A stretch of DNA of 64,000 bases from NCBI GenBank assembly GCA_017467105.1, contig JAFTSU010000014.1, positions 1 through 64,000 on the forward strand, in the 5' to 3' direction. Below the pieces are notes generated by a model. That model did not search any database, was not told where the DNA came from, and was given only the letters and a program-made list of their open reading frames with translations. Positions 1 through 64,000 of the stretch are shown in pieces (the first letter of the stretch is position 1; each line of letters begins with the position of its first letter). Position numbers and translations under genes: made by a program. This DNA comes from Clostridia bacterium (GTDB lineage: Bacteria > Bacillota > Clostridia > Oscillospirales > CAG-272).

Positions 1-175
1 ATGTTAATGAAATCGTGCGTTGCACGATGAAATCCTCGCTTAGCTCGGATGAAATCTTCAGCCTTCGGCTTCAGATGAAATCAAATCCGCCCATCTTCTG
101 CCATAAGGCAGATTTCATCGCAAAGCGATTTCATCCACCACGGGTGGATTTATTCCGCAGAAGGCGGATTTAATT
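1..175. repeat. Palindromic array of mini-hairpins, copy 1
   Basis: The spacer GATGAAATC recurs at 26-34, 48-56 and 74-82 (with a variant at 6-14). It then flips to its reverse complement GATTTCATC at 111-119 and 127-135. Between spacers sit small perfect or near-perfect hairpins such as GTGCGTTGCAC, AGCCTTCGGCT, TCTGCCATAAGGCAGA and CACCACGGGTG. AAATCCGCC at 83-91 can also pair with GGCGGATTT near 164-172. The whole array is therefore a palindrome of palindromes. It lies directly beyond the terminator of the 307-960 gene. Function unknown; it may continue to the left of the window. Confidence 0.85.
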
Positions 176-208
176 GAAAAAACGACAAGTCGAAACTTGT
201 CGTTTTTT
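176..208 (-). terminator. Intrinsic terminator of the 307-960 gene
   Basis: Stem ACGACAAGT (182-190) pairs perfectly with ACTTGTCGT (195-203) around a CGAA loop. Runs of A and T on the two sides make it bidirectional. On the minus strand it follows the 307-960 gene. Confidence 0.85.
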
Positions 209-280
209 CTGTATAAAGGCTACGAAAAAGATATTTTTCGTGGGTTGCAATTAGGATTCGAACTCAAACAAGTTTTATGT
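203..280 (-). repeat. Conserved gene-3' segment, copy 1
   Basis: This segment is nearly identical to 1309-1385. Shared blocks are CTGTATAAAGGCTACGAAAA, then a small A/T hairpin, then TTGCAATTAGGATTCGAACT. It lies about 30 nt downstream of the stop of the 307-960 gene and just before its terminator. On the minus strand the GAGTTCGAATCC block resembles the T-arm of a tRNA, but no complete tRNA can be folded. Confidence 0.75.
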
Positions 281-306
281 TGTGAGCGATTTAGATGACA
301 TCTACA

Positions 307-960
307 TCAATGTGTATCTACAAATTCTCTTAACACTTGATATAAGGTGTCTTTTTTATAAACAATAAAATCGTTCAGCTCGCTCATCTTTTCCAAAGCA
401 ATTTTACCGTGTGCTTTTTCAAGCCTTCCTTGAGAGTAGAAAAAAACAACTTGTTTGCACTCGCGTTCTTGTATGTTGTTGTGAAAATCATTAAGCACAA
501 AAGCTTTTGTTTCTTCTACAGATAAGCAATTTTGGGCATCATCAATATCTTGGTTGTTATCGTCTTCCATTTTTTCTTCGACTTCCTCTTCAGGATTAAA
601 TGTAAAATTATTTGTTTCTGGGTCAAAGAAAAATGGCTCAGTGAAATCCAGTAGAATATCCTTATATATGAAATATCCATACATATCGTATTCTTCACTC
701 CACTTTATATACTCAATTGGCAACTCATTTTCTTTTATGATGGAGTAAGGAACATTGTCAATGTGAAGGGGGGCTAAAAAATTAAATTTGCGTGGAAAAT
801 CCTTTTGATATTGTGAGTGCTTATATTTGTAGTAATTAAAGGGCATGGTAATTAATTTAAAAATTAAAAGAAACAGAACAACAGGAATAAGAATAGCAAA
901 TATAAAAAACAAACGTATACCTGCAAGTAATTGTGACCAAAAAGAATCCTTAAATTTCAT
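307..960 (-). CDS. Hypothetical membrane-anchored protein, 217 aa
   Basis: I do not recognise this protein. It starts with a short basic segment and one long hydrophobic helix (about residues 10-39), so it is probably anchored in the membrane with the rest on one side. Residues about 120-140 form a very acidic stretch rich in Glu, Asp and Asn, and the C-terminal third looks helical. There is a strong ribosome binding site (AAAGGTGGTGATTAAATG) and two candidate promoters upstream. Base composition is clearly AT-richer than the genes after 2.4 kb, which suggests acquisition. It shares its 3' segment and terminator-plus-hairpin-array arrangement with the next minus-strand gene at 1382-1765. No catalytic motif is visible. 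Confidence 0.7.
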   Translation of the reverse strand: MKFKDSFWSQLLAGIRLFFIFAILIPVVLFLLIFKLITMPFNYYKYKHSQYQKDFPRKFNFLAPLHIDNVPYSIIKENELPIEYIKWSEEYDMYGYFIYKDILLDFTEPFFFDPETNNFTFNPEEEVEEKMEDDNNQDIDDAQNCLSVEETKAFVLNDFHNNIQERECKQVVFFYSQGRLEKAHGKIALEKMSELNDFIVYKKDTLYQVLREFVDTH

Positions 961-1012
961 TTAATCACCACCTTTTGTCATCATTTTCATTCTCTTTTCG
1001 GGTGGTAAGCAC

Positions 1013-1040
1013 ATTATACCGAAAGAGAGTGCAAATGCAA
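1013..1040 (-). promoter_or_regulatory. Candidate promoter P2 for the 307-960 gene
   Basis: On the minus strand TTGCAT and TATAAT are separated by 16 nt. This box lies closer to the gene than P1 at 1072-1100. Confidence 0.5.
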
Positions 1041-1071
1041 GAAAAGTTTTTGAAAATTATTTGTTGAGAGT

Positions 1072-1100
1072 ATTATAACATAAAAGTCTTTGTTTGTAAA
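1072..1100 (-). promoter_or_regulatory. Candidate promoter P1 for the 307-960 gene
   Basis: Minus-strand TTTACA, 17 nt, TATAAT. It begins right next to the second mini-hairpin array, so the array lies immediately upstream of this promoter. Confidence 0.6.
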
Positions 1101-1118
1101 TAGTGAATTATCGGCTAC

Positions 1119-1277
1119 GTCGAAATGATGTAGTGCTATCGCACAGTGATGTATTGCTCCTCTGTCGCAAAGTGATGAGATGTGTTCCGCCTCCTCACGC
1201 GCGAAGCGCACATCACTTGCGAAGCAAGCATCACGCCCGAAGGGCACATCACGTTCCGTGCAAGCGGAACACATCGT
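1119..1277. repeat. Palindromic array of mini-hairpins, copy 2
   Basis: Same architecture as 1-175 with a different spacer. AGTGATG spacers on the left flip to CATCACT/ACATCAC on the right. Hairpins include GTGCTATCGCAC, GCGCGAAGCGC, CTTGCGAAGCAAG and GCCCGAAGGGC, several with GAA or TTCG-type loops. An outer pair GTGTTCCGC/GCGGAACAC encloses the right half. It lies between the terminator of the 1382-1765 gene and the promoter of the 307-960 gene. Confidence 0.85.
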
Positions 1278-1278
1278 T

Positions 1279-1315
1279 GAAAAAAGACCAACTCACAAGA
1301 GAGTTGGTCTTTTTT
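1279..1315 (-). terminator. Intrinsic terminator of the 1382-1765 gene
   Basis: GACCAACTC (1286-1294) pairs with GAGTTGGTC (1301-1309), flanked by an A-run and a T-run so that it can act in both directions. It occupies the same position relative to the gene as the 176-208 terminator, although the stem sequence is unrelated. Confidence 0.85.
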
Positions 1316-1385
1316 CTGTATAAAGGCTACGAAAAAATATCTTTTTTCGGTTTGCAATTAGGATTTGAACTCAAGGAAATTTTAT
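1309..1385 (-). repeat. Conserved gene-3' segment, copy 2
   Basis: Second copy of the segment at 203-280, here abutting the stop codon of the 1382-1765 gene. The two copies share CTGTATAAAGGCTACGAAAA and TTGCAATTAGGATT. The A/T hairpin between these blocks varies in length but keeps its pairing. Confidence 0.75.
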
Positions 1386-1765
1386 TCGAAAAACTGCTTG
1401 TATTCAGTTTCACGTTTTAATGCTTCAAACGCTTCTTGTTCCGTTCCAAAAAACGAATAAGCAAACGAACGATCTTTAGGCTCCCACCAACCGGGTTGTA
1501 TAATCTCTATGTAGGCGTAATAAGAAGACCAATCAAGCTCGTCAAAAACGCATACTTCCTCATAAGTGTACTTAAAAAAGCCTTTGTTGCTTTTCAAAAC
1601 AACAAATCTTTTTGACTTATCCTTGCTATATATAACTTGGCAAATTTCAATTGAGTCAGAATAATTAAGCTCTTTGTCATATAATGATTTTACAATTTCA
1701 TCGTAAGGAGGCATAGGAGCTATATCAACTTTTTTCTTTTTGAATATTGATTTTAACCATTTCAT
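1382..1765 (-). CDS. Hypothetical protein, 127 aa
   Basis: I do not recognise this small soluble protein. It begins with a basic patch (MKWLKSIFKKKK) and has an aromatic-rich middle with a PGWWEPKDRSF segment near residues 92-102. The C-terminus is helical and acidic. The ribosome binding site is GAAAGGCGG and a minus-strand promoter lies at 1789-1817. It is AT-rich like the 307-960 gene and carries the same 3' segment, terminator and hairpin-array arrangement, so the two behave like two units of one cassette type. Small size and accessory setting would fit an immunity-type or island cargo protein, but nothing in the sequence demonstrates that. Confidence 0.65.
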   Translation of the reverse strand: MKWLKSIFKKKKVDIAPMPPYDEIVKSLYDKELNYSDSIEICQVIYSKDKSKRFVVLKSNKGFFKYTYEEVCVFDELDWSSYYAYIEIIQPGWWEPKDRSFAYSFFGTEQEAFEALKRETEYKQFFE

Positions 1766-1788
1766 ATCCCAACCGCCTTTCTAATGTT

Positions 1789-1817
1789 AGTATAGCATAA
1801 AATCGTGAAGATTACAA
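1789..1817 (-). promoter_or_regulatory. Candidate promoter for the 1382-1765 gene
   Basis: Minus-strand TTGTAA, 17 nt, TATACT. The -35 box lies inside the gene remnant at 1801-1923. Confidence 0.45.
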
Positions 1818-1923
1818 GGCGTTTGCGGAAAATCACGGCGGGGGCGTGTATATCATCAATACGCAAGTATTGTATAATTCGGGATATTCGCCTTTGGCAA
1901 AGATACCCACTCCCTGCGCCTGA
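1801..1923 (+). pseudogene. 3' remnant of an unknown gene, 40 codons
   Basis: An open frame with no start codon runs to a TGA at 1921-1923. Its codons and composition look like real coding sequence, for example a GGGVYIINTQ stretch followed by SPLAKIPTPCA at the end. It has no ribosome binding site or promoter of its own and is interrupted upstream by the promoter of the minus-strand gene. I read it as the C-terminal scar of a gene cut by a past rearrangement. The family is not recognised. Confidence 0.4.
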
Positions 1924-2013
1924 CAAGCGAGCTTGTCGATCTTCGGTCGGGGTATGCGAACCCCGCGCCTTTCGGCGCTGTGGTTCGTGAGCCTATTCCG
2001 CTGCCAAGGACAG
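1924..2013 (-). repeat. tRNA-downstream hairpin element, copy A
   Basis: A string of short palindromes lies beyond the tRNA-Gln terminator: GACAAGCGAGCTTGTC, GGGGTATGCGAACCCC and GCGCCTTTCGGCGC. Read on the minus strand it shares the core CGAACCACAGCGCCGA, then AGGCGCG, then GGGTTCG with the element beyond the tRNA-Glu terminator (20330-20455). Positions 1993-2013 are an inverted copy of the tRNA-Gln 3' end. Confidence 0.6.
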
Positions 2014-2039
2014 AAAAAACCGACTCCTAAGAGTCGGTC
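2013..2039 (-). terminator. tRNA-Gln terminator
   Basis: On the minus strand ACCGACTC pairs with GAGTCGGT (2019-2026 with 2031-2038), followed by six U residues. It starts seven nucleotides past the encoded CCA. Confidence 0.85.
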
Positions 2040-2045
2040 TGTCCT

Positions 2046-2119
2046 TGGCAGCGGAATAGGGATTCGAACCCCAACATACAGAGTCAGAGTCTGCTGTGCT
2101 ACCTTTACACAATTCCGCT
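2046..2119 (-). tRNA. tRNA-Gln (anticodon CTG)
   Basis: The minus strand folds into a complete cloverleaf of 74 nt including an encoded CCA. The acceptor stem AGCGGAA pairs with TTCCGCT and the discriminator is G, as in other bacterial tRNA-Gln. The anticodon loop is CTCTGAC, giving anticodon CTG for CAG codons. The T arm contains GGGTTCGAATCCC. It has its own promoter at 2151-2179 and terminator at 2013-2039, so it is a single-gene transcript. Confidence 0.92.
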
Positions 2120-2150
2120 AAATATTGGCGCACTTTTTTCGTGCTTACAT

Positions 2151-2179
2151 ATTTTATCACACAAATTTGCATTTGTCAA
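2151..2179 (-). promoter_or_regulatory. tRNA-Gln promoter
   Basis: Minus-strand TTGACA, 17 nt, TAAAAT, about 30 nt before the mature 5' end. Confidence 0.8.
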
Positions 2180-2412
2180 TAGATTTTTCAAAAAAACTGA
2201 TGAAAGTTATGTGCAAAAGGGTAGCGGCGCATTTTTGTTACCTGTTTTTTTCGCTTAAGCCGAAAAAACGAGGCTTTTCAGGCCAGTCGTTTATAAAACT
2301 GTTTATATACCACGGTTTTTAAAGTTTCATCTGACTCCCCTTTGGGTCTGTGATCGTAAATTGCTCTTATTTACCAAAATTGTTTAATTTGACTCTTGTT
2401 TTTGCGCTTGTA

Positions 2413-2441
2413 TTGAAATATTGATCAATGAATGCTATAAT
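2413..2441 (+). promoter_or_regulatory. Promoter of the AsnC/Lrp gene
   Basis: TTGAAA, 17 nt, TATAAT, ending 32 nt before the GTG start. The stretch from 2180 to 2412 shows no gene or clear RNA structure. Confidence 0.75.
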
Positions 2442-2473
2442 TTGGTTAAAGAACAGTAATAGGAGCGAGCAAG

Positions 2474-2929
2474 GTGGATACTATAGACAGACAGATACTG
2501 AAGATTCTTGCAGACGATGCTATGGCAACGGCAACGCAGATCGGCGCTGAGGTAAATCTCTCTATACCGGCTGTGAACAAGCGGATACAGAAAATGAGGG
2601 ACAGCGGTGTGATCCGCTCCTTCACCGTTTTAACAGACAGAGAAAAGGTCGCTAAGCCTATCTGCGCCTTTATTATGCTTACGGTCAGGTACGGCGATGG
2701 CATAGAGCCTCTGCACGAGTTTATAAAGAAGGACCCGGACGTGCTGGAGTGCTATGCGGTTACGGGGGATTACGACTATATTCTGAAGATTTGCGCCCGT
2801 GACGTTGAAGCCCTTGAGTATAAGCTTCTGTCGCTGAAAAAGAAGAAGAGTGTTGTGAAGAGCTATACGATGCTTGCTCTTATGGAGCATAAGCTCTCGC
2901 CCACGGCTCTTCCCGATGAGGAGAAATAA
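2474..2929 (+). CDS. AsnC/Lrp family transcriptional regulator, 151 aa
   Basis: A DNA-binding regulator of the Lrp/AsnC (feast/famine) family, which typically senses amino acids. Residues about 2-50 form the N-terminal helix-turn-helix (IDRQILKILADD... with IPAVNKRIQKM as the recognition helix region). Residues about 65-145 form the RAM ligand-binding and oligomerisation domain, with the characteristic VTGDYDYILKI segment. Length is normal for the family. The start is GTG at 2474, six nucleotides after an AGGAGCG ribosome binding site. It sits directly upstream of, and codirectional with, a class I/II aminotransferase, so control of that gene or of its amino-acid pathway is the natural inference. 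Confidence 0.9.
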   Translation: MDTIDRQILKILADDAMATATQIGAEVNLSIPAVNKRIQKMRDSGVIRSFTVLTDREKVAKPICAFIMLTVRYGDGIEPLHEFIKKDPDVLECYAVTGDYDYILKICARDVEALEYKLLSLKKKKSVVKSYTMLALMEHKLSPTALPDEEK

Positions 2930-3000
2930 TAAATGCGTTTTTGAGATTTCTCGCCCCGAATGCGCAGACTGTACAAACGTAAGGCGTATTTGAATTTTGC

Positions 3001-3029
3001 TTGATCTAATTACCAAGTGACAATATATA
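3001..3029 (+). promoter_or_regulatory. Possible promoter of the aminotransferase
   Basis: TTGATC, 17 nt, TATATA. It would give a leader of about 130 nt before the 3167 start. That leader can form a hairpin around GTCCC/GGGAC near 3104-3127. No known riboswitch was recognised. Confidence 0.4.
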
Positions 3030-3166
3030 AGGGAAAACTTAAATAATAAACAATCGGATCACAAGGAAAACTCATTCGCACCGGCTGATTGGATCAGAGC
3101 TGATGTCCCAGTCTTAACGCAAGGGGACTGCATCAATAGGTAAAAATAGAGAGGTTAAGAGTACAG

Positions 3167-4354
3167 ATGAATATAGACAGAACTAAGCTGAGTCAGGCGG
3201 CGCAGAATGCGATGCCATCGGGTGTTCGACGAATGTTTGAGCTCGCAAGGCAATATCCCGATTCCATTAATCTCACTTTGGGTGAGCCGGGCTTCAGAAC
3301 GCCGGAGCACGTGATAGACGCTGCCGTAAAGGGACTCAGACAGGGCAAGACGAAATACACCCCAAATGCCGGCATCAGAGATCTGCGTGTATCAATAGCA
3401 AACAAGCTGTGGCGAGAGAACAGTATTAAATGCGATCCGGATAAAAATCTGATGGTAACCGGTGGAGCAACGCAGGGACTGATGCTTGCCATTGCCACGC
3501 TTGTAGATCCGGGTGATGAGGTAATAATCCAGGGACCTAATTGGCCCGATTATAGGGGACAGCTTGACACGGTCGGCGCTAAAACCGTATTTGCCAAGGT
3601 CACCGAGGAGAACGAATTTAAGATGACGGCGGATGTGATCGAGCCGCTAATAACTGATAAAACAAAGCTGATCATTGTCAATTCCCCCTCCAATCCCACG
3701 GGCGGAGTTCTTGATGAGAATGATCTGAAGGGAATAGCTGAGCTTGTCAAGCGCTACAAAATATTCGTTATTTCGGACGAGCCGTATGAAAAACTGGTTT
3801 ACGACGGTTTTGTGCAAAAGAGTCTCGCCGCGGTTGATGATGGACTAGAGGATTACGTAATAACTGTAAACAGTCTCTCTAAAACCTATGCAATGACAGG
3901 CTTCCGTGTGGGGTACATCTTGGCAAACGAGAGAATAATGACTGAGATGATAAAGCTACAGGAATTTATGATAGCAAGCATACCGGAGCCTATGCAGATG
4001 GCGGCAATAGAAGCTCTGGATCACGGCGAGGAGGACGTCAGGGAGATGGTGGAGTATTATGATAGAAATCGCCATCTGATAGTTGACGGATTGAACCGAA
4101 TAAACGGTTTCTCCTGCGTTTGCCCAAAGGGAGCGTTTTACGTGTTCCCAAATATTACGGGATTTGGTATGTCGTCCGTTCAGGCAGCAGAGCATATACT
4201 CGAAAAAACGCACGTAGTAACAGCCCCGGGAAGCGCATTCGGACCTGACGGAGAGGGCTTTATCAGAATATGCTATGCATCAAAATACGAGGATATTCAA
4301 GAGGCAATAAGCCGTATGGAAAAGGCATTCGGAACTAAGAAAAGCAAACGATAA
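3167..4354 (+). CDS. PLP-dependent aminotransferase, class I/II, 395 aa
   Basis: A fold-type I aminotransferase that moves an amino group between an amino acid and a 2-oxo acid using pyridoxal phosphate. The cofactor lysine lies in SLSKTYAMTGFRVGY at about residue 239. The substrate-binding N-terminal loop (LTLGEPGFRTP), the SPSNPTGG motif and the C-terminal FIRICYA arginine are all present. Length is normal for the AspB/AlaT/PatA group. The exact substrate cannot be read from sequence; aspartate, alanine or branched-chain amino acids are all possible. The pairing with the upstream AsnC/Lrp regulator suggests amino-acid-responsive control. A terminator follows. Confidence 0.9.
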   Translation: MNIDRTKLSQAAQNAMPSGVRRMFELARQYPDSINLTLGEPGFRTPEHVIDAAVKGLRQGKTKYTPNAGIRDLRVSIANKLWRENSIKCDPDKNLMVTGGATQGLMLAIATLVDPGDEVIIQGPNWPDYRGQLDTVGAKTVFAKVTEENEFKMTADVIEPLITDKTKLIIVNSPSNPTGGVLDENDLKGIAELVKRYKIFVISDEPYEKLVYDGFVQKSLAAVDDGLEDYVITVNSLSKTYAMTGFRVGYILANERIMTEMIKLQEFMIASIPEPMQMAAIEALDHGEEDVREMVEYYDRNRHLIVDGLNRINGFSCVCPKGAFYVFPNITGFGMSSVQAAEHILEKTHVVTAPGSAFGPDGEGFIRICYASKYEDIQEAISRMEKAFGTKKSKR

Positions 4355-4359
4355 GTTAC

Positions 4360-4408
4360 AAAATCGTCTAAATACACGGCAAAACTCGTGTTTTAGACGA
4401 TTTAATTT
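4360..4408 (+). terminator. Terminator after the aminotransferase
   Basis: AAATCGTCTAAA (4361-4372) pairs with TTTAGACGATTT (about 4392-4403), with an inner ACACG/CGTGT extension. The U-tract is imperfect (AATTTC). Confidence 0.7.
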
Positions 4409-4484
4409 CTGGAAAATATGCGAGTCGTTTGTTGATTAATTATATTTTGAAGCGGGAAAAATAAATATAAATAAAGAAAACGTA

Positions 4485-4513
4485 TTTACAAGAAAAGGTA
4501 AGCGTGGTATAAT
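4485..4513 (+). promoter_or_regulatory. Promoter of the PHP gene
   Basis: TTTACA, 17 nt, TATAAT, 23 nt before the 4536 start codon. Confidence 0.75.
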
Positions 4514-4535
4514 AGGTAGGAAAGGAAGTGTTATA

Positions 4536-5255
4536 ATGCCTTATCTTTATGAGACACATACGCACACCTCTCCTGCCAGCAGATGCGGAAAGGTCTCCGC
4601 CCGGGAGACGCTGGAGTACTATAAGCGGGTCGGATATAGCGGTGTGTTTATTACAAACCATTTTGTCGACGGCAATATAGGCTGCGACCGATCTCTTCCG
4701 TACAGCGATATGATCAACTTTTATTTTGCTGATTACGAGGAAGGTAAACGGCTAGAGAGCGAGATAGGCATATCCGTTTTCTACGGAGTGGAAAGCTCGT
4801 ATAAGGGAACTGACTTTCTTATCTACGGTCTGTCTCGGGAGTGGTATCTTGCCCACCCGGAGCTTGCGGATTTGAAAAAGTCGGAAATGCTACCGCTTTT
4901 GATGAGTGCCGGAGCGCTTGTCGTTCAGGCGCATCCTTTCAGAGAGGCAAGGTATATAGATCACATCAGATTGTTTCCAAGACACGTGCAGGGCGTGGAG
5001 GTATATAACGCTTGCCGTACGGAGCTGGAGAATAATATGGCGTCTATTCTGGCTGATCAGTACGGATTGCTTCGCTTCAGCGGCTCTGACAATCACGTTG
5101 GAGAAGGGCAGCGTACTCTTGGAGGTATGCGCTTTGATTCTCCTATCTTATCTGAAGCTGATTTCGTCACTCGCGTTTTGTCAGGGAAAGGTACTCCATT
5201 CAGGTGCGAGGTGTCGGATTCTTCTGATTCTTTAGATAAAATCGCGCTCCTCTAA
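4536..5255 (+). CDS. PHP-domain metal-dependent phosphoesterase, 239 aa
   Basis: A polymerase-and-histidinol-phosphatase (PHP) domain protein, a trinuclear-metal phosphoesterase fold. The first metal motif ETHTHTSPASRC is at residues 6-17. Further ligands are visible in FITNHF, in GVESS, in VQAHPFR and in FSGSDNH near the C-terminus. It is a single-domain protein of usual length with no membrane segment. Candidate substrates in the family are histidinol phosphate, nucleoside 3',5'-bisphosphates and small phosphoesters, and the sequence does not decide among them. It has its own promoter and good ribosome binding site (AAGGAAG). The GH79-like gene follows 85 nt later in the same direction and may be co-transcribed. 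Confidence 0.85.
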   Translation: MPYLYETHTHTSPASRCGKVSARETLEYYKRVGYSGVFITNHFVDGNIGCDRSLPYSDMINFYFADYEEGKRLESEIGISVFYGVESSYKGTDFLIYGLSREWYLAHPELADLKKSEMLPLLMSAGALVVQAHPFREARYIDHIRLFPRHVQGVEVYNACRTELENNMASILADQYGLLRFSGSDNHVGEGQRTLGGMRFDSPILSEADFVTRVLSGKGTPFRCEVSDSSDSLDKIALL

Positions 5256-5340
5256 GCAGATTCTGATATCATCTGCAGGAACGTCGAAAATTAACACGGG
5301 TAGCCACTAAATCATTTAAAAATACATTATGAGGTGAAAA

Positions 5341-6855
5341 ATGAAGAAGTACGTTATTTCCCCGGAGAAAAACAAAATTATCAGAGAAGTAGACCCGAGG
5401 CTTATGTCCTACAACGTAGAGATGACCGAGGTCACCGGAGGTACCTTCTGGAAGGCATATACCAAGGAGCAGATAGCCGGTACGGAGGCGTTTACAGTTT
5501 CCGGAGGTCTTTCTGATTTCACCGCTATGGCGGATCTTATGCAGTACTATCCCCCTATTGATCTCTATAACGAAAGACTTCGCGCCCTTGCATCAAAGTT
5601 CGGTCCGGTCTGGGTCAGAGTATCCGGCTCCTGGGCAACCAAGACCTACTATGACTTTGACGGCACCACCGGTGGTAAGGCTCCGTCAGGATATCAGAGC
5701 GTTCTTACACGTGAGCAATGGATCGGCGTTCTTGATTTTGTTAAGGCTATGGACGCAAAGCTTCTTATCTCGGTCAGCAACTGCGAGGGTGACCATCCGA
5801 ACGGTGGGCCTCTTGATCTGTCTCAGACAAAGAAGATCTTTTATCTCAGCCACGAGTACGGTGTAGATATTGATGCCGCGGAATTTATGAATGAGCCGAA
5901 TATGCTCGGTATGTCCGGCGCGCCTCGTAACTACACGGCAGAGGACTACGCGAGAGACCAGGATATCTTCAACGGCTGGGTGCGCGAGAATTATCCTAAA
6001 TGTCTGATAGTAGGTCCTTGCACTCTGGGTGAAGGATCTATGGGCAAGGTCGACTCTAAGAATCAAGGCGCTGGCATAGGCGTTATGATGCAGATGTGCG
6101 GTACGGATGATCTGATGCGCGGAACCAAGGTTCCTATCGACGTGTTCAGCTACCACTATTATAACGGTATTTCAGAGCGTCTTGCGTCAATAATGCCCGG
6201 CGCCCACTGGGACGGTGACGATGCGCACACAGACCCGTATCTTGCGGTTGCGTCGGTCAATGCTAAAAACTATATTCCCAGCCGGGATAAATACGTTCCG
6301 GGCGGTCAGATGTGGGTAACCGAGTCGGGCGACGCAGGCGGCGGCGGAGATACCTGGGCTTCCACCTATCTTGACGTTCTCAGAACGCTTAACGAGCTGG
6401 GCAGCTTTGCCACGGTTACGGACGGCGTTATTTTCCATAACACTCTGGCATCCTCGGATTACGGCTTCCTCCGTCACGGCACCTTCGAGCCCCGTCCCAA
6501 TTACTTTGCCGTTCTTCTTTGGAACAAGCTTATGGGTACTACAGTCTACGATTGTGGGGATCCCGCCGGCGAGGGCGCGCACGTTTATTGCCACTCACGC
6601 AAGGACGGAAAGGAAGGATACGTATATCTCGTTATCAATAACTCTCTTACTGAGGATACTAAGATCACTATTCCCTCTGACGCAGAGGTCTACGAGCTTA
6701 ACGGTGGAGACAGCGTTCGCTCAACCGTAATGTACCTTAATGGCAAGCCTCTTGGATTGATCTCGGATAATGAAATATCCGACCTTTCACCGAGAAACGA
6801 GCCAGCCGGAGAGATTGCTCTTTCGCCGTCCAGCTGTACTTTTATTGTGATCTGA
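5341..6855 (+). CDS. GH79-like (heparanase-type) glycoside hydrolase, 504 aa
   Basis: Resembles the heparanase/beta-glucuronidase clan A hydrolases (GH79-like, TIM barrel). The general acid/base Glu lies in AAEFMNEPN (E185) and the nucleophile in WVTESGD (E328), both followed by normal barrel segments. The C-terminal 100 residues form a beta-sandwich seen in clan A enzymes (YVYLVINNSL... VYELNGGD). No signal peptide or membrane segment is visible, so it should be cytoplasmic and act on imported uronic-acid or similar glycosides. The start has a clear GAGGTGA ribosome binding site. The family assignment is from overall pattern; GH30 or GH39-related families remain possible. Confidence 0.7.
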   Translation: MKKYVISPEKNKIIREVDPRLMSYNVEMTEVTGGTFWKAYTKEQIAGTEAFTVSGGLSDFTAMADLMQYYPPIDLYNERLRALASKFGPVWVRVSGSWATKTYYDFDGTTGGKAPSGYQSVLTREQWIGVLDFVKAMDAKLLISVSNCEGDHPNGGPLDLSQTKKIFYLSHEYGVDIDAAEFMNEPNMLGMSGAPRNYTAEDYARDQDIFNGWVRENYPKCLIVGPCTLGEGSMGKVDSKNQGAGIGVMMQMCGTDDLMRGTKVPIDVFSYHYYNGISERLASIMPGAHWDGDDAHTDPYLAVASVNAKNYIPSRDKYVPGGQMWVTESGDAGGGGDTWASTYLDVLRTLNELGSFATVTDGVIFHNTLASSDYGFLRHGTFEPRPNYFAVLLWNKLMGTTVYDCGDPAGEGAHVYCHSRKDGKEGYVYLVINNSLTEDTKITIPSDAEVYELNGGDSVRSTVMYLNGKPLGLISDNEISDLSPRNEPAGEIALSPSSCTFIVI

Positions 6856-6905
6856 CGTTAAGAATATGCGTTGTAGAGCATAAAGCTACCGACTATATGA
6901 AAAAG

Positions 6906-6940
6906 CAGAGGCTGAGCAAAAGTTCAGCCTCTATTTTTAT
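6906..6940 (+). terminator. Terminator after the GH79-like gene
   Basis: AGAGGCTGA (6907-6915) pairs perfectly with TCAGCCTCT (6924-6932), followed by ATTTTTAT. It may also stop the converging minus-strand transcript from 6969-7847. Confidence 0.85.
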
Positions 6941-6968
6941 TGATAATAACGATTATCCGGCATACGTG

Positions 6969-7847
6969 TTATGATTTTTTCCATTTAAGCATGTTGTTCT
7001 CTATAACCGTGCTGACCCGTCCTTGATCCATAAGATATGAAAGATAGGACCTAAGAGTGCTGCCTATCAGTGCATACTGTTCGGGAGTAATTGTAATGCC
7101 GTAATAATTAAATGCTTCAGCAAGTATTTCATCAAATGACAGACCCGTGTCGCAAATTTCGGTGATTTTTTCTGCAATCTCACTAATTTTTTGTCTATTA
7201 TAATTTACAATCTCCTCGATGTCGTACAGCGGTGCTGAGTGGGATGGCAGATACACGCTGCATCCGAGAGACATAAGAGTGTCAAGCGACTTAAGATAAT
7301 CCGATACGTCATAGAGATAGAATATGCCGTATTTTTCCAAAGTGCTCGCCGGCGCGATAGCATCGCCTATGTACGCAATGCTGCCGTCTACAATGTATCC
7401 GGTCATTTCGGGCGTGTGACCGGGTAGGGAAATACTTTTAATACCCGGAGGCAGCTTTTCATGCTCAAGGGTCATAGCTTGGCTTGGCTCTGCGATCATA
7501 AATTTTCCCCTCAGCGCCGGCATAGGATATCCACCGTATAATAGCGCAGGCTCGAGGTAGGTGTATCTTGTCATTGCCGCCTCGACTCCGGGCGCATAAA
7601 TTTCACAGCACGTTCTTTCGCTTAAAAATTTATTTCCGCCTATATGGTCCGCGTGAGAGTGAGTGTTGAAAATAAGCTTTAGCTTTAGTTTCCTCTCCTC
7701 GATAAGCTTTAATGCTTTTTTAGCTGTGCTTCTGTCGTTTCCGGAATCAATGAAGCATACCTCTCCGTTTCCGATTTCAATAACGCCAATTCTGGACGGA
7801 CATTCAACGTAACGGCACCGTTCGCTCAAAGACTTCAATTCGTACAT
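6969..7847 (-). CDS. Metallo-beta-lactamase-fold hydrolase, 292 aa
   Basis: A zinc- or iron-dependent hydrolase of the MBL superfamily. The signature THSHADHIGG is at about residues 62-71, with later metal ligands in SLPGHTPEM and GDAI and a histidine in YLPSHSAP. About 80 extra C-terminal residues are helical and could be a winged-helix-like or substrate-recognition part. Length exceeds a minimal MBL domain, as in hydroxyacylglutathione-hydrolase-like proteins. It is codirectional with, and 75 nt downstream of, the GH28-like gene, with its own GGAG ribosome binding site, so a two-gene operon is likely. The substrate is not determinable. Confidence 0.8.
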   Translation of the reverse strand: MYELKSLSERCRYVECPSRIGVIEIGNGEVCFIDSGNDRSTAKKALKLIEERKLKLKLIFNTHSHADHIGGNKFLSERTCCEIYAPGVEAAMTRYTYLEPALLYGGYPMPALRGKFMIAEPSQAMTLEHEKLPPGIKSISLPGHTPEMTGYIVDGSIAYIGDAIAPASTLEKYGIFYLYDVSDYLKSLDTLMSLGCSVYLPSHSAPLYDIEEIVNYNRQKISEIAEKITEICDTGLSFDEILAEAFNYYGITITPEQYALIGSTLRSYLSYLMDQGRVSTVIENNMLKWKKS

Positions 7848-7870
7848 TTTGTTTTGCTCCTCTATAGCTT

Positions 7871-7907
7871 AGGGGTGCCATGTGGCACCCCGTGTTGCGT
7901 TTTTTTG
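7871..7907. other. Intercistronic hairpin plus short motif
   Basis: GGGGTGCC (7872-7879) pairs with GGCACCCC (7884-7891) between the GH28-like and MBL genes. On the plus strand it is followed by GTGTTGCGTTTTTTT, which resembles sequences at 40438-40457 and 62701-62720. No U-tract follows the hairpin on the transcribed minus strand, so it is more likely a processing or stability structure than a terminator there. Confidence 0.45.
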
Positions 7908-7922
7908 ATGATTTGGGTTAAA

Positions 7923-9434
7923 TTACTTTAAAACTATATCGCTTGTATACTCGTTTTCCTCCCAAACTGCATCTTCCTTGCTTCTTAAATATTCTCCGTT
8001 CACCCTGAAGCTTTTGATGGTGACTCCCTCCGTCAGATGCTCTCCGTCGTATCCCTTAAAGGTAAATATAGGCTTTTTACCGACGTAGTCGATATCCTCG
8101 ATCAGTATATTTCTGTTTCTTCCGCACTTACCCTTAAACGTGGTGTATTCATGGTGCTGCTCAACCTCTATGATCACGGCGCTCGGCAGATAATCGGGAT
8201 CGGGATTTACGTATACCTCATCATCCGACGTCTGCAGAACCTTCGCTCCCACGCCGTCGTCCGCTTCTATTCTGATATTTCTGTACGTAATGTCGTGTAC
8301 GTCAGCATAGTCCACGTTCATACAGTCAATAGCGGCGGTTGTCAGATGAATAAGATCGCAATCACGGAAGTGTATATCGCATATCTGCTCCGCCATAGTT
8401 TCCGCGCCTATCTCCAGCGCCTTACCCCAGTCGTTCCAGATAACGCATTTCTCGATCACGGTATCTCTGAAGGTGTGATAAACTCTTCCGCCGTGATACA
8501 TTATCTCGTTCAGCGTTTTCTCCGGGTCTTTTGACTGAAAGAAGTCAAAGCCCTTAACGCAAATTGAGTCGTCATATGTACGTATGAAGCAGTCGGAGAT
8601 CCTTACCCTCTCACAGTTATGCATATCAATACCGTCGGAATTGTATCTCCAGCATCCGATGATCTTTACGTTACGTATATCAATGCCGGTGCAGCATATC
8701 GGTCTGATATTATAGACTAACGAATCTCTGATGGTAATACCGTCAATAAGCACGTTGTCGCAATATTTCAGAAGCACCGTGTGACGCCTTCTCGCGTTCG
8801 GCACAGCCGTTGTATTGCTCTTTACGTTCGCCTCGTAGAGAATGACCTCTTTATTTCTGCTGTTATCGAGAATGCCTCTGCCAATAATGCTGATGTTCTT
8901 CGCGTCGGTCGCCTCAATGCTTGCATAGACCACGGCACCCTCGTCGATAAACAGCGTCTGACCGGAGTGAAGCTCTATAACGCCCGCGTCGTGCTCTCCC
9001 GCGCCGAAATAAATGACGTCCGCGTCCTCGTTTACGGTGTACTTCCTGATCGGGTCAATGAAGAAGTGAAGCGCGCGCTGTCTGCCGTAGGGCTCCACCG
9101 TAAAATATGCGGGCTTCTCAAGCGTAAAGCGTATAGTACCGTCCTCGTATGTCTCCGGCACTATACCGAGAGAGTAGGGGCGGATCTTGAGCTTTGAGAC
9201 GTCATACGGCGCCTTTGGGCGTATCTCGTAGCTGACGGGACCCTCTGCCTCGCCGGAAACGAACTGAACAAGCTCGGTCTGCGATATATCTCTCTGGTGA
9301 CCGGGCCACCTGCGGTTAAACGGGACGGCGGATACTCTGGCGACGTTAGTATCAACTCTCATACCGTTTATATATATTTCATATTCGGAGCATTCAAGCT
9401 CCGTTTTAGTAACCTCATAGCATCTGAAGCTCAT
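7923..9434 (-). CDS. GH28-like right-handed beta-helix protein, 503 aa
   Basis: A polygalacturonase-type (GH28 family) parallel beta-helix enzyme that would hydrolyse uronic-acid linkages. After a roughly 130-residue N-terminal beta-sandwich, the helix region carries the NTD-like motif as NSDGID (residues 265-270) and the catalytic DD pair in YDDSICVKG (D288-D289). The usual GHG and RIK motifs are not recognisable in canonical form, so activity on a non-pectin substrate is possible. I chose the ATG at 9434 because GGGAGGAG precedes it by eight nucleotides; a longer in-frame start at 9524 overlaps the promoter. No signal peptide, so it is probably cytoplasmic. It heads an operon with the MBL hydrolase. 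Confidence 0.75.
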   Translation of the reverse strand: MSFRCYEVTKTELECSEYEIYINGMRVDTNVARVSAVPFNRRWPGHQRDISQTELVQFVSGEAEGPVSYEIRPKAPYDVSKLKIRPYSLGIVPETYEDGTIRFTLEKPAYFTVEPYGRQRALHFFIDPIRKYTVNEDADVIYFGAGEHDAGVIELHSGQTLFIDEGAVVYASIEATDAKNISIIGRGILDNSRNKEVILYEANVKSNTTAVPNARRRHTVLLKYCDNVLIDGITIRDSLVYNIRPICCTGIDIRNVKIIGCWRYNSDGIDMHNCERVRISDCFIRTYDDSICVKGFDFFQSKDPEKTLNEIMYHGGRVYHTFRDTVIEKCVIWNDWGKALEIGAETMAEQICDIHFRDCDLIHLTTAAIDCMNVDYADVHDITYRNIRIEADDGVGAKVLQTSDDEVYVNPDPDYLPSAVIIEVEQHHEYTTFKGKCGRNRNILIEDIDYVGKKPIFTFKGYDGEHLTEGVTIKSFRVNGEYLRSKEDAVWEENEYTSDIVLK

Positions 9435-9495
9435 TGTCAGATCTCCTCCCAAAAATATTTTTAAAGTTTCAACAGGCTTTACTATCCTTAAGCAT

Positions 9496-9524
9496 ATTAT
9501 AAAATAAACCGTTTGCTTTTTCAA
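9496..9524 (-). promoter_or_regulatory. Promoter of the GH28-like gene
   Basis: Minus-strand TTGAAA, 17 nt, TATAAT, about 60 nt before the 9434 start. Confidence 0.7.
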
Positions 9525-9790
9525 TACCTACCGCGGAAAAAAGACAATAATAATATTATTTGTGACAAAAAAACAACGGTGTAATAAGAGCGTTGTGTCA
9601 AAGGGAAAACCAATAATTACCACCTGAAAATACGGCAAATACACACTATGAATAAACCGTATATTCATTGTGACCAATCGTTAATATATAGTTAATAAAA
9701 TATTAATAATAAATATGTATAAAATGCACAAAAGCCAAAGTGCCTTGTTGTGCATAGTGTAAAAACTTTGACACCTTAACATTTTTGCAC
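9525..9790. other. Divergent intergenic region with an inverted repeat
   Basis: No gene is seen in this AT-rich region. TGCACAA (9725-9731) and TTGTGCA (9748-9754) form an exact 7-bp inverted repeat separated by 16 nt, centred about 50 nt upstream of the -35 box at 9791. This is a plausible regulator site for the lipoprotein gene, but no regulator is encoded nearby. Confidence 0.35.
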
Positions 9791-9819
9791 TTGACTTAGT
9801 ATTTTTGTTGTGTTATGAT
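9791..9819 (+). promoter_or_regulatory. Promoter of the solute-binding lipoprotein
   Basis: TTGACT, 17 nt, TATGAT, followed by a leader of about 50 nt and an AAAAGGAG ribosome binding site. Confidence 0.8.
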
Positions 9820-9875
9820 ATGGATACAGAATCGTGTCTTTGCACGACTGATATTATTTTTAAAAGGAGAAAAAC

Positions 9876-11708
9876 ATGAAATCCAAGATTATTTGCCTTA
9901 TTCTGGCAATGGTTATGGTGATTGCGGCTCTCGTTTCCTGCGGCGGCGGTGGCGGCGGCGAAGGCGGCGGCCAGGGCGGCGGCGGCCAGGGCGGCGGCGG
10001 TCAGGGCGGCAGCGGTAGCCAGGGCTCATCCAATGCGGACGTATATTGGAGAAAGACTCCTATCGTTTACTCGCTGACAGAGGCTGCTGACTCTAATTCC
10101 TTCCCTTCCGGTTGTAGAAGATACTATGCCGGCGAGGTTAAGGGCGGCACCACCGAGGAGATCGACATTATGATCTCTCAGAGAAACGATGCTGCTGAGG
10201 TAGAGGCAAACGTTACTGTTGACTATCAGTATGTACCTAACACCAGTGCTAACGACCATAGCTTCTACGGTCAGACTATATTCAACAACAGCACTGCATA
10301 TAACCCCGGTACCTCAGTTGATATCTACTGTAACTTTACTTACGACCTTACCTGCGCTTCTCTTAAGAACTGCTTTGCAAACCTTAAGGCTAACACAGAT
10401 CTCGTAAGTACAACCTACGGTATGGGCAAGAACTTCTTCGCATTCAACGAGGAAGGTTACGAGTACATCGGTGAGAACTACTTTGACTCCTCTGTAGGTC
10501 AGGGTTACTTCTACCAGTACATGCTTTCACTCACTCTGTCTGATGACAAGGTATACTGCCTTGGCTCTGACTACTGCACCGACCTTGTTCGTGCATTCCA
10601 CGTTATTCCCGTTAACATCGAGCTTATGAACAAGCTCCGTGCTAACATGATTCCCGCAGCTACCGGTAAGGATGAGAACGGCAACGACGTTACCATCACC
10701 AAGAATGCTGACGAGACCAATATCGAGCACTTCTACAGAATCGTATGGGGTGGCGGTTGGACATTTGAGGTCCTTTCCAAGTACAGCCGTGCCGTATTCC
10801 AGGATACCGGTGTTGGCGGCGGCGCTGACGGTAGCGGTATCTCCGGCGCAGACCTTACCGATACTCTCGGCTTTGCTATCTCCACAAACGGTATTCCTTC
10901 CTCCGGTATTCTCTACACCTCTACCGTAGAGATCCTTGATAAGAAGGCTCTTACTCCCGCAGAGCGCGAGGCTGCTCTTGCAGATGAGAATATGGCTCCT
11001 TACGTTTCCGGCAACTACCTTATCACCTATCCCGAGACCAACAGTGACTTCGTTACCTATGCTAACGCTCTTCTTGACCTCTTCAAGAACGGTCAGAGCG
11101 CAGGTATAGCTGTTGTTGGCGGTGGTGACAGAGAGAAGGTTAAGAATCAGTTCGTTTCCGGCAACGTTCTCTTCGGTAACATCATCAACCTCGGTTCTCT
11201 TGAGGAAGCTGAGTACCAGAACATGAGAAAGGGCGATGGCTTCGGTATCGTTCCCGTTCCCGTTTACAGATATGGCGACGAGTACCAGACCTTCGTACAT
11301 AACAACTCCCGTATCATCGCTATCGCGCGTATGACCGACCGTTACGAGCAGTGCGCTGCATATCTTGATTATCAGTCCACTCACTCCAGTGAAATACTTG
11401 ATAAGTATTACAACGAGGAACTCGCTCAGTCTGTCAGCAACAGCAGCGGCGATGACAACGAGCGCATGCTTGTTTACATCCGTAACCACGTACGTAACGT
11501 TTTCGATAAGACCTACGAGGACGTTATGGGTGACTTCAATAAGGAAGACGATGCAAACGCTACGAAGAACCGTTGGCACGAGATCTTCGCAACTGCTTTC
11601 TATCAGGTATCCGGTATGGAGGGTGAGTACAAATCACGTCTCGATATGAAGTCCGCGAACCTTAAGAAGGTTATAGCTGCTTGGAACTCTCTTGGCAATG
11701 AGGACTAA
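9876..11708 (+). CDS. Extracellular solute-binding-type lipoprotein, 610 aa
   Basis: A secreted lipoprotein. Residues 1-21 are a lipoprotein signal peptide with lipobox LVSC, the acylated cysteine being C22. A Gly-rich linker of about 30 residues follows (repeated GGGGQ units), then a large globular domain. The mature domain resembles family 1 ABC solute-binding proteins, with an internal NGQSAGIAVVGGGDREKVKNQ region and a FGIVPVPVY segment like those of sugar-binding members. No permease or ATPase genes accompany it, so it is either an orphan binding subunit or a surface protein that borrowed the fold. It has its own promoter and terminator. Codon use is strongly biased to a narrow set, which suggests high expression. 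Confidence 0.75.
   Translation: MKSKIICLILAMVMVIAALVSCGGGGGGEGGGQGGGGQGGGGQGGSGSQGSSNADVYWRKTPIVYSLTEAADSNSFPSGCRRYYAGEVKGGTTEEIDIMISQRNDAAEVEANVTVDYQYVPNTSANDHSFYGQTIFNNSTAYNPGTSVDIYCNFTYDLTCASLKNCFANLKANTDLVSTTYGMGKNFFAFNEEGYEYIGENYFDSSVGQGYFYQYMLSLTLSDDKVYCLGSDYCTDLVRAFHVIPVNIELMNKLRANMIPAATGKDENGNDVTITKNADETNIEHFYRIVWGGGWTFEVLSKYSRAVFQDTGVGGGADGSGISGADLTDTLGFAISTNGIPSSGILYTSTVEILDKKALTPAEREAALADENMAPYVSGNYLITYPETNSDFVTYANALLDLFKNGQSAGIAVVGGGDREKVKNQFVSGNVLFGNIINLGSLEEAEYQNMRKGDGFGIVPVPVYRYGDEYQTFVHNNSRIIAIARMTDRYEQCAAYLDYQSTHSSEILDKYYNEELAQSVSNSSGDDNERMLVYIRNHVRNVFDKTYEDVMGDFNKEDDANATKNRWHEIFATAFYQVSGMEGEYKSRLDMKSANLKKVIAAWNSLGNED
9945..10030 (+). repeat. Gly-linker tandem repeat
   Basis: GGCGGCGGCCAGGGC-type units repeat several times in frame and encode the Gly/Gln linker of the lipoprotein. 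Copy number could vary by slippage. Confidence 0.8.
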
Positions 11709-11739
11709 TAATAACGCGCTTTGATCAACAGAGCGAATT

Positions 11740-11769
11740 TGGAGAGCAGGGAAGCCTGCTCTCCTTTTT
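11740..11769 (+). terminator. Terminator after the 9876-11708 lipoprotein gene
   Basis: GGAGAGCAGG (11741-11750) pairs with CCTGCTCTCC (11755-11764) around GAAG, followed by TTTTT. Confidence 0.92.
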
Positions 11770-11861
11770 CGTCACAGTTCACCTTTATCTGACGCTTCGT
11801 GAGGCTGGGGGATTGTCGGATCCTTTTTCTGTATTAATGTCCGGATTTTTTATCCGACGTC

Positions 11862-11890
11862 TTGAAAAACGACTGAATTTATAGTAAAAT
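11862..11890 (+). promoter_or_regulatory. Promoter of the maf-nth-rnmV operon
   Basis: TTGAAA, 17 nt, TAAAAT, about 78 nt before the start of maf. Confidence 0.65.
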
Positions 11891-11967
11891 ATTCTTGACA
11901 GCTTGCCCGTAATCAAGAGTATGCTCGGGCGAGCCTGTATGGCTTAAATAAGAAAGGAAATCTCAAA

Positions 11968-12537
11968 TTGAGAGTAATACTTGCATCAAAATCCCCACGC
12001 CGCCGAGAGCTGCTCGGCAAAATAATAGATAACTTTGAGATAATAACCGCAGAAACGGACGAAGCCCTGCCACCGTCTCTTCATCCCTCGGAGGGCGTAC
12101 GTATACTTGCGATACGCAAGGGCGCGGCGGTTCGTGACACGGTTGGTGATGAGGCGTTGATAATCTCCTCGGACACCCTGGTGGAAATAGACGGTGAGCC
12201 CCTTGGTAAGCCGACGGATGAAGCTTGCGCTGCTGCGATGCTGACGAGACTCTCCGGCAGAGGACACAATGTTCATACGGGTGTAGCCATACATTATAAA
12301 GGTAAGGTGTTTAGCGGAACTCACACCTCAAGGGTCTATTTCAGGAAGATATCTGACAGAGAGATCCAAGATTATATCGCGACGGGTGAGCCGATGGATA
12401 AGGCTGGCTCCTACGGTATTCAGGGTGAGGGCGGTAAATTCGTAAAGAGATTTGACGGAGAATTTGATAGCATTATGGGACTGTCTGTAAGCTTAACCCG
12501 AGAGCTTATGGAAAAGGCTGTCGGAGGTGAAGTATGA
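11968..12537 (+). CDS. maf: Maf family nucleoside triphosphate pyrophosphatase, 189 aa
   Basis: A house-cleaning pyrophosphatase that hydrolyses non-canonical or pyrimidine nucleoside triphosphates to monophosphates. The N-terminal signature ASKSPRRRELL and the later SSDTLV, GKP, LSGRGHNVHTGV and DKAGSYGIQG blocks are all present. Length is typical. The start is TTG at 11968, preceded by AGGAAA. It overlaps nth by four nucleotides (ATGA), so translation is coupled. The operon continues to an endonuclease III and RNase M5, giving a nucleic-acid maintenance cluster. Confidence 0.92.
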   Translation: MRVILASKSPRRRELLGKIIDNFEIITAETDEALPPSLHPSEGVRILAIRKGAAVRDTVGDEALIISSDTLVEIDGEPLGKPTDEACAAAMLTRLSGRGHNVHTGVAIHYKGKVFSGTHTSRVYFRKISDREIQDYIATGEPMDKAGSYGIQGEGGKFVKRFDGEFDSIMGLSVSLTRELMEKAVGGEV

Positions 12538-13184
12538 CAAAGGCGGAGAAGCGGGTGAGACTCGCTCAGATAATAAATAGACTTGAAGAGCTGTATCCGA
12601 ATACGGAGTGCGCCCTGCATTACGGTGGTGACCCTTGGAAGCTGCTCGTTATGGGAAGGCTGTCCGCTCAATGCACGGACGAGAGGGTAAACACCGTATG
12701 CACAGAGCTGTTCGAGAGGTTTCCTACTGCCGCGGATATGGCGGTCGGGGACCTTGAGGAAATAGAGAGGATCGTCAAGCCCTGCGGACTCTACAGGATG
12801 AAGGCGGCAAATATTAAGAGCGCATCGTATAGGCTTGTCAGTGAATACGGAGGTAGCCTTCCCTCCGATATGGATGAGCTTTTAAAATTCGAAGGCGTAG
12901 GACGGAAGATCGCCAATCTGCTTATCGGAGACGTATTCGGAGGGGAAGCTATCGTTTGCGATACTCATTGCATCAGAATTTGCGCAAGGCTCGGTATGTA
13001 TTCCGAAAAGCTGAAGGATCCGTATAAGATAGAAATGATACTTCGTGACCTTATGGATATAAGGCAAGGAAGTGATTTTTGCCACAGAATAGTAAACTTT
13101 GGTAGGGAAATTTGCACTGCCAGATCACCGAAATGCCATGAATGTCCGCTCTCGGATCTGTGCGAAAAATACATAAAAGGATGA
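12534..13184 (+). CDS. nth: Endonuclease III, 216 aa
   Basis: A base-excision-repair DNA glycosylase/AP lyase that removes oxidised pyrimidines. The helix-hairpin-helix lies in LLKFEGVGRKIANLL, with the catalytic Lys within GVGRK, and the catalytic Asp lies in IVCDTHCIR. The C-terminal 4Fe-4S cluster motif is intact, with spacing Cys-X6-Cys-X2-Cys-X5-Cys. Length matches the family. The gene overlaps maf (ATGA) and the RNase M5 gene starts five nucleotides after its stop. Confidence 0.95.
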   Translation: MTKAEKRVRLAQIINRLEELYPNTECALHYGGDPWKLLVMGRLSAQCTDERVNTVCTELFERFPTAADMAVGDLEEIERIVKPCGLYRMKAANIKSASYRLVSEYGGSLPSDMDELLKFEGVGRKIANLLIGDVFGGEAIVCDTHCIRICARLGMYSEKLKDPYKIEMILRDLMDIRQGSDFCHRIVNFGREICTARSPKCHECPLSDLCEKYIKG

Positions 13185-13188
13185 TCTT

Positions 13189-13782
13189 ATGGCAGAAAGA
13201 CTTAAGCTATCGTTACCCTTGATCGTAGAGGGCAGATACGACAAATCCACTCTTAGTGGCTTTATTGACGGCGTCGTGATAACGACGGGAGGATTTGGAA
13301 TCTTCAATAACAAGGATAAGCAGCGTCTTTTGCGCAGAATATGCTCCGACGGTGTGATCGTGCTTACTGATTCTGACGGCGGAGGCAGACAGATACGGTC
13401 GTTTCTTTCCGGCATTTTACCGAAGGAAAAGATATATAACGTATATATACCGGAGATCGAAGGCAAGGAAAAGAGAAAGGCTAAGCCCTCAAAATCCGGC
13501 AAGCTTGGCGTTGAGGGGATGAGCAGAGAGGTGCTGTGCCGCATACTTGCTCCGTTTCTTAAGTCGGAGCCGCCTAAAAAGAACGCTTCGATCACTAAGA
13601 CGGATCTGTATCTTGACGGACTGACCGGCGGACAGAATTCCTCTCTTCTTCGTGCTAGGCTCTGCGAGCTTTGCGATCTTCCTGCGGATATGAGCCCGGG
13701 GGCACTGCTTGAGGTGCTTAATATGCTGTATTCACGGGACGAGTATAAGACGGTAGTGGGTAAAATAAAAAATAATTGTTAA
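13189..13782 (+). CDS. rnmV: Ribonuclease M5-type TOPRIM protein, 197 aa
   Basis: RNase M5 matures 5S rRNA in low-GC Gram-positive bacteria using a TOPRIM nuclease domain. The TOPRIM glutamate is in LIVEGRYDKSTL (about residues 11-22) and the DxD motif in VLTDSDGGGRQIR. The C-terminal half (DUF4093-like, GVEGMSREVLCRIL onward) is the substrate-binding part seen in RNase M5. Length agrees. The gene lies five nucleotides after nth and ends the operon; no terminator is visible before the next promoter. Confidence 0.88.
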   Translation: MAERLKLSLPLIVEGRYDKSTLSGFIDGVVITTGGFGIFNNKDKQRLLRRICSDGVIVLTDSDGGGRQIRSFLSGILPKEKIYNVYIPEIEGKEKRKAKPSKSGKLGVEGMSREVLCRILAPFLKSEPPKKNASITKTDLYLDGLTGGQNSSLLRARLCELCDLPADMSPGALLEVLNMLYSRDEYKTVVGKIKNNC

Positions 13783-13808
13783 AATTTTGACAAATTTTGT
13801 CGGGCATA

Positions 13809-13837
13809 TTGACAAACTCACATCGGTGTATTATACT
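13809..13837 (+). promoter_or_regulatory. Promoter of the iron alcohol dehydrogenase
   Basis: TTGACA, 17 nt, TATACT, with 36 nt to the ATG at 13874. Confidence 0.85.
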
Positions 13838-13873
13838 TAACTTGTAAAATTAAAAATGAAAGGGTGTATTTTA

Positions 13874-15019
13874 ATGAACAGATTCGTACTAAATGAGACC
13901 TCATATCACGGCAAGGGCGCTATCGCTGCTGTTGCGGATGAGGTAAAGGCAAGAGGCTTTAAGAAGGTATTCGTGGCATCCGACCCCGATCTGATCAAGT
14001 TCGGTGTTACCGCGAAGGTTCTGGCAGTTCTTGACAATGCAAAGATCCCTTATTCCGTATTCTCCGAGATCAAGCCTAACCCTACTATCGAGAACGTTCA
14101 GGCAGGCGTTGCGGCATTTAAGGCAGCAGGCGCAGACTGTATCGTAGCTATCGGCGGCGGCTCCTCTATGGATACCGCTAAGGCAGTTGGTATAATCATT
14201 ACTAACCCTGAGTTTGCTGACGTCAGATCTCTCGAGGGTGTTGCTCCCACTAAGAATAAGTGCGTTCCCATTATCGCGGTTCCCACCACGGCGGGTACTG
14301 CCGCTGAGGTAACCATAAACTACGTTATCACCGACGTAGAGAAGAACAGAAAGATGGTTTGCGTTGATGTTCACGATATTCCCGTTGTTGCAGTAGTTGA
14401 TCCCGATATGATGGCAACTATGCCCAAGGGACTCACCGCGGCTACAGGTATGGACGCTCTCACTCACGCGATAGAGGGATATATTACCGGCGGAGCATGG
14501 GCGCTCTCCGATATGTTCCATATCGAAGCTATACGCATTATCGCTAAGTCCCTGCGCGGTGCAGTTGCCGGCACGGATGAGGGCAGAGAGGGAATGGCTC
14601 TCGGTCAATATATCGCAGGTATGGGCTTCTCGAACGTAGGACTTGGCATAGTTCACTCTATGGCGCATCCTCTAGGCGCTCTCTACGATACTCCCCACGG
14701 AGTAGCAAACGCGATCATTCTTCCCACCGTTATGGAGTATAACGCTCCAGCTACCGGTGATAAGTATAAGTATATCGCAGAGGCTATGGGCGTTGAAGGT
14801 ACTGACAAGATGAGCGTAGATGAGTATCGCAAAGCGGCTATCAACGCGGTAAAGCAGCTCTCTCTCGACGTAGGTATTCCCGCTGACCTTAAGGATATAG
14901 TTAAGGCTGAGGATATCCCCTTCCTTGCGCAGTCCGCATACGATGACGCTTGCCGTCCGGGCAATCCCAGAGAAACAAGCGTTGAGGAGATTACCGCTCT
15001 CTATAAGAGCCTTATTTGA
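13874..15019 (+). CDS. Iron-containing alcohol dehydrogenase, 381 aa
   Basis: A group III (Fe2+) NAD(P)-dependent alcohol dehydrogenase. The nucleotide-binding loop is IGGGSSMDTAKAVG. The metal ligands lie in the block GMDALTHAIEGYI and in HSMAHPLGALYDTPHG. I chose the ATG at 13874 because AAAGGG lies upstream of it; the in-frame ATG at 13856 has no Shine-Dalgarno. It is a single-gene transcript with a strong promoter and terminator. Codon use is highly biased, suggesting an abundant fermentative enzyme. The substrate (ethanol, butanol, 1,2-diols or lactaldehyde) is not decided by sequence. Confidence 0.92.
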   Translation: MNRFVLNETSYHGKGAIAAVADEVKARGFKKVFVASDPDLIKFGVTAKVLAVLDNAKIPYSVFSEIKPNPTIENVQAGVAAFKAAGADCIVAIGGGSSMDTAKAVGIIITNPEFADVRSLEGVAPTKNKCVPIIAVPTTAGTAAEVTINYVITDVEKNRKMVCVDVHDIPVVAVVDPDMMATMPKGLTAATGMDALTHAIEGYITGGAWALSDMFHIEAIRIIAKSLRGAVAGTDEGREGMALGQYIAGMGFSNVGLGIVHSMAHPLGALYDTPHGVANAIILPTVMEYNAPATGDKYKYIAEAMGVEGTDKMSVDEYRKAAINAVKQLSLDVGIPADLKDIVKAEDIPFLAQSAYDDACRPGNPRETSVEEITALYKSLI

Positions 15020-15060
15020 TGATCGTCGTAGCTTTATAGCCGCGTCAACAAAATAATATA

Positions 15061-15098
15061 AAAACCGCTTATGGCTTGTTAAGCCTTAAGCGGTTTTT
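15061..15098. terminator. Bidirectional terminator between 13874-15019 and 15184-16440
   Basis: AAAACCGCTTA (15061-15071) pairs with TAAGCGGTTTT (15087-15097), with an inner GGCTT/AAGCC pair. A-runs and T-runs on the two sides suit the two converging genes. Confidence 0.85.
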
Positions 15099-15183
15099 GT
15101 TTATTAGAATAAAAGTAAAATAGATAATGATTGATCGATCTGTTTGGCTCTAATATAATAAAATGCAAATAATTATAGTCAGA

Positions 15184-16440
15184 TCACCTGTTTTTTACAG
15201 TCTTTGGCTTGCGTCTTATGGCCTTCGAGATTGGCTTCTTTTGCGTTTTTTCCGACGCTTTGCTTTTTGAGTCAGTGCTTTTGATTTTTGAGTCAGTGCT
15301 TTTGCTTTTTGAGTCGGTGTTTTTGCTTTTTAAGTTGGAGCTTTTATTTTTTGAGTCAGTGCTTTTGCTGATAGCACCGGTCTGCGCCGTAGCCCTCGCA
15401 CTCCTTTTCCCCTTTGCTCTTGCTTTTGTAGCTTGTTTCTCTTCGGATGGTTGTTCCGCTTTCAACAGCTCCAGCATTCTTGACGCTGCGATCTCTCTTG
15501 CATCCTGCTTCTGTGCGGCGATGCCCGTTGTGCTTAAGCCCTTGAAGCAGCATTCAATTACGCACATTTTGGCTCCGCCCACTCCCGCGGGAGCTTCTCC
15601 GAGATCGTGATACTCGGGTGAGGGAAGCTTGCCCTTGGCAGCCATTGACTTAAGAGCAGAGAGGGCATCCTGTCGCTTTGCCTCTGCTTGCTCCCATTCG
15701 GCACGTAACGCCTTGAGCGCTACCTCTGCTGCGGCGGCGTCAGCCAGCTTCTGATTTTTACCGGATCCCGTTCCCCAAAGCTTATCGCCTATATAGCAGC
15801 CTCTCTCGTAGATCTTCTTGTGATCGGGTCCGCTCTCGCCAATGGTCTTATATATGGGTGGAGGCAGCCTTCTTTTCTTGTCCGCACACCACTCCTGCAG
15901 AGCGTTCTTGTAACTTTGTACAGGCGCTTCTCCGGATAAATATTCATCCACGTCCAGCATACTGCTCACTACCTTTATAGCCGTGTGTATATCCATTCCG
16001 CAGTCAATGTATACCGCGCCTATTATACTCTCAAAAAGGTCCTCCATAACCGACGCTTCGTCGGCGATACCCAGCTTCTCATCACCCTCGCCCATCAGAA
16101 GAAGCTTGTGAAGTCCGAGAGTCGCCATGCTTTTTGACAGATTTCTCTTGTCACTTAGCTTTGAGCGGATATTTGACATATCACCCTCTGTCAGCTCCGT
16201 TCTGATACCGTGCTCGTATCTTTCGGTCCGCTTTTCCAGCAGCACGGATATGATAGCGGTGGATAGCACGCTGTCGCCGAAGAATTCAAGCACCTCGTTG
16301 GAGGAGTAGCTTGCTCTTCCTTTATAATTTTTTTCATTGCAGTAGCTTGTACGTGTGAATGCCTGTCGCAAAAGGGACTTATCCCTAAAGGTATAGTGAA
16401 TTTTCTTTTCTATTTCATTTATTTTAATGTCAAAGCTCAT
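15184..16440 (-). CDS. RNase III with an extra dsRBD-like domain and a Ser/Lys repeat tail, 418 aa
   Basis: The N-terminal 150 residues are an RNase III nuclease domain with NEVLEFFGDSVLS (E52, D56) and the second acidic site EDLFESIIGA (D134, E137). A double-stranded-RNA-binding domain spans about 175-245. A second dsRBD-like segment spans about 257-327 (PSPEYHDLGEAP... ending DAREIAASRMLELL). Residues about 328-418 are a disordered basic tail with repeated STDSKSK units. Canonical bacterial RNase III is about 220-250 residues, so this one is unusually long. It has its own promoter and is not in the usual rnc-smc-ftsY setting, so it may be the sole RNase III or an extra copy. Confidence 0.85.
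   Translation of the reverse strand: MSFDIKINEIEKKIHYTFRDKSLLRQAFTRTSYCNEKNYKGRASYSSNEVLEFFGDSVLSTAIISVLLEKRTERYEHGIRTELTEGDMSNIRSKLSDKRNLSKSMATLGLHKLLLMGEGDEKLGIADEASVMEDLFESIIGAVYIDCGMDIHTAIKVVSSMLDVDEYLSGEAPVQSYKNALQEWCADKKRRLPPPIYKTIGESGPDHKKIYERGCYIGDKLWGTGSGKNQKLADAAAAEVALKALRAEWEQAEAKRQDALSALKSMAAKGKLPSPEYHDLGEAPAGVGGAKMCVIECCFKGLSTTGIAAQKQDAREIAASRMLELLKAEQPSEEKQATKARAKGKRSARATAQTGAISKSTDSKNKSSNLKSKNTDSKSKSTDSKIKSTDSKSKASEKTQKKPISKAIRRKPKTVKNR
15255..15370 (-). repeat. Tandem repeat in the RNase III tail
   Basis: About five imperfect units of 24 nt, each containing TTTTGAGTCAGTGCTTTTG on the plus strand, encode the STDSKSK-type tail. One unit is diverged (AAGTTGGAGC). Confidence 0.8.
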
Positions 16441-16472
16441 TTTTTTCTCCGCGTCGTGATTATTACCTGTTC

Positions 16473-16501
16473 ATTGTATCATTATTTTGCTCTTTTGTCA
16501 A
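16473..16501 (-). promoter_or_regulatory. Promoter of the RNase III gene
   Basis: Minus-strand TTGACA, 17 nt, TACAAT, 33 nt before the start codon. Confidence 0.85.
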
Positions 16502-16571
16502 CACCGCTGTTTATTCATACGCAATACCATCGTACCGACTTTTGAGCGGGTTGACCGGATACGGTTCGCTA

Positions 16572-16600
16572 TTGACAAATTACAGATATAGTGATATCAT
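16572..16600 (+). promoter_or_regulatory. Promoter of the O-antigen-ligase-like gene
   Basis: TTGACA, 17 nt, TATCAT. A second TATAAT overlaps at 16600-16605 but would need a 22-nt spacer. Confidence 0.7.
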
Positions 16601-16648
16601 ATAATGTAGAGTAGAATAAGAAAATGGTAGATTTTATTGTGAGGTAAT

Positions 16649-18172
16649 ATGATCAAGGATACGATCCGCAAACTTTCATCGCCTGATAACCTTCGTAAAT
16701 TCTTTATGGGACCGATATATCCTATTCTTGTGGCGATCATCGTTACGGTTGGATATTTTTCGGGACTTGAGCTGTATTTTCATCTTTTTAATATGGCGCT
16801 GGCGATAACCGCAATGTGCTTTTGCGACTCATTGCGCCCCATTATGATACAGGTCTGGACCTTTGTTTTCCAGATATCAAGAGAGCATACCCCCGCAACC
16901 AATAATAACACCGGTATCCCATCGGATTACTATTTTACAGAGTGGCGCGTGTGGGTGCTTATTCTCTCGTTTGTTGCGGTTGCTGTCGCTCTCGTGTATT
17001 TCTACGTCAGAAACAAGCTTATAACGGCAGAGAGACTTCGTAGCCTTCCTCACCTCATCCCGTCGCTTCTGTTGGCTGTCGCATTCAGCATTGGCGGAGT
17101 ACTCAGCGCAGATTGGGATGCGGGAAGCCTTGGCTTTGGACTTGTACAGTGCGTTATGTGGTTCGTAATCTTTTATCTGATGCTGATCGGATTTACAAAC
17201 GAGAAGAGCGAGGAGCTGATAGATTATCTTATCTATATCGCATCGATCGTTGTAATTATGCTGACGGTACAGCTGCTTGAGATATTCGTTACCACCGACG
17301 TCAGCGAAATGATAGATCCGGAGACGGGAGGCATACTCAGAGCAATAGTTAGTTACGGCTGGGGCAACACCAATACCGCCGCTCAGTCGCTCACCGTCAC
17401 TATACCAATTATGTTTCTCGGCGTTATGCGCACAAAGAAGCGTGAGTACTATTTCGTTATGGCAACGGTGGCTATGGTAGCGTCTTTGCTTAATATGTCC
17501 AGAACGGCAATGGTAGTGGGCGTGCCGATATATATCGTTCTTCTTATCGTCACGTTCATTAAGAGCACCGATAAGCGCCGTTATCTTATTGAGATACTGG
17601 CTATAGTTGGCTGTATTGCCATAGGATTGCTTCTTATGCGTCAGCAGGTTGCTATGATCATAGAAAACTACGTTATGCGTGGCACGGGCGACAGCGGAAG
17701 ATATAAGATATGGGAGAATGCCTTGATAGCCTTCAGAGAGGATTGGCTGTTCGGTAAGGGCTTCTTTGGACTTGCAAAGTATTTCCCGGGCTGGTCGAAT
17801 ACAGAATTCATTCCTTATATGGCGCACAACACGCCCGTACATATGCTTGGCTGCTGCGGTATTTACGGATTTATAGCGTACATCGTTTATCGCGTATGCA
17901 CGACAATTCCATTTATCAAGCGCTTCGATATGGTCAAGGGTATGCTCGGAACGGCGCTTCTTTCTGTATTTCTCGGCTCTCTCTTTGAAAATTTTGTGTT
18001 CTATATTATGCCTATGTTGTCATATTCCGTAATTTACGCCGCGGCATACAGATACATTGAGGAGAAGAGGGAGGAGAGCGAAAAAGCTCCGGAGGGTAAC
18101 TCTCCTTATGAGCTTGCTGCACGCACTGACAGTGCAGCTGATACGGTGCCGCTAGCTCAAGGGCAGGAGTAA
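16649..18172 (+). CDS. O-antigen ligase/polymerase-like polytopic membrane protein, 507 aa
   Basis: About eleven to twelve hydrophobic helices and a long hydrophilic loop fit the Wzy/WaaL (O-antigen ligase, PF04932-like) superfamily, which transfers or polymerises lipid-linked glycans at the outer face of the membrane. The Arg-rich loop region MRGTGDSGRYKIWENALIAF near residues 350-370, with a following HNTPVHMLG segment, matches the pattern in this family of RxxxW and a conserved His in the large loop. No glycosyltransferase neighbours are present, so its glycan is unknown. The C-terminal 40 residues are charged and likely cytoplasmic. It has its own promoter and terminator. Confidence 0.75.
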   Translation: MIKDTIRKLSSPDNLRKFFMGPIYPILVAIIVTVGYFSGLELYFHLFNMALAITAMCFCDSLRPIMIQVWTFVFQISREHTPATNNNTGIPSDYYFTEWRVWVLILSFVAVAVALVYFYVRNKLITAERLRSLPHLIPSLLLAVAFSIGGVLSADWDAGSLGFGLVQCVMWFVIFYLMLIGFTNEKSEELIDYLIYIASIVVIMLTVQLLEIFVTTDVSEMIDPETGGILRAIVSYGWGNTNTAAQSLTVTIPIMFLGVMRTKKREYYFVMATVAMVASLLNMSRTAMVVGVPIYIVLLIVTFIKSTDKRRYLIEILAIVGCIAIGLLLMRQQVAMIIENYVMRGTGDSGRYKIWENALIAFREDWLFGKGFFGLAKYFPGWSNTEFIPYMAHNTPVHMLGCCGIYGFIAYIVYRVCTTIPFIKRFDMVKGMLGTALLSVFLGSLFENFVFYIMPMLSYSVIYAAAYRYIEEKREESEKAPEGNSPYELAARTDSAADTVPLAQGQE

Positions 18173-18279
18173 GAAATCCTGATTTAGAGGAACTATCATA
18201 AAGTTGTATTTAAAGTCCTATCCCGAATCCTTAATAAAGCCTCAAAGGGAGCATTCGGTTAAAAGTTGATACAATATAA

Positions 18280-18309
18280 AAGCGGACGGAAATCCCCGTC
18301 CGCTTTTTC
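18280..18309 (+). terminator. Terminator after the O-antigen-ligase-like gene
   Basis: AGCGGACGG (18281-18289) pairs with CCGTCCGCT (18296-18304), followed by TTTTT. Confidence 0.85.
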
Positions 18310-18384
18310 AGTTCTACAAAAACCCTCTCAAGTAATGCTACACCTATGCTGTTTATATACGAAAAAGTTTCGTTATAGTATATG

Positions 18385-18413
18385 TTGACATGTATTGGAA
18401 ATCGTGATATAAT
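18385..18413 (+). promoter_or_regulatory. Promoter of the GH39-like gene
   Basis: TTGACA, 17 nt, TATAAT, leaving a leader of about 95 nt. Confidence 0.85.
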
Positions 18414-18514
18414 TAACTAAAATCCGCCTCGGTGTCGTTTTCCAAAAGCGAAATATTGCACACGGGTATGGGTTAAACTGAAAAATATGGTTTTTGATGA
18501 TTTGGAGGAACGAA

Positions 18515-19807
18515 ATGCTTATCACAGACAAACGGTTGGGAGAAATAAAAAGGATCCATGGCGTAAACTGTGCTCCGTATAACCAAAGAGGCGGCGATGA
18601 TCAAAAGAAAATATTTGATCTGTTTAGCTATATAGGTGCGCCACACTCCAGATTGCACGATTGCTGCGGCAAGTGGGGTGGAACTCATTTTGTGGACATA
18701 CCAAACGTGTTTCCAAACTTTGACGCAGATGAAAACGACCCTGCAAGCTATGATTTTCATTACACCGATGAGTACGTAAATGCAATAATATCCTGCGGTA
18801 CTCAAATCATATACAGACTTGGCGTTACTATTGAGTGGGGTTCCAAGCAATATGTGGCGCATCCACCCAAGGATCCTCTCAAGTGGGCAAAAATCTGCGA
18901 GCACGTCATTATGCATTATAACGAGGGCTGGGCAAACGGATTTCATCACGGCATAGAGTATTGGGAGATTTGGAACGAGCCGGAAAACCCTCCAATGTGG
19001 ACAGGCACTAAGGATGAGTTTTTCAATCTTTACCGTGTGGCGAGCAAATATCTGAAGTTTAAGTTCCCAAGCCTTAAAATCGGCGGATATGGAAGCTGTG
19101 GCTTTTATGCAGTATTTAAAAAGGATTTAAGTGATTTTTATAAATCCTTCGTTCCGTATTTTAACGATTTTCTTGAGATGTGTAGGGGAGATAATTGTCC
19201 TCTTGATTTCTTCTCCTGGCATATCTATACCGATAAGCTTGACGAGATAGTGAAATCCGCGGAGTACGTAAGGGAGCGGCTGGATAAATACGGATTTGTT
19301 GATACGGAATCTCATCTTAACGAGTGGAATTACGGAGCAGAGGGCAATCAGTTTGAGGATAAGGACACAATGGTTGGAGCGTCCTTTGTTGCGGCGGCGT
19401 TTGCTCTTATGCAAAAATCCGATATACACCTTGCGCAGTACTACGTAGCTTCCCAGCCAAGCGTATACAACGGTCTTTTATATATGCGTTCTGGCGGATT
19501 TACTCCCGTAACTCACGCGTTCAACGCCTTTAACCGCATATTTGAGGCAAAGAATAATCTTTTGATCGAGTCAAATGGCTCTGAACCCTACGCAATAGCC
19601 GCCTTTGATGGAGAAAAAACCTACGTGCTTATCAGTAGCTACAGCAAGTTGTCAGACTCGTTTAAGCTGGAAATGCCCGGATACGAGATGAAGATCAGCG
19701 CTCTCTCCGACGCCGGATTCGGCGTAGTCCGTGAGGCGAATGATGAAATTTCATTGCCTAATTCAAAATACACAGTTTACTTTGTTGAGGCTGTGAAAAA
19801 ATCTTAA
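18515..19807 (+). CDS. GH39-like clan A glycoside hydrolase, 430 aa
   Basis: A TIM-barrel glycosidase resembling GH39 beta-xylosidases and alpha-L-iduronidases. The acid/base Glu is in YWEIWNEPE (E155) and the nucleophile in ESHLNEWNYG (E270). The active-site FFSWHIY histidine is H236. The C-terminal 90 residues form a small beta domain. No signal peptide is visible, so it should act in the cytoplasm. I chose ATG 18515 because TTGGAGGA precedes it; the upstream ATG at 18494 lacks a ribosome binding site. It is clearly paralogous to the protein at 45061-46413, which lacks two of these residues. The gene stands alone between its own promoter and terminator. Confidence 0.8.
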   Translation: MLITDKRLGEIKRIHGVNCAPYNQRGGDDQKKIFDLFSYIGAPHSRLHDCCGKWGGTHFVDIPNVFPNFDADENDPASYDFHYTDEYVNAIISCGTQIIYRLGVTIEWGSKQYVAHPPKDPLKWAKICEHVIMHYNEGWANGFHHGIEYWEIWNEPENPPMWTGTKDEFFNLYRVASKYLKFKFPSLKIGGYGSCGFYAVFKKDLSDFYKSFVPYFNDFLEMCRGDNCPLDFFSWHIYTDKLDEIVKSAEYVRERLDKYGFVDTESHLNEWNYGAEGNQFEDKDTMVGASFVAAAFALMQKSDIHLAQYYVASQPSVYNGLLYMRSGGFTPVTHAFNAFNRIFEAKNNLLIESNGSEPYAIAAFDGEKTYVLISSYSKLSDSFKLEMPGYEMKISALSDAGFGVVREANDEISLPNSKYTVYFVEAVKKS

Positions 19808-19835
19808 GTATAACATAATGTAAATAATGGTTAAC

Positions 19836-19900
19836 AAAAACCGTAGTTTAACTCGTGTAAGTATGAATTGGTACACAGGTTTTACTGCGGTTTTTATTTT
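19836..19900 (+). terminator. Terminator after the GH39-like gene
   Basis: AAAAACCGTAGTTTAA pairs with the later ACTGCGGTTTTT segment around a long loop, followed by ATTTT. Confidence 0.6.
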
Positions 19901-19902
19901 AA

Positions 19903-20290
19903 CTGATTAAAATTATCCTGCACACCAACGACAAGCGTTTAGTATTGTTGGCAAGTCTGTTCGTCTGTACCGATTGCACCGGAGTATTATAAAACGACAG
20001 TCAGGGGTTTTCACGCGAAGATCATAGCGTCAAGTATCAAAAGGGCATCAATATATCACGCGTAGGACTATATACGTCGTATAGGGGATTTGTCGCGCGG
20101 ATGGCCTAAGCTGTAGGCAACAAATTTGTAAAGCAGTAGGTTCGATATTGATCAGGGGCCCAATTATAATAAATGGGCTTAAGATTATTATTATAGAGAG
20201 GTGGAGAAGTCATATAATATATAGGTACTGACGGAGAATTCTCTCATATAAATATTTATAATATTATAATAGGAAGGAAATAACTGAATA
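19903..20290. other. Intergenic stretch with no recognised gene
   Basis: No coding frame, tRNA or known RNA family was recognised. GCCCAATTATAATAAATGGGC (GCCCA pairing with TGGGC) near 20158-20179 forms a hairpin, and an AGAGGTGGAGAAG sequence near 20197 looks like a ribosome binding site but no sensible frame follows. It may be decayed sequence next to a tRNA cluster. Confidence 0.4.
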
Positions 20291-20299
20291 TAGCATTTA

Positions 20300-20455
20300 T
20301 TCCCACGGATTTCTTTATCGCGGACAACGTTTGCGTAAGAGTACGGGAATTTACTCCGCCAAGCAAGCTTCCCACAGGGAAGGGCAGAGCAATGGTTCGA
20401 ACCCACGCGCCTCGCATTTCTCGGCGCTGTGTTCGATGCGAGTACGGAGCACTAT
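20300..20455 (-). repeat. tRNA-downstream hairpin element, copy B
   Basis: It lies beyond the tRNA-Met/tRNA-Glu terminator in the same relative position as copy A (1924-2013). On the minus strand it has CGAACACAGCGCCGAG, then GAGGCGCG, then GGGTTCGAACC, followed by AAGCTTGCTTGG (copy A has AAGCTCGCTTG). CTCGCAT/ATGCGAG and GCGCC/GGCGC pairings interleave, so a pseudoknot or two alternative folds are possible. A TTCCCGTAC block matches the tRNA-Glu T-arm/acceptor region. Confidence 0.6.
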
Positions 20456-20496
20456 AAAATAAAAAAACAGACACCGTTTGAGGTGTCTGTTTTTTC
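20455..20496 (-). terminator. Terminator of the tRNA-Met/tRNA-Glu transcript
   Basis: AACAGACACC (20466-20475) pairs with GGTGTCTGTT (20482-20491); on the minus strand a run of U residues follows. Confidence 0.9.
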
Positions 20497-20497
20497 A

Positions 20498-20572
20498 TGG
20501 TGACCCGTACGGGAATCGAACCCATGTTACAGCCGTGAAAGGGCCGTGTCTTAACCGCTTGACCAACGGGCC
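20498..20572 (-). tRNA. tRNA-Glu (anticodon TTC)
   Basis: A 75-nt cloverleaf with encoded CCA. The acceptor GGCCCGT pairs with ACGGGTC (one G-U), the anticodon loop is CTTTCAC giving TTC, and the T arm is GGGTTCGATTCCC. It is the second gene of a two-tRNA transcript, five nucleotides after tRNA-Met. Confidence 0.95.
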
Positions 20573-20577
20573 TTTTA

Positions 20578-20654
20578 TGGTAGCGGATGTCGGATTTGAA
20601 CCAACGACCTGCCGGGTATGAACCGGACGCTCTAGCCAACTGAGCTAATCCGCC
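20578..20654 (-). tRNA. tRNA-Met, elongator (anticodon CAT)
   Basis: A 77-nt cloverleaf with encoded CCA. The acceptor GGCGGAT pairs with ATCCGCT apart from a terminal G-U, and the loop TTCATAC gives anticodon CAT. The body (TAGCTCAGTTGGCTAGAGCG) matches elongator tRNA-Met of Bacillota rather than the initiator or the lysidine-modified tRNA-Ile. Confidence 0.9.
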
Positions 20655-20685
20655 ATAAAATTAAGCACTTTAGGCTCGCTTAGGT

Positions 20686-20714
20686 ATTATATCATAAGAA
20701 AAATAAAAAGTCAA
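20686..20714 (-). promoter_or_regulatory. Promoter of the tRNA-Met/tRNA-Glu transcript
   Basis: Minus-strand TTGACT, 17 nt, TATAAT, about 31 nt before the tRNA-Met 5' end. Confidence 0.88.
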
Positions 20715-20909
20715 TACTTTTTTAAAAGTTTTTCTGAAATTATGATGTGATTGTCATATTAACCTTTTTTACCTTCAGGTACTTATGTCGATATAGAGGA
20801 GTCAGTCTACTGTATTTTTCTTGGAAAGATCAATATTATCAAACATTTTCGTTTGCAATCATGAAAAAAGCTAACCTGCGCGATTATTTTAGCTCAAAAA
20901 TATGAAAGA

Positions 20910-20941
20910 GGGGGGTGCTGTCGAGTTTTACACCCGTTTAC
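20910..20941 (+). repeat. Direct repeat, left of the flavoprotein gene
   Basis: GGGGGGTGCTGTCGAGTTTT (20910-20929) is followed by ACACCCGTTTAC. It matches 21735-21777 (19 of 20 positions in the first block). The two copies flank the 21022-21642 gene in the same orientation. Confidence 0.7.
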
Positions 20942-20955
20942 CTGGGAAAATGTAA

Positions 20956-20993
20956 ATAAAAAGCGCCATCGGCAGAAATACGCCTTTGACGCT
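20956..20993 (-). terminator. Probable terminator of the flavoprotein gene
   Basis: On the minus strand AAGCG pairs with CGCTT, with an inner GGC/GCC pair, followed by TTTTTATTT. The stem has internal loops. Confidence 0.55.
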
Positions 20994-21021
20994 TATGTAA
21001 ACAACTGTTTACTAAAATGCC

Positions 21022-21642
21022 TTATCGTTTAATGAAATTAGTTCTCGCACCCGATTCCTTCTTGGGCATACCGTAGCTCTTCTTACCAAGCGCTATGCTC
21101 TTGACAAGAAATGCCATATTGTGCGCGAGATTGCGCATGGTCTGGAGTCCCTCCTCGTCAAGCAGGGCATCCTCTGCCACAGCACCGTGAACCTGGTTCC
21201 AATACGTAGAGGGCGCTACGGGCATACCGCTGATAGTGAAGTATTTGTTTATCACGTCAAATGAGGCTGTGCAACCGCCTCTTCTTGCGCAGACAACGGC
21301 CGCGCCAACTTTCATGGTCTTATCGAAGTGAGAGCTGTAGAAGAGCCTATCCATAAATGAGATAAGCGATCCGTTGGGAGATGCGTAATAAACGGGTGAA
21401 CCCACGATTATACCGTCCGCCTCCTCAAACCTTTCCGCTATCTGATTGACCTCGTCGTTTATCGCGCACTTGCCCGTCTTCTTGCAGCAGAGACATCCGG
21501 TGCAGCCTCTGATCCCAAGATTTCCGACCTGTATTATCTCCGCCTCTATGCCCTCTGCTCTCAGAGTGCTCATAGCCTCGTTCAAGGCAGTAAAGGTCGT
21601 GCCCGTCTTGTGCGGACTTCCGTTAATCAGTATTACCTTCAT
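21022..21642 (-). CDS. Flavodoxin-fold NAD(P)H/iron-sulfur flavoprotein, 206 aa
   Basis: An FMN-binding reductase of the NADPH-dependent FMN reductase/iron-sulfur flavoprotein family. The phosphate-binding loop is LINGSPHKTGTTFTAL at the N-terminus. The Cys cluster CTGCLCCKKTGKC near residues 47-59 resembles the compact motif of iron-sulfur flavoproteins. GSPVYYASPNGSLISFMDR is the second FMN-contacting region. I chose ATG 21642 because GGGAGG precedes it. It is flanked by direct repeats at 20910 and 21735. The electron donor and acceptor are unknown. Confidence 0.85.
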   Translation of the reverse strand: MKVILINGSPHKTGTTFTALNEAMSTLRAEGIEAEIIQVGNLGIRGCTGCLCCKKTGKCAINDEVNQIAERFEEADGIIVGSPVYYASPNGSLISFMDRLFYSSHFDKTMKVGAAVVCARRGGCTASFDVINKYFTISGMPVAPSTYWNQVHGAVAEDALLDEEGLQTMRNLAHNMAFLVKSIALGKKSYGMPKKESGARTNFIKR

Positions 21643-21734
21643 ATTTCCTCCCGTTTCGGCTCGCAGCCGTATATTTCGGATTTTATGCACCTCGCAGCAT
21701 TTTGTTACAAAACGGCTCGAAAAACGGTTTTAGT

Positions 21735-21777
21735 GGGGGGTGCTGTTGAGTTTTTCCCAAATTCGTACACCGTTTAC
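21735..21777 (+). repeat. Direct repeat, right of the flavoprotein gene
   Basis: GGGGGGTGCTGTTGAGTTTT (21735-21754) and then ACACCGTTTAC (21767-21777), the partner of 20910-20941. The rest of the 21643-22010 gap holds an AT-rich stretch and the promoter of the following operon. Confidence 0.7.
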
Positions 21778-21942
21778 AGCTGCAAATATATATTAACACA
21801 ACCGCTCAAAATTTGCAACAGTAAAACGCAAATAAGGGGAAATTCCGCACCTCGCTCTTACCGGTTCTCACAAAAACCTGCGGGAAATAACCAAAAAAGC
21901 GAAAAAACGTCATTTTTTTGCCAAAAAAACTGTGTTTTCCTC

Positions 21943-21971
21943 TTGCAAGAGTAAAACTCTTATGTTATAAT
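21943..21971 (+). promoter_or_regulatory. Promoter of the MutS-like operon
   Basis: TTGCAA, 17 nt, TATAAT, 39 nt before the ATG at 22011. Confidence 0.75.
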
Positions 21972-22010
21972 ATAATAAATAATTATAAATCTTTGAAAGG
22001 AGCCGGACTT

Positions 22011-23636
22011 ATGCAGGACAAATTTATCAGCTTGCTCTATCCTACGGCGGAGTCTTACGACGCTCATCAGAGCGGTAAATGCCGTCCCAATATTTCCGAG
22101 AACGTTTGTGACGAGCTCGGACTTACGGAAATATTCGATCTCAAAAACGGCAGACTGTCCGACTTCTTTACGATGGACGGGGAAGTTATCCGCTACCGTC
22201 AGGCGACCATTGAGGATATGATGAGCATTCCCGAGATCAAGGGAACTCTCGCCAAGGTACACCCGATACTCGACGATATAGTTGAGCTTCGCCGTCTGGA
22301 CCGTGAGAATACCTCTGATGCCGATTCTTATCTTTACAGTATTACCGAGATAGAGCTTTACGTCTCCTGTCTGGATACTCTTGCCAAGGGGTTCGGCGCT
22401 GTCAGGGATCGGATAAAGAGTCCCGCGTTTTCAGCTCTGGCGGACTTCACCTCTGAGCTTGTAGGCTCGGAGTACTATGCGGAGCTTAATAAAAAGCTTG
22501 AGTCTCTTGCCGCACGTGTTCACGAGGTACGCAGCATTACCGTGGGAGTTAATCTTGACAGACAGCTCCGTCCGGTGTCCGCGGGAGTTATCTCTATAAA
22601 TTCCGAGCAGTTCAAATCAGGCAAGGTTCTCGACAAGATACTTCGCTTCTCCTTCAAAAACGATGCGTATACCTGCATTGCGGAGCTTTCTCCCTTCGGT
22701 AAGGGGCAGAGTGAAAATCGCAAGGAGGCATTGGTTGGCGCATTCAACACCGCAATCGAGGACGTCTTTCACTCATCGGTTCGCGGCTGGCGCAGCATAG
22801 TTGGAGAGTACGTAATAGATAACACGGACTTTCTCCTTAAGCTCCTTCCGGAGATCGAATTCGTCTCCAAGGCAACGGAGCTTATTGCCAGACTGTCCTC
22901 AAAGCCCGGGTGTACGGTCACCGTTCCCACTCTCGCTCCGATCGGAGAAAAGCGCTTTACGGCAGAGGAGCTTTACAATCCGAGAGTGGCGCTCGCTATC
23001 TCGGACGAGATAGTTACGAACGACATCTCCTTTGACGACCGTGCGGGTATATACGTTCTGACAGGACCTAACCGTGGTGGAAAATCAGTTATTACGGTAG
23101 CTATGGGCGCGGCTCAGGCTATGTGTCAGCTTGGACTTCCCGTAGCGGCAAAAAGCGCTGTTATCTCACCGGCTGATGCGGTGTTTACACATTTCCCCGA
23201 GGGCGCCGACGATACCATTGACAAGGGAAGGCTTGGCGAGGAATGCCAGCGGCTTAAAGAAATATTCGATGCGGTTAGCGAGGACAGCATGATCCTTCTT
23301 GACGAGTCTTTATCATCTACCGGAGCGTACGAGGCGTCCTACATCGCCTCCGAGATACTTACCGGCTTTGCGGTGCTCAGGTGTCGCGGAATCTTCTCCA
23401 CCCACCTTCACGAGCTTGCCGCGGGAGTAGCCGAGATCAACGAGCGCTCGGCGTCAGAGGGCGGTGTAATGATCGATACGCTGGTTGCGGGAATCGAGGA
23501 GGGCAAGAGGTCCTTCAAGATACATCGGCGCACACCGGACGGTAAATCCTACGCCCGAGATATTGCGAACAAATACGGGCTTTCCTTCGATACGCTTATA
23601 TCCAAAGCGCGAGCAGAGAGAGGAGGAGGTCTATGA
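22011..23636 (+). CDS. MutS-family ATPase without mismatch-recognition domain, 541 aa
   Basis: An ABC-type ATPase of the MutS superfamily. The Walker A is TGPNRGGKS (351-359; most MutS proteins have Met where this has Arg), and the Walker B is MILLDES (from 427). A signature-like SLSSTGAYEAS and a FSTHLHELA switch histidine follow. The first 340 residues are helical and correspond to the MutS core/lever region; there is no N-terminal mismatch-binding domain (no Phe-X-Glu motif) and no Smr nuclease domain. I chose ATG 22011 because GAAAGGAG precedes it; an upstream in-frame ATG at 21918 lies before the promoter. It overlaps the pantothenate kinase gene by four nucleotides. A role in mismatch repair is therefore unlikely. 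Confidence 0.8.
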   Translation: MQDKFISLLYPTAESYDAHQSGKCRPNISENVCDELGLTEIFDLKNGRLSDFFTMDGEVIRYRQATIEDMMSIPEIKGTLAKVHPILDDIVELRRLDRENTSDADSYLYSITEIELYVSCLDTLAKGFGAVRDRIKSPAFSALADFTSELVGSEYYAELNKKLESLAARVHEVRSITVGVNLDRQLRPVSAGVISINSEQFKSGKVLDKILRFSFKNDAYTCIAELSPFGKGQSENRKEALVGAFNTAIEDVFHSSVRGWRSIVGEYVIDNTDFLLKLLPEIEFVSKATELIARLSSKPGCTVTVPTLAPIGEKRFTAEELYNPRVALAISDEIVTNDISFDDRAGIYVLTGPNRGGKSVITVAMGAAQAMCQLGLPVAAKSAVISPADAVFTHFPEGADDTIDKGRLGEECQRLKEIFDAVSEDSMILLDESLSSTGAYEASYIASEILTGFAVLRCRGIFSTHLHELAAGVAEINERSASEGGVMIDTLVAGIEEGKRSFKIHRRTPDGKSYARDIANKYGLSFDTLISKARAERGGGL

Positions 23637-24487
23637 GTCTGATAATTGGAATAGACGTGGGCGGAAGCACCACGAAAATAGTCGGAGTCAGAGATGATGG
23701 CGGCGGCCCCGTCCTTATGACTCCCCAGCACGTTACAGCGAATGATCCCATTACGGCGACCTACGGTGCCTTCGGTAAATTTACGCTGGAGAATGGGCTG
23801 AATATATCGGATATTACCAAGGTTATGATGACCGGAGTCGGATCCTCATATATTAAGAAGGACCTCTACGGTCTTGAATGCACCAGAATAGACGAGTTTA
23901 CGGGAATAGGCGTTGGAGGACTTCACTTGTCAGGACTTCCAGAGGCTCTTATAGTCAGTATGGGCACGGGTACTGCTCTCGTTCACGCAAGGAGAGGGGG
24001 TCCTATGACCTACCTTGGAGGAACAGGTGTTGGTGGAGGAAGCCTGATGGGACTCTCCAAGCTGCTGCTCCAGGCTGAAACGGTAAACCACATTGCCGAG
24101 TTTGCCGAGGATGGCGATCTTGAAAACATCGACCTTCGCATCAAGGATATCACGGCGAGTGACGCGCTTGAGACGCTTTCCGGTGATCTGACGGCAGCAA
24201 ACTTCGGTAACGTCTCTGACGTTGCTACCAAGGGTGATATCGCTCTCGGCGTTATGAATATGGTCTTTGAGACCGTCGCCATGGTTTCTGTGTTTGCGGC
24301 ACGCTCGGTAGGAGTTAAGAATATAATACTCACCGGCAACGTCACCCAGCTTGATTATTGCCACCGCAAGTTCGACGAGATGAACGGTATGGGATACGGA
24401 GTCAAGTTTTCCATACCTGACCATTCCAGATTTTCTACGGTGATCGGAGCCGCTCTGTGCGGTCTCTCTGAAAACGGTGATCGCTGA
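23633..24487 (+). CDS. coaW: Type II pantothenate kinase, 284 aa
   Basis: Phosphorylates pantothenate in the first step of coenzyme A synthesis. It belongs to the eukaryote-like type II family (ASKHA fold). The phosphate-1 loop is IIGIDVGGSTTKIVG at residues 3-17. The glutamate-containing DEFTGIGVGG segment, the SMGTGTA phosphate-2 loop and the GGTGVGGGSL stretch are typical of this family. Length matches Staphylococcus CoaW. The start overlaps the stop of the MutS-like gene (ATGA), so the two are translationally coupled, an unexpected partnership. The CBS gene overlaps its end by one nucleotide. Confidence 0.85.
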   Translation: MSLIIGIDVGGSTTKIVGVRDDGGGPVLMTPQHVTANDPITATYGAFGKFTLENGLNISDITKVMMTGVGSSYIKKDLYGLECTRIDEFTGIGVGGLHLSGLPEALIVSMGTGTALVHARRGGPMTYLGGTGVGGGSLMGLSKLLLQAETVNHIAEFAEDGDLENIDLRIKDITASDALETLSGDLTAANFGNVSDVATKGDIALGVMNMVFETVAMVSVFAARSVGVKNIILTGNVTQLDYCHRKFDEMNGMGYGVKFSIPDHSRFSTVIGAALCGLSENGDR

Positions 24488-24918
24488 TGAATATTATGAG
24501 ATTTATCATTCCCAAGAGTATGGTGGAGTACGTTACGGTAGACAGCACCGTCAGACAGGGAATAGAGAAGATGCGATATCACAGGTACGTTGCCATTCCT
24601 GTTCTTGATAGGGACGGTAAGTACGTTGGCACACTTCGAAATGACGATATTTTGAACTATCTTCTGGATAAGGGCTCCTTTGATCAGAGGGATTCGGAGA
24701 GAGACGGAGTAGTTCAGATCATGAGTGATAGATCTGTTAAGCCGGTGTATCATACTTCCTCTGTGGAGGAGGTCATCGAGCAGGTCAAGGAGCATAATTT
24801 CGTGCCGGTCGTTGATGATCGCGGATGCTTTATCGGCATCATTTTACGCAGAGATATTTTAAATTATATATTAAAATTTTATGATGACAAAACAGGGGGA
24901 AACAATGATGGCAGATGA
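24487..24918 (+). CDS. CBS-pair domain protein, 143 aa
   Basis: A stand-alone tandem CBS module, a fold that binds adenine nucleotides such as AMP, ATP or S-adenosylmethionine and acts as an energy sensor. Motif 1 spans about residues 10-60 (TVRQGIEKMRYHRYVAIPVL followed by RDGKYVGTL) and motif 2 about 75-130 (VEEVIEQVKEHNFVPVVD followed by RGCFIGII). There is no attached enzyme or channel domain. It lies in the middle of the MutS-like/pantothenate kinase/giant protein operon, overlapping both neighbours, and could be a regulatory subunit for one of them. Confidence 0.85.
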   Translation: MNIMRFIIPKSMVEYVTVDSTVRQGIEKMRYHRYVAIPVLDRDGKYVGTLRNDDILNYLLDKGSFDQRDSERDGVVQIMSDRSVKPVYHTSSVEEVIEQVKEHNFVPVVDDRGCFIGIILRRDILNYILKFYDDKTGGNNDGR

Positions 24919-27900
24919 AATGAAAGTTTCAACGCCCGGCGAAGAAGCCGTAGCTCCGGTAGCAGAAGAGATTTCTGCTGAAGCGGTTGTATCCGAAGCA
25001 GTCACCGAGGAGGTAGTAGCTGAAGAAGCAGTAGCTGAAGAAGCAGTTGCCGAAGAAGCAGTTGCTGAAGAAGCAGTTGCCGAGGAGGCAATCGAAGAGA
25101 ATGACATTGAGTCAAAGCTCAAGGCTGCAGCCGGCAACATCAAGCGCGCCAAAGCGGAAGCGCGTGCGCGTAAGAGCGAGCAGGAAAAGAGTCAGAAGCA
25201 GGCTGAGGAGGACGCTCAGGCTCGTTTGGAGGAGGCTGAGAAGAGACTTCAGGAGGAGGAGCGTATCGCACAGCTCGTTGCTGAGCAGAAGATGGCGGCT
25301 CTTGACTATGCTCAGAATTACAGAAAGAAAATTTTGAAGGATAGAGAGAGATCACTCTCTCAGGCAAAGCTTCGCGAGAAGCAGGAACGCGAGGAGGCAG
25401 AGGCTCGCATTCGCGAGGAAAAGGCTAAGGAGATCGCGGCTCTTCTCGAGAAGGAGCGCGAGGAGGCAAGAGCGCGCGGCGATAAGGCGACGGCTCTCCT
25501 TAATCGCGTAACCAAGTGCGCAGTAGTAGACGACGACGGCAATCTCCGTATGGTAGATAAGCTTGATCTCGTTAAGGGCAAGGTTGACGTTTCCTCCGCT
25601 GACGAGGATGCATCCGAGGCGGTTGAGCCGGCTGTTGAGAAGCCGGCAGCAGAGGTAGTCGCAGAGGCGCCCAAGCCCACCGTAGCAGCTCCTACACCCG
25701 CACCCGTGTATGAATATACCGAGAGAGTAAGCAAGCAAGAGGCTGCAAGACGCGAGGTCGAAAACTTCCTCGTGGGTGAGATGATCAGCACTCAGGACGA
25801 TAAGTTCGTTCTTTCCATTGAGGATGACCGTATGGTCGTCAACGTAACCTCCGCAGACGATCCTCAGATCGCAGAGGATGGCTGGAGTCCCACAGAGGAG
25901 TTCTATGCCCGTGAGATAGAGATCGCAAAGTCACAGCACGAGTACATATTAAACACTATCAAGGCACAATCCACCTCCGCAAGAAGCGAGATGCTCCGCA
26001 TATTCGCCGAGGAGCAGGAGAGATTTGCTGTAGAGATGGAGGCGCTTCTCGCTCATCATCAGTCTATCGCTGACGAGCAGGCAGCTCGCCGCCAGACCGT
26101 GATCGACGAGATCAACGCAGCAGCAGACGAGGAGGCTCCCGAGATCGCAGAGATTCAGGAGGAGCCTGTAGCTGACGCTGCAGACGAGGCTATCGCCGCC
26201 GTTGAGGTAGAAAGCGGACTTGAGCCGGTTATTAACGACGATCCCGTAGTTATCGAGCTTCGTGAAATGGGCGAGGCGGTTGAAACCAAGCGCCAGCTCA
26301 AGAAGTATCTGAAGAAGAGCAACAAGGCGGTTAAGAAGTATAACAAGCAGATCAATTCTATTGATTCCTCCTCAGAGAACTTTGAGGATGAGCGCCGCAA
26401 GGTTTCAATTATCCGCGCTATGCGTCTGTGTGGCTCCGTTCTTGAGATAAGATGCGACAACCTTTCCGCCGCAGCGGCAGTAGGCAAGGCAAAGCTTGTT
26501 AACAAGTGCGTTGATGTTCTTTACGGAGAGATCGAGAGATACAACAGCAGAGCAACCGCGTTTGCTGATATCAGCGGCGTACAGCTGACCCGTGTATCAG
26601 CATTCCTTCCCGATCACATTGCAAATGGTACGGGTAGAGCGGTCATTCCCGCTATGACGTACAGAGAGAGATACGAGGAATTCTGCGAGAAGCCCGAAAC
26701 CGCTCCCAGAAGCTATACCTTCAACTTCCCCTCTCTCGGCGACCTTGTGAACGGCAACGTGGAGAACGGATATCCCACAGTTACCGCTATTGATGAAAAG
26801 ATAGCTACCAACCCCGTTACCTCCGTAACTCCCATTCAGGCGTCTCTTACAGAGTATGACCTGCTGGGCGATAAGATCGAGATAACCTCCAAGAGAAAGC
26901 TTAAGAAGCTTCGCAAGCGCGCAGCAAAGGCAGACAAGAAGATTGCCCGTGAGGTTGCGCGCCTTAACGACAAGCTTGACGACGCAGCTACCTCCGTTGC
27001 TGCTCTCGCCCTTGAAAGAGAGCGCGTTATAGTTGCTTCCCGTGTGCTCGTAGAGTCTGTAAAGCTTGGCAACGCTAAATTTATTTATGCCTCCAAGCGC
27101 GCGCTCGTAGAGGCTCTTGCACGTTACAATCAGTATGCATCGGCTTGCTCCGCTGCATGCGATACGCCCGTAACGGAGATACATTCCATTACGGCAGACA
27201 GAGTAGCCGAGGCTGCGCTTCTTCCCGACGTTCCCGTGATGGCTCACGTATTCGAGCTTTACGAGACCGTTGGTGAGAATACCAGAATAGTAGGCGAGCC
27301 TACCGATGAGGAGAAGAACGTTATCGGCGGCAATTGCACGTTCATATTCGGCGGACACGCACCCGTTGCTTCCACCGAAAGCGATGAGGCTTCGGGCGCT
27401 TTGGCAGGTGCGGCAGTTGCGGCAGCTGCAGGAGCGGCTATCGGTTATGCTGCTGCAGAGCAGAACGAGGCTGCGGCAGAAGAGACTCACCTTGTTGAGA
27501 GCAATGACGAGGTCGTTGTGGCAGAGGAGGAGTCCGCTCCCCTTTCCAAGAAGGAGCTTAAGAAGCGCTATGCGGCGGCTGATAAGAACTACAAGAAAGT
27601 TAAAAAGGAAATTGAGGCTCTCGAGTGCTCTAAGTACGGCGCTACCGCTGAGGACGTTGTTGACATAGACGTCAAGATTCTCATCATAGCTAAGAACCTT
27701 ATCGACTCCGTCGCGGAGGACGTAGCTGTGGCTCACACCTCTCTTGATAAGTCCGCGCTTAAGAAGTATCGCGCAAGGCTTAACTCAGAGATCGTATATC
27801 ACAACTCCATAGTTGACGAGCTCTTTGATGTAGCAAACGTTACTCTTACGAAGGCATCCGTAGATATGTACGACGAGATCGTCTCCGGAGAGGGATACAG

Positions 27901-29389
27901 AAAGACTCCTAAGATCGAGTATCAGGTAACCGAGAGAGCACCCGCTCAGGAGGCTGTTGTGGTTGATCAGTCCGAGGAGGAGCCCGTTAAGCCTGAATAT
28001 ACCGGCAGCGCAACTCGCGCTATCAAGGTTATGAACAAGAAGGAACTTAAGAGATTCCTTAAGAATAACGATAAGAAGGCTGATCTTATCAGATACGAGC
28101 TTGTCGGCCTCAGCAATCAGAAGAATGCTGCCGAGGGCCGTGATATGATCATAGCTATTGTTAATTGCATCAATGCGCAGAGAAGTATAGTTGAGCTTTC
28201 TATCGAGAATCTGCTTGCATCCTGCCAGGTTGGCGACAAGAAGTATGAGAAGAAGCGCTCCCTCGCTCTTGACGTAGAGGTTGATATTTACAACAACTTC
28301 GTTCGTGAGTATACCGATCTTACAGAGGACGAGATCACCTATGCTGACCGTGAGCTCTCATCCAAGATCGTTCTTGGTAAGCCCTATAGCAACCTTCCTA
28401 TTCTCAGCTACACCACCGAGACCACCGCATACTCCTACGATTACGCAGATTACACCGCGTATAAGGTTGAAAACGAGAATGCGGAGAAGCTCAGTCGCGC
28501 TCAGGCACACAACAGAGTAGAGAAGAGCAATGCCGAGACCTACGAGATCGCAACTCTCGCAGCGGCCGTTGCAAAGCAGGCAAACAAGGATCAGAGGCTT
28601 ATCGCCGCAAGATTTATGTACGAGAAGAACCTGCTCCAGAGCGACTACGATATGTTCCGTTACAGATACGGTCTTATGGATAAGAAGACAAGACTCTCTC
28701 GCGGTACTATAGAGAAGAAGTGCAAGGCACTTGACAAGAAGGGTAAGGAGGCTCTCGCTCTTGAGAGAGCTGATAACAACCGTTATTATAAGGTTATCAA
28801 CACCAATCCATACCAGCTTAAGTTCAAGAATCATAAGAAGCAGGAGCAGGCTGTAGCTCTCCGTGAGAAGATCATGCAGCTCCTGAACGAGAGAGATCAT
28901 CTGAACGGCAAGCTTATATCTATCTACGAGGGTAATGAGGTTGACCTTGAGGGCAACACCATCACCATGGCAATGAGACGCGTTAAGGACACTGCGGCAA
29001 GCAAGGAATACAAGCGTCAGCGCCGCTCGGCTAAGAAGGTTAATAAGCTTCATGCGGAAAGAGTGGATAAGCAGAAGCTCTACGATCTCATCAACACTCA
29101 GATCATGGCAGAGTCTACCATCGCTATGTCTCAGCACCGTCTGAAGCACGAGCAGCTCACCTCAACCGAGAAGCGTCAGCTTCGCCGTGATATTGATAAG
29201 AATAAGTCCGCGAAGAAATCCGCAAAGAAGCAGTTCGGCTGGCTTCTTAAGAGAATAGCGAACGCTCACCGCGATGCAGGTGGCTCCTGGCTTACCGCTC
29301 TCGGTATCATCCTGGCAGTTCTCTTGGTGATCATCGTGCTGTTCGCTTGGTTCTTTGGCGGCGATGTCATAGCTAATCTTGGATTATAA
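24905..29389 (+). CDS. Giant coiled-coil protein with four internal repeats and a C-terminal membrane anchor, 1494 aa
   Basis: I do not recognise this family. Residues about 36-62 are tandem AVAEE units, and 75-215 are a highly charged coiled coil. Four homologous modules of about 115 residues follow at about 460-575, 662-778, 881-1005 and 1044-1166. Each opens with a KKELKK-type basic helix, has a central helix around LxxSV, then a basic helix and an EIxxYN motif, and ends in Ala/Pro-rich linkers. Another coiled-coil region leads to a single transmembrane helix near 1462-1484 (WLTALGIILAVLLVIIVLFA), leaving a short tail. No signal peptide, so the bulk is cytoplasmic and tail-anchored. The ATG at 24905 has AGGGGGA upstream and overlaps the CBS gene by 14 nt; an alternative ATG lies at 24881. 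Confidence 0.8.
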   Translation: MMADEMKVSTPGEEAVAPVAEEISAEAVVSEAVTEEVVAEEAVAEEAVAEEAVAEEAVAEEAIEENDIESKLKAAAGNIKRAKAEARARKSEQEKSQKQAEEDAQARLEEAEKRLQEEERIAQLVAEQKMAALDYAQNYRKKILKDRERSLSQAKLREKQEREEAEARIREEKAKEIAALLEKEREEARARGDKATALLNRVTKCAVVDDDGNLRMVDKLDLVKGKVDVSSADEDASEAVEPAVEKPAAEVVAEAPKPTVAAPTPAPVYEYTERVSKQEAARREVENFLVGEMISTQDDKFVLSIEDDRMVVNVTSADDPQIAEDGWSPTEEFYAREIEIAKSQHEYILNTIKAQSTSARSEMLRIFAEEQERFAVEMEALLAHHQSIADEQAARRQTVIDEINAAADEEAPEIAEIQEEPVADAADEAIAAVEVESGLEPVINDDPVVIELREMGEAVETKRQLKKYLKKSNKAVKKYNKQINSIDSSSENFEDERRKVSIIRAMRLCGSVLEIRCDNLSAAAAVGKAKLVNKCVDVLYGEIERYNSRATAFADISGVQLTRVSAFLPDHIANGTGRAVIPAMTYRERYEEFCEKPETAPRSYTFNFPSLGDLVNGNVENGYPTVTAIDEKIATNPVTSVTPIQASLTEYDLLGDKIEITSKRKLKKLRKRAAKADKKIAREVARLNDKLDDAATSVAALALERERVIVASRVLVESVKLGNAKFIYASKRALVEALARYNQYASACSAACDTPVTEIHSITADRVAEAALLPDVPVMAHVFELYETVGENTRIVGEPTDEEKNVIGGNCTFIFGGHAPVASTESDEASGALAGAAVAAAAGAAIGYAAAEQNEAAAEETHLVESNDEVVVAEEESAPLSKKELKKRYAAADKNYKKVKKEIEALECSKYGATAEDVVDIDVKILIIAKNLIDSVAEDVAVAHTSLDKSALKKYRARLNSEIVYHNSIVDELFDVANVTLTKASVDMYDEIVSGEGYRKTPKIEYQVTERAPAQEAVVVDQSEEEPVKPEYTGSATRAIKVMNKKELKRFLKNNDKKADLIRYELVGLSNQKNAAEGRDMIIAIVNCINAQRSIVELSIENLLASCQVGDKKYEKKRSLALDVEVDIYNNFVREYTDLTEDEITYADRELSSKIVLGKPYSNLPILSYTTETTAYSYDYADYTAYKVENENAEKLSRAQAHNRVEKSNAETYEIATLAAAVAKQANKDQRLIAARFMYEKNLLQSDYDMFRYRYGLMDKKTRLSRGTIEKKCKALDKKGKEALALERADNNRYYKVINTNPYQLKFKNHKKQEQAVALREKIMQLLNERDHLNGKLISIYEGNEVDLEGNTITMAMRRVKDTAASKEYKRQRRSAKKVNKLHAERVDKQKLYDLINTQIMAESTIAMSQHRLKHEQLTSTEKRQLRRDIDKNKSAKKSAKKQFGWLLKRIANAHRDAGGSWLTALGIILAVLLVIIVLFAWFFGGDVIANLGL
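25010..25095 (+). repeat. Tandem repeat encoding AVAEE units
   Basis: About five units of 15 nt (GAAGAAGCAGTTGCT and close variants) in frame within the giant protein gene. Confidence 0.8.
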
Positions 29390-29401
29390 GGAGGAATTGA
29401 A

Positions 29402-29611
29402 ATGAAGAAGAAGAACGTATCCGCACTTTCGGAAACGGCGGCTGTCAAGTCACGTTCCTCCGAGGCAGCAGATCTCGAGCGGGACAGACTCGCGATCGTT
29501 AAGGATCTGGAGAAGCTTATGAAGCGTTACTCCAAGGTTGTAGGAGATAAGAGTCTTGCTAAGCGTAAATACAGCATAGGCAAGGGTCCTCACGATTTTT
29601 CCGCAAAATAA
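29402..29611 (+). CDS. Small basic protein of the giant-protein operon, 69 aa
   Basis: A small, soluble, charged protein of unknown family. The middle (LERDRLAIVKDLEKLMKRYSKVV) is a predicted amphipathic helix, and the C-terminus is basic with KRKYSIGKGPHDF. It starts 12 nt after the giant gene with a perfect AAGGAGG ribosome binding site and is followed by the operon's terminator, so it is a genuine gene. Its helix could pair with the coiled coil of the giant protein, which is inference from position only. Confidence 0.8.
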   Translation: MKKKNVSALSETAAVKSRSSEAADLERDRLAIVKDLEKLMKRYSKVVGDKSLAKRKYSIGKGPHDFSAK

Positions 29612-29648
29612 TCAGATAATCCGGCGAGTGATCAGATAAAATAAAATC

Positions 29649-29685
29649 GGGAGTGCGGGCAATGCCTGTACTCCCCTTTTTAGTT
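29649..29685 (+). terminator. Terminator of the MutS-like/giant-protein operon
   Basis: GGGAGTGCGGGCA pairs with TGCCTGTACTCCC (one G-U mismatch region), followed by CCTTTTTA. Confidence 0.88.
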
Positions 29686-29768
29686 GTGTGTGATTTACGG
29701 TTTGACGCTGTATTTTATGATAAATCAGGAAAAACTGCGCTGAAATTCAATTTTTTTCTGAAAAGCTA

Positions 29769-29796
29769 TTGATTTTTTCAAAATATATGCTATAAT
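29769..29796 (+). promoter_or_regulatory. Promoter of the rimP-infB operon
   Basis: TTGATT, 16 nt, TATAAT. Confidence 0.65.
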
Positions 29797-29825
29797 GTAT
29801 ACAGTTGAATAGATTGGTTGAAGAG

Positions 29826-29853
29826 TGGCTTTCGGGTCACTCTTCATTTCATT
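29826..29853 (+). promoter_or_regulatory. Leader hairpin of the rimP operon
   Basis: GAAGAGTG pairs with CACTCTTC around GCTTTCGGGT, followed by ATTTCATT. Similar hairpins precede rimP in many Bacillota; whether it is an attenuator or just a stem cannot be told. Confidence 0.5.
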
Positions 29854-29889
29854 GTAAATTGACAGCGCCACGCGCGGAAAGGCAAACGA

Positions 29890-30357
29890 ATGAAAAAAAG
29901 CATCAAGGATACAGTCAGAGAGGCAATTACCCCTACGGTTGAGGAGCTGGGCTATTCCATTTGGGATATCACGTACGCGAAGGTGGGCGCGGATTACCAT
30001 CTTGAGATCACTATAGATCATCCGGACGGCATCGATATCGACGATTGCGAGAAGGTGCACAGAGCGATAGATCCCATACTCGACGAGGTAGATCCCATCG
30101 AGGGCTTCTATTACCTGGACGTTTCTTCTCCCGGTGTAGAGAGGGAGCTGCGCACCAAGGAACATATGCAGGCGGCCATAGGCGCTAAGGTAGAGGCGAA
30201 GCTTTTCGCGGCAAAGGACGGAAGAAAGTCGGTTTTAGGCGAGCTTTTGCAGGTGGGCGATGATCAGGTGGTGATAGTTGAGGCAGACTCGGAGATAACA
30301 GTATCACTCTCTGATATCTCCAAGCTTTCTACCGTGTATTTTGAGGAAAAGAAATAA
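29890..30357 (+). CDS. rimP: Ribosome maturation factor RimP, 155 aa
   Basis: Assists 30S subunit maturation. The N-terminal alpha/beta domain (VEELGYSIWDITYAKVG then YHLEITIDHPDGIDIDDCE) and the diagnostic YYLDVSSPGVERELRT block are present, followed by the SH3-like C-terminal domain. Length is typical. The ribosome binding site is CGGAAAGG. It heads the classic rimP-nusA-rnpM-ylxQ-infB operon. Confidence 0.95.
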   Translation: MKKSIKDTVREAITPTVEELGYSIWDITYAKVGADYHLEITIDHPDGIDIDDCEKVHRAIDPILDEVDPIEGFYYLDVSSPGVERELRTKEHMQAAIGAKVEAKLFAAKDGRKSVLGELLQVGDDQVVIVEADSEITVSLSDISKLSTVYFEEKK

Positions 30358-30427
30358 ATAAATATAAATCTAACAAACAGAAAGGAACGTATGGGCTGAT
30401 GCCCGAAAATACGGGTACAACGGAAAA

Positions 30428-31459
30428 ATGAACGCAGAATTCTTCAACGCTCTCGATCTTCTCGAGAAGGAAAACGGCATATCTAAGGAGTATATGATTT
30501 CGCACATCGAGCTTGCTCTCGCAAACGCGTGCAGAAAGGAAGTAGGTCCTACCACGGTGATCAGAGTTAAGATAGATCCCGTCAAGAAGGATATGAAGGT
30601 TTATCAGCAGCGCACCGTAGTGCCTGACGATGAGGTGTACGACGACAAATGTGAGATCGGTTATACAGCTGCGAAGGCGCTCTCACGCAGACACAAGATG
30701 GGCGGAGTGGTAGAGACCGAGCTTAAGACCAAGGACTTCAGACGTCTTTCCGCCAGAGCAGGCACACAGATGATAGTTCAGGCTATACGTACCGCAGAGC
30801 GCGAGCGTCAGACCAAGGAATACGAGAACAAGAAGGAAGAGATCATCACCGCAATCGTTGATAAGATAGATACTGTAAACGGCAACGCAATTCTCGACAC
30901 GGGTACAGGCTACGCTACTCTTATCAAGGAGGAGCAGATCCCCGGCGAGAGCTTTGAGGTCGGTGATAGAATCAAGGTATTTATCTCAGAGGTTAAGAGC
31001 GGCGAGATTCGCGGACCTATCGTAACCCTCTCCCGCGTACATCCCAACTTTGTAAAGCGCCTCTTCGAGCTTGAGGTTCCCGAGATAATGGACGGTACCA
31101 TTCTCATCAAGGGAATTTCCCGTGAGGCAGGTATGAGAACCAAGATAGCAGTTGAGTCAAGAGATCCTAACGTTGACGCTGTTGGCTCCTGCATAGGTAA
31201 GAACGGTATGAGAATTTCAGCAATTCTCGCAGAGCTTTCCGGTGAGAAGGTGGATATAATCAAGTACAGCGACGATCTTGCGGAGTACGTTGCAGAGGCT
31301 CTCTCTCCAGCCAAAGTGCTTGACGTATATCTGGAGGACGAGAGAACCTGCCGTGTAACAGTTTCTCCTGATCAGCTCTCCCTCGCCATCGGTAAGGAAG
31401 GACGTAACGCTAAGCTTGTTGCCCGTCTCACAGGCTGCAAGATAGACATTAAGGCTTAA
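30428..31459 (+). CDS. nusA: Transcription factor NusA, 343 aa
   Basis: Binds RNA polymerase and nascent RNA to modulate pausing, termination and antitermination. The N-terminal polymerase-binding domain (1-125), S1 domain (about 135-200) and tandem KH domains follow, with VGSCIGKNGMRISAI and LAIGKEGRNAKLVARLTG as the KH GXXG loops. There is no C-terminal acidic repeat extension, as in other Bacillota. Located 70 nt after rimP and one nucleotide before the rnpM frame. Confidence 0.95.
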   Translation: MNAEFFNALDLLEKENGISKEYMISHIELALANACRKEVGPTTVIRVKIDPVKKDMKVYQQRTVVPDDEVYDDKCEIGYTAAKALSRRHKMGGVVETELKTKDFRRLSARAGTQMIVQAIRTAERERQTKEYENKKEEIITAIVDKIDTVNGNAILDTGTGYATLIKEEQIPGESFEVGDRIKVFISEVKSGEIRGPIVTLSRVHPNFVKRLFELEVPEIMDGTILIKGISREAGMRTKIAVESRDPNVDAVGSCIGKNGMRISAILAELSGEKVDIIKYSDDLAEYVAEALSPAKVLDVYLEDERTCRVTVSPDQLSLAIGKEGRNAKLVARLTGCKIDIKA

Positions 31460-31460
31460 T

Positions 31461-31742
31461 ATGGCAGCCACACAAGCGACAAGAAAGCTTCCCACCAGAC
31501 GCTGTGTCGGGTGCGGTGAGCATTTTCCAAAGAACACTCTTATCAGAGTTCTGCGTACGCCCGAGGGAGAGATCGTCTTAGACACAACGGGTAAGCGCTC
31601 AGGCAGAGGCGCGTATATCTGTAAGGAGCTTGCGTGCTTCAGGCGCGCTGTAAAGTCCAAGAGACTTGAAAGCTCTCTCGAATGCAGTATACCCGCAGAG
31701 GTATATTCCGTAATGGAAGAGGAGCTGTCGGTTGGAAAATAA
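31461..31742 (+). CDS. rnpM: RnpM/YlxR family RNA-binding protein, 93 aa
   Basis: A small DUF448 (YlxR) protein. In Bacillus the homologue binds RNase P RNA and modulates its activity. The signature PTRRCVGCGEHFPKNTLIRVLR is visible here as PTRRCVGCGE followed by LIRVLRTPEG, and GRGAYIC...CFRRAVK provides the second Cys pair. The next gene starts inside its 3' end. Confidence 0.92.
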   Translation: MAATQATRKLPTRRCVGCGEHFPKNTLIRVLRTPEGEIVLDTTGKRSGRGAYICKELACFRRAVKSKRLESSLECSIPAEVYSVMEEELSVGK

Positions 31743-32088
31743 GGCGTTGACCCGTTTCAGAGGAATGCTTGGCTTCGCTATGCGGGCAGGCAAGATCCTT
31801 ATCGGTACGGATCTTGTGTGCAGTGCCCTGTCAAAAAAAGGCAGTTGCGCAGTCGTAACCGTACTGTTATGCGATTCGGCATCCGACGGAACGAAGAAGA
31901 AAATATACAATAAATGCGAATTCTATGCAAAGGAGCTTCGCGAGATCGGGATAGATCCCACAGAGCTTGGCAGATTGCTCGGCAAAACCTACTCACCTAT
32001 GGTTTTAGGCATAACCGATGCCGGATTCGCTGACGAAATAAGGAAGGCGCTGGATTCTATAGAACAGCCCTTTCCCGAAAAATCATAA
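31732..32088 (+). CDS. ylxQ: L7Ae/YlxQ family putative RNA-binding protein, 118 aa
   Basis: A ribosomal L7Ae-like (YlxQ, kink-turn binding) protein. The family pattern is seen in [19 protein letters not shown] and in [15 protein letters not shown]. The TTG start at 31732 overlaps rnpM by eleven nucleotides and is preceded by GGAG. It sits in its conserved place between rnpM and infB. Confidence 0.88.
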
Positions 32089-35057
32089 TGAAAGGAAGTT
32101 TCCTACCAAGGAAACCGGTGAACCTTATGCCGCAATTACCTATCAAAATCAGTCAGTTATCAAAGGATTTTAACATAAAGACCAAGGACGTCGTAGATAC
32201 CTGCAAGGAGCTTGGAATGGATAAAAAGACCGGCGGCTCTATGGAGGCTGACGAATTTGAGATCTTTATAAACCATCTTACAGTTACCCATCAGATCAAG
32301 GATATCGACGCTTACCGCGATGGCAGAAGCAAGATAACCTCATCTGCAAAGAAAGCACCCGCAAAGGCAGCACCCGCAAAGGAAGAGAAGCCTGTTGCAA
32401 AGACGGAAGTAAAGCCTGCCGTAAAGGAGGAGGCTCCCAAGGTGGCAGAGCAGCCGAAGAGAGCGCCCGAGGCACCGAATCCGCAGACCAATCCTGCGAG
32501 AGTGCAGAGCGCAAGACCTGAAGCTCGTCCCGAGACTCAGAGACCTCAGCCGAAATTTGAGAATCAGAGATCTCAGCGCCCGTTCTTCGATGGCGAGAGA
32601 GGAAGATTCGACAAGGGTGATCAGTCTAAGTTCCAGAGAGGTGACAGACCAAAGGATCAGAGAAACGATACCTATAACAAGTACAAGAGTGCACCTCAGG
32701 AGAATCCCTTCGCCAAGAAGCTTGATAATATGAATAGACAAGCGCAGGGCTTCAGAAATCCAAACTCTCAGTGGCAGAGGCTAGACGAACGTAAAAAGGC
32801 TCCGGAGGCAGAAAAGCGCACCCCCGTGTCAAATATTTCTCCCGTAACGCCCAAGCCTCAGGCCGAAGCGTCAGCTCTTCGTCCAGCTCAGCAGATGCAG
32901 CTTGAAAAGCAGCAGAAGCTTCAGCAGCAGAAGCCGCAGCCTGCTCCCGAGAAGACTCAGAAGAAGGAAGAAAAGCGTCCTCAGAAGCAGCAGTTCAAAA
33001 CTATAACTCCCACCCTTGATAAATCGAACGTTAAGGGCGGCGTAAATATCAGCTCCGATTATAATGTTCAGTCTAACGTTCCCAAGACACGCGTGGTTGA
33101 TATGAGAACCTCGGACGTTGACCTTTCCAAGTACGACGACAGATACAACGATAAGTACTACGCCGTTCTTAACGGTACTGATAACAACAGCTCAAAGCAG
33201 AAGCTGAAGAAGCAGGATAACAAGGGTCAGAATCAAAAGAGCGCAAAGGATAAGGAGCGCGCGGCTCAGGAAAGAATTAAGAAGATGGAGGCAGAGCGCG
33301 CCCGCAACAAGCAGCTTGAATTCACCGTTCCAGACGAGATCACCGTTGTGGAGTTTGCCTCAAGACTTAAGAAGTCCGCCGGCGAGGTCATCAAGAAGCT
33401 TATGTTTATGGGCGAGATGAAGGGCCTTAACGATACCATCGATTACGGAACGGCTGAGATCATCGCTGACGAGTTTGGCGCCAAGGTTACCCGTGAGGTA
33501 GTAGTTACCATCGAGGAGCGTCTCTTCACCGAGGCAGAGGACAGCACGGAGGATCTTGTAGAGCGCGCGCCTGTCGTTTGTGTAATGGGTCACGTTGACC
33601 ACGGTAAGACCTCTATTCTCGATGCTATCAGACACACCAATGTCACTCGCGGAGAGGCGGGCGGTATTACTCAGGCGATCGGCGCTTACAGAGTTAAGAT
33701 CAACGATAAGGATATAACCTTCCTTGATACTCCCGGCCACGAGGCGTTTACCGCCATGCGTATGAGAGGTGCTAAGTCCACCGATATTGCCATTCTGGTC
33801 GTAGCGGCTGACGACGGCGTTATGCCTCAGACCGTAGAGGCAATCAATCACGCCAAGGCTGCCGGAATTGATATTATCGTAGCAATTAACAAAATGGATA
33901 AGCCCACCGCTAATCCCGATAACGTTCTCAACCAGCTCACACAGTACGAGCTTGTACCTGAGGCATGGGGCGGTGACGTTATCACGGTACCCGTTTCCGC
34001 TCACACGGGTATGGGTATAGACGATCTTCTGGAGAGCGTGCTTCTCGTTGCCGAGATGAAGGAGCTTAAGGCAAACCCAAAGAAGAGAGCAAAGGGTATA
34101 GTAATAGAATCCAAGCTTGACCGCGGACGCGGTCCCGTTGCTACCGTGCTCGTACAGAACGGTACTCTCCATCAGGGTGACTACGTTATCGTAGGAAATG
34201 CTGTTGGACGTGTTCGCGCAATGGTTGACGATAAGGGCAAAAACGCAAAGGCTGCAGGTCCCTCCGTTCCCGTTGAGATCATAGGTCTTGACGACGTTCC
34301 GCAGGCAGGTGATGAGCTTAACGCTGTAGAGAACGAGAGAATGGCTAAGGACCTTGCTGAGCAGCGCCGTGATAAGCAGCGCCAGGAGATCCTTGCGGCA
34401 AATGCCAGAGTTAATCTTGACGAGCTGTTCGGTCAGATCGCCGCAGGCGTACAGACCCTTAATATTGTAGTAAAAGCAGACGTTGCCGGCTCTGTCGAGG
34501 CTGTGAAGGCATCCCTTCTCAAGCTTTCCAACGAGGAGGTAAAGGTTGCTGTTATTCACTCAGCGGTCGGCGGTATTACGGAGAGCGACGTTATGCTTGC
34601 AACCGCATCTAACGCGGTAATAGTAGGCTTTAACGTCCGTCCCGACAAGAACGCGTTGGATAGCGCGGAGAGAAACGGGGTAGATATCCGTTGCCATCGT
34701 ATTATTTATGAGATCATTGATGAGATCGAGGCTGCTATGAAGGGTATGCTTGCTCCTACCTACAAGGAGGTGCTGCTCGGTCACGCAGAGGTCAGACAGA
34801 CCATCAAGGTTCCGAACGTTGGTATTATCGCCGGATGCTATATCCAGGACGGTAAGATTACGAGAAACGCGCAGATTCGTATCGTTCGTGACGGTATAGT
34901 TATCTTTGAGGATAAGATATCCTCTCTCCGTCGCTTCAAGGATGACGTCCGTGAGGTAGCAGAGGGATATGAGTGCGGTGTTGGTATAGAAAAGTTTAAT
35001 GATATTCGAGAGGGCGACACTCTCGAGGCATTTATAATGGAAGAGGTTAAAAACTAA
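32088..35057 (+). CDS. infB: Translation initiation factor IF-2, 989 aa
   Basis: The GTPase that places initiator tRNA on the ribosome. The N-terminus has an IF2 N-domain (about residues 14-70), then a long low-complexity stretch rich in Lys, Ala, Pro, Gln and Arg (about 85-340), a second IF2-N helical domain (about 405-455), the G domain with GHVDHGKTS (about 500), DTPGHEAF and NKMDKP, and the C-terminal domains. The coordinates use the ATG overlapping the ylxQ stop (TAATG). The ATG at 32127, just before [11 protein letters not shown], is an equally plausible start because the conserved domain begins there. A strong terminator follows. Confidence 0.95.
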
Positions 35058-35079
35058 TTTCTTCTAACCATAGTTTACA

Positions 35080-35130
35080 AAATCAAGGCTGAGCTGCAGA
35101 AAATAGCAGTTCAGCCTTGATGATTTTTCC
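35080..35130 (+). terminator. Terminator of the rimP-infB operon
   Basis: TCAAGGCTGAGCTGC (35084-35098) pairs with GCAGTTCAGCCTTGA (35107-35121), followed by TGATTTTT. Confidence 0.9.
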
Positions 35131-35259
35131 CTTGAGTAATGCATTTAAAATTGCAATATAAGTCAAAGTGGACTGTTGCTTTTTCGGCGAAATTTTGAGT
35201 GCGAGCTCGTTTTTTGTGCGTCGATTGATCGATCGAAATCATGTTTTATAATCAAAAAC

Positions 35260-35288
35260 TTGACTTTATCGTATTTTTAATATATAAT
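35260..35288 (+). promoter_or_regulatory. Promoter of the repeat lipoprotein
   Basis: TTGACT, 17 nt, TATAAT, 64 nt before the ATG. The ribosome binding site is AAAGGAGGAG. Confidence 0.85.
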
Positions 35289-35352
35289 AAAATCATAAAT
35301 TACTATAAATTGTACTATATGACTAAAACACTTCCTAAAAGGAGGAGAACAA

Positions 35353-38300
35353 ATGATCAAACAATTGAAAGCTTTTAGGCTTATCGTGCTTTGCCTTATC
35401 ATTACTCTGTCCCTAAGCCTTGCATCCTGTGTAGTGACTCCCGGAGGCTCGGGCGGCTCAGGTGAATCGGGCGGCGAATCCGGCGGTGGCTCAGGTGAAT
35501 CGGGCGGCGAATCCGGCGGCGGCTCAGGTGAATCGGGCGGCGAATCCGGCGGCAACTCAGGCGAATCCGGCGGCAACTCAGGCGAATCCGGTGGAGACGA
35601 TAAGCCCGACGGCGTTACTATGCCCACTCTTGAGGGCCTGTTTGACGCTAACCACAGCATACTTCTCGGAGATAGCCTCCATCTTTATCCCGGCAGACCG
35701 TTAACCGTATTCGTGATGTTTGACGGCTCCCATCCCGACTTCTGTCACGGCAAAGTGAGTGGAGACTCGCTTTCTGAGGATATTACGATTGGTGGAATAA
35801 AGGTTAACGGCTTTGAGCATGAGGGCAAGAGATATTTTGCCTATTCTATGGTTATTCCCGATCTGGAGACGGAGGGAGATTATACTTTGACTCTGTCCTG
35901 GGGTCTCGGTGAGGAGCGCGCGGAGCACGTATACTCCATCAGGGTTGATGACGTGCTTGACAATCCCAGCGGTGTTGCAGGATATTTCCTTGATGCCAAG
36001 GGTGACCTCGACCCCGGCTTTATCAGCAATAATATCAGAATAACTCACGGTGTCGGAGCGATTATTTATCTGCGTTTCAGCGCACCCGTGTCAAATCTTA
36101 ACCTTTTCATATTTGATCTCAACATAAATACAGCTCCGACCTACAGCTATAGCGACGGTAATGCCGTATACGTTTTTGAGATCGATACCCTTTTTGCCGA
36201 CTATGGCAGGGAATACTCGGTTTATATAAGCCACGGCTCGTCCGGAATGGACCAGACAAATATAAATATTAATGCGATCGTCGGTCAAGGCAGTGACGAT
36301 GGCGGCGACGAGGAAATTCACAGTTTCCTTGGAGTTTCTGCAAACGATATCGAGCCTCTTGGAGATCGCTTAGCTCTTGAGGGTGTGCAGGACGAGACTA
36401 TCTACTTCTTCTTTGATAAGGAGGTATATCCCTTAGGCCTCATTACCGATTGGGGCGAGATGACCGATTTTAATTCTTACCAATGTGGAAGCTACTACGT
36501 TGTAGGAGCAAAATATCCCGCTGCCGAGGTAGGTGACTATAAGGCGTCTCTCAGATACTACTTCAACGGCGTGGAGTATTACGCGCACTGCGGTGTAAGC
36601 ATATCTGTTGGATCCGCTCCTAAGGAAATCTCCTTCCTTGGCGTATGCCTGCAGGGCGAATATTCTTTAAGACGTGAGATCACCGTAACCGAGGGAGAGA
36701 ACACCATTTTCGTCGTTTACTTCTCCGGAAGCGTTGAGGACGTGAGCGTTTACTTTATGCAGAACGACGGCTGGGGCGGTCACGCAGGCAGCAGCATTGA
36801 CTATGATGGAAGACACTATCATCTGATATCTGTGCCTGAGGTGCTGGCGGGCAGCGATTCCGTAAGGGTATCCTATACCGTAAACGGCGAGGCGCGTGAG
36901 GATTTCTTCACGGTTACGATAAACCCGTCGGATAACTTAGGCAGCGATTTCGTGGGCGCTAAGGCACACTATGACGGCACGTTCGAAAAGAACGTTACAG
37001 TTTATGCCGGAACGGAATTCACTCTGTACGTAGCATTCAAAAACGAGCACGAGAACATCTCTCTTATGCTGGGTCAGTATGAGACTGCGTTTGAACCCTA
37101 TGACTTCTCCTACACCGCTGAAGGTTGGATATTTAAGTTCAAGACCTATCCTCTTTTCGAGGGCAGCGATACCTGCACAGTTATTGATAAGTTTGGAAGA
37201 ACCATTGCTGAGTTCGGCATAGAGGCTAAGAGCAGTGATACGAGCGAGGCAACCCTGCTTGGCGTTATGACCGAAGAAATGACCGGACCGATGCCTTATC
37301 TTGAAATTATGACCGGAGTTGAACAGCAGCAGGTCTTCGTTATCTTCAGCAAGGACGTAGACGGCTTAGAGATTTATTTGAGCGGCGGAAAGCTTGATAT
37401 ATTCGCTTCTGGTTCATCACCTATCGGTCATTACTACGGAGTGATCCTGCCTACCCTGTATTCCGAGGGAGACTACGGTCTGGCTGTCAACTACGTTGAC
37501 GTAACGGGAGAGGTGGTCAGAGAGGGAATAAGCATTATTGCCACAAGCGGTAAGGAAGAGCCTGAGCCCGAGTCGGATCCCGTATACCTCGGCGTAATGC
37601 TCTCCGAAACCGGAAACCCCTCCGATTCCGTGACCGTGGATTACGGAGTTCCGTCAATTATATATCTTGTTTTCGATAAATACGCAGAGATAGAAGGCAG
37701 CATAAGCGTCTCCGACGACGGCTCGAACGACTATCTTGGCGAGGGACACTACGTTTCCGATTACTATTACGTAATACCGTTGTATATCGGTCCTATCACC
37801 GCAGGTCTGCACCGTGACGTAAACTTCTCCTATTTTACAAGCGCAGGTAACGGTTACGGATACTTTGCGGTAATGTTAAACCGCCCTTACGTTGAGCCCA
37901 TTACGTACGTAGGCGTTTCGGTGGACGGTGCTGATCCTGTTAATTCCGATTTTCTGACCGTTACACCGGGTGAGCACAGCTTCCGCTTTATTTATACCGG
38001 CGATAGCTCGAACGTTACCTACGTTGGAGGTATTGGAGGCCTGGATCTCTCGTATTATATCACCGAGTCGGACGGAGGATTTGCAGTTGAATGCTCCTAC
38101 TACTTCGATATGACTATGGAGTACGAAATCTCATATCAGGTGTATGCTACGTACTTCGACGGTGAGATCACGGAGACTAACACCTTATTCGTTGGCGTTA
38201 AGCTTGAGTCTGAGCCCGAAATGGTGGGAGCCAGATTCAAAGAGGGTGAGGACTTCTCTTACGAGCTTGAAATTCTAAATACTACAGACACACTTCCTCT

Positions 38301-39180
38301 TATGATAGGGTTTACCGCTCCCGTTTTCGTCACCGACGTGATGATAGGCAACTATCATTTCTCTCCTACAGTGGAGGCTGTAGGCGTCGCTGAGGGGCTA
38401 TACGTGTGCGAGATTCCCGTTGAGATCTACTGTATAGGTCTTGATAACTGCGAGGCAAAAATAGAGTACACCTACTACGGTCAGGTGTTCTACGGTTCAT
38501 TTGCCGTGAACGTGGTCAGGAGAGATATGACTGCTCTCTACGATGCTGACGGAAATGATCTGTTGAAATCGGACGGGGATATGACCCTCTGGATAGGCTA
38601 CAAGGAGTCTATCGATCTTATATGCGTATATAACTTTGAGCCTCAGCGCGTTGAGGTTATGCACGATTTTGGTGCATTCATCCTTGAGTGCGAGGGCTAC
38701 AGCGATAACTATGGCGGATACGTGGTAAGAATTCACGTTGAATACTACGAGATAGGAACAGAGGGACCAACGGCGCTGAAGTACAACATAATCTCCTACG
38801 ATAGCATGGGAGAGATACAAGATTCTCCAAGCAAGCTCGTGATAGTCAATCTTACAGAGGGTCCTCTTACGGCTTTCGGCATCAATACCGACGGCGTTAC
38901 TACGGGAAACGGCTCTCTTAATTTCGCTCCCGGCGATATGACTCCCGTGTTCATTATGATTAATAAGATGACCGACTCCGTATTCTTTAATCTTTGGTCT
39001 GACGGAGTGCAGAACTGTATCGTTAAGCCTACGGAAATAAATTACGTTTCAGATGGACTGTACGCCGCTAGAATAGATTTCCCAAGCTATGAGGAAGGCG
39101 CGAATTACAAGATCTGCGTTATGGAGGGAGATGAAACGCTGTACGGCATAGTTTACTCCGTAACCTATTACTCGAATTAA
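35353..39180 (+). CDS. Large surface lipoprotein with about eleven Ig-like repeats, 1275 aa
   Basis: A lipoprotein signal peptide (residues 1-26) ends with lipobox-like LASC. A repetitive SGESGG linker of about 55 residues follows. The rest is about eleven tandem beta-rich modules of roughly 95-110 residues. Most begin with a [FYLM][LV]G[VA] motif (FLGVS, FLGVC, FVGAK, LLGVM, YLGVM, YVGVS, MVGAR) followed by a YxxFxxxV-type strand. This is the architecture of an extended Ig-like or cadherin-like surface rod. No catalytic domain or sortase signal is visible. The amidohydrolase gene starts 22 nt later, so they may be co-transcribed. Confidence 0.8.
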   Translation: MIKQLKAFRLIVLCLIITLSLSLASCVVTPGGSGGSGESGGESGGGSGESGGESGGGSGESGGESGGNSGESGGNSGESGGDDKPDGVTMPTLEGLFDANHSILLGDSLHLYPGRPLTVFVMFDGSHPDFCHGKVSGDSLSEDITIGGIKVNGFEHEGKRYFAYSMVIPDLETEGDYTLTLSWGLGEERAEHVYSIRVDDVLDNPSGVAGYFLDAKGDLDPGFISNNIRITHGVGAIIYLRFSAPVSNLNLFIFDLNINTAPTYSYSDGNAVYVFEIDTLFADYGREYSVYISHGSSGMDQTNININAIVGQGSDDGGDEEIHSFLGVSANDIEPLGDRLALEGVQDETIYFFFDKEVYPLGLITDWGEMTDFNSYQCGSYYVVGAKYPAAEVGDYKASLRYYFNGVEYYAHCGVSISVGSAPKEISFLGVCLQGEYSLRREITVTEGENTIFVVYFSGSVEDVSVYFMQNDGWGGHAGSSIDYDGRHYHLISVPEVLAGSDSVRVSYTVNGEAREDFFTVTINPSDNLGSDFVGAKAHYDGTFEKNVTVYAGTEFTLYVAFKNEHENISLMLGQYETAFEPYDFSYTAEGWIFKFKTYPLFEGSDTCTVIDKFGRTIAEFGIEAKSSDTSEATLLGVMTEEMTGPMPYLEIMTGVEQQQVFVIFSKDVDGLEIYLSGGKLDIFASGSSPIGHYYGVILPTLYSEGDYGLAVNYVDVTGEVVREGISIIATSGKEEPEPESDPVYLGVMLSETGNPSDSVTVDYGVPSIIYLVFDKYAEIEGSISVSDDGSNDYLGEGHYVSDYYYVIPLYIGPITAGLHRDVNFSYFTSAGNGYGYFAVMLNRPYVEPITYVGVSVDGADPVNSDFLTVTPGEHSFRFIYTGDSSNVTYVGGIGGLDLSYYITESDGGFAVECSYYFDMTMEYEISYQVYATYFDGEITETNTLFVGVKLESEPEMVGARFKEGEDFSYELEILNTTDTLPLMIGFTAPVFVTDVMIGNYHFSPTVEAVGVAEGLYVCEIPVEIYCIGLDNCEAKIEYTYYGQVFYGSFAVNVVRRDMTALYDADGNDLLKSDGDMTLWIGYKESIDLICVYNFEPQRVEVMHDFGAFILECEGYSDNYGGYVVRIHVEYYEIGTEGPTALKYNIISYDSMGEIQDSPSKLVIVNLTEGPLTAFGINTDGVTTGNGSLNFAPGDMTPVFIMINKMTDSVFFNLWSDGVQNCIVKPTEINYVSDGLYAARIDFPSYEEGANYKICVMEGDETLYGIVYSVTYYSN
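35455..35600 (+). repeat. Tandem repeat encoding the SGESGG linker
   Basis: Three near-identical 33-nt units followed by shorter units, each containing GGTGAATCGGGCGGCGAATC or close variants. Length variation by slippage would change linker length without frameshift. Confidence 0.88.
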
Positions 39181-39202
39181 AGTGAATAGATAGGAAACGA
39201 AA

Positions 39203-40369
39203 ATGCTGATAATCAAAAACGGAAATATCAAGACTATGGCAGGCGCGGAATACGAGCGCGGCTATGTAGTAATAGATGATAACGGCAAAATTTCTATGGT
39301 TGGAGAGGGAGATTGCCCCGTCACTTGCGATACCGAGATAGACGCTGAGGGCAGACTCGTCACTCCCGGTCTCGTTGAGGCGCATTGCCATCTTGGCACG
39401 GGCGGCGGAGTAGGCTCCAGCTTCAACGAGTCTACCGATCCCTTTACACCTCATATGAGAGCCGTCGATCTTCTGACCCCTTATTCAGATGATCTGAAGG
39501 ATGCGGTTGAGGGAGGCGTTACCACGGTTTGCACAGGTCCCGGCAGCTCCAATATCATCGGCGGAACCTTCGTTGCCATCAAAACCGCAGGAACGCGTAT
39601 TAAGGATATGATCGTCAAATATCCTCTGGCTATGAAATGCGCCTTTGGCGAGAATCCCTGCAACGATTACGGCAAGGCAAAGGAGCGAGCTCCCAGAACC
39701 CGTATGGCTCTGGCGGCAATGATGAGGGAATTCCTCTATAAGGCAAAGAAATATTATCTGAACACCACCCTTGGCAAGGAGCAGGATTTTGATGTGAAGT
39801 ACGACGCCATGCTCCCCGTTTTCCGCGGTGAGATCCCCATGAAGGTACACGTCCACGCAGCACACGACATCCATACCGTGTTGAGTATTGCGGAGGAATT
39901 TCAGCTTAAGATGACCATCGATCACTGCACCGACGGCGCTCTGGTAAAGGAGGATCTGGTTGCCGCCGGCTTCCCCTGCTTTATCGGTCCTTCCTTTGGC
40001 GGCAAGACCAAAAAGGAGCTGGATAACAAGGGCTTCGCTACCGCAGGCGAGCTGTACCGCGCAGGAGTTCCCATCAGCATTATCACCGACGCCGAGATCA
40101 CTCCCATCGAGCATCTGCCTCTGTTTGCGGGCATGTGTGTCAGCCGTGGCTTGCCCATGGAGGAGGGCTGGCGTGCAATCACCGTAAACCCCGCAAATCA
40201 GACGGGAATCGGAGACCGCGTTGGATCTCTTGAGGTCGGCAAGGATGGCGACGTGGTCGTATGGACGGAGAATCCCCTTCGCTACGTAGGCGCTCATCCG
40301 GTATACACCATAATAAGCGGTAAGATAGTATATTCCGACTCCGACGATACGAACGTAATACCAAAATAA
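39203..40369 (+). CDS. Imidazolonepropionase-like amidohydrolase, 388 aa
   Basis: A TIM-barrel metal-dependent hydrolase of the amidohydrolase superfamily. The small N-terminal beta domain precedes PGLVEAHCHLG, the HxH metal site. Further ligands are seen in KVHVHAAHD, IDHCTDG and ITDAEI (the catalytic Asp). The C-terminal GSLEVGKDGDVVVW segment closes the beta domain. No signal peptide. Related members hydrolyse cyclic amides or peptides, and imidazolonepropionase-like proteins also include organophosphate and dipeptide hydrolases; the substrate cannot be named. It is 22 nt after the repeat lipoprotein and ends with a terminator. Confidence 0.85.
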   Translation: MLIIKNGNIKTMAGAEYERGYVVIDDNGKISMVGEGDCPVTCDTEIDAEGRLVTPGLVEAHCHLGTGGGVGSSFNESTDPFTPHMRAVDLLTPYSDDLKDAVEGGVTTVCTGPGSSNIIGGTFVAIKTAGTRIKDMIVKYPLAMKCAFGENPCNDYGKAKERAPRTRMALAAMMREFLYKAKKYYLNTTLGKEQDFDVKYDAMLPVFRGEIPMKVHVHAAHDIHTVLSIAEEFQLKMTIDHCTDGALVKEDLVAAGFPCFIGPSFGGKTKKELDNKGFATAGELYRAGVPISIITDAEITPIEHLPLFAGMCVSRGLPMEEGWRAITVNPANQTGIGDRVGSLEVGKDGDVVVWTENPLRYVGAHPVYTIISGKIVYSDSDDTNVIPK

Positions 40370-40370
40370 C

Positions 40371-40412
40371 AAAAAAGGAAGATGGCGCGTTTGAACGCCA
40401 TCTTCCTTTTTT
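40371..40412. terminator. Bidirectional terminator
   Basis: AAAAAAGGAAGATGGCG (40371-40387) pairs perfectly with CGCCATCTTCCTTTTTT (40396-40412). It serves the amidohydrolase and probably the converging 40530-41303 gene. Confidence 0.92.
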
Positions 40413-40529
40413 AAATCTCAAATCCTAGAAACAAGCGACCCGTGTTGAGTTTTTTTGCTTGATTTACTCATAAATACCGCCGGAAATATGGTTTTATGTA
40501 CGGCAAATCCACATTTTATAAGGTCGTCA

Positions 40530-41303
40530 TTATCTGAGCTTTCTGCAATATTGGGTGCACAGCTTATCCGTGCAATTGGAGCATTTTAACGCCTCGTTGG
40601 ACTTGTCCCAGAATCTCTCGGGATAGAGCATAAAGCAGGATTCCCATACGACGAAGATGATGAACGCCAACAGAACCAGCACGGTAGAGTAAAGGCTTCC
40701 TATAAACATCATAGGCGTAAACATCATCATATGGTCCCAGTTATATATGCGGCAGGTAGTACAGCATCTTGAGCCGATCATAAGCCTGAAGGGACACCAT
40801 ATAAGCACGCAAATCAGATCACATACGTAGAAAACAACCGATATCATGAACAGCCAGGAGTTATTTATAACACGTGCGAAATACAGCACGCCGATCACGG
40901 TGAGCAGTATTGACCACAGTATCAGTACCTTGTACGCCGCCTTGGTGGTTGAGGTCACGTAATCCTTAAGCGCCTTGTAATTGATCTTCTCCTTTATTTC
41001 CATAAACCGTATCTTCAGGTGCTTCTGAGAGCCCAAAGGAACGATATTCCGAACGGGCAGAAGCTGGAAGAGCATATCTATTATCCATATTCCGAAGAGA
41101 ACGTGCAGAAGGGAGAAACGGTCAAAGAATCCGCCTTTGGAGATGATGACGAATTCCTCCGGTCTTGCGAAGAAGAGCCACACGCAGAAGCTTAGCGCAA
41201 AGCATCTGAAAACAAGCTTCAGTATGTATCTTTTTCGTGTACGAGATATCTGCGGCTTCTCCAGCTCGCAGTCTCTGTCGCGATTGTTTTGTTCAGTTAT
41301 CAT
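40530..41303 (-). CDS. Cys-rich polytopic membrane protein, 257 aa
   Basis: Function not recognised. About five hydrophobic segments (near residues 30-50, 60-85, 120-145, 150-170 and 205-230) make it an integral membrane protein. Two cysteine clusters stand out: GSRCCTTCRIYNWDH between the fourth and fifth helices, and CSNCTDKLCTQYC at the C-terminus. These could bind a metal or an iron-sulfur cluster at the membrane face. The ribosome binding site is AGAGGT and a promoter lies at 41331-41359. It is divergently arranged with the FAD dehydrogenase gene. Confidence 0.7.
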   Translation of the reverse strand: MITEQNNRDRDCELEKPQISRTRKRYILKLVFRCFALSFCVWLFFARPEEFVIISKGGFFDRFSLLHVLFGIWIIDMLFQLLPVRNIVPLGSQKHLKIRFMEIKEKINYKALKDYVTSTTKAAYKVLILWSILLTVIGVLYFARVINNSWLFMISVVFYVCDLICVLIWCPFRLMIGSRCCTTCRIYNWDHMMMFTPMMFIGSLYSTVLVLLAFIIFVVWESCFMLYPERFWDKSNEALKCSNCTDKLCTQYCRKLR

Positions 41304-41330
41304 CAGATTACCTCTGTGTGTTTTTAGAAG

Positions 41331-41359
41331 ATTTTATCATATATTGTGGTTTTTTTCAA
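41331..41359 (-). promoter_or_regulatory. Promoter of the Cys-rich membrane protein
   Basis: Minus-strand TTGAAA, 17 nt, TAAAAT. Confidence 0.7.
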
Positions 41360-41429
41360 GTACAAATTGCAAAAGACCTGTGAAAAAAATAAAAATTTAA
41401 GCAGCCACCTCTTATATTTGCGCCCGATA

Positions 41430-41458
41430 TTGATTTTTTTATTAATATGTGTTATAAT
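41430..41458 (+). promoter_or_regulatory. Promoter of the FAD dehydrogenase
   Basis: TTGATT, 17 nt, TATAAT. Confidence 0.75.
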
Positions 41459-41526
41459 TGGAATGTTAAAGAAGAACGGAACGGTCCCGCGTTTTCATAG
41501 CGGCAGTTCTTATTTAGGAGATGGAA

Positions 41527-42906
41527 ATGAAATACGATTGTGTGATAGTCGGCGCAGGTCCCGGAGGTATCTTTTCTGCATATGAGCTGGCTATAAAGGC
41601 GCCGGAGCTTAAAGTTGCGGTATTCGAGCTTGGTACTGAGCTATCGGGAAGGCACTGTCCCATAGACGGTGATAAGATCAAGTCCTGCATAGGCTGTAAG
41701 ACCTGTGCTATAATGAACGGCTTCGGAGGTGCGGGAGCTTTCTCTGACGGAAAGTACAATATTACCAATGATTTCGGCGGCTCACTCTATGAGTATATAG
41801 GCAGAGGACGCGCTATAGAGCTTATGGAGTACGTTGACAGCATAAATATGAAATACGGCGGAGCCGGAACGAAAATGTACTCAACCGCGGGGAATGCCTT
41901 CAAGACTAAGTGCATACAGAATAAGCTTACGCTTCTTGATGCCTCCGTTAGACATCTCGGCACGGATATCAACTACGTGGTGCTGGAGAATCTTTATGCA
42001 TTCCTTGAGGACAAGGTTGACTTTTACTTCAATACTCCGGTAGAAAAAATCGCGAAAAGTGAACACGGGTACATCCTTACCACGAAAAAAGGCGACTTTA
42101 CAGGGGATAAGTGCATCATATCCGTAGGCAGAAGCGGCAGTAAGTGGATGGAGAGCGTGTGTGCGTCTCTCGGCATACCCACGAATTCCAGCCGAGTTGA
42201 TATCGGAGTAAGAGTAGAGATACCCGCAGTAATTTTTGAGCACATTACAAGCGAGCTTTATGAGGGTAAGATCGTTTACAGAACGGAGAAGTTTGAGGAC
42301 AGAGTCAGAACCTTCTGTATGAATCCCAACGGAATAGTGGTTAACGAGAATACCAACGGCATCGTTACGGTAAACGGTCACAGCTTCGAGGATCCGGAGC
42401 GCAAGACCGAAAATACTAATTTTGCCCTTCTGGTTGCAAAGCATTTTTCTGAGCCCTTTAAGGATTCCAACGGCTACGGCGAGAATATTGCCAGACTTTC
42501 CAATATGCTTGGCGGAGGAGTCATAGTACAGCGATTCGGAGATCTGGAGAGAGGCAGACGCAGCACCAAGCAGCGTATAGAGGAGAACACCGTTAGACCC
42601 ACGCTCTCCGCTACACCCGGAGATCTGTCGCTAGTACTTCCCAAGCGTATCTTGGACGGAATCATCGAGATGATATACGCTCTTGACAATATAGCGCCCG
42701 GTATGGCAAACGACGATACCTTGCTCTACGGAGTGGAGGTCAAGTTCTATAATATGGAGGTGGAGCTTGATCACAATCTCGAGACCTGCCACAAGGGACT
42801 TTACGTTATAGGCGACGGCAGCGGAGTGACCCATTCGTTGTCTCACGCATCAGCCAGCGGAGTATACGTCGCGGACCTTATAGCGAGCGATATTAATAAG
42901 GCGTAA
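41527..42906 (+). CDS. FAD-dependent dehydrogenase (COG2509 type), 459 aa
   Basis: A flavoprotein oxidoreductase of the uncharacterised FAD-dependent dehydrogenase family. The dinucleotide-binding motif VIVGAGPGGIFSAYEL is at residues 5-20. A CIGCKTCAIMNGFGGAGAFS segment follows near 55-75, and the C-terminal FAD segment is GLYVIGDGSGVTHSLSHAS. I chose ATG 41527 because the AGGAG at 41516-41520 is then six nucleotides away; the ATG at 41521 touches it. The Gfo/Idh/MocA gene follows after 50 nt. The electron partner is unknown. Confidence 0.88.
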   Translation: MKYDCVIVGAGPGGIFSAYELAIKAPELKVAVFELGTELSGRHCPIDGDKIKSCIGCKTCAIMNGFGGAGAFSDGKYNITNDFGGSLYEYIGRGRAIELMEYVDSINMKYGGAGTKMYSTAGNAFKTKCIQNKLTLLDASVRHLGTDINYVVLENLYAFLEDKVDFYFNTPVEKIAKSEHGYILTTKKGDFTGDKCIISVGRSGSKWMESVCASLGIPTNSSRVDIGVRVEIPAVIFEHITSELYEGKIVYRTEKFEDRVRTFCMNPNGIVVNENTNGIVTVNGHSFEDPERKTENTNFALLVAKHFSEPFKDSNGYGENIARLSNMLGGGVIVQRFGDLERGRRSTKQRIEENTVRPTLSATPGDLSLVLPKRILDGIIEMIYALDNIAPGMANDDTLLYGVEVKFYNMEVELDHNLETCHKGLYVIGDGSGVTHSLSHASASGVYVADLIASDINKA

Positions 42907-42955
42907 TTTTGATGCGTGTTTTTCGAAATATTTTAAATTTGAGAGGATATAGAAA

Positions 42956-43831
42956 ATGAAAAGAATAGCTATACTTGGCTGTGAGAATTCACATGCAGGC
43001 TCATTCCTTAATACCATCAAGGCTCACGAGGAGTTTCACGATATTGAGGTAATAGGCGTTTTCAGCGAGGAGAGAGAGGCTGCCGAGAAGCTTAATGAGA
43101 AGTTTGGAGTACCCGTGCTTGACAACTACACGGACGCTCTCGGTAAGATCGACGGTCTTGTAGTTACCGCCCGCAACGGCGCAAATCATCTGAAGTACGC
43201 CGCGCCCTATCTTGACAGCGGTGTTCCTATGTACATTGATAAGCCTATAACCAACAGCGAGGAGGACGCTCTGACCTTGGTCCGCGAGTTTGAAAAGCGT
43301 GGAATTCGTTACACGGGTGGCTCTTGTCTGCGTCACGACGTGTTCGTTAAGTCTCTTGCGGAGGACAGGCTCAACAACGTTGACGGCGAGACCGTCGGAG
43401 GACTTGTACGCGCTCCCATTGACCCTAACAGCTCCTATGGCGGATTCTTCTTCTACGCTCCCCATATGGTAGAGTCGACTCTTGAGATCTTCGGTAAATA
43501 TCCAAAGTCCGTCAAGGCGTATCAGAATGGCAGAAAGTATAACGTAGTATTCAGATACGAGGATTACGACGTAAACGGCATTTTCGTTTCAGATAATTCC
43601 TATTACTTTGCTGAAAGACAAGCCGAACGTGGCTTCCGCGGCGCTAAGGTAGCCTCCGGAGCGGGCAACGACTGGATCTATTCCGAGTTTACAGATTATT
43701 ACAGACTTCTTTGCGGAGAGGATCGCATCGGAACTCCCGAGGACTTCATCGCATCCGTTTTCGTTATGAACGCTATCAAGCGCTCTCTTGATTCCGGAAA
43801 TGAGGAGAAGGTAAACGAGATAAAGCTGTGA
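42956..43831 (+). CDS. Gfo/Idh/MocA family oxidoreductase, 291 aa
   Basis: An NAD(P)-dependent dehydrogenase of the glucose-fructose oxidoreductase/inositol dehydrogenase family. The Rossmann loop is ILGCENSHAGSF rather than the usual GxGxxG, so nucleotide binding may be atypical. The catalytic-region motif IDKPITNSEED (the EKP-like motif) and a later HxxxxxxxF pattern (APHMVESTLEIFG) are present. It is shorter than typical 330-380-residue members. Preceded by GAGAGGA and followed by a strong terminator; probably co-transcribed with the FAD dehydrogenase. The substrate is a sugar or polyol derivative by family, not by direct evidence. Confidence 0.85.
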   Translation: MKRIAILGCENSHAGSFLNTIKAHEEFHDIEVIGVFSEEREAAEKLNEKFGVPVLDNYTDALGKIDGLVVTARNGANHLKYAAPYLDSGVPMYIDKPITNSEEDALTLVREFEKRGIRYTGGSCLRHDVFVKSLAEDRLNNVDGETVGGLVRAPIDPNSSYGGFFFYAPHMVESTLEIFGKYPKSVKAYQNGRKYNVVFRYEDYDVNGIFVSDNSYYFAERQAERGFRGAKVASGAGNDWIYSEFTDYYRLLCGEDRIGTPEDFIASVFVMNAIKRSLDSGNEEKVNEIKL

Positions 43832-43933
43832 TTTGATGATCGTGCGGCGAAGGCAGGGCTGTGCATATCGACAGACGCCCAAGTAAAATGGCAGCCATAC
43901 GCTTGCCAATATCATCAAAACGGGTTATAATAT

Positions 43934-43970
43934 AAAAACAGCGAGGAATTTTGATCCCTCGCTGTTTTTT
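43934..43970. terminator. Bidirectional terminator
   Basis: AAAAACAGCGAGG pairs with CCTCGCTGTTTTT (to 43969). It serves the Gfo/Idh/MocA gene and possibly purC from the other side. Confidence 0.88.
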
Positions 43971-44042
43971 GCTTCTGCGTTCCCTGTGTCGCATTAAAGC
44001 CACGCGTCACCGCGTACGCCTCCTTGCAAACAAAAAAGCCGA

Positions 44043-44726
44043 TTATCTGTTAAGTATGTACTTAGTGAGCTCTACGGGAGGAACGATAGTGCCGTCCTTG
44101 TAGACTCTCATATTGCCCGATGCGATCTCGTCGATAAGTATGACGTCGTCACCGTTGTAGCCGAACTCGAACTTGATATCCCAGAGATCCAGACCGATAG
44201 ATTTCAGATCGTCAGCAACGATCCTGGTGATCCTTAGAGTCTGCTCCTTCATGGACTTGAACATTTCCTCTGACATAACGCCGAGAGCCGCAAGTCCCTC
44301 AGACGTAACGAGAGGATCTCCCTTCTCGTCATTCTTAAAGGTGCATTCTACGTATCCGCCCTCCAGGGGAGTGCCGTCCGCAATATACTCACCATAGCGT
44401 CTGATAAAGCTGCCGGTTGCAACGAGTCTGCAGATGACCTCCAGACCGTGACCGAACACCTTACCGGGAAGTACCTCCATGGTAACGTTGTCGATATCTG
44501 CTGAGACGTAGTGGGTTTTGATTCCCGCCTTCTTGAGAAGCTCGAAATAGTAGATTGAGGTACGCAGATTAGCCTTACCAATGCCTTCGATCTTAAGACC
44601 TACAGTGTTTTCGCCGGGATCGAATACGCCGTCCTTGCCGGTGCAGTCATCCTTAAATTTGAGCATTACGTTTCCGTTATCAAGAGCGTAAACGTCCTTG
44701 GTTTTGCCTTCGTAAAGTTTTTTCAT
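44043..44726 (-). CDS. purC: SAICAR synthase (phosphoribosylaminoimidazole-succinocarboxamide synthase), 227 aa
   Basis: Condenses CAIR with aspartate using ATP in purine synthesis. The start [15 protein letters not shown], the [29 protein letters not shown] region and the DWKFEFG-like [18 protein letters not shown] end are characteristic. I chose the ATG at 44726 (GGAG eight nucleotides upstream) over in-frame ATGs further upstream. Length is normal. It is separated from the main purine operon and transcribed in the opposite direction from its own promoter at 44771-44799. Confidence 0.95.
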
Positions 44727-44770
44727 TGTCTTCTCCATTCTACGCCTGACGGCGAATAATTTACGGATAT

Positions 44771-44799
44771 ATTTTATCACATAAAATTTGATTTGTGAA
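44771..44799 (-). promoter_or_regulatory. purC promoter
   Basis: Minus-strand TTCACA, 17 nt, TAAAAT. The remaining gap to 44998 holds no recognisable gene or RNA. Confidence 0.7.
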
Positions 44800-44998
44800 T
44801 AGGTTTTTGAAAAAAGCGGAGAATTTTTGAAAAAACTGCGAAATGAACAAAAAACAGGAATTCAACTCCTTTTGGATAGAGCAGTTTGCTCGACACTCGA
44901 AGACTGTTTTCTTCCCGCTTTTGACAAAATCCATCTTCTGTTTGTCGGGAAAGGGCGGAGAATAGTGTATTAAAGAGAGATAAAGAGCTGTCCATCAC

Positions 44999-45027
44999 TT
45001 GACAACGTAATTGAAAAATGGTAAAAT
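44999..45027 (+). promoter_or_regulatory. Promoter of the degenerate GH39-like gene
   Basis: TTGACA, 17 nt, TAAAAT, 33 nt before the ATG. Confidence 0.75.
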
Positions 45028-45060
45028 AAAACGTGAAAAAAGCACCGAAAGGTTGATCAT

Positions 45061-46413
45061 ATGTTAAACAGAGTAATCAGCGTTGATTTTCAGAAAAAGA
45101 CGGGCAAAATAAAGCCGTTGAACTGTATAAACGGCGGTCCTCGCTCAGGCGGCTACAATCTCCCCTTCGACGTAACGGAGGAGTTTTCGGAGATGTGCGT
45201 GCCAATGGTCAGGACGGTCACGCCGGACGGAGAATACGGAAATAATCAGTTTATTAACATACATTGCATATTCCCGGATTTTTCGGCAGACGCGGAGCTG
45301 GAGGAATCCTACAACTTCCTGCCCACCGATCTTTACATAGCGTCTATTCGTCAGACGGGAGCGGAGATCTTCTACAGACTTGGCGAGAGTGCTGAGCCGT
45401 ACTCGCGGAAAATCTACGCACGCCCCCCGGCTGATCCTGAAAAATGGGCGCAGATCTGCGAGCATATCATAATGCATTACAACGAGGGATGGGCGAACGG
45501 CTTCAAGTATAACATCAAGTATTGGGAGATATGGAGCGCTCCGGATTCGTCGGTCGGCTTTGAGGGCGACGCAACAGAATATTATGAGCTTTACCGCGTA
45601 ACAGCAAACCGCCTGCGCGAGAGATTCCCAAAGATAAAGATCGGAGCATACGGAGCCCGCGGCTTCTATTCTCTCAACCGCCTTGACGCAACCGAGGAGA
45701 TGAAGGGGTACGTTCCCTTTATGCAGAAGTTCTTTTCTTACATAAACGCAGAGGCAACGTGCGCGCCTCTCGACTTCTTTACCTGGTCCGTTTACACCTC
45801 TAATCCGGATGAGCTCGCCATGCATATCAAATACGCGAGGACCTACCTTGACGGATCCGGACTTAAGAAGACCAGAAGTATTATCTGCGAGTATAATACT
45901 GCCACAAAAGGCGACACGCCCCCCGCCTTATCCCCGGATTTCGCCTCTGAACTGGGCGCTTCGCTGATCCTTGCGCAGAAGAGCCCTGTTGACGTTATGA
46001 TGTATTCCACCTCGGATATCAGATCCGCTATGAACGGTCTTTTTACAATCGATGACCACGTAAAGCCCCATCACTATGCGGCGTATAACGTAATGTGCGC
46101 CTTCGGTAAGCTCTACAAGCTCGGGACCTCCTTTGAGACCAGCGGTGATTACCGTAAGGAGCTGTATTCTCTCGCGGCGGGCAATTCTCAGACTGCTACC
46201 GTTATGCTGATCACAAGAAGCTATAGCGGACGGGTTGAGATAATGCTGGAGAACTGTCCCTTTGATACCTGCAGAGTGGTGAAAACCGTACCCGGAGGGG
46301 AACGCGGTGAGGGCACTGTATACAGAGCGGAGAACGTCACTATCACAGGATCGAAGATCATACTTCCCACCAAGAAGAACGAGATCTACGAGATCACACT
46401 CTTCAATAAGTAA
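45061..46413 (+). CDS. GH39-like protein with a degenerate active site, 450 aa
   Basis: Full-length paralogue of the 18515-19807 protein: the block EHIIMHYNEGWANGF and the following barrel strands align directly. The acid/base position reads YWEIWSAPD (S159-A160-P161) where the paralogue has NEP, so the acid/base Glu is lost. The active-site His is also replaced (FTWSVY, S243). The nucleophile-like Glu is kept in IICEYN (E277). It is therefore unlikely to be a normal retaining glycosidase and may be a sugar-binding or lectin-like derivative. No signal peptide. It has its own promoter and ribosome binding site GAAAGG. The frame is intact, so it is not a pseudogene. Confidence 0.75.
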   Translation: MLNRVISVDFQKKTGKIKPLNCINGGPRSGGYNLPFDVTEEFSEMCVPMVRTVTPDGEYGNNQFINIHCIFPDFSADAELEESYNFLPTDLYIASIRQTGAEIFYRLGESAEPYSRKIYARPPADPEKWAQICEHIIMHYNEGWANGFKYNIKYWEIWSAPDSSVGFEGDATEYYELYRVTANRLRERFPKIKIGAYGARGFYSLNRLDATEEMKGYVPFMQKFFSYINAEATCAPLDFFTWSVYTSNPDELAMHIKYARTYLDGSGLKKTRSIICEYNTATKGDTPPALSPDFASELGASLILAQKSPVDVMMYSTSDIRSAMNGLFTIDDHVKPHHYAAYNVMCAFGKLYKLGTSFETSGDYRKELYSLAAGNSQTATVMLITRSYSGRVEIMLENCPFDTCRVVKTVPGGERGEGTVYRAENVTITGSKIILPTKKNEIYEITLFNK

Positions 46414-46514
46414 TACGTTTCCCGGCATAAGACGTTCCACAGTATTTGTGGAAATTGAACAAATAAAATGCGAGCGCTCCCGAAATATTTTAAATCTTGC
46501 GCTCTCACAAAGTC

Positions 46515-46543
46515 TTGACAGTATTTAAAATCTATGTTAGAAT
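46515..46543 (+). promoter_or_regulatory. Promoter of the purine operon
   Basis: TTGACA, 17 nt, TAGAAT, about 20 nt upstream of the riboswitch. Confidence 0.85.
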
Positions 46544-46565
46544 ATAGACGGTAAATGGTTTTTGT

Positions 46566-46633
46566 GACCGACGGACAGCGGAATTGACCGCAAGGAAGCA
46601 AAAATCTCTGGCAATTGTCGACCGTCTGGGCAG
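46566..46633 (+). promoter_or_regulatory. ZTP (ZMP/ZTP, pfl) riboswitch
   Basis: The leader matches the pfl/ZTP aptamer pattern: GACCGACGGACAGCGGAA, then ACCGCAAGGAAGC, a variable linker, then CGACCGTCTGGGCA. ZTP reports folate (10-formyl-THF) shortage through ZMP accumulation. Here it precedes a purine operon that encodes both formyl-THF-dependent transferases (PurN and AICAR transformylase), which fits the known biology. The 3' GGGC of the aptamer overlaps the stem of the terminator at 46628-46660. Confidence 0.8.
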
Positions 46634-46672
46634 AACTACCTTTCCGGGTGAGTTCTGCCCATTTTGTTTTTT
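46628..46672 (+). terminator. Riboswitch-controlled attenuator
   Basis: GGGCAGAACT (46628-46637) pairs perfectly with AGTTCTGCCC (46651-46660), followed by ATTTTGTTTTTT. Its 5' arm shares GGGCA with the aptamer, so ligand-bound aptamer and terminator should exclude each other, giving an ON switch. Confidence 0.85.
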
Positions 46673-46771
46673 AAGACTTATCGATCAGTCATTTTTTGTG
46701 CTGAGCGCAGTCGGGCAGAGACGCCCGTCAACTAAATACGCAGTCGCCGCGGCGACGGAATGGAGTTATAA

Positions 46772-47266
46772 ATGAAAAAAGTAGCAATTCTTATGGGTAG
46801 TGACAGCGATCTTCCTATAGTAGAGAAGGGTATTGCCGTGCTTTCCGATTACGGCATTCCCACAGAGGTGCATATCTATTCCGCGCACCGTACGCCTGTC
46901 GAGGCAGCTGAATTCGTATCGTCTGCAGAGGAGAGGGGTTTTGGCGTTATCATAGCCGCGGCAGGTATGGCGGCTCATCTCGCAGGAGCTGTAGCGGCAA
47001 ACACCGTGCTTCCCGTTATCGGCATTCCGATCTCGTCGAAGAATACGGGAGGTGTAGACGCTCTTCTTTCCACCGTTCAGATGCCGTCTGGAATTCCCGT
47101 TGCTACAGTTGCGATAGACGGCGCGGCAAATGCTGCTCATCTTGCGGCAGAGATACTCGCTCTGTCCGATCCTGCGCTTTCCGCCGCTATCAAGGCTTCA
47201 CGCTCCGCATCTCACGATAAGGTGCTGGAGAAGAACCGGGCGATAGAAGCAAAGTATAACGCATAA
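46772..47266 (+). CDS. purE: N5-carboxyaminoimidazole ribonucleotide mutase (PurE class I), 164 aa
   Basis: Interconverts N5-CAIR and CAIR. The motif ILMGSDSDLPIVEKG, the SAHRTPVE loop and the AAGMAAHLAGAVAA block are diagnostic of PurE. Length is normal. No purK is visible in this window. It is the first gene of the ZTP-riboswitch operon, with a TGGAG ribosome binding site; purF follows after 41 nt. Confidence 0.95.
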   Translation: MKKVAILMGSDSDLPIVEKGIAVLSDYGIPTEVHIYSAHRTPVEAAEFVSSAEERGFGVIIAAAGMAAHLAGAVAANTVLPVIGIPISSKNTGGVDALLSTVQMPSGIPVATVAIDGAANAAHLAAEILALSDPALSAAIKASRSASHDKVLEKNRAIEAKYNA

Positions 47267-47307
47267 TATTTTTGAACGCAAGCTCATAGAAGACAGGGAG
47301 AAGCATT

Positions 47308-48747
47308 ATGGGAGTATTCGGAATAATCGGTAAGGAGAAGGTCAACGTAGCCTCTAGCGTATACTACGGTCTGTACGCGCTGCAGCACAGAGGTCAGGAG
47401 TCGTCGGGTATAGTTGTTAACGATGACGGAATGTTCACGGTGCATAAGGGCTCGGGTATAGTCAACGAGGTGTTTGACGGCGAGTCGCTGAAGAAGCTGG
47501 GCTACGGCAATATGGCTATCGGTCACGTTCGCTACGGAACTCTTGGAACCAGAGGCGTGATCAACGCAGAGCCCATCGTGATAAATCACGTCAAGGGCAA
47601 GCTTGCTATTGCAACCGCCGGCGGAATATCAAACGCATCCGCTTTGAAGCGGGAGCTGGAGATGCAGGGTATGATCTTCCACACGACCAACGAGGCGGAG
47701 GTCGTGTCCTACGTTATCACCCGTGAGCGTATTACCGCTTCGTCAATAGAGGAGGCGGTCAGCCGAGCTATGTATAAGCTGGAGGGCGGATACTGCCTCT
47801 TGCTGATGTCACCTCAAAAGCTTATCGCGGTCAGAGATCCCTACGGCTTCCATCCTATATGCTACGGCAGACGTGACGACGGTCAGTACGTTATAGCCAG
47901 CGAGACCTGCGCCCTTGATTCTGTAGGCGCGACGCTCGTTAAGGAGCTGGACCCCGGTGAGATCGTAGTGTTCTCCAGTGAGGGAGTCAGATCCATCAGA
48001 GAGCATTGCGGCACCAAGCCCGAGAGGCTTTGTATATTTGAATACTTCTATACGGCGCGTCCCGATTCGTCTCTTTATTCAAGATCCGTTCACGAGGCTA
48101 GAAAGAGGGCAGGCGCACTGCTTGCCAAGGCTCATCCAGTGGAGGCTGACGTGGTGGTAGGTGTTCCGGATTCCGGTCTTGATGCAGCTCTCGGATACGC
48201 TATGGAGTCCGGAATACCCTACGGTATAGGACTGATAAAGAATAAGTACATAGGCAGAACCTTCATAGCGCCAGGACAGGACGTGCGTGAGGATAAGGTA
48301 AAGATAAAGCTTAATCCGGTAAAATCAACCGTTGCAGGCAAGCGCATAGTTCTTGTGGATGATTCGATAGTGCGCGGCACCACCTGCGCCAAGCTTATCC
48401 ACCTGCTTAAGAGCGCCGGAGCCAAGGAGGTTCATCTCCGCTCCTCATCCCCGCCGTTCCTTAACCCGTGCTATTACGGTACGGATATTGAGTCCCGTGA
48501 TTCTCTGATTGCGTGCAATCACTCCATTGAGGAGATAAGACGCATTACGGGCGCGGATTCTCTTGGCTATCTTCGTCTGGAGGATGCGTGTAAGATAGGA
48601 GAGGGAAGCACCGCCGGAGGCTATTGCACAGCTTGCTTTGACGGAAAATATCCTACCGGTATCCCAACCTCATATGTTAATAAATACGAAAAGAAAATAT
48701 CTGACAATGAATCTGTAAAGGTGAAAGAAAGCGAGGAAGCAAAGTGA
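47308..48747 (+). CDS. purF: Amidophosphoribosyltransferase with a degenerate glutaminase site, 479 aa
   Basis: Makes phosphoribosylamine from PRPP. The PRTase domain is intact, with [12 protein letters not shown] (about 349-360) and [12 protein letters not shown]. Iron-sulfur Cys residues are kept, including GYCTACF near 440. The N-terminal Ntn glutaminase domain is unusual: the protein begins MGVFGIIG, so the catalytic Cys1 of CGVFGI is replaced by the start Met; an in-frame stop 24 nt upstream excludes a longer start. The oxyanion NGN motif reads ATAGGISN (Asn to Ala at 104). HVRYGT is kept. It should not hydrolyse glutamine and may use ammonia or a partner glutaminase. Overlaps purM by four nucleotides. 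Confidence 0.9.
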
Positions 48748-49790
48748 AAAACTCAAGATCTGAAAGCTATGCACAGGCAGGCGTTGATATTACCGCGGGC
48801 TACAAAGCGGTCGAGCTTATGAAGGCGCATATAGCCCGTACGAGAAACGAGGGATGTCTTGACGACGTAGGAGGCTTTGGAGGCTGCTTTGGTCTCAACC
48901 TTCTCGGCATAGAGGAGCCGGTATTGGTTTCCGGTACTGACGGATGCGGAACAAAGGTCAAGCTCGCTATCCTTATGGACAAGCACGATACCATCGGAAT
49001 CGACGCTGTGGCTATGTGCGTGAACGATATAATCTGCTGCGGTGCCCGTCCTCTCTTCTTCCTAGACTATATTGCCTGTGGCAAGAATGTTCCAGAGAAG
49101 ATCGCCTCGATAGTCAGCGGTGTTGCCGAGGGCTGTGTTCAGTCCGGCGCGGCTCTTATAGGCGGCGAAACTGCGGAACATCCCGGTCTAATGCCCAAGG
49201 AGGATTATGACCTTGCCGGCTTTGCGGTAGGTATCGTGGATAAGAAGAAGATCATAGATAACTCCTTGATGCGCGAGGGCGACGTTGTGATCGCGCTCTC
49301 CTCGTCCGGCGTTCACTCAAACGGATTTTCTCTCGTTCGCAAGGTGTTCCGCGTTGACGAAAACGGCGAAAATCTCTACACGCCCCGCGCCGAGCTCGGT
49401 GGCAAGACCGTTGCTGAGGCGCTTCTCACTCCAACTAAAATATACGTAAAATCCATACTTGAGCTTATCTCAAAGGTGCACGTAAAGGGTATTTCCCACA
49501 TCACAGGCGGCGGCTTCTACGAGAATATTCCCAGAAGCATTCCGAAGGGACTTACAGCCAGAATAGATAAGTCCTCCGTTCGCGTTCTTCCTATATTTGA
49601 TCTTATCGCCAAGGAGGGTAACATTCCCGAGCGCGATATGTACAACACCTACAATATGGGAGTTGGTATGAGCGTTGTCGTACCCGGAGACGAGGCAGAG
49701 CTTGCTCTCTCCGTGCTTGCGGAGATGGGCGAGGACGCGTACGTCATCGGTGAGATCGTCAGCGGTGACGAGGGAGTGGTGCTTTGCTGA
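48744..49790 (+). CDS. purM: Phosphoribosylformylglycinamidine cyclo-ligase, 348 aa
   Basis: AIR synthetase, which closes the imidazole ring using ATP. The N-terminal [44 protein letters not shown] and [13 protein letters not shown] motifs are typical. Length is normal. The GTG start overlaps the purF stop (GTGA) with GAGGAAG upstream. Confidence 0.95.
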
Positions 49791-50425
49791 TGAAGAGAAT
49801 AGCGGTTCTGGTATCGGGAGGCGGTACTAATCTGCAGGCGCTGATAGACGCGGAGGAGAGAGGAGAGCTTGGCTCGGGAAAAATCTCTCTCGTTATCTCC
49901 TCTAAGCCTGACGTGTATGCTCTCACTCGGGCGGAAAAGCACGGAATACCCGCATCGGTTATTCCAAGACGCGATTACGACAGTATTGCGGATTATACGC
50001 AGGCTCTGGTTCTGAAGCTTCGCAAGGAGAGGATAGACCTGGTCGTTCTGGCAGGCTTCCTCACTATCATTGACGAGCAGATGTATGATAGCTTCCCCAA
50101 TAAAATATTAAACGTCCATCCCGCCCTGATCCCGTCCTTCTGTGGTAAGGGATACTACGGACTTCATGTGCACGAGGCGGCTCTCGCCAAGGGCGTTAAG
50201 GTGTCCGGAGCCACGGTTCATATAGTTACTCCCGAGTGTGACGCAGGTCCCATAGTTCTGCAGAAGGCTGTAGAGGTTATGGAGGACGACACACCCGAGA
50301 CTCTCCAGAGGAGAATTATGGAGGAGGCGGAATGGCAGCTTCTTCCCCGCGCGGTACGCCTATTTGCCGATGACGACGCAGAGGTAATTGACGGCAAAGT
50401 AATAATTAAGGAGAAAAGACAATGA
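49790..50425 (+). CDS. purN: Phosphoribosylglycinamide formyltransferase, 211 aa
   Basis: GAR transformylase, which transfers a formyl group from 10-formyl-THF. The motif VLVSGGGTNLQALID and the catalytic NVHPALIPSF (Asn, His) and CDAGPI (Asp) elements are present. I chose the ATG at 49790, overlapping the purM stop by one base; an upstream in-frame TTG at 49784 is possible. It overlaps purO by four nucleotides. Confidence 0.95.
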   Translation: MKRIAVLVSGGGTNLQALIDAEERGELGSGKISLVISSKPDVYALTRAEKHGIPASVIPRRDYDSIADYTQALVLKLRKERIDLVVLAGFLTIIDEQMYDSFPNKILNVHPALIPSFCGKGYYGLHVHEAALAKGVKVSGATVHIVTPECDAGPIVLQKAVEVMEDDTPETLQRRIMEEAEWQLLPRAVRLFADDDAEVIDGKVIIKEKRQ

Positions 50426-51138
50426 AGGTATCAACTATCAGCGAGGAGCTTAATTCTCTTGCGTATCACGGCAGAGGTATTATGATAGGAAAAAGTCCCA
50501 ATGGCAAGAAGGCTGTGATAGCCTACTTCATAATGGGAAGAAGCGTCAACAGCCGTAACCGCGTTTTCGTGGCGGAGGGCGATGCTCTGCGCACCAAGGC
50601 GTTTGATGAATCAAAGATGGTCGATCCTCATCTTATCATATATTATCCCGTCAGAGTCCTTGGCAACAAAACGATAGTGACCAACGGTGATCAGACCGAC
50701 ACTATCTACGAGCTTATGGACAGACAGATGACCTTTGAACAGGCACTCAGAACCCGTGAATTTGAGGATGATAAGCCCAACTTCACCCCCAGAATATCGG
50801 GAATAGTCCGTCGCGAGAGGGACGGAATGAATTTCGCAATGTCCATTCTCAAGAGCGCGGAGGGAGACGATTCCTCCTGCGAGAGATTCACCTACGCATA
50901 TTCAGATCCCAAGTCCGGATATGCCAAGTTTATTCACACCTACAACTCAGACGGCGATCCTATCCCCTCGTTCGAGGGAGAACCCAAGACCCTCTTTCTT
51001 CCCGATACGGATATTGACGGTCTTACCTCGCTTATCTGGGAGAATCTGAATGAGGACAATAAGGTATCCCTCTTCGTAAGATACGTTGATATTGCGAGCG
51101 GAGAGTGTGAGACCAGAATAGTAAATAAGAACGTATAA
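50422..51138 (+). CDS. purO: IMP cyclohydrolase, PurO type, 238 aa
   Basis: Closes the second ring of IMP from FAICAR. It matches the IMP cyclohydrolase family first known from archaea (PurO; PF07826-like), with YHGRGIMIGKSPNGKKAVIAYFIMGRS near the start and AYSDPKSGYAKFIHTYNSDG near the end. It is unrelated to the N-terminal domain of bifunctional PurH. The gene overlaps purN (ATGA) and precedes the stand-alone AICAR transformylase by 11 nt, so the two enzymes replace PurH. Confidence 0.9.
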   Translation: MKVSTISEELNSLAYHGRGIMIGKSPNGKKAVIAYFIMGRSVNSRNRVFVAEGDALRTKAFDESKMVDPHLIIYYPVRVLGNKTIVTNGDQTDTIYELMDRQMTFEQALRTREFEDDKPNFTPRISGIVRRERDGMNFAMSILKSAEGDDSSCERFTYAYSDPKSGYAKFIHTYNSDGDPIPSFEGEPKTLFLPDTDIDGLTSLIWENLNEDNKVSLFVRYVDIASGECETRIVNKNV

Positions 51139-51149
51139 GGAGAGAAAAA

Positions 51150-52334
51150 ATGAAGGAATTTGAACTTAAGTACGGCTGTAATCCCAATCAGAAGCCCTCT
51201 AAGATCTATATGCACGACGGCTCCGAGCTTCCTATCGAAATACTGAACGGAAAGCCCGGTTACATTAATTTCCTCGACGCTTTCAATTCCTGGCAGCTTG
51301 TTAAGGAGCTTAAGGAGGCTACGGGTCTTCCCTCAGCTACCTCGTTCAAGCACGTCAGTCCCACCTCCGCGGCTGTCGGCGTTAAGCTTTCCGACACCTT
51401 GAAGCGCGCATGCTTCGTGGACGATATAGAGGGTCTTGACGAGTCTGCTCTCGCTTGCGCATACGCTCGCGCAAGAGGCACTGACCGTATGTCCTCATTT
51501 GGCGACTGGATCGCCCTCTCCGACGTTTGCGACAAGACCACCGCTCTTATCATAAAGAGGGAAATATCCGACGGCATAATTGCCCCCGGATATACCGACG
51601 AGGCGCTTGAGATACTCAAGACCAAGAAGAAGGGTAATTACAATATAGTAAAGGTGGATCCCGATTTTACACCCGATCCCATAGAGCGTAAGCAGGTCTA
51701 CGGCATAACGTTTGAGCAGGGAAGAAATAATTTCAAGATTGACTCCGAGCTTTTCTCGAACGTTGTATCGAAGAACAAGGACCTTCCCCCCGAGGCTATC
51801 AGAGATCTTACGATAGCTCTCATTACTCTTAAGTATACTCAGTCAAACTCCGTATGCTTTGCATACGACGGTCAGGCTATAGGCGTAGGCGCAGGTCAGC
51901 AGTCCAGAATTCACTGCACCCGTCTCGCAGGCACCAAGGCAGACACCTGGCATCTCCGTCAGCACGAGAAGGTTCTGTCTCTGCCGTTCCTTCCGGGTAT
52001 TGCCCGTCCCGACAGAGATAACGTTATCGACGGATATATAAACAAGAACGAGGAGGACGTGTGCGCTGACGGTAATTGGCAGAAGTACTTTACCTCCCGT
52101 CCTGAGCCGCTCACAGCAGAGGAGGCAAGGGCTTATCTCGACACGGTAAGCGGAGTTTCTCTCGGATCGGATGCGTTCTTCCCCTTCGGTGATAATATAG
52201 AGAGGGCAAAGAGAAGCGGAGTCGCTTACGTTGCGGAGCCCGGCGGATCGGTTCGCGACGATGCGGTTATAGAGACTGCTGATAAATACGGTATGTGCGT
52301 TACATTTACCGGAATGCGTCTTTTCCATCACTGA
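51150..52334 (+). CDS. purH: Stand-alone AICAR transformylase (PurH C-terminal-type), 394 aa
   Basis: Transfers the formyl group of 10-formyl-THF to AICAR (ZMP), the ligand-related intermediate sensed by the upstream riboswitch. The catalytic Lys-His pair is K67-H68 in ATSFKHVSPTSAAVG. Further signature regions are LKYTQSNSVCFA, VGAGQQSRIHCTRLAG and the C-terminal FFPFGDNIERAKRSGV. The IMP cyclohydrolase (MGS-fold) domain of ordinary PurH is absent; the previous gene supplies that activity. The ribosome binding site is AAGGAGAG. Confidence 0.92.
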   Translation: MKEFELKYGCNPNQKPSKIYMHDGSELPIEILNGKPGYINFLDAFNSWQLVKELKEATGLPSATSFKHVSPTSAAVGVKLSDTLKRACFVDDIEGLDESALACAYARARGTDRMSSFGDWIALSDVCDKTTALIIKREISDGIIAPGYTDEALEILKTKKKGNYNIVKVDPDFTPDPIERKQVYGITFEQGRNNFKIDSELFSNVVSKNKDLPPEAIRDLTIALITLKYTQSNSVCFAYDGQAIGVGAGQQSRIHCTRLAGTKADTWHLRQHEKVLSLPFLPGIARPDRDNVIDGYINKNEEDVCADGNWQKYFTSRPEPLTAEEARAYLDTVSGVSLGSDAFFPFGDNIERAKRSGVAYVAEPGGSVRDDAVIETADKYGMCVTFTGMRLFHH

Positions 52335-52359
52335 TATCCTTGTACGAGAGGCACAGAAT

Positions 52360-53634
52360 ATGAAATTAATGGTTGTAGGTGGCGGCGGCAGAGAGCACGC
52401 CATCATTAAGAAGCTTAAGGAAAATAAGAGCGTAACGGAAATCTACGCTCTTCCCGGCAACGGCGGTATGGCAGACGACTGTATTCCCGTGGCTATCGGA
52501 GCGAAGGATATTGACGCCATCGTAAAATTTGCGCTCGAGAAGAAGATCGATTACGCGGTGGTTGCGCCTGACGATCCTCTGGTGCTTGGCTGCGTTGACA
52601 GGCTTGAGGAGGTTGGTATTTCGTCCTTCGGACCGAGAAAATGCGCCGCTATCATAGAGGGAAGTAAGGTCTTTTCCAAGAATTTAATGAAGAAATACGG
52701 TATTCCAACAGCCTCATACGAGGTGTTCGAGAATGCGACGGAGGCTCTCTCGTATATAGAGAGCTGTCCTATCCCAACGGTTATCAAGGCTGACGGACTC
52801 GCGCTCGGCAAGGGCGTTATCATAGCGACCGACAGAGAGATGGCAAGGGATGCGGTCCGCTCTATTATGGAGGACAGAAAGTTCGGTGACAGCGGCTCGC
52901 GTATAGTGGTTGAGGAATTTCTTACAGGTCCGGAGGTATCCGTGCTTTGCTTTACGGACGGTAAGAGTATAAAGCCCATGGTATCTTCTATGGATCATAA
53001 GCGCGCGAAGGACGGTGACGAGGGCTTGAATACGGGAGGAATGGGAACGGTTGCTCCGAATCCTTACTACACTCCCGATATAGCAGACAGATGTATGAAT
53101 GAGATATTCATTCCCACCGTTGACGCTATGTGCAGAGAGGACAGGGAGTTCAGGGGCTGCCTCTACTTCGGTCTTATGATTACCCCAAACGGCCCAAAGG
53201 TCATAGAATACAATTGCCGCTTCGGCGATCCGGAAACTCAGGTAGTTCTTCCTCTTCTTGAGTCTGATCTCTTGGATATTATGATGGCAACAACCAATCA
53301 AACTCTTGATAAATGTGAAGTAAAGTTTGCAAATCACTCTGCTTGCTGTGTAATTATGGCGTCTGAAGGTTATCCGGAATCGTATAAAAAAGGATATGAG
53401 ATTACTATAGACCCCGCGGTAAAGGACAGCGTTTACGTAGCCGGCGCAGCGCTTGAGAACGGCAAGCTTCTTACTAATGGCGGTCGTGTTCTTGGAGTTG
53501 TAGGCACGGACGAAACGCTTGAAGGAGCAATAAAGGACGCATACTCTAAGGTGTCCTCAGTTCACTTTGATAACGCGTTCTTCCGCCGCGATATCGGTAA
53601 AAGAGCAATGAAAGCATTGGAGGACAGTCAGTAA
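52360..53634 (+). CDS. purD: Phosphoribosylamine-glycine ligase, 424 aa
   Basis: GAR synthetase, an ATP-grasp enzyme. The N-terminal VVGGGGREHAII loop, the VIKADGLALGKGVI ATP-grasp strand, VVEEFLTGPEVSVL and NTGGMGTVAP motifs are present. The C-terminal part (VLGVVGTDETLEGAIKDAY) is normal. Length is typical. It overlaps purL by one nucleotide. Confidence 0.95.
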   Translation: MKLMVVGGGGREHAIIKKLKENKSVTEIYALPGNGGMADDCIPVAIGAKDIDAIVKFALEKKIDYAVVAPDDPLVLGCVDRLEEVGISSFGPRKCAAIIEGSKVFSKNLMKKYGIPTASYEVFENATEALSYIESCPIPTVIKADGLALGKGVIIATDREMARDAVRSIMEDRKFGDSGSRIVVEEFLTGPEVSVLCFTDGKSIKPMVSSMDHKRAKDGDEGLNTGGMGTVAPNPYYTPDIADRCMNEIFIPTVDAMCREDREFRGCLYFGLMITPNGPKVIEYNCRFGDPETQVVLPLLESDLLDIMMATTNQTLDKCEVKFANHSACCVIMASEGYPESYKKGYEITIDPAVKDSVYVAGAALENGKLLTNGGRVLGVVGTDETLEGAIKDAYSKVSSVHFDNAFFRRDIGKRAMKALEDSQ

Positions 53635-56600
53635 TGGTATATCGAATTTACGTTGAAAAGAGAGAGGGCCTGGATCACGAGGCAAGAGCTCTTTGCTCCG
53701 AGATCAGAACGTTTCTTGGAATAGGCTCGGTGGACAGAGTCAGGATCCTTAACCGTTACGACGCGGAGAATATCACGGAGGAGCTGTTTGATTACGCCGT
53801 TCGTACGGTGTTTTCCGAGCCTCAGCTTGATCTGGTTTACCGTAAAGTAGAAAACGACGGCGCGACGGTTTTTGCTACAGAATATCTCCCGGGTCAATTT
53901 GATCAGCGCGCGGACAGTGCGGCTCAGTGTATCCAGCTTATTTCCCACGGTGAGAAGCCTACCGTTGCCAGCGCGAAGATCTATATGCTTTACGGCAGAC
54001 TTTCTAAGGATGACATCGCCAGAATCAAAAAGCACGTTATAAATCCCGTTGAGGCAAGAGAGGCTTCTCTTGCTCCCCGTGATACTCTTGCAGGTGAGTA
54101 CACCGTGCCTACTGAGGTCAAGACTCTGGACGGCTTCCTCGAGCTTGACGATTCCGGTCTTTCGGGTATTATAAATGAGATGGGTCTGGCTATGGATCTC
54201 GACGATATCAGATTCTGTCAGAGCTACTTCCGTACAGAGAAGAGATGTCCTACCGTAACGGAGATCAAGATGATAGACACCTATTGGTCTGATCATTGCC
54301 GTCACACTACCTTCCTAACTACAATTGATAATATCACTTTCGAGGACGAGCTGCTTCAGCGCACGTACGAGGAATATCTCGCTTCCAGAAAATATTTGGA
54401 CCGCACGAAGCCCCAGAACCTTATGGACATAGGCACTATTGCCGCAAAGTGTCTAAAAAAGGCGGGACGGCTTCAGGGCCTTGACGAGTCAGAGGAGATA
54501 AACGCCTGCACGGTCAAGATCACCGTAGACGTTGACGGCACTGCTGAGCCTTGGCTCCTTCTTTTCAAGAACGAAACTCACAATCACCCAACGGAGATAG
54601 AGCCCTTCGGCGGCGCGGCCACCTGTATCGGCGGCGCGATTCGCGATCCTCTCTCCGGCAGATCCTACGTTTACGCGGCTATGCGTCTTACAGGCGCGGC
54701 TGATCCTACCAAGCCTCTTTCCGATACTTTGGCCGGTAAGCTTCCTCAGCGTAAGATCGTAACCACGGCAGCAGCGGGATACTCGTCATACGGCAACCAG
54801 ATAGGACTTGCTACGGGCATCGTAGACGAGATCTACCACGACGGTTATGCCGCAAAGCATATGGAGGTCGGCGCGGTTATCGCCGCCGCTCCCGTGGCAA
54901 ACGTCAGACGCGAGGTTCCCGCGCCCGGAGACCTTGTTGTTCTTCTTGGCGGCAGAACCGGCAGAGACGGCTGTGGTGGTGCGACGGGATCATCCAAATC
55001 CCATAATCTTCAGTCACTTGAGAGCTGCGGCGCCGAGGTGCAGAAGGGAAATGCACCCGAGGAGAGAAAGCTTCAGCGTCTCTTCAGAAATCCCAAGGTC
55101 TCATCTATGATCAAGCGCTGTAACGATTTCGGAGCGGGCGGCGTTTCCGTTGCGATTGGAGAGCTTGCGGACGGACTTGATATAGACCTTAACGCAGTAC
55201 CTAAGAAGTATGATGGCCTTGACGGAACAGAGCTTGCCATCAGCGAATCTCAGGAGCGTATGGCTGTTGTTATAGAGTCCAAGAACCGCAAGAAATTCTT
55301 AGATCTTGCTATGACCGAAAACCTTGAGGCAACTGTTGTTGCCAAGGTGAAGGCTGACCCCAGACTCACTATGAAATGGAATGGCAAGACCATAGTGGAT
55401 ATAAGCCGAGAGTTCTTGAATTCCAACGGAGCGGAGAAGCATATAAGCATAAACGCCGCACCCGTGTGCGATTATTCTAAGGAAATACCTCAGAGCTTTG
55501 CTGACGGAATGAGCGGAATTGCAAATGGACTTAACACCTGCTCAAAGCGGGGTCTCTCCGAGAGATTTGACAGCACCATAGGAGCGGGCACCGTTCTTAT
55601 GCCCTTTGGCGGCAAATATCAGCGCACACCCATTCAGGCAATGGTACACAAGATATCGGTGGAGAAGGGACATACCGATCTTGCTTCGTATATGTCCTGG
55701 GGATATAACCCCGATCTGTCATCCAAGAGCCCCTATCACGGAGCTTATCTTGCGGTAGTCGAGTCAGTCAGCAAGCTGATCGCAACCGGAGCGGAATATA
55801 AGGACGTATATCTTACCTTCCAGGAATATTTTGAGAAGCCCGGCAAGGATCCCTCCCGTTGGGGAAAGCCGCTCTCCGCGCTTCTTGGCGCATATAAGGC
55901 GCAGATGGATCTTGGAATTGCGGCAATAGGCGGTAAGGATTCTATGAGCGGCAGCTTTGAGAAGCTTGACGTTCCTCCCACGCTTATTTCCTTCGCAGTT
56001 ACAACCGACCCGGCGTCGTGCGCCGTATCACCCGAGTTCAAGGAGGCGTCTCATAAGCTCGTTCTTATCTCTCCCGAATATGATAAGGACGGTCTGCCGG
56101 TTACTGACAGTCTCCTTAAAACCTACGGCACCGTTACATCACTTATGCGCGAGGGCAGAGTGTATTCAGCGTACACCGTAGCCTACGGCGGTATAGCCGA
56201 GGCTGTGCTTAAGATGAGCCTCGGAAACGGCTTCGGCTTCACCTTCGATCCGTCGCTTACTCTCGCTGATATCTTCGGCTACAAGTACGGCTCGTTCTTG
56301 CTTGAGGTTGCGGAAGGCGAGAGAGTTGGTGATCCGATCGGCGTGATCACAGAGGAGAATGAGTTCGTTTGGAACGGCGAAAAGCTCGACACGGGTGCGG
56401 TCATAAAGCTTTACGAGGATAAGCTTGAGTCCGTATATCCCTGCAATATCGAATATGATACGGAGATGCCTAAAACCGTATCCAGCAAGCCGCGCGAGAG
56501 AGTTTCTCCCCACGTAAATGTTGCAAAGCCCCGCGTTTTGATTCCCGTATTCCCAGGCACGAACTGTGAGTACGATTCTGCCAAGGCTGTTACGGATGCA

Positions 56601-57326
56601 GGCGCAGAGGCTGAGATATTCGTTATCAACAATCTTACGGCTGACGGAATCAAGCGCTCTGCGGAGACCTTTGCGGAAAAGATCAAGGCGTCTCAGGCAA
56701 TATTCGTTCCCGGTGGCTTTTCGGGCGGAGACGAGCCGGACGGCTCCGGTAAATTTATTACCGCTTTCTTCCGCGGCGAGATCGTAAAGGGTGCGGTAAG
56801 CGAGCTTCTTGACTCCCGTGACGGACTTATGTGCGGTATCTGTAACGGCTTCCAGGCTCTTATCAAGCTTGGACTTTTGCCTTACGGCAAGATCATTGAT
56901 ACTGACGAGAAGTGTCCCACTCTTACCTTTAACAATATTTCTCGCCATCAGTCAAAGATAGTCAGAACGCGCATTGCGTCTAATATGTCACCCTGGCTCT
57001 CTCTTTGCGAGGTAGGTGAAATATATAACGTTCCGATCTCTCACGGCGAGGGTAAGTTTATAGCAACGGATAAGGTTATCCGTCAGCTTATAAGGAACGC
57101 TCAGATAGCTACTCAGTACGTTGATATGGAGGGTAAGGCAACCTACGATATCGACTACAACCCCAACGGATCCACTTTGGCTATAGAGGGTATTACCTCT
57201 CCCGACGGACGTGTATTCGGTAAAATGGGTCATTCCGAGCGTATAGGAAAGGATCTTTACCGCAACGTTATCGGCGAGTACGATATTAAGATGTTTAAGT
57301 CGATGGTCAAGTATTTCAAGGGCTGA
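53634..57326 (+). CDS. purL: Phosphoribosylformylglycinamidine synthase, single-chain, 1230 aa
   Basis: FGAM synthase with glutaminase fused at the C-terminus, so no separate PurQ or PurS is needed. After the N-terminal PurS-like domain, the linker contains TYWSDHCRHTTF and the ATP/FGAR site has NETHNHPTEIEPFGGAATC. The C-terminal glutamine amidotransferase begins near residue 965 (VLIPVFPGTNCEYDSA). Its nucleophile Cys is C1067 in CGICNGFQ and the His/Glu pair is in ISHGEGKF, so unlike PurF this glutaminase looks active. It ends the operon. Confidence 0.95.
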   Translation: MVYRIYVEKREGLDHEARALCSEIRTFLGIGSVDRVRILNRYDAENITEELFDYAVRTVFSEPQLDLVYRKVENDGATVFATEYLPGQFDQRADSAAQCIQLISHGEKPTVASAKIYMLYGRLSKDDIARIKKHVINPVEAREASLAPRDTLAGEYTVPTEVKTLDGFLELDDSGLSGIINEMGLAMDLDDIRFCQSYFRTEKRCPTVTEIKMIDTYWSDHCRHTTFLTTIDNITFEDELLQRTYEEYLASRKYLDRTKPQNLMDIGTIAAKCLKKAGRLQGLDESEEINACTVKITVDVDGTAEPWLLLFKNETHNHPTEIEPFGGAATCIGGAIRDPLSGRSYVYAAMRLTGAADPTKPLSDTLAGKLPQRKIVTTAAAGYSSYGNQIGLATGIVDEIYHDGYAAKHMEVGAVIAAAPVANVRREVPAPGDLVVLLGGRTGRDGCGGATGSSKSHNLQSLESCGAEVQKGNAPEERKLQRLFRNPKVSSMIKRCNDFGAGGVSVAIGELADGLDIDLNAVPKKYDGLDGTELAISESQERMAVVIESKNRKKFLDLAMTENLEATVVAKVKADPRLTMKWNGKTIVDISREFLNSNGAEKHISINAAPVCDYSKEIPQSFADGMSGIANGLNTCSKRGLSERFDSTIGAGTVLMPFGGKYQRTPIQAMVHKISVEKGHTDLASYMSWGYNPDLSSKSPYHGAYLAVVESVSKLIATGAEYKDVYLTFQEYFEKPGKDPSRWGKPLSALLGAYKAQMDLGIAAIGGKDSMSGSFEKLDVPPTLISFAVTTDPASCAVSPEFKEASHKLVLISPEYDKDGLPVTDSLLKTYGTVTSLMREGRVYSAYTVAYGGIAEAVLKMSLGNGFGFTFDPSLTLADIFGYKYGSFLLEVAEGERVGDPIGVITEENEFVWNGEKLDTGAVIKLYEDKLESVYPCNIEYDTEMPKTVSSKPRERVSPHVNVAKPRVLIPVFPGTNCEYDSAKAVTDAGAEAEIFVINNLTADGIKRSAETFAEKIKASQAIFVPGGFSGGDEPDGSGKFITAFFRGEIVKGAVSELLDSRDGLMCGICNGFQALIKLGLLPYGKIIDTDEKCPTLTFNNISRHQSKIVRTRIASNMSPWLSLCEVGEIYNVPISHGEGKFIATDKVIRQLIRNAQIATQYVDMEGKATYDIDYNPNGSTLAIEGITSPDGRVFGKMGHSERIGKDLYRNVIGEYDIKMFKSMVKYFKG

Positions 57327-57341
57327 ATAATATAGTAAAAC

Positions 57342-57387
57342 ACACGGACCGGGTCTGCTTTAATCAGAGCAAATCCGGTCTGCTTTT
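57342..57387 (+). terminator. Terminator of the purine operon
   Basis: GACCGGG pairs with TCCGGTC with an inner CTGCT/AGAGC stem of lower quality, followed by TGCTTTTT. Confidence 0.7.
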
Positions 57388-57449
57388 TCGCCTTATTCAA
57401 CATCACTCTGAACACGAAAAACGGCGCTGCTGTTATTTTGAAAAGAGTA

Positions 57450-57478
57450 TTGACTTTTATTTATTGCTATGATAAAAT
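57450..57478 (+). promoter_or_regulatory. Promoter of the transporter/kinase/SIS operon
   Basis: TTGACT, 17 nt, TAAAAT. Confidence 0.75.
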
Positions 57479-57540
57479 GGCAGAGGTATAATCACTTAGG
57501 TTGTTGATAATTAGTCTACTGTGTCATAGCGAGGAAAATT

Positions 57541-58467
57541 ATGTGGGTGTATTACTTGATGCTGATCGGAGCGGTATTGCTGTTTTCCATTCAGTTCGTA
57601 TTCTCAAAATGCTATCAGAGGGAGAAGGGCTCTTCCTTCTTCTACTCAATGCTCTTCAGCGTTATAACGGGCGCTGTATCAATTCCGTATTTTTTGATAC
57701 TCAACGGCTCGCGCCTTGAGATGACACCGTTTTCTCTTTTCTTGGCTGTGCTGTATTCCATTGACGCCCTGGCTTGCACGGTCTTTGGCGTCAAGACCCT
57801 TGAGCGCGCCAATCTTTCGGTATATTCTCTGTTTATGATGCTGGGCGGTATGCTTCTGCCTTTCCTATACGGATTTACTCTGGGCGAGGAAATGACGTTA
57901 ATTAAGGGAGTCGCTATGCTGCTTGTGCTTCTTTCTATGGCTTTTACGCTGAAGAAGGAGGACGGAAAGAAAACCGATCTGTTTTTGGTTCTATGCTACG
58001 GAGTAATTTTCGTCACCAACGGCTTGACGGGCGTAATGACATTTATGCATCAGCGTGCTACCGTTGCCGTAGTCAGCGCGTCCGGCTTCCTGCTGTTATC
58101 CAATATAGTTAAGACGGTTTTGGCTCTGGCGGTCGTTGCGGGCATTTTTATCGCAGCAAAAGTCAGAGGAAAAGACGCTATGTTGGTTCATGGCGCAGCA
58201 GAGGGTAAAAGAAAGCCTTCACCGATAAAGAGTTGGGTGGTTGCCGTGGGATGCGCGGTCGGATTCGCTTTTGTAAACGGTACGGGCTCGCTTCTTTCTA
58301 CTCTGACCGCCTCGTACATAGAGGCGGGTATACAGTCAACGATCGGAACGGGCGGCTGCCTCTTAATGTCTGCTCTGTTTGGGCTTTTATTTGGCGAGAG
58401 AATAACGAAAAAAACGGTTTTTACGTTAGCTTGCGCACTGACAGGCACCGTATTAATAATGCTTTAG
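57541..58467 (+). CDS. EamA/DMT-type transporter, 308 aa
   Basis: About ten hydrophobic helices in two homologous halves fit the drug/metabolite transporter superfamily (EamA-like), which exports or imports small metabolites. The first half has TLERANLSVYSLFMMLGGMLLP-like packing and the second half ends FGERITKKTVFTLACALTGTV, the usual last-two-helix pattern. There is a long hydrophilic loop near residues 205-220. The ribosome binding site is CGAGGAAA. It lies 73 nt before a sugar-kinase-like gene, so transport of a (amino)sugar-related compound is a reasonable but unproven idea. Confidence 0.82.
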   Translation: MWVYYLMLIGAVLLFSIQFVFSKCYQREKGSSFFYSMLFSVITGAVSIPYFLILNGSRLEMTPFSLFLAVLYSIDALACTVFGVKTLERANLSVYSLFMMLGGMLLPFLYGFTLGEEMTLIKGVAMLLVLLSMAFTLKKEDGKKTDLFLVLCYGVIFVTNGLTGVMTFMHQRATVAVVSASGFLLLSNIVKTVLALAVVAGIFIAAKVRGKDAMLVHGAAEGKRKPSPIKSWVVAVGCAVGFAFVNGTGSLLSTLTASYIEAGIQSTIGTGGCLLMSALFGLLFGERITKKTVFTLACALTGTVLIML

Positions 58468-58540
58468 ATTTACACGCCCCCGGGGTTAAGGTGGAAAATA
58501 GGACTTTTTCGCATTTTGCAGGTTGTAAAGGAGTATTTCA

Positions 58541-59497
58541 TTGCTAAAAAAATATTATATTGCCGCTGATGGTGGCGGAAGCAAGCTTCAGACTGTTTTG
58601 TACGATGAGTGCTTTCGCGTAATACGCACAGAGAGAATCGCCGGAGTTAATACGCTTTTTAAACCGGAGTCTCTGGTTCGTGAAAGCGTTGGAGAAATGA
58701 TAGACGGGCTTCTTGACGGATTAGACGGCGTGATAGCGGGCGCCGATCTTTGTATGCTCGGCGCAGTTGACATTATGTCATCTGTCATCCGCCGACATAG
58801 CCCGGACGCAGATATACGTATGATCGAGGAGCCTGTGGCCGGACTTGCCTCAGCGCTAAAAACGGGCGGCGCTGTATCACTGTCGGGTACGGGATCGGAT
58901 GCCTTTTTTGTAAAGGAAGGCAAGACTTTATCCGTCGTAGGCGGATGGGGTCCTCTTCTCGGTGACGAGGGAAGCGGATACGATATAGGTCTTTCAGCTA
59001 TACGTGCGGCGATTTATTCTCACGATGGCAGGGGTGAGAAAACCGCCATCTATGATCTGATTATGGAAGAGTGGAAGCTTCGGGATCTTTGGGAAATCGT
59101 AACACGGCTGGCGGGTAATCCGGATGCGCGTCATCAGGTTGCGTCTGTAGCCGCGCTTTGCTCGAGAGCTGCAAAGGCGGGAGACTGTGTTGCTCTCGGT
59201 ATTTACGAGAAAGCGGCAGACGCTTTGTTTTTACAGATACGTACTGCTATTAACCGTCACTATGAGGACTGGGACGGTACGGTTGCGGTTATGGGTGGTG
59301 CTTGGAAGGGTCACACCGTGATGCTGGAGAGATTTGAGGCGCAGCTTGTCAGAGAGTATCCGATCGCACGTGTTTTCCATCCCATTTTTGAACCGGTGGC
59401 AGGTTGCGCCGTGCTTCGCGGATTAAGTATGGGTCACAGCATCCCGTTTCTAAGGGCCGCTATGACAGATGGCTTTTCAATTTTTCTTCATCCGTGA
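58541..59497 (+). CDS. BadF/BadG/BcrA/BcrD-type ATPase, probable N-acetylglucosamine kinase, 318 aa
   Basis: An ASKHA-fold phosphotransferase. The phosphate-1 motif is YIAADGGGSKLQTVLYDE and the phosphate-2/adenosine region is VSLSGTGSDAFF, with VGGWGPLLGDEGSGYDIG as the diagnostic segment of the BadF/GlcNAc-kinase family. Length is typical for GlcNAc kinase-like members; benzoyl-CoA reductase activators have additional Cys ligands not seen here. The start is TTG with AAAGGAG upstream. Two SIS-domain genes follow, which supports an amino-sugar phosphate role. Confidence 0.82.
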   Translation: MLKKYYIAADGGGSKLQTVLYDECFRVIRTERIAGVNTLFKPESLVRESVGEMIDGLLDGLDGVIAGADLCMLGAVDIMSSVIRRHSPDADIRMIEEPVAGLASALKTGGAVSLSGTGSDAFFVKEGKTLSVVGGWGPLLGDEGSGYDIGLSAIRAAIYSHDGRGEKTAIYDLIMEEWKLRDLWEIVTRLAGNPDARHQVASVAALCSRAAKAGDCVALGIYEKAADALFLQIRTAINRHYEDWDGTVAVMGGAWKGHTVMLERFEAQLVREYPIARVFHPIFEPVAGCAVLRGLSMGHSIPFLRAAMTDGFSIFLHP

Positions 59498-59541
59498 CTT
59501 CCGTCCGACGTTTTTATTCATAACTAACAAGGAGTATTATT

Positions 59542-60282
59542 ATGTCAGCAATTCAAAACTACTATAATCGCATTGATGAAATAATGAAAGAAGTTTTTTC
59601 CGAAGAAGCCGACAATATGGAAAAGGCGGCAGAGATAATTGCGCAAGCGAATGAGGACGGCAGATCCGTTTTCGGCTTCGGATGCAATCACGCAGGCCTT
59701 ATAACCCTCGAGCTGTTTTATCGAACGGGCGGTATGGTGACTATAAACCCCATCAGAGCGCCGGGTATGATGCTTGAGCTCTCTCCTCCCACTATGACCA
59801 GCGAGATGGAGCGTATGGCAGGCTATGGCAGAATTATTTTAAATAATGAGCCTTGCCGTGAGGGCGACGTTCTGATTATTCACTCCGTTTCGGGACGTAA
59901 CGCTGTTACAATAGATATGGCTGAGTGCGCCAGAGAAAAGGGAATGACCGTTATCGTGCTTACAAATATGAACACAGCCACGTCCGTTACCTCGCGTCAT
60001 CCGTCGGGAAAGATGCTTCACGATTTTGCGTCTGTTCTTATCGACAATCACGGTGACAGAGGCGACGCCACAATAGAGCTTCCGGGCTTTGAGCAGAAGC
60101 TTGCATCATCCTCCACCGTTGTCGGCGCCGCTATTCTGAACGCTGTTACGGCTCGCGCCTCAGAGATACTCTACGCAAAGGGCATAAAGCCTCCCGTGTT
60201 TATGAGCGGTAACATCGACGGAGGAGATGCGTACAACAAGGCGGTAATCGCCGAGCACAAGGACAATATTTTCTATATGTAA
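59542..60282 (+). CDS. SIS-domain protein (UPF0309-like), 246 aa
   Basis: A sugar-phosphate-binding SIS fold protein of the SIS_2/UPF0309 type. The phosphosugar-binding elements are FGFGCNHAGLITLELFYRTGG (near 39-59) and VLIIHSVSGRNAVTIDMA. Likely roles are isomerase or etherase acting on an amino-sugar phosphate in the cytoplasm. No regulatory HTH domain is attached. It is 44 nt after the kinase and 28 nt before a second, related SIS gene. Confidence 0.85.
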   Translation: MSAIQNYYNRIDEIMKEVFSEEADNMEKAAEIIAQANEDGRSVFGFGCNHAGLITLELFYRTGGMVTINPIRAPGMMLELSPPTMTSEMERMAGYGRIILNNEPCREGDVLIIHSVSGRNAVTIDMAECAREKGMTVIVLTNMNTATSVTSRHPSGKMLHDFASVLIDNHGDRGDATIELPGFEQKLASSSTVVGAAILNAVTARASEILYAKGIKPPVFMSGNIDGGDAYNKAVIAEHKDNIFYM

Positions 60283-60310
60283 AAAATCAATAATTAAAAA
60301 GGAAATAAAA

Positions 60311-60958
60311 ATGTTGATTGATAGATATCAGGCGGCGATAGATGAGCTGCTTTTAAAGGTCAGGGATAGCCAGAGAGAAAACATAATCAAGGCAGGCGAA
60401 ATAGTTGCCGAGGCTGTTGAGAGTGGACATAAGGTTTACCTTGGACGTATTGTGCATTACATAGAGATGGATCTGATCTACCGTGGAGGCGGCCCAATAT
60501 TCTACAAGGAATATAAGCCGGATGAAACAGAGCTGAAGGAGGGCGACGTTTTGTTTGTTTCCTCCGTTTCCGGCAGATCGAAGGGTACTGTCGATCTTGC
60601 TTGGGATGCTATGCAGAAGGGAGTCAAGGTTATCGCGTTTACCTCGATGAGCTATGCCACACAGGTGGATCCCGTACACGAATCGGGCAAAAAGCTATAC
60701 GAGTTTGTAACTCTTACGCTTGATAATTGCGCTCCCGCGGCTGAGGCAATGCTCGAGGTTGAGGGAATAGAGGCGCGATTTGCTGCCGCGTCCGGAATTG
60801 CGTCCGATTATATTATGTGGAGTCTTACCTCAGCGTGTGTGGATAAGATGCTGAAGGACGGCTATACTCCCGGAATACTCAAAAGCGCAAACTACCCCGG
60901 TGGAAACGACTATAACAAGACTGTTATTGAACCCCACTATGATGAATTCGGCTGGTAA
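60311..60958 (+). CDS. Second SIS-domain protein, 215 aa
   Basis: A paralogue of the preceding protein, aligned along the whole length and ending in the same NxGGxxYNKxVIExH pattern. It keeps LFVSSVSGRSKGTVDLAWDA but the first loop reads VYLGRIVHYIEMDLIYRGGG, so the GCNHAGL substrate loop of its neighbour is missing, and it is about 30 residues shorter. This looks like a divergent subunit, perhaps forming a heteromer with the 59542 protein. Strong terminator 30 nt after the stop. Confidence 0.8.
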   Translation: MLIDRYQAAIDELLLKVRDSQRENIIKAGEIVAEAVESGHKVYLGRIVHYIEMDLIYRGGGPIFYKEYKPDETELKEGDVLFVSSVSGRSKGTVDLAWDAMQKGVKVIAFTSMSYATQVDPVHESGKKLYEFVTLTLDNCAPAAEAMLEVEGIEARFAAASGIASDYIMWSLTSACVDKMLKDGYTPGILKSANYPGGNDYNKTVIEPHYDEFGW

Positions 60959-60988
60959 TAGCGAGAAATAATCAAATATAATTAACTT

Positions 60989-61053
60989 CCGACCGCAGTT
61001 GGAGTGATGTCCTTAACGGACAAATCACGCTAACTGCGGTCGGGTGCTTTTTT
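60989..61053 (+). terminator. Terminator of the kinase/SIS operon
   Basis: CCGACCGCAGTT (60989-61000) pairs with AACTGCGGTCGG (61032-61043), with an inner GTGAT/ATCAC stem, followed by TTTTTT. The stretch from 61054 to 61224 holds no recognised feature. Confidence 0.9.
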
Positions 61054-61224
61054 AAAAATGCATTTTGCTCGGTTTTATAGATTCTGATCTGTAAAAAGCA
61101 GGGATTTTTCTTGCGTTCGGATGGAAGCCATATCGGATTTTTATACTGCAAATTACCTGAAATGGCGCGGGTTTTCATCATTATTCTTTGATTTTTTACA
61201 TATTTAATTATTTTTAAGGTGTTA

Positions 61225-61253
61225 TTGACATTTTTAAAATAAAGTGATAAAAT
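61225..61253 (+). promoter_or_regulatory. Promoter of the MATE transporter
   Basis: TTGACA, 17 nt, TAAAAT, 22 nt before the ATG. Confidence 0.85.
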
Positions 61254-61275
61254 ATACGGTATGTGAGGTGGAAAA

Positions 61276-62667
61276 ATGCAAATAAACAGAGAATTATTTG
61301 AGAAAACTCCGGTACCGAGGGCGCTGGCGGCTCTGGCTGTACCGAGTATTATAAGTCAGCTGATCACTATGGTGTATAATATAGCCGATACGATCTTCAT
61401 AGGTATGGCAAACGATCCGTCGAAGACGGCGGCTGCGTCACTGTCCTTTGTGCTTGTATTTGCTATGAACTGCTTTGGTAATCTTTTCGGCGTTGGAGGC
61501 GGAAGCCTTATTTCGAGGCTTCTTGGAGAAAAGAAGGATTCGGACGCGGCGCAGGTGGCTTCCTTCTCCTTTTGGGGCTCTATTCTTCTCTCAGCGATAT
61601 ATTCCTTGCTCGTTTTCGCATTTATTGAGCCGCTTATGAGGCTGCTAGGTGCTACGGACAGCTCTGTTGGATACGCAATTGATTACGCGTTCTACGTTAT
61701 TGTCTTAGGAGCGGTTCCGGCAACCGCATCGCTGACTCTGGCAAATCTCCTTCGCAGTGAGGGAAGGGCAAGCTACGCCAGCTTCGGTCTCGGTATGGGA
61801 GGAATACTGAATATCATACTCGATCCGCTGTTTATGTTCGTTATTCTCGAACCCGGTAACGAGGTTAAGGGAGCGGCTATCGCCACGATGCTGTCGAACG
61901 TCGTCGTGCTTATCTACTTTCTCTGCGTATTTTTATATCTCACGAACAAGACGGTTCTCTCTATTTCTCCGAAGATCTGCATACCGGAGAAGAAATACGT
62001 TTACTCCGTTTTTGCCGTAGGCTTCCCATCCGCTCTTTCTTCTCTTTTTGCTTGTATATCAAATCTTATAATCAACAACCTTGCATCCTCGTACAGCATC
62101 CTTTACGGTGATGTGCCCGTTGCGGCTATCGGAATAGCCAAGAAGATTGATATGCTTCCAATGAACGTCAGCATGGGTCTCTGTCAGGGAATGATGCCCC
62201 TTGTTGCCTATAATTATTCTGCTGGTAATTATAAGAGAATGAACGGCTTTACTAAGGCTGCGCGTAACACGGGTATAGCTTTTGCCGCTATATGCATTAT
62301 AGTATTCCAGCTTTTCGGTAATACGATCGTAAGACTGTTTATCGGTGACGAAGCAACGGTCTCTATGGGAACGGATTTTCTCCGCATTCTTTGCCTCACC
62401 GTTCCTCTTCTCATTATAAATGTGCAGACCTGCTATACGTTTCAGGCGATGGGAATGGGCAAGCAGTCACTGCTGCTCTCTTCTATGAGACAAGGTCTTG
62501 TGCATATTCCTTTACTGTTTATTATGAACTATGCCTTAGGACTTTACGGAATAATATGGGCACAGCTTATTTCGGATTCTCTGACCTGCGTTATCTCTCT
62601 TTGGTTCTACGTCAGCTCATACAGAAAACTCTTTAAAGGCGATGATAAGGATATTGTCGCACCATAA
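61276..62667 (+). CDS. MATE family efflux transporter, 463 aa
   Basis: A twelve-helix multidrug and toxic compound extrusion transporter, exchanging Na+ or H+ for drugs or metabolites. The N-terminal PRALAALAVPSIISQLITMVYNIADTIFIG pattern, split here as PSIISQLITMVYNIADTIFIG around residues 22-42, and the central RSEGRASYA and second-half GMMPLVAYNYSAGNYKRM motifs are typical. Length is normal. It is a single-gene transcript with its own promoter and a terminator shared with the converging enolase. Confidence 0.92.
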   Translation: MQINRELFEKTPVPRALAALAVPSIISQLITMVYNIADTIFIGMANDPSKTAAASLSFVLVFAMNCFGNLFGVGGGSLISRLLGEKKDSDAAQVASFSFWGSILLSAIYSLLVFAFIEPLMRLLGATDSSVGYAIDYAFYVIVLGAVPATASLTLANLLRSEGRASYASFGLGMGGILNIILDPLFMFVILEPGNEVKGAAIATMLSNVVVLIYFLCVFLYLTNKTVLSISPKICIPEKKYVYSVFAVGFPSALSSLFACISNLIINNLASSYSILYGDVPVAAIGIAKKIDMLPMNVSMGLCQGMMPLVAYNYSAGNYKRMNGFTKAARNTGIAFAAICIIVFQLFGNTIVRLFIGDEATVSMGTDFLRILCLTVPLLIINVQTCYTFQAMGMGKQSLLLSSMRQGLVHIPLLFIMNYALGLYGIIWAQLISDSLTCVISLWFYVSSYRKLFKGDDKDIVAP

Positions 62668-62696
62668 AAGCAAAAAACGATATAATAAACGCAAAT

Positions 62697-62745
62697 AAGG
62701 CGACCCGTGTAGAGAATTTTTCACGGACCGCCTTGTTATTTTGTA
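62697..62745. terminator. Bidirectional terminator between MATE and enolase
   Basis: AAGGCG pairs with CGCCTT and CCGTG with CACGG, separated by a small AC/AC internal loop (62697-62709 with 62722-62734), followed by GTTATTTT. The loop contains the motif CGTGTAGAGAATTTTT related to those near 40440 and 7890. Confidence 0.75.
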
Positions 62746-62867
62746 AAGAACTGTTTACGATCATCAATTGTCTGAAAATATCCGGAAATTCAAGACGTGA
62801 AGCTTTTCACTAGAAGAAACAAGCAATTATCTGCGCTCAAAAATCGATTATTGTCGATAAAACAGCT

Positions 62868-64000
62868 TTACGTGTTATGAATTTGTGCGAGTCTGTTGTA
62901 TTTTGCCACTCTTTCGCTTCTGGTGGGGGCACCTGCTTTTATATACGGCGTACCGAGACCAACCGCCAGATCGGATATAAAGGCGTCCTCCGTCTCTCCG
63001 GATCTGTGGGACATAACCGTAGTATAACCGTTTTTCTTGGCGAGCCTGATCAGCTCTACCGTCTCTGTAAGCGTTCCTATTTGATTTGGCTTGACCAGCA
63101 CACCGTTTCCAAGACCTTTCCTTATTCCGACTTGTAAACGCTTAGTGTTTGTCACAAACAGATCGTCACCTATAAGCATAACGCTTTTTCCAAGCATTCG
63201 TGTCATCATCTCCCACCCTTCAGGATCGTCTTCACCCATTCCGTCCTCAATTGAGGCAATTGGGTATTTATCCGCAAGCTCCAGGTAATATTCGCACATA
63301 CGCTCCTTGCTGATGCGCCTTTTTGATTTAGTCATTCTGTACTCCCCGTTGGTCCACCATTCGCTTGCTGCAACGTCAAGCCCCAGCTTGAATTCATCGC
63401 CGTATCCGGCCTCATTGATCGCTCTCGTTATAAGCCGCAGAGCATCCTCGTCGCTATCGAGATACGGAGCATACCCACCCTCGTCACCGAGAGCGATAGA
63501 AAACCCATCCCCCTCCAATATTTTGCCCAGCGTTTTATATATTTCCACGGATTTCCTGAGCTTCTCCGAAAAAGGAATATCCTTTGTCGGTATTATCATA
63601 AACTCCTGAATCTCCAGATTGTTTGATGCGTGCGCTCCTCCGTTTATAATATTAAGCATAGGGGAGGGAATATCGCCCGTAAAGCATCCGCCAACGTAGC
63701 TGTAAAGCGGAATACCGAGGTGAGAGGCGCTCGCTCTCGCTATAGCGATAGAAACGGCAAGTATTGCGTTCGCTCCCAGCCGTTCCTTGCTTTCCGTACC
63801 GTCAAGCTCTATAAGCTTTTTATCTATCAGCTGCTGATCAGCAGTCATACCCACGATAGACTCGCGTATATTTCCGTTTACTGCCCCTACGGCTCCAAGC
63901 ACCCCTTTTCCAAGGTATCTGCTTTTATCTCCGTCTCTTTTTTCGTGCGCCTCATACTTTCCAACGGAAGCACCCGATGGCACCTTGGAGACCCCTTTAG
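62868..64000 (-). CDS. eno: Enolase, 5' end outside the window
   Basis: The glycolytic 2-phosphoglycerate dehydratase. The frame stays open to the window edge, where KGVSKVPSGASVGKYEAHEKRDGD corresponds to the conserved VPSGAS segment near residue 40 of complete enolases; about 40 N-terminal residues are therefore missing. Metal and catalytic motifs are present: NIINGGAHASNN, LGDEGGYAP, SIEDGM, GDDLFVTNT, LVKPNQIGT and SHRSGETED. The C-terminus is slightly short but ends in the usual KYNRLAQIH-type sequence. Divergence in places (for example a Ser/Lys-rich insert near the middle) is modest. Confidence 0.93.
   Translation of the reverse strand, partial: KGVSKVPSGASVGKYEAHEKRDGDKSRYLGKGVLGAVGAVNGNIRESIVGMTADQQLIDKKLIELDGTESKERLGANAILAVSIAIARASASHLGIPLYSYVGGCFTGDIPSPMLNIINGGAHASNNLEIQEFMIIPTKDIPFSEKLRKSVEIYKTLGKILEGDGFSIALGDEGGYAPYLDSDEDALRLITRAINEAGYGDEFKLGLDVAASEWWTNGEYRMTKSKRRISKERMCEYYLELADKYPIASIEDGMGEDDPEGWEMMTRMLGKSVMLIGDDLFVTNTKRLQVGIRKGLGNGVLVKPNQIGTLTETVELIRLAKKNGYTTVMSHRSGETEDAFISDLAVGLGTPYIKAGAPTRSERVAKYNRLAQIHNT

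What the first reader, a model, noticed from the sequence alone, without database searches (positions are those of the whole stretch)
22011..29611. Uncharacterised operon: MutS-like ATPase, pantothenate kinase, CBS protein, giant repeat protein, small protein
Seen: five genes with overlaps or tiny gaps, one promoter and one terminator. The MutS-like ATPase lacks mismatch and nuclease domains; a type II pantothenate kinase and a stand-alone CBS pair are translationally coupled to it; the last two encode a tail-anchored repeat protein and its small neighbour. No known system that I can name combines these. Inference: a nucleotide- or CoA-sensing module that controls a membrane-attached scaffold, with the MutS-type clamp as motor or sensor.
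Basis: partly seen in the sequence, partly recalled or inferred. Interest (0 to 1): 0.72.

Follow-up and report, generated by a model that had tools for sequence, protein, structure and literature searches.

The report
Stacked operon with giant membrane-anchored protein
In one group of gut bacteria, a vitamin-to-CoA enzyme and its likely sensor, a cut-down DNA-repair-type ATPase and a fast-changing giant membrane-anchored protein share an operon, but the parts come and go separately, so they look like neighbours brought together rather than one machine.

Summary
The five genes are real, at the stated coordinates and tightly packed. A survey of 69 genomes of the genus shows stacked modules, not one conserved machine. 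(1) PanK-II and CBS are within 500 bases of each other, same strand, in 42 of 42 genomes holding both; this pair also exists without MutS or giant. (2) The MutS-like gene is in 61 of 69 genus genomes and, at E 1e-100, 75 of 146 family genomes; outside one clade it lies elsewhere, often beside Lrp and an aminotransferase. (3) The giant is found only in genomes with this locus arrangement, and nowhere outside the genus in a sample of 394 genomes of the order. Within the group, giant, MutS, PanK or CBS can each be missing while the rest stay. The MutS-like protein is a MutS III-IV-V core without domains I and II or an Smr tail. The giant has four 122-residue repeats, predicted three-helix bundles, usually a C-terminal membrane anchor, and evolves much faster than its neighbours. 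Best reading: a co-expressed, accreted operon of CoA supply with its sensor, an ATP-driven clamp, and a membrane-tethered helical scaffold. A MutS-driven scaffold is not excluded but has no direct support.

The parts
21943..21971 (+). promoter-like site TTGCAA-17-TATAAT with TG before the second hexamer
   Evidence: consensus match only; promoter-like sites are over-represented in the region
22011..23636 (+). MutS-core ATPase, 541 aa (MutS domains III-IV-V; Walker A GPNRGGKS; no domain I/II, KOW or Smr found)
23633..24487 (+). type II pantothenate kinase-like protein (Fumble fold), 284 aa; start overlaps the previous gene by 4 bases
24487..24918 (+). stand-alone CBS-domain pair, 143 aa, 1-base overlap with PanK
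24908..29389 (+). giant helical repeat protein, 1493 aa, C-terminal tail anchor; start overlaps CBS by 11 bases (start chosen behind the GGGGG at 24895-24899; the open frame begins at 24881)
26276..26641 (+). giant, repeat 1
26879..27226 (+). giant, repeat 2
27536..27901 (+). giant, repeat 3 (predicted three-helix unit)
28025..28390 (+). giant, repeat 4 (predicted three-helix unit)
28466..29293 (+). giant, shared C-terminal helical domain (DNxRYY and LLNERDxxNxKLxxIYxG-type motifs)
29291..29347 (+). giant, C-terminal hydrophobic segment (tail anchor), mean hydropathy 3.18 over 19 residues
29402..29611 (+). small charged protein, 69 aa, follows the giant
29649..29675 (+). intrinsic-terminator-like hairpin, 12 pairs, T-rich tail

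Best explanation
This is an accreted operon whose parts share expression but are functionally separable. Seen: PanK-II and CBS are a pair that exists with or without the other genes and often lies before rimP-nusA; the MutS-core ATPase stands in front of them in one clade only and elsewhere has other neighbours; a giant gene, often with a small gene behind it, occupies the gap between CBS and rimP in that group. Inferred: PanK-II makes 4'-phosphopantothenate for CoA, and the CBS protein, which should bind an adenine nucleotide or c-di-AMP, tunes it. Inferred: the MutS-core protein is a dimeric ATP-driven clamp acting on a partner other than mismatched DNA, with a role older than the operon. 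Inferred: the giant is a cytoplasmic rod of three-helix bundles held at the membrane by its tail, of variable length, a scaffold or spacer working like (not related to) EzrA, and the small protein is its partner. Joint expression ties CoA supply and an envelope scaffold to one transcript; no physical five-part complex is needed.
Against: Gene order has been kept in the group while MutS fell to 66-79% identity (11 loci), which can mean more than chance neighbours. All giants sit in the group with this locus, so linkage is confounded with ancestry and co-function cannot be excluded. Two unlinked genomes, G030 and G088, have MutS and PanK 5.8 and 7.9 kb apart on one strand, so the two were near each other in some other lineages. 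PanK is not beside rimP in 6 of 16 non-operon loci read, so the ancestral layout is inferred. The genomes are incomplete MAGs; some absences may be gaps. The PanK lacks the Arg of S. aureus PanK-II at 113 and scores 222 bits against a 234-bit cut-off. The giant's structure rests on a model with pTM 0.39.
Confidence: 0.6

Rival explanations
1. One dedicated five-part system: CBS/PanK sense nucleotide or CoA state and the MutS-type clamp assembles or remodels the membrane scaffold.
For: Order kept in 17 of 69 genomes on one contig; in nine further linked genomes the contig was seen to end in or near the giant; tight overlaps; giant found only with this locus.
Against: MutS, PanK-CBS and giant each occur without one of the others; MutS is far wider spread than the giant; G022 and G076 keep giants without MutS.
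Confidence: 0.14
2. The MutS-core protein is an enzyme reactivase or chaperone of the KamC kind, serving a cofactor-dependent amino-acid enzyme; its place beside PanK is incidental.
For: Best NCBIfam hit by E-value is KamC; other families of the order carry back-to-back pairs of such genes (L083, L084); common neighbours outside the group are Lrp and an aminotransferase.
Against: 74 bits against KamC's cut-off of 300, and MutS2 and MutS score nearly the same; I recognised no aminomutase by eye among the neighbours printed, but none was searched for.
Confidence: 0.12
3. The MutS-core protein acts on ribosomes, like MutS2, and sits beside the rimP-nusA-infB translation operon for that reason.
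Against: No KOW or Smr domain found, which recruit MutS2 to collisions (same abstract); in the MutS loci outside the group no rimP was found in the stretch read; rimP has its own promoter-like site after a terminator-like hairpin.
Confidence: 0.08
4. The giant and small genes are weakly constrained lineage-specific genes in a permissive spot between CBS and rimP, with little function.
For: C-terminal domain only 20-57% identical (10 loci) while nusA is 77-94%; giant ORFs from 823 to 3218 codons, and one of 3384 open at one end; missing in G011 and G070.
Against: Long open frames in 31 of 34 genomes of the group; the C-terminal domain and the tail anchor (19 of 23) recur; in three genomes without a reachable tail anchor an internal hydrophobic region is present.
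Confidence: 0.13

Closest known systems
MutS2 (TIGR01069) and MutS1 (TIGR01070, PRK05399)
   Same: MutS core: lever helices, small clamp region, domain V ATPase with intact Walker A and B
   Different: 541 aa; starts at MutS domain III, so no domains I and II, and no KOW or Smr tail found; scores 63-73 bits against cut-offs of 400-642
KamC, lysine 5,6-aminomutase reactivase ATPase (NF052383)
   Same: Model length (508) and ATPase region similar; best E-value among NCBIfam models
   Different: 74 bits against 300; a single gene here; function known to me only from the NCBIfam name
Type II pantothenate kinase (S. aureus CoaW; PRK13317)
   Same: Fumble fold, DVGGSTTK motif, Glu aligned with S. 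aureus E70
   Different: Tyr or His where S. aureus has R113; just under the NCBIfam cut-off (222.3 of 234)
CbpB/DarB, c-di-AMP-binding CBS protein (NF041630)
   Same: Stand-alone CBS pair of about 140 aa
   Different: 77.7 bits against 125; next to a pantothenate kinase gene; ligand unknown
EzrA
   Same: Membrane-anchored rod of roughly 100-residue three-helix bundles (PMC5354558, passages read)
   Different: Anchor at the C terminus, 1493 aa, variable repeat number, no Pfam family above cut-off

Membership tests
MutS1 mismatch repair protein | mismatch-recognition domain I and connector domain II | tested here: not met
   model aligns to E. coli MutS only from about residue 258 onward; Pfam MutS_V only
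MutS1 mismatch repair protein | domain V ATPase with Walker A and B | tested here: met
   GPNRGGKS in 64 of 64 and the LLDESLSSTG-type Walker B in 62 of 64 ORFs read (ORFs, some from the same genome)
MutS2 | C-terminal KOW and Smr domains | tested here: not met
   protein ends where the MutS2 core ends (about MutS2 residue 511); no Smr hit in Pfam
KamC reactivase | curated score cut-off of NF052383 (300 bits) | tested here: not met
   74.3 bits
KamC reactivase | reactivates an aminomutase | not testable with these tools
   needs biochemistry
type II pantothenate kinase | Fumble domain above Pfam cut-off | tested here: met
   73.9 bits against 28.5
type II pantothenate kinase | curated cut-off of PRK13317 (234 bits) | tested here: not met
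   222.3 bits over the whole length
type II pantothenate kinase | catalytic Glu (S. aureus E70) and Arg (R113) (roles recalled) | tested here: inconclusive
   the Glu aligns (E88) and an EF at this site was seen in all 48 ORFs; the Arg position is Y127, and Tyr or His in all 48 (one genome twice, one ORF from another family)
type II pantothenate kinase | supplies PanK function in the cell | tested here: inconclusive
   of 36 genus genomes 31 have it; of the 5 without, 2 have CoaX; 5 of the 31 also have CoaX; 33 of 36 have at least one; type I CoaA not searched
CbpB/DarB c-di-AMP receptor | curated cut-off of NF041630 (125 bits) | tested here: not met
   77.7 bits
CbpB/DarB c-di-AMP receptor | binds c-di-AMP | not testable with these tools
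   needs a ligand binding assay
EzrA-like spectrin-type scaffold | tandem three-helix bundle repeats | tested here: inconclusive
   predicted only: two three-helix units in the modelled C-terminal half, pTM 0.39; four repeats by profile
EzrA-like spectrin-type scaffold | N-terminal transmembrane helix | tested here: not met
   in the window protein the only segment over the hydropathy threshold is C-terminal
EzrA-like spectrin-type scaffold | fold match to solved spectrin-type rods | tested here: inconclusive

The most novel reading that the evidence does not exclude
The giant and small proteins form a bacterial tail-anchored, spectrin-like rod system whose assembly is gated by an ATP-driven MutS-core clamp and tuned by nucleotide or CoA status through the CBS-PanK pair: a MutS-family machine repurposed to remodel a membrane skeleton.
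Probability: 0.07. Interest if true: 0.78.

Novelty: new variant of a known kind. Interest (0 to 1): 0.42.

Why it matters
Two parts are of general interest. First, a MutS-core ATPase without the DNA-mismatch or ribosome-recruiting domains is nearly universal in this genus (21 of 22 of the better genomes) and common in its family, so it probably has a basic job that I could not name. Second, the giant is a lineage-specific, fast-evolving, usually membrane-anchored helical repeat protein with no relative in the libraries searched, a candidate bacterial membrane-skeleton element. The recurrent PanK-CBS pair makes a direct test of nucleotide control of CoA synthesis easy. The survey also shows how an operon can look like one machine in one genome yet be a stack of separable modules.

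Tried and rejected
One five-part machine: rejected as the leading view because modules occur without one another. Anti-phage system: no PADLOC match at E 0.1 for any of the five. Phage cargo: PHROGs hits for MutS-like and CBS only, to families without a function, none for giant or small; a viral-contig scan with the window's C-terminal piece (close relatives only) found no relative. Plasmid-borne giant: tblastn of the same piece found nothing in 72,556 plasmid records. Known repeat fold: profile searches of PDB sequences with the repeat alignment (best E 0.027) and the C-terminal domain (none at 0.1) gave nothing convincing; Foldseek best E 0.55. Pfam matches of the giant C-terminal halves: seven families, each in one of 21 members, best E 0.00059; I treat them as chance. 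A Gly/Ala-rich stretch at giant residues 826-852 resembles a glycine zipper (Pfam E 0.0054, under its cut-off); not followed. Papers: nine searches. None listed a paper on KamB/KamC reactivation that I could use, and the one opened for it (PMC12429584, passages) does not mention KamB or reactivation, so the KamC link rests on the NCBIfam name. None held MutS, pantothenate kinase, CBS domain and operon together. Named MutS subfamilies (MutS7/8) were seen in a search listing only, not compared. In-frame stop before the hydrophobic tail of the G012 giant: considered as programmed read-through and not favoured, since G022 and G076 have no hydrophobic tail after their stops.

Limits of the counts. 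Thresholds: MutS 1e-60, PanK 1e-30, CBS 1e-10, giant domain 1e-5. The small gene was not searched genus-wide: it was recognised in 13 genomes' loci, and in other complete giant-rimP intervals (for example L058, L060, L121) an ORF of 70-72 codons lies there unrecognised. Dropped rows: duplicate records L033, L035, L050 in the alignment; L032-L036 and L050 in the PanK motif count. The MutS tree used 47 of 61 genus sequences (linked genomes G063 and G081 are not in it) and 4 of 6 full-length outgroup ORFs. Seven linked genomes have the giant domain on another contig (G001, G018, G063, G064, G071, G072, G079) and three have no domain hit because the contig ends (G059, G061, G078); the contig end was seen in all but G063, which I did not fetch.
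Full report
Observation. The window lies on contig 4 of a 1.68 Mb incomplete genome (56.6% complete). The nearest named relatives are metagenome-assembled Clostridia and Oscillospiraceae; 10 of 19 loci name a ruminant colon, rectum or caecum in the record title. The five genes are present as described, on one strand, with overlaps of 4, 1 and 11 bases and a 12-base gap. A terminator-like hairpin follows (29649-29675), then rimP-nusA-ylxR-L7Ae-infB (these names rest on my reading of the sequences). An FMN-reductase-type gene diverges upstream.

Distribution of MutS. Matches at E 1e-60 or better occur in 61 of 69 genus genomes, and in 21 of 22 that are at least 90% complete and at most 5% contaminated. 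In the family, 104 of 146 genomes and 56 of 71 genera have a match at 1e-20; the weaker ones are other MutS-like proteins, and 75 of 146 have one at 1e-100 or better (my count from the list). In 46 loci, 45 of them outside the operon group, the gene is followed on the same strand by an aminotransferase in 17 and an Lrp/AsnC regulator in 15, and preceded by a PHP gene in 9 (families checked on single examples). In 28 of these loci the flanks are at most 1.5 kb, so these are lower bounds. None of those 28 showed another gene of the operon.

PanK and CBS. PanK-II is in 60 of 69 genus genomes and CBS in 43; they are on one strand within 500 bases in all 42 that have both. Three of these (G028, G065, G087) have gaps of 341-368 bases, in G028 with a 113-codon ORF between. 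Of 16 non-operon PanK loci read, 10 lie before rimP: five with CBS (L086, L087, L088, L090, L091) and five without (L093, L094, L097, L099, L100); six do not (L089, L092, L095, L096, L098, L101). A member of one AMP-binding ligase cluster precedes PanK in G021, G024, G026 and G032 (Pfam on the G024 protein). Outside the genus, G048 and G054 have both PanK-II and a CBS match but on different contigs. Of 36 genus genomes searched for CoaX (TIGR00671), 7 have it; 33 of 36 have PanK-II or CoaX; of the five without PanK-II, two (G012, G023) have CoaX; five have both. G012 has no PanK in the operon while keeping MutS, CBS and giant. This fits a real pantothenate kinase, but the Arg of S. aureus PanK-II at 113 is Tyr or His in all 48 ORFs read, while the Glu is kept. 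The catalytic roles of these residues are recalled.

The giant. A C-terminal domain profile (A1) finds 29 of 69 genus genomes. In a sample of 394 genomes of the order it finds two, the window's own and one genus-mate; at least five of the 394 are of this genus, and unmatched rows were not all listed. Giant ORFs cut by contig ends in G059 and G061 carry the repeats too. Counting those, 31 of the 34 genomes with this locus (31 MutS-PanK-linked plus G012, G022, G076) show a giant; G011 and G070 lack it in an intact locus and G078 cannot be judged. None of the 26 genomes with unlinked MutS and PanK has the domain.

Anatomy of the giant. A profile started from two window repeats finds four copies of about 122 residues in the window protein and 0-8 in the other giant ORFs; shuffled giants (3 of each) gave none. 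Zero in some relatives may mean divergence beyond detection or a cut ORF. The modelled C-terminal half (21 sequences, mean pLDDT 77, pTM 0.39) shows two three-helix units, a helical C-terminal domain and one very long last helix running into the hydrophobic tail. No solved structure matches convincingly. Of 23 genomes whose giant C-terminus I could read, 19 end in a hydrophobic segment. The exceptions are G012, where an in-frame stop precedes it, G022 and G076, where it is gone, and G015. In G012, G022 and G076, and also G059, an earlier part has one to three hydrophobic segments; G015 has none over the threshold. I read this as membrane attachment being kept by another route in those lineages; that is inference.

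Rates. Against the window, in 11 chosen operon loci, MutS is 66-79% identical (11 loci), PanK 64-76% (10), CBS 56-73% (10), nusA 77-94% (10), the giant's C-terminal domain 20-57% (10) and the small protein 32-57% (7). The giant and the small gene therefore evolve much faster than the genes around them.

History. In a tree of 47 genus MutS-like proteins plus 4 outgroup proteins the 29 linked genomes in it and G012 form one clade (SH-aLRT 99; no bootstrap, quick search, very long outgroup branches). Relocation of MutS to PanK thus looks like one event, and the giant appears in the same clade. Because both traits mark one clade, their association is close to a single evolutionary observation. Against a wholly sudden join, G030 and G088 have MutS and PanK 5.8 and 7.9 kb apart on one strand. 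G022 and G076 keep PanK-CBS-giant-small next to the diverging reductase gene but have no MutS match; they are 80% and 88% complete, so absence elsewhere is likely but not proven, while absence at the locus is seen. CBS was not detected in G013, G071, G073, G078 and G079 of the group.

Interpretation. The pattern is that of an accreted operon. PanK-CBS is the persistent pair; the MutS-core ATPase and the giant are additions, each separable. The giant is best read as a tail-anchored helical scaffold, working like EzrA, whose rod is five roughly 100-residue three-helix bundles behind an N-terminal membrane helix (PMC5354558, passages read). It is not an EzrA: the anchor is at the other end and no Pfam family matches above cut-off. 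For the MutS-core protein the precedent for work off mismatched DNA is MutS2, whose ATPase splits stalled ribosomes (PMC10897456, abstract and outline read), but the recruiting KOW and Smr domains are not there. For the CBS protein the nearest named family is CbpB; the title of PMC7900238 calls the B. subtilis DarB a c-di-AMP receptor that controls (p)ppGpp synthesis (title, abstract start and one passage seen). Whether this CBS protein binds c-di-AMP is untested.

Verdict. The single-machine interpretation is only partly supported. The unusual leftovers are a widespread MutS-core ATPase of unknown role and an orphan, fast-changing giant membrane-anchored repeat protein.

Noticed in passing
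window 46554-46638 (+): ZMP/ZTP riboswitch (Rfam RF01750, 59 bits) before a purine-synthesis gene run starting at 47308 (gene names by reading the sequence).
   Followed up: no
window 35353-39180 (+): 1275-aa predicted lipoprotein with a Gly/Ser-rich linker, directly downstream of infB (by reading).
   Followed up: no
window 15184-16440 (-): RNase III-like protein with a long Lys/Ser/Thr-rich C-terminal tail of near-repeats (by reading).
   Followed up: no
L083 (7523-10788), L084 (6017-9458), L082: Back-to-back pairs of two different MutS-core ATPase genes in other families of the order, possibly heterodimers; the second gene of the L082 pair is in pieces.
   Followed up: partly
L053 around 1409 (-): Giant of G012 ends at an in-frame stop followed by a hydrophobic tail-like sequence before the next gene; G022 and G076 have no such tail.
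   Followed up: yes
L128, L133: Giant ORFs of 3384 codons (open at one end, G079) and 3218 codons (G015) in genomes of about 2.1 and 1.2 Mb.
   Followed up: no
window 20501-20654 (-): Two adjacent tRNA genes between the GH39-type gene and the FMN-reductase gene upstream of the operon.
   Followed up: no
L089 7021-7362: A 113-codon ORF, by eye like an alkyltransferase-like protein, lies between PanK and CBS in G028.
   Followed up: no
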